Part shown: positions 1-10,013 of the stretch, in pieces
How positions within the stretch are numbered: the first letter of the stretch is position 1
Layout of the letters: every line of letters begins with the position of its first letter
DNA from: Chloroflexota bacterium
GTDB lineage: Bacteria > Chloroflexota > Dehalococcoidia > Lucifugimonadales > JADFKI01
DNA length: 10,013 nucleotides
Assembly: GCA_009838595.1 (NCBI GenBank)
Contig: VXRI01000134.1
Coordinates: 1-10,013 of the forward strand
Direction of reading: 5' to 3'
Translations under genes and position numbers: made by a program
The notes under the pieces: model-generated
What the model was told of the DNA's origin: nothing
The model's input: only the letters and a program-made list of their open reading frames with translations
The model's database searches: none

Positions 1-97
1 TGGGATGAAAAGTATCTGCTGAAAATCCTCACTCGGTAAAATGCGATTGCCCTGAAATAGCAGCGAGACATTGACGAGATTCTTGTCACTCTAGTCG

Positions 98-3000
98 CTA
101 TGCCAAATGCGCGGACAGCCACCGTCCCACTTCCCGTACTGACATTCCCTTTCGCCGCGCGTAATCCTGGACTTGGTCTGTGCCGATGCGTCCTACGCCA
201 AAGTACCGGGTTGCCGGGTGCGCGAAATACAGGCCGGCGGTGGATGCCGTGGGTAGTATGGCGTAGTTCTCAGTGAGTTGCGTTCCGATGCGCTGTTCGG
301 CGTCTAGGATATTCCACAGCGTGGCGTTCTCGGTGTGGTCGGGGCAGGCAGGGTATCCGAATGCGGGCCGAATGCCCTGGTATTCTTCCTTTAGCAGGTG
401 CTCGTGGTCGAGGCGCTCGGCTGGTGCGTAACCCCAGAATTCGCGCCGCACGCGTTCGTGAAGCCTCTCGCTGAACGCTTCCGCCAACCTGTCGGCGAGC
501 GCTCTAGACAATATCGCGTTGTAGTCGTCGTTCGCTGCTTCGCGTGATGCCGCGTATTCGTCGCCGCCGATTCCCGCCGTCACCGCGAACGCGCCGATGT
601 AGTCCACGCTTCCCATGTGCTTGGGTATCATGAAGTCCGCTAGACAGAAGTCCTGCTGTGGCAAATTCGCGCGCTGGCGAGACTTATCCCACTGCTGGCG
701 CAGGAAGTGGAAGGTCGCCAAGATTTCGCTGCGGCTGTCGTTCGTATAGATCTCCACATCGTCGCCCACGGAGTTCGCTGGGAAAAAGCCTATCACCGCG
801 CGGGCGGTCAACGCCTTCTGTTCGATCATCTCGCGCAGCAGTGATTGGGCGTCGTCGAACAACTTCCGCGCTTCTCTGCCGTATGTCGGGCTGTCGAATA
901 TCGCCGGGTACGCGCCGCGCAGCTCCCATGCGCCGAAGAACGGCGTCCAGCTGATGTAGTCCACTAGCTCGTCGAGTGGGTAACTGTCGAATACCTTGGT
1001 GCCTTGTAATATCGGTCGTGATGCAACTTTGGATGCGTCGATTTGCCAGCGCCGCGACCGCGCCTCTTCCAGAGAGAGCAGATGGGACTGCGCTCTGCGT
1101 GATTCACGGTCGGCACGGATTGCGGCGTATCGCTCCGACGTCTCTTTCAGCGTGCGCTGCCGCGTGTCGTCGCTAACTAGTGCGTTCATTGTGGTGACGG
1201 ATCGCGACGCGTCCCGCACATGGATGACGCCATTCGGGTATTCCGGAGCGATTCGCACCGCCGTGTGTGCGGGCGATGTCGCCGCGCCGCCGATGAGCAG
1301 CGGAATTTCGAATCCCTGCCGGTTCATCTCGCGCGCCACCGTTATCATCTCGTCCAGCGAGGGCGTTATCAGCCCGCTTAGGCCGACCACATCGGCATCA
1401 AACTCACGCGCAGTGTCGAGAATGTGCTGGAACGGCGCCATCACTCCAAGGTCGATAACCTCGTAATTGTTGCAGCCCAGCACCACACCTACGATGTTCT
1501 TTCCGATGTCGTGCACATCGCCCTTGACGGTGGCGAGCACAATCTTGCCGTTGGAACGCAGCGCGTCTTCACCGTCGTTCTCGATGTCGATGTGCGGCAC
1601 TAGCACGGCGACCGCCTTCTTCATCACGCGCGCACTCTTGACCACTTGCGGCAAAAACATTCGCCCCGAGCCGAACAAGTCGCCGACCACATCCATGCCC
1701 GCCATTAAGGGACCTTCGATGACGTGCAGAGCACGCTCAGACGCGAGCCGTGCCTCTTCGACATCGCCTTCAATGTATGCGTCGATTCCGTTGATTAGCG
1801 CGTGTTGTATGCGTTCTTCAACGGGCAATTCGCGCCAAGAATCAGTTGATTGCTTGCCGGATTTGTCATCGTCACGCTGTTGCAGCGTGCCACTTTCCGC
1901 GATTGCCAGCAGCCGCTCGGTGGCGTCGTCTCGCCTATTGAGAATCAGGTCTTCCGCAGCATCGCGGAGCGCCGAGTCTATCGCTTCATAGACTTGCAGC
2001 TGACCGGCGTTGACGATGCCAAAGTCCATTCCGGCATTGATGGCATGATACAGGAATACCGTGTGCAGCGCTTCCCTGACCGGGTCGTTGCCTCTGAACG
2101 CAAATGACACATTGCTGACACCACCACTCACATGCGAGTGCGGATAGCGGCGTTTTAACTCCCGTGTGGCTTCAATGAACGCGAGAGCGTAGTCGTTATG
2201 CTCTTCGATTCCGGTGCCAATGGCGAAGATGTTCGGATCGAAGATGATGTCCTGCGGCGCGAAGCCGGCTTGCGTGGTGAGAATGTCGTATGAACGCGCG
2301 CAGATGGCAACCTTCCGATCGGCTGTATCTGCCTGCCCGTCTTCGTCGAATGCCATCACCACGACCGCCCCGCCGTACCGCCGTATCGTCTGCGCTTGCC
2401 GTAGGAACTCACTCTCGCCTTCTTTCAGCGATATGGAGTTGACTACGCCCTTACCCTGAATGCACTTCAGCCCCGCTTCGATGACGCTGAATCGGCTGCT
2501 GTCAATCATAACCGGCACGCGTGAGATGTCAGGCTCGGCGGCGAGCAGCATCAGGTAGCGCTCCATCGCCGCCTCTGAATCCAGCATGCCCTCGTCCATG
2601 TTGATGTCCAAAATCTGCGCGCCGTCTTCGACCTGCTGTCGTGCGATGGCGATGGCTTCTTCGTACTTGCCGCTGCGTATGAGACGCCTGAACCGCGCGG
2701 ACCCGGTAACATTCGCCCGTTCTCCAATGTTTGCGAAGTTGGAATCGGGCCGAACTTCAAGCGCTTCTAAACCGCTTAGTACGGTGTTCCCGGTAGGTTC
2801 AGGACGGCGGCGTGGCGCAGCGCCGTTTACGGCGTCTGCAATTGCGCGCGTGTGCTCCGGTGTCGAACCGCAGCAACTGCCTACGATATTTGTCAGTCCG
2901 CTTGCGGTGAAATCGGCAATGTTGGCGGCGAAGTGCGACGCGGATTCGTCGTATTCTCCGAATTCGTTGGGAAGTCCGGCATTCGGGTGGCACGATACGA

Positions 3001-3847
3001 AGTGCGGCGATACGGCGGACACCGCGCTCAGGAACGGTCGTATCTGGTCGCTGCCTAGCGAGCAGTTGATACCTAAGCTAAGCAGCGGCATGTGCGACAT
3101 GGACGCGCAGAACGCCTCGGCTGTCTGCCCGGACAGGTTGCGTCCGCTAAGGTCAACGGCGGTAAACGAGACCATTATCGGCACGCGGGTGCAAAGCTCA
3201 TTGCATACTGATTCGATGGCGTACAGCGCGGCTTTGGCGTTAAGCGTGTCAAAAACCGTCTCTACCATCAGGATGTGTGCGCCGCCGTCCAGTAGCCCTC
3301 GAACCGCTTCGGAATACGCGGCGACCATCTCGTCGAAAGTAACATCGCGGTATGCCGGATCGTTCACATCGGGCGATATGGACAGTGTCTTGTTCGTAGG
3401 TCCGATGCTGCCCACTACGAATCGGGGCTTGTCCGGGTTGCGCCGTGTGAATTCGTCCGCGGTCTCGCGCGAAATCTGCGCCGCAGTCCGATTTATCTCA
3501 TATGCGTAATCTTCTATGCCGAATTCTATCAAGCCGTAGGTTGTCGCGGTGAAGGAATTCGTGGTCAGGATGTCCGCGCCGGCCTCGAGGTATTGCCGTT
3601 GAGCGTCTCGGATGATTTCGGGCTGCGTCAGGCACAGCACATCGATGCAGCCGCGTAATTCGTGAGTATGGTCAGCAAATCGTTCGCCGCGATATTCCGC
3701 TTCCGTAAGCCCCAGGTCTTGCAGCATCACGCCCCACGAGCCGTCCATAACCATGATGCGCTTTTGTAGTATGCGCTCAAGTTCATCGGTGCAGTCGTAG
3801 ATGCAAGGCGTATCCGCCCGTTGCTTGTCCAACGCCATGTCTGTCAT
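98..3847 (-). CDS. metH: Cobalamin-dependent methionine synthase (5-methyltetrahydrofolate-homocysteine methyltransferase)
   Basis: Makes methionine from homocysteine in the cytosol, taking the methyl group from methyltetrahydrofolate through methylcobalamin. The 1249 residues carry all five expected modules and match the usual family length (about 1230). The homocysteine/zinc barrel spans about 28-340, with zinc cysteines in GINCSLG (C262) and [10 protein letters not shown] (C325, C326). The pterin-binding domain spans about 368-650 ([23 protein letters not shown]). The cobalamin cap is about 675-765. The B12-binding domain is about 766-900, with the lower-ligand histidine H779 in KGDVHDIG. 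The SAM-dependent reactivation domain is about 925-1249, with [12 protein letters not shown] at 1160-1171. The ATG at 3845-3847 has only a weak ribosome site (GGAC); ATG 3838 is an alternative. The gene ends in TAG at the expected C-terminus. I see no B12-riboswitch signature in the leader. Function is certain; the start is probable. Confidence 0.97.
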
Positions 3848-3981
3848 TGATTGGTCCGTGTCTATAGCAATGCTCGCGTTAGCTATGGTGAAGAACCTCT
3901 TCCCGCTTGACGGCGGAAGGTTACGATGAGGTGCAGAGCGCCAACAGCACTATGCTTGTGCCTCATTAGCAATACTGCACT
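3848..3981 (-). other. metH leader/upstream region with two weak hairpins
   Basis: Between the long hairpin and the metH start I see two modest minus-strand foldbacks. One is at 3933-3955 (AGTGC/GCGCT with one wobble, extended by GCA/TGC across a mismatch, 5-nt loop). The other, imperfect, is at 3894-3922 (AACC/GGTT plus TTCC/GGAA with bulges). There is no convincing promoter hexamer pair, and no conserved B12-box or SAM-I riboswitch sequence that I can recognise. The region presumably carries the metH promoter, but I cannot place it. Confidence 0.3.
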
Positions 3982-4032
3982 GCGAAAATACAGCGTTTCC
4001 CTTTCAGGTAGTAGGAAACGCTGCATTTTCGC
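3982..4032 (-). terminator. Long hairpin after the sulfurtransferase gene, probable terminator or 3' stabiliser
   Basis: Two 19-nt arms (4014-4032 and 3982-4000) flank a 13-nt loop. Read on the minus strand, the first arm is GCGAAAATGCAGCGTTTCC, and the only imperfect pair (4024 with 3990) is G-U. Read on the plus strand the same position is an A-C mismatch. The structure therefore forms best in minus-strand RNA. It begins 31 nt after the sulfurtransferase TAG, where a terminator is expected. There is no U-run after the stem, so it is not a textbook Rho-independent terminator; it could instead protect the 3' end of the mRNA or be a small palindromic repeat. Confidence 0.5.
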
Positions 4033-4063
4033 TTGTATCTGAAATATGTCTGACGAACTGTGC

Positions 4064-4909
4064 CTAGACGACGAGCGGCGTGCCTTCGCGGTTTGCCCAC
4101 TCGCCCATAGAGCCGTCGTAGTTTCGCGCCCGGTCGTATCCGAGCAGGGTCAGGATGAACACGCCGTGCGCCGCACGGATGCCGCCCTGTCAATAGGTGA
4201 TGATTTCCTTTTCCGGCGTCGCACCTACATTGGCAAGCATCGCACGGAGTTCGTCCGCAGGCTTGATAGTCTGATGACTGTCGTCAGTGATGAAGTTCAG
4301 CCATTCAAGGTGAACGGCGCCGGGGATTCTGCCCGCACGGGCGTTGCCGCGCGAATTGCTGCCGTCCCACTCGCCGTCCGAACGCACATCGAGGAACACT
4401 ATATCGTCGTTGCCCACATTGGCGACGCCGTAGTCAAGTGTGCAGACGAGGTTGTCGTTGGCTCGTGGCGTGAATGTAACATCCGCGTCCGCCGCCGCGC
4501 TGATAGATGTGGGGCGGCCTTCGTCGTACCACTTTTTCCAGCCGCCGTTGAGCACCTTCACATTCGTGTGTCCGTAGTAGTTGAGCACCCACCAGAAACG
4601 GGTTGACCACAAGCCGCCGTTGCTGTCGTATGAAACGACGAGAGTATCGTCGCCGATGCCCATGCGCTCCATCAATTCCTTCATCGTGTCCGGCGGCGCG
4701 ACCAGAGGATTTTCGCGTGGGTCGCTATCGTAGCCCGGCTCCTTGATGTAATGGTGCACCGGAATGCCCACCGCGCCCTTGATATGCGCCCTACCGTAAG
4801 CGTCATACGGGTCGCAATCGACGATGCGAATGTCCGAGTTGTCTAATCGGGCTTCTAGCCAGTCTCCGTCAACCAAAATGTCCGGTTTCGCGTATCCCTG
4901 AGTCGTCAT
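4064..4909 (-). CDS. Two-domain rhodanese sulfurtransferase, candidate selenoprotein (Sec240 at the catalytic Cys position)
   Basis: Thiosulfate or 3-mercaptopyruvate sulfurtransferase, which moves sulfane sulfur to an acceptor through a persulfide on the active-site residue. The N-terminal rhodanese domain (about 8-130) is the inactive structural repeat, with Asp in place of Cys in VVSYDSNGGLWSTRFWW. The C-terminal domain (about 150-281) contains FLDVRSDGEW and AGRIPGAVHLEW. The active loop then reads EIITY-TGA-QGGIRAAHG. Family members have Cys where this gene has TGA (4190-4192). The frame continues with VFILTLLGYDRARNYDGS and MGEWANREGTPLVV, ending at TAG 4064-4066; 281 residues is the normal length. 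A SECIS-like hairpin follows the TGA. I chose ATG 4909 because AGAGG lies 7 nt upstream; a GTG at 4939 sits only about 11 nt from the predicted transcription start. If TGA acts as a stop, a 239-residue protein lacking the catalytic loop results. Family assignment is firm; selenocysteine is inference, with nonsense mutation or base error as alternatives. The cognate substrate is not resolved. Confidence 0.85.
4160..4181 (-). promoter_or_regulatory. Candidate bacterial SECIS element
   Basis: Immediately downstream of the UGA, minus-strand bases 4178-4173 (CCGTGC) pair perfectly with 4169-4164 (GCACGG) around a three-base loop GGC (4172-4170). Two further pairs (C4181-G4160, A4180-U4161) close an asymmetric internal loop. 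The loop starts 17 nt after the UGA, and its first two bases are both G. Known bacterial SECIS elements have an apical loop roughly 16-37 nt after UGA with a G in the first two loop positions; E. coli fdhF has GGUCU after about 18 nt. The geometry fits, but the same bases also encode the conserved IRAAHG segment, so part of the pairing could be incidental. Confidence 0.55.
4190..4192 (-). other. In-frame UGA at the rhodanese catalytic position (candidate selenocysteine codon)
   Basis: TGA sits between the TAT (Tyr239) and CAG (Gln241) codons, where homologues have the nucleophilic cysteine of the CxGGxRA-type loop. The following base is C; UGAC is a weak termination context. The 41 downstream codons remain in the same frame and family-like, with no frameshift. 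Both Cys codons (TGC, TGT) are one base away, so mutation remains possible. Confidence 0.6.
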
Positions 4910-4956
4910 ATAGTTGCCTCTTGCCTGAGTGAATCGCACCGAGCCTTGTATTCCGT

Positions 4957-4965
4957 ATTATACCA
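4957..4965 (-). promoter_or_regulatory. Extended -10 promoter of the sulfurtransferase gene
   Basis: The minus strand reads TGGTATAAT (4965-4957), a consensus -10 box with the extended TG motif. The -35 region about 17 nt upstream (TTCGCC) is poor, as is usual for extended -10 promoters. Transcription would start near 4950, about 40 nt before the ATG at 4909. This gives the sulfurtransferase its own transcript, separate from the MFS gene upstream. Confidence 0.6.
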
Positions 4966-5087
4966 GACCTCGCGATGTTGGCGAAATCGTCTCCTTCAGG
5001 GTTGTATTGGTAATGTGAACAAGCACAGGATTGAATTGACAAGATAGTGCCAGCCTGCTCTCGTTTCATTCCCGGTCAAGGAATCAA

Positions 5088-6308
5088 TCAGTCGTCCGGA
5101 TAGCGATATTCTCGTATGCCGCGCACTGTCAACCACACTATTAGCACCACGGCGATGCCTATGCCGCCGCCGAGTATCAGCGTATTGTCCGCGCCGATTA
5201 GATCGGACATCAGCCCGACTTCGAGCGTGCCAAGGTTGTTCGCGGTCATAGCGGATACAGACGAGAAGCTGACAGCGCGCCCTCGCATGTTGTCCGATGT
5301 GGTGAGCTGCACGGTCGTCTGGCGCGTGGCCATTCCTACGGCGTCCGATGCGCCAAGCCCGGCAAGAATTATTAGCCCAAGCCACAGCGCCGTGGTGAAT
5401 CCGAGCGCGATGAGTAGGGACGCATATATAAGCGTGGCGATGACGACCATCATGCCCTTGCGCCGAAAATTCGTCAGGAACAGCACCGAGAATGTGCCGA
5501 GTATGCCGCCTGCCGAGTTCGCAGCGTTCATGTAGCCTACGGTAACCGCGCCGCCCTTGAACAGCCTGTCCGCGAATAGCGGCAATATCTGCCGGTAATG
5601 GCTAACGATGGTTACTCCGATGTCCATCGCGTACAAGCCGGGCAATATGGGATGCCCTTTGACATACCGGAAGCCGTCTATGATGCGCTTGATGACCGAG
5701 CCTTCTTGCTGCCTGTCTTGCGGAATGCCCGAAGTGCGAATCAGCAACGGCATTACGACGCTCGGCAGCGCGATGAGCGTGGTTATGCCGAATATGTAGG
5801 CGTAGTTGTTGTTGAGCAGATACACGGCTGCGGAGAACGCCAGCGGCGCCGCCACTGCGCCAATCTGGAATGTTGCGGTGTTCAGCGCTACGGCGTGCAT
5901 AAGGTGCGAGCGTGGCACGACATTTGCGGTCAACGCTGAACGCGACGGATTGCCCAGTGTGCTGGACACGCTCAGGATGGCGGTTACTAAGTAGATGTGC
6001 CAAGGGCGCAGGCTGTCGGTCGCTGCCAGCACCGTCATCACGCCGATGAGCACAACACTGGCGAGCTGCGTGTATGCCATCAGCTTCTTGCGGTCGATTT
6101 GGTCGGCAAGCGCGCCGCCGTATAGGATTGCCGGTAGTTGCACCAGCAGTTGCACTCCGCCAAGCAACCCCAATTGCAAGCCCGATCCGGTGGCTTCATA
6201 TAGCCACACGGCGCTGACCAGCGTTCGCATCTGCATCGTGAGCATTTGCGCCACGCCGGACAGCCACAGCATGCGGTAGTCGCCGTACGCGAGCGCAGAC
6301 CACGGCAT
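5088..6308 (-). CDS. Major facilitator superfamily transporter (EntS/MFS_3-like drug or siderophore exporter)
   Basis: Inner-membrane carrier, most likely a proton-driven exporter of small hydrophobic compounds; the substrate cannot be told from sequence. From the chosen ATG it has 406 residues, close to the family norm of about 410, with about 10-12 hydrophobic segments. MFS motif A is present as GGALADQIDRKKLM at residues 64-77. NPSRSALTANVVPRSHLMHA resembles the PARxALxPxLVPRxxLxxA segment of EntS-like carriers. A cytoplasmic linker near residues 195-215 (RTSGIPQDRQQEGSVIKRI) divides the two halves. The open frame extends to a TTG at 6386, but the added 26 residues are arginine-rich, have only a weak ribosome site and are unlike family N-termini. 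ATG 6308 begins MPWSALAYGDYRMLWLSG, which matches family starts. It ends in TGA. It lies 178 nt upstream of the sulfurtransferase start, which has its own promoter, so a shared operon is not needed. Confidence 0.88.
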   Translation of the reverse strand: MPWSALAYGDYRMLWLSGVAQMLTMQMRTLVSAVWLYEATGSGLQLGLLGGVQLLVQLPAILYGGALADQIDRKKLMAYTQLASVVLIGVMTVLAATDSLRPWHIYLVTAILSVSSTLGNPSRSALTANVVPRSHLMHAVALNTATFQIGAVAAPLAFSAAVYLLNNNYAYIFGITTLIALPSVVMPLLIRTSGIPQDRQQEGSVIKRIIDGFRYVKGHPILPGLYAMDIGVTIVSHYRQILPLFADRLFKGGAVTVGYMNAANSAGGILGTFSVLFLTNFRRKGMMVVIATLIYASLLIALGFTTALWLGLIILAGLGASDAVGMATRQTTVQLTTSDNMRGRAVSFSSVSAMTANNLGTLEVGLMSDLIGADNTLILGGGIGIAVVLIVWLTVRGIREYRYPDD

Positions 6309-6414
6309 CAGCCATCGCCCCCGTGCCGGAGGAGGCGAGCTGCCTCTACCTGTACGCTCTATCCTACGCCTTCTAATGAATCGCAACGGTCACTCGAAGG
6401 TGTGGAGTGGTAAT

Positions 6415-6442
6415 CTGACAATTCATTGCGAGGAATTATACT
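6415..6442 (+). promoter_or_regulatory. Candidate sigma-70 type promoter for the pgi-gnd-zwf operon
   Basis: CTGACA (6415-6420) and TATACT (6437-6442) are each five of six to consensus, with a 16-nt spacer. Transcription would start near 6449, leaving a leader of roughly 210 nt before pgi. Confidence 0.5.
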
Positions 6443-6464
6443 CGCGCACCGAACACTGGCGCAA
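6435..6464 (-). promoter_or_regulatory. Candidate promoter for the MFS transporter, overlapping the pgi promoter
   Basis: The minus strand has a consensus TATAAT at 6440-6435, preceded after 18 nt by TTGCGC (6464-6459), a mediocre -35. The start would be near 6428, giving an untranslated leader of about 120 nt to ATG 6308. The -10 box shares four bases with the plus-strand TATACT. Confidence 0.45.
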
Positions 6465-6661
6465 AGAATACTCTGTTCAATAAGCGATCTTCCTGTGAGA
6501 GACCCGCAAGTCTCTTTCCTAATTGAACACAGGTTAGGATGGGAGCAAGTTGATCAGACAATCGAGCAACGAATTCTTAACCGGATTGAATCTCTACCCA
6601 TCAATGCCTACAATGGCATTAGCGAAGCAGTCAGAATACAGACAATAAGTGGGCATCAACT
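6449..6661 (+). other. Long, relatively AT-rich leader of the pgi operon with two compact hairpins
   Basis: Two 6-bp, 6-nt-loop hairpins lie in the leader: AGAGAC/GTCTCT at 6498-6515 (loop CCGCAA) and AATGCC/GGCATT at 6603-6620 (loop TACAAT). The first is enclosed by an 8-bp inverted repeat, TGTTCAAT (6474-6481) and ATTGAACA (6522-6529). It also competes with an alternative outer pairing, CCTGTG (6492-6497) and CACAGG (6528-6533). An open frame from TTG 6426 to TGA 6663-6665 (79 codons) crosses the region and overlaps the pgi ATG as ATGA. However, its TTG lies upstream of the predicted transcription start, it has no ribosome site, and I recognise no family. I treat the region as a structured or merely AT-rich leader rather than a gene. 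Confidence 0.35.
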
Positions 6662-8266
6662 ATGAGCAGCCACATAGACTCCGTAGCCATCGCGATAGCT
6701 GATCTTGACAGCCGCCAAGTACTGCCGCGCATCTGGCAACTAGATCATACCGTCTGGAAGTCCGACCCGTCTGAGATTGTCGATAGACTTGGCTGGCTCA
6801 CCGTTGCGGGCGAAATGAGAGGACGCGCCGCCGAACTGCGAGCCTTCGCGGATGAAGTGAAAGGCGACGGCTATAAACTTGTTGTACTGCTGGGAATGGG
6901 CGGTAGCAGCCTTGGCGCGTTGGCACTGCAATGCATGTTCGGCAGCGAGGACAGATACCCGGAACTGCTGGTGCTGGACACTACGATTCCGGACACCATT
7001 GCGGAGGCATCGGGGACAATCGCCTGCACCAACACGTTGTTCATCGTTGCGTCCAAGTCCGGCACGACCATTGAGCCGAATATGCTCTATCGTCACTTCC
7101 GCGCCGAAGTCGAACGCGAACTTGGCGCTGCTGACGCCGGACGGCATTTCGCCGCGATATGCGATTCTGGCACAGCGCTAGAAAGTTTGGCGGAAGAGCA
7201 AGGATTTCGGCGCGTTTTCACAAACCCGGCAGAGATCGGTGGGCGATACTCGGTACAATCACTGTTTGGGCTTGTGCCGGCGGCTCTGATGGGCATTGAC
7301 ATCGCCGTGTTGTTGGATCGCGTAGTTGCGATGGGCGCTGCGTGCGCTCCGACCATACCCACGCAAGATAATCCCGCCGCGTGGCTTGGCGCTGTCATCG
7401 GTGCGAATGCCGTAGCCGGGCGCGACAAGCTTACCATCGTCTCGACACCATCGCTTGACGGCTTTGGGTTGTGGGTTGAGCAACTCTTGGCGGAAAGCAC
7501 GGGCAAAGATGGCAGGGGAATCGTGCCGGTCGCGGGCGAACCGTCTCTCGATGTCGATGCTATCGGTGATGACAGGTTGTTCATCTATGAACGGTTGAAT
7601 GGCGATGATACGGCGGACACGGACGCGTACATCGACCGCGTTGAATCTGCCGGCATTCCTAGTGTCAGGTTGATGTTGGAAGACAGGTACGATATCGGCG
7701 GAGAGTTCCTGCGCTGGCAGTTTGCCACCGCAGTCGCTGGTAGCCTGCTCGGAATTCACCCATTCGACCAGCCGGATGTGCAAAGCGCAAAAGACAACAC
7801 CGAGCGGCTGCTCGCCGAATACCAAGCCACGGGAATAGCGCCATCATTGGATATCATTGGTTCGCTGTCTGCACTGATAAATGAAGCGTGCGACGGGGAC
7901 TATATCGCCATTACAGCATTCGCTAAGCCGACTGTCGAATTGGAATCTGCGATTGATTTCCTGCGCGACAAGATTACCGCGACATGCGGTGTTGCTACAA
8001 CGTTCGCCTATGGGCCGCGCTATCTGCACTCCACTGGGCAACTGCACAAGGGCGGTGCGGCGAACGGCCTGTTTCTGCAATTGACGCAGCTTGACGGCGC
8101 CGATGTTACAATACCTAGCGCGGCGTTCACATTTGGCACGCTTGCCGCGGCGCAGGCAAGAGGAGACCTTGACGCGCTAGCCGCGCTGGGTCGTCTAGTC
8201 GCGCGTATCAATCTGCAACGCGATGCGGCGCAGACAATTCACGAGCTCGCGAACAGCCTTGGCTGA
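6662..8266 (+). CDS. pgi: Glucose-6-phosphate isomerase, compact type related to the Pgi half of transaldolase/Pgi fusions
   Basis: Interconverts glucose-6-phosphate and fructose-6-phosphate in the cytosol, linking glycolysis/gluconeogenesis with the pentose phosphate branch encoded downstream. The 534 residues hold two SIS sugar-isomerase folds. The first has GMGGSSLGALAL (78-89) and SKSGTTIEPN (131-140). GGRYSVQS (193-200) and WVEQLLAESTGKDGRGIVPV (271-290) line the active site. HPFDQPDVQ (366-374) and YLHSTGQLHKGG (454-465) are the C-terminal signature. The sequence resembles the C-terminal part of the Tal-Pgi fusions of some bacteria, but there is no transaldolase domain here or in the 270 nt upstream. 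The ATG fits the family start (RIWQLDHTVWKSDP shortly after), although the ribosome site is weak. It ends in TGA, 39 nt before gnd. Confidence 0.93.
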   Translation: MSSHIDSVAIAIADLDSRQVLPRIWQLDHTVWKSDPSEIVDRLGWLTVAGEMRGRAAELRAFADEVKGDGYKLVVLLGMGGSSLGALALQCMFGSEDRYPELLVLDTTIPDTIAEASGTIACTNTLFIVASKSGTTIEPNMLYRHFRAEVERELGAADAGRHFAAICDSGTALESLAEEQGFRRVFTNPAEIGGRYSVQSLFGLVPAALMGIDIAVLLDRVVAMGAACAPTIPTQDNPAAWLGAVIGANAVAGRDKLTIVSTPSLDGFGLWVEQLLAESTGKDGRGIVPVAGEPSLDVDAIGDDRLFIYERLNGDDTADTDAYIDRVESAGIPSVRLMLEDRYDIGGEFLRWQFATAVAGSLLGIHPFDQPDVQSAKDNTERLLAEYQATGIAPSLDIIGSLSALINEACDGDYIAITAFAKPTVELESAIDFLRDKITATCGVATTFAYGPRYLHSTGQLHKGGAANGLFLQLTQLDGADVTIPSAAFTFGTLAAAQARGDLDALAALGRLVARINLQRDAAQTIHELANSLG

Positions 8267-8305
8267 CGCGCATGGATTTCGCATCGTATCCTGGAGGATG
8301 GCATC

Positions 8306-9214
8306 TTGGAACTTGGAATGATAGGGCTTGGGCGAATGGGCGGCAATATGACCTTGCGCTTGCTGCGCGGCGGGCATCGAGTCATTGCTTTCGACCCGGA
8401 CGAATCCGCTCGTCAAGTGGCTGATAGAGGCGGCGCGGTCGCTGCTGGTTCCATCGGAGCTCTTGTATCGCTGCTCGCGCCGCCTCGCGTGGTGTGGGTT
8501 ATGGTGCCGGCGGGTGACACCACAGACAGCACGATAAATACCCTATCCGGTTCGCTATCCGCGGGCGATACCGTAATCGACGGCGGCAATTCCAACTACA
8601 AAGACACAATTCGCCGCGCCGGCGCCTTGCAAGAGCAGGGCATTTCGATGCTAGACGCCGGCACGAGCGGCGGCATTTGGGGGCTAACAGAGGGCTATAG
8701 CCTGATGATTGGCGGTGATGCTGATGCCTACGCGCGGCTCGAACCGATATTCCGTACGCTCGCGCCGGGCGAAGACATTGGCTATGGCCATGTAGGACCG
8801 GCCGGAGCGGGGCATTTCGTCAAGATGGTGCACAACGGCATTGAGTATGGAATGATGCAAGCGTTCGCCGAGGGCTTCGAGCTGATGGAAGCCAAGCAGG
8901 ATATGGACTTGGACCTGGCGCAAATCGCGCATATATGGCGTTATGGCAGCGTCGTGCGCTCTTGGCTGCTCGATCTGACAGCGGCGGCGCTGGACGAAGA
9001 CGGCGATCTGGCAGGCATACAGGCGTATGTTGAAGACTCCGGCGAGGGGCGCTGGACGCTCGAATAGTCCATAGACCTTGCCGTGCCTATGCCTGTAATC
9101 GCTGCATCGTTGCAGGCGCGCTTTAGGTCGCGTCAGGATGCGCCGTTCGGAGCGAAACTGCTCGCAGCGATGCGCAACCAATTCGGCGGGCACAGCGTGC
9201 GCAGGACAGAGTGA
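8306..9214 (+). CDS. gnd: 6-phosphogluconate dehydrogenase (decarboxylating), short type, interrupted by an in-frame TAG
   Basis: Oxidises 6-phosphogluconate to ribulose-5-phosphate and CO2. It starts at TTG 8306 with GGAGG (8293-8297) 8 nt upstream. The dinucleotide fold has GLGRMGGNM (7-15). The acidic Asp30 in VIAFDPDES is what NAD-preferring members of this short (about 300-residue) class tend to have. The substrate motif is DAGTSGGIWGLTEG (117-130), and the catalytic K173 and N177 are in GHFVKMVHNGIEYGMMQ. The frame stops at TAG 9065-9067 after GEGRWTLE. It continues as SIDLAVPMPVIAASLQARF and then RSRQDAPFGAKLLAAMRNQF, ending GGHSVRRTE at TGA 9212-9214. That is the normal C-terminal helical region, giving 302 residues in all, and its TGA overlaps the zwf ATG by one base. 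If TAG terminates, the protein has 253 residues and lacks the last 49. A nonsense mutation or base error (for example from GAG or CAG) is the simplest explanation. Confidence 0.88.
9065..9067 (+). other. In-frame TAG inside gnd
   Basis: TAG is codon 254, between GRWTLE and SIDLAVP. Family members have a variable, often Glu or Gln, residue here (pattern GRWTxExxID), so GAG or CAG to TAG is a one-base change. TAG terminates metH and the sulfurtransferase at their expected ends, so it is not generally reassigned in this genome. Confidence 0.8.
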
Positions 9215-10013
9215 TGGGTACGCCAAGCACAAGCATCGTCATATTCGGCGGCACGGGCGATCTCGCGCAGCGCAAGCTAATACCCGCGCTGTTCGAGTTG
9301 ACTTACCGCAAGCGCATACCAGACAACCTGCGGGTCGTCTGCTTCGCGCGGTCGAACTTCAATAGCGAATCCTACCGCGAGTTCATGTGGAACAAAGTCA
9401 GCGAATTCCGTGATCTTGCGGCGCAGCGTGATGCTTGGCGAGAGTTCGCAAGTCGCATATATTACATTCGCGGCGATCTTGGCACGGCGGGCGGGCTTGG
9501 CATTCTGAAGCGAGGCTTGCAGGCGCTTGACGGCGGCGCGGATGTTCCTACGAACTGGCTATTCTACCTATCCATCGCGCCCTGGCTGTTTGAGACTGCG
9601 GTCAGAAACATCAAGGCGCAAGGTCTCGCGGATGAGAGGACGGGCTGGCGCAGGGTCGTCATTGAGAAACCATTCGGTAGTGATTTGCGCTCCGCTGTCG
9701 AGCTAGACAAGCTGGTCGGGCAGGTGTTCGACGAGAGCCAGGTCTATCGCATAGATCACTATTTGGGCAAGCACATGGTGCAGAACCTTCTGGTCTTCCG
9801 CTTTGCGAACGCGATTTTCGAGCCGCTGTGGAATCGCAACTATATCGACAATGTGCGCATTACTGTCGCCGAGGAGATTACGGTGGAAGAGCGCGGCGGG
9901 TACTACGATGAATCCGGTGTGGTGCGCGATATGGTGCAAAATCATTTGCTTCAGCTGCTGACGCTGGTGGCTATGGAACCGCCGAACAACGCTGACTCTG
10001 AGTCGCTTAGGAA
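9214..10013 (+). CDS. zwf: Glucose-6-phosphate 1-dehydrogenase, N-terminal part (runs off the window)
   Basis: Catalyses the first step of the oxidative pentose phosphate pathway, glucose-6-phosphate to 6-phosphogluconolactone with NAD(P). The 266 visible residues are slightly more than half of the usual 480-500. The N-terminal nucleotide-binding motif is FGGTGDLAQRKLIPAL (11-26). EKPFG is at 151-155, and the active-site signature RIDHYLGK at 179-186 carries the catalytic His and the substrate-binding Lys. FRFANAIFEPLWNRNYIDNV (196-215) and GYYDESGVVRDMVQNHLLQL (229-248) are typical of the second domain. The ATG overlaps the TGA at the end of the full-length gnd frame by one base (TGATG), with AGGA about 8 nt upstream, indicating translational coupling within a pgi-gnd-zwf operon. 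There is no stop before the edge, so it continues beyond base 10013. Confidence 0.95.
   Translation, partial: MGTPSTSIVIFGGTGDLAQRKLIPALFELTYRKRIPDNLRVVCFARSNFNSESYREFMWNKVSEFRDLAAQRDAWREFASRIYYIRGDLGTAGGLGILKRGLQALDGGADVPTNWLFYLSIAPWLFETAVRNIKAQGLADERTGWRRVVIEKPFGSDLRSAVELDKLVGQVFDESQVYRIDHYLGKHMVQNLLVFRFANAIFEPLWNRNYIDNVRITVAEEITVEERGGYYDESGVVRDMVQNHLLQLLTLVAMEPPNNADSESLR

Follow-up and report, generated by a model that had tools for sequence, protein, structure and literature searches.

The locus raises one question: is the only in-frame TGA of a rhodanese gene a stray stop, or is it read as selenocysteine (Sec)? The window, i.e. the whole stretch of 10,013 nucleotides that was analysed, corresponds to contig C140 of a 2.42-Mb MAG (421 contigs, 80.5% complete). 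We first describe the gene and its relatives, then the decoding signal and the machinery, and finally what the protein might do.

A two-domain rhodanese with UGA at the catalytic codon

On the reverse strand, positions 4909-4064 translate into 281 codons followed by a normal terminal stop, and the single internal stop is a TGA. Read through this codon, the gene (4064..4909 including the terminal stop) encodes a 281-residue sulfurtransferase of the thiosulfate/mercaptopyruvate type with two rhodanese stretches (PF00581, 1.2e-36). The UGA is codon 240 (4190..4192, reverse strand); it has the context EIITY-U-QGGIRAAHG and is followed by 41 codons. Codons 240-245 (4175..4192, same strand) form the active-site loop, which would read Sec-Gln-Gly-Gly-Ile-Arg. 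Both assignments come from the translation and the alignment of homologues. In the printed alignment to 1e0c, codon 240 is aligned with Cys230 of Azotobacter vinelandii RhdA, which we take to be the persulfide-bearing residue. Retranslation and this alignment thus bear out the preliminary description of the locus, in which the sole in-frame stop was placed on the nucleophile of a 281-codon rhodanese.

Structurally, the protein belongs to the two-domain TST/MST class, having two rhodanese domains and the nucleophile in the C-terminal one only. No invariant Cys was found in the N-terminal domain of the aligned Sec rows. The best solved relatives by sequence are the Thermus rhodanese 1uar and Azotobacter RhdA 1e0c. 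An AlphaFold2 model made from 24 aligned sequences has a pLDDT of 95.2, and a fold search of the PDB with this model returns Thermus thermophilus 1uar and RhdA 1e0c as the top two hits, each with a TM score of 0.88. In the model, codon 240 is located between a strand (235-239) and a helix (244-255).

UGA and Cys exchange at codon 240

Among the eight genomes of the family, the source MAG included, seven have a match that holds exactly one TGA. These seven are the stretch itself and relatives at 97, 88, 86, 83, 75 and 47% identity, while the eighth genome (G005, 66% complete) gave no match at 1e-30. In the tree, the most distant of them, L015 (47%), groups with another clade and may be a paralogue. 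The same family genomes also contain Cys paralogues, which are stop-free and 31-36% identical.

The wider alignment has 128 rows taken from 124 loci, the latter including duplicates of one record fetched twice, e.g. L012 and L069. Codon 240 is TGA in 94 rows, Cys in 34 and nothing else in any row, and each of the 94 TGA rows has exactly one TGA. The codons 3' of the UGA are conserved among the aligned relatives. An in-frame UGA where homologues have Cys is one criterion for a bacterial selenoprotein gene, and this is what is found here. The preliminary description had proposed looking for Cys or UGA at residue 240 of homologues and had argued that a random nonsense hit would rarely fall on this codon; the family genomes and the alignment agree with a TGA that is more than chance.

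The loci from the named collection are the 80 best among 179 stretches that were confirmed. Their record titles read SAR202, Dehalococcoidia or Chloroflexi(-ota), except for four from Candidatus Binatia or Deltaproteobacteria and one titled Bacteroidota bacterium, which is a distant Cys form. In a survey of the class, 393 genomes were drawn, 184 matched and 142 were tabulated. A TGA is present in 75 of these 142 (G373 being counted through its second match), and the other 67 have no stop in the match; residue 240 was read in part of these 67, and three of the matches are partial. An active-site selenoenzyme would be common in SAR202/Dehalococcoidia.

The public protein records carry the trace of this codon as well. 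Judged from the protein records alone, 118 of the top 120 public homologues are 236-243 residues long, and in 119 the last residue is the Tyr of the motif in front of codon 240. The sole exception to the Tyr ending is P0105 (281 residues), a full-length Cys form, and P0035 (328 residues) is extended N-terminally and ends at the same Tyr. Annotation pipelines had been expected to truncate the gene before its active site, and this is indeed the case: nearly all public predictions seen are about 42 residues short and have lost the nucleophile.

A SECIS-type hairpin follows the UGA

Seventeen nucleotides after the UGA, the transcript can form a 6-bp hairpin of the bacterial SECIS type, CCGUGC-GGC-GCACGG (4164..4178, reverse strand, triloop 4172-4170), which is supported by a published model and by covariation. 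According to a figure legend in PMC13188914, the bSECIS model has an apical loop of 3-9 nt, an upper stem of 4-16 bp, a G in the first two loop positions, a spacing of 16-37 nt and an MFE <= -7.5. We applied it with uninterrupted stems (4, 5 or 6 bp) and a loop starting with G and then G or U. The hairpin agrees with this model (loop GGC, 6 bp, 17 nt; folded in isolation, it has -8.0 kcal/mol). When the whole gene is scanned, 7 of 266 codon frames pass, all of them through the single hairpin that serves codon 240. Synonymous recodings of this part of the gene pass in 208 of 5000 cases with a stem of 5 and in 209 of 5000 with a stem of 6, so the hairpin of this gene alone is only moderately significant. 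The weight of the SECIS evidence therefore lies in the comparison of UGA and Cys forms and not in one gene.

For this comparison, 48-nt segments starting from the UGA were used, 111 of which are distinct (77 UGA, 34 Cys). The model is passed by 73 of the 77 UGA segments and by none of the 34 Cys segments, identically at all three stem lengths; the UGA rows that fail are L015, L095, L097 and L099. A stem between segment positions 14-20 and 24-30 with at least six of seven pairs is found in 65/77 UGA rows versus 2/34 Cys rows, and positions 21-23 are GGC in 71/77 versus 8/34. Twelve UGA rows have fewer than six pairs; a shifted hairpin with the loop GUN is common to ten of them, and a different one occurs in L127 and L133. 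Compensatory changes are seen in L106 and L108, where the stem is CCGUUC/GAACGG and the protein reads RSAN, not RAAH. Other compensatory stems are GCGUGC/GCACGC and ACGUGC/GCACGU.

In the AANS loop variants (L109, L115, L116, L118 and L120-L125), the hairpin is located 8 nt farther from the UGA than elsewhere. The element has shifted here inside a single gene family; L112 of the same clade has it at the common place.

Stem covariation over 62 distinct UGA rows is 0.119, compared with a shuffled mean of 0.049, and none of 500 shuffles, which ignore the relatedness of the rows, is as high. With slid partners the maximum is 0.064. Pairs changed on both sides number 3 of 7, which is equalled by 28 of the 500 shuffles. 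The 16 Cys rows show no excess of covariation. The alignments A3 (64 sequences) and A4 (16 sequences) are each part of the available set. Fold energy is a poorer guide: the 48-nt energy of this gene is unremarkable (z = -1.14), and the mean z barely splits the groups (UGA -0.77 versus Cys -0.35), whereas the geometric model and covariation did. Searching the whole window with Rfam at gathering scores found nothing.

Selenocysteine machinery

The preliminary description called for selA, selB, selD and the selC tRNA in the source genome. Three of the four are plainly there: a stop-free selA (C325), a tRNA-SeC with anticodon tca (C25) and a Sec-type selD that has an in-frame TGA of its own (C397). 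The best selD match holds one TGA in all 13 genomes searched. The fourth, selB, was also found (C391, L165), but its frame is interrupted by a TAG and, five codons away, by a TAA; the close relative G002 has neither stop. If both are real, SelB would lack its C-terminal part. For this particular strain, decoding thus presumes that the two stops are errors of assembly or variants within the strain. In four congeners, selB matches over the cut-off contain no stop, two of these matches being partial, and selB is over the cut-off in 27 of 30 relatives.

In the class survey, selB is present in 68 of the 75 tabulated UGA genomes. The seven misses are 63-87% complete, and no UGA genome of at least 90% completeness among the 75 is without selB. 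All seven UGA genomes that were tested individually, two Binatota included, have both selB and tRNA-Sec. However, selB is also found in 49 of the 67 tabulated genomes with no stop in the match; a genome with Sec machinery need not carry the UGA form.

Together, the UGA/Cys exchange, the hairpin that is absent from the Cys forms and the machinery genes support the reading of Sec in place of Cys. Judged from these comparisons, the locus is almost certainly a functional selenoprotein gene in which UGA-240 would be read as Sec; the actual insertion of Sec, like the substrate and the chemistry, is inferred.

Sec and Cys lineages

The tree contains 117 proteins (83 Sec, 34 Cys) and is midpoint rooted; it excludes L144 and L147 as well as short pieces and identical rows. 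It needs four state changes, at least three of them judging by the starred branches. Sec rows also occur in the groups that contain the f63 Cys clade (18 rows) and a second clade of Cys forms (6 rows), and a change from Sec to Cys is therefore the simpler reading, with the deep forks of the tree unsettled.

Five of the six f63 Cys genomes tested (these five 91-98% complete) have neither selB nor selD over the cut-offs and no tRNA-Sec at 1e-10. In the sixth, G222, all three were found, and selB and tRNA-Sec also occur in three genomes of the second Cys clade. Thus, the Cys form is not restricted to genomes without Sec decoding. Such pairs of Sec and Cys lineages, some possessing selB, selC and selD and others not, are a natural test of the benefit of selenium to a sulfurtransferase.

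Probable transfer, duplication and gene neighbourhood

Four loci, two titled Binatia (or Candidatus Binatia) and two 'Deltaproteobacteria' (L076, L077, L079 and L082), form one group (100/100) nested among SAR202/Dehalococcoidia rows. Together with the family of the source MAG, they fall within a group of ten rows (99/95). The topology suggests that the UGA rhodanese gene was probably passed from SAR202/Dehalococcoidia to Binatota, i.e. between phyla. The two Binatia genomes that were tested contain selB as well as tRNA-Sec, which fits a transfer into recipients that decode Sec. A binning artefact would be less likely for OX638375.1 and OY282432.1, two records titled as chromosomes. The gene also occurs in pairs: L105, L107, L110 and L111 each contain two UGA rhodanese genes on the same strand, with their codons 240 about 0.87 to 1.9 kb apart.

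In the window, an MFS gene, the rhodanese and metH are consecutive, and this order is collinear in G002. A conserved operon was sought around the loci, and no universal partner was seen. The annotated neighbours, five proteins of the window and six at other loci, include no sel genes.

In 18 of the 80 named loci, an arylsulfotransferase-like frame starts approximately where the Sec rhodanese ends, on the same strand, e.g. L081:8847-10034; PF05935 was found in both frames tested.

Another in-frame stop of the window is a TAG at 9065-9067 (forward strand) in a 6-phosphogluconate dehydrogenase gene (8306-9214), where G002 is open. It is either real decay or an assembly error. Sequence damage was considered as a source of stray stops and rejected, as a three-way comparison showed no marked excess of G>T and C>A changes (46 of 295 stretch-unique versus 32 of 226 G002-unique).

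Proposed function and its alternatives

We suggest the following mechanism. The ribosome would insert selenocysteine at UGA-240, directed by the downstream hairpin together with SelB and tRNA-Sec, and Sec240 would thereby replace the catalytic Cys of the C-terminal rhodanese domain. A donor, for example thiosulfate or 3-mercaptopyruvate, could then give up its sulfane sulfur to the selenolate, and a Se-S intermediate would form, from which the sulfur is passed to a thiol. That the Sec240 protein performs sulfurtransferase chemistry is probable. More tentatively, it can be speculated that the use of Sec240 is non-redox, with the sulfane sulfur held as Se-S(-) and Sec speeding its release, and that SAR202 has a two-state Sec/Cys system which is loosely tied to Sec decoding and mobile between phyla.

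A thiol or peroxide redox enzyme on a rhodanese scaffold, in which a resolving Cys or thioredoxin would reduce the Sec, is the alternative that fares best, though we consider it unlikely. Selenoproteins of known function are described in a review as mainly redox or antioxidant enzymes (PMC9312934), and candidate partners exist, as Cys32 is present in 61 and Cys156 in 51 of the 83 Sec rows. However, there is no UxxC motif; the residue at +3 is Gly in 83/83 Sec rows. The only invariant Cys position in these rows is 240 itself, which speaks against a fixed selenenylsulfide partner, and the two-domain fold is a match to sulfurtransferases.

Selenium delivery, in which Sec240 (or the Cys of the other forms) binds selenium and passes it to SelD, is more doubtful still. 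Rhodanese takes up selenium as a perselenide in vitro and its role as a selenium carrier is debated, according to PMC8538045 and PMC9369223, which cite Ogasawara et al. 2001. A role in selenide delivery was also proposed in the preliminary description, but it fits poorly with the five f63 genomes that keep the Cys form without selD, selB and tRNA-Sec. Their gene would have a function independent of selenium metabolism, and an ordinary sulfurtransferase is favoured over a dedicated selenium carrier. Neither does the delivery role agree with the annotated neighbours described above, nor with selB-positive genomes that have no match at 1e-45, e.g. G008 and G015.

Finally, a pseudogene or sequencing error, i.e. 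a chance nonsense TGA in a Cys rhodanese, could be imagined in such a fragmented MAG with other in-frame stops (the TAG at 9065-9067 and the two in selB), but it is rejected as highly improbable, since the UGA is conserved over the aligned rows and the class genomes, the public proteins end at the same Tyr and the downstream codons are maintained.

Comparison with known systems

The preliminary description mentioned rhodanese selenoproteins as listed in metagenomic surveys, and two such surveys do list them. The Sargasso Sea survey of 2005 reports three genes of a Sec 'rhodanese-related sulfurtransferase', COG2897, with the predicted SECIS in its Figure 3 legend (PMC1088965). The GOS survey of 2008 has eight sequences of cd01449 and one of COG2897, plus COG0607 types (PMC2398784). 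Reviews of 2022 (PMC9312934) and 2026 (PMC13188914) retain rhodanese selenoprotein entries, the latter including a 'form 4, UxxG' rhodanese. In the portions of these sources that were available, the COG2897, cd01449 and form 4 entries are given no source organism (PMC1088965, PMC2398784, PMC13188914), and no experiment on a Sec rhodanese is reported in the cited literature to the same extent. A paper on both SAR202 and selenocysteine, whose bin90 is the record of locus L069, does not treat the rhodanese protein in its accessible text (PMC5649159). A search of the open-licence literature found no title on SAR202 rhodanese selenoproteins.

The best NCBIfam match of the protein is the E. coli 3-mercaptopyruvate sulfurtransferase NF008557, which is of the same superfamily and of similar length; the score of 102.5 bits lies below the cut-off of 250, and the protein is not that equivalog. 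The rhodanese domain is also present twice in tandem in 1uar, 1e0c and the Mycobacterium proteins CysA3 and SseA, which are 28-34% identical and have TM scores of 0.85-0.88 against the model. In the printed alignments, 1uar, 1e0c and CysA2 have Cys at the place of Sec240. However, the loops differ, being CRIAER in 1uar, CQTHHR in RhdA and CRIGER in CysA2, compared with UQGGIR here.

The published COG2897, cd01449 and form 4 selenoproteins, as far as their descriptions extend, are like the present one in having Sec and a predicted bacterial SECIS, and the UxxG of form 4 occurs here as UQGG. The published AACY01016424, MQG53192.1 and MCY3690685.1 may be linked to the SAR202 gene, judging by the family names in the papers and by UxxG. 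Sec rhodaneses were thus already reported in 2005 and 2008, and the SAR202 gene adds to this known class.
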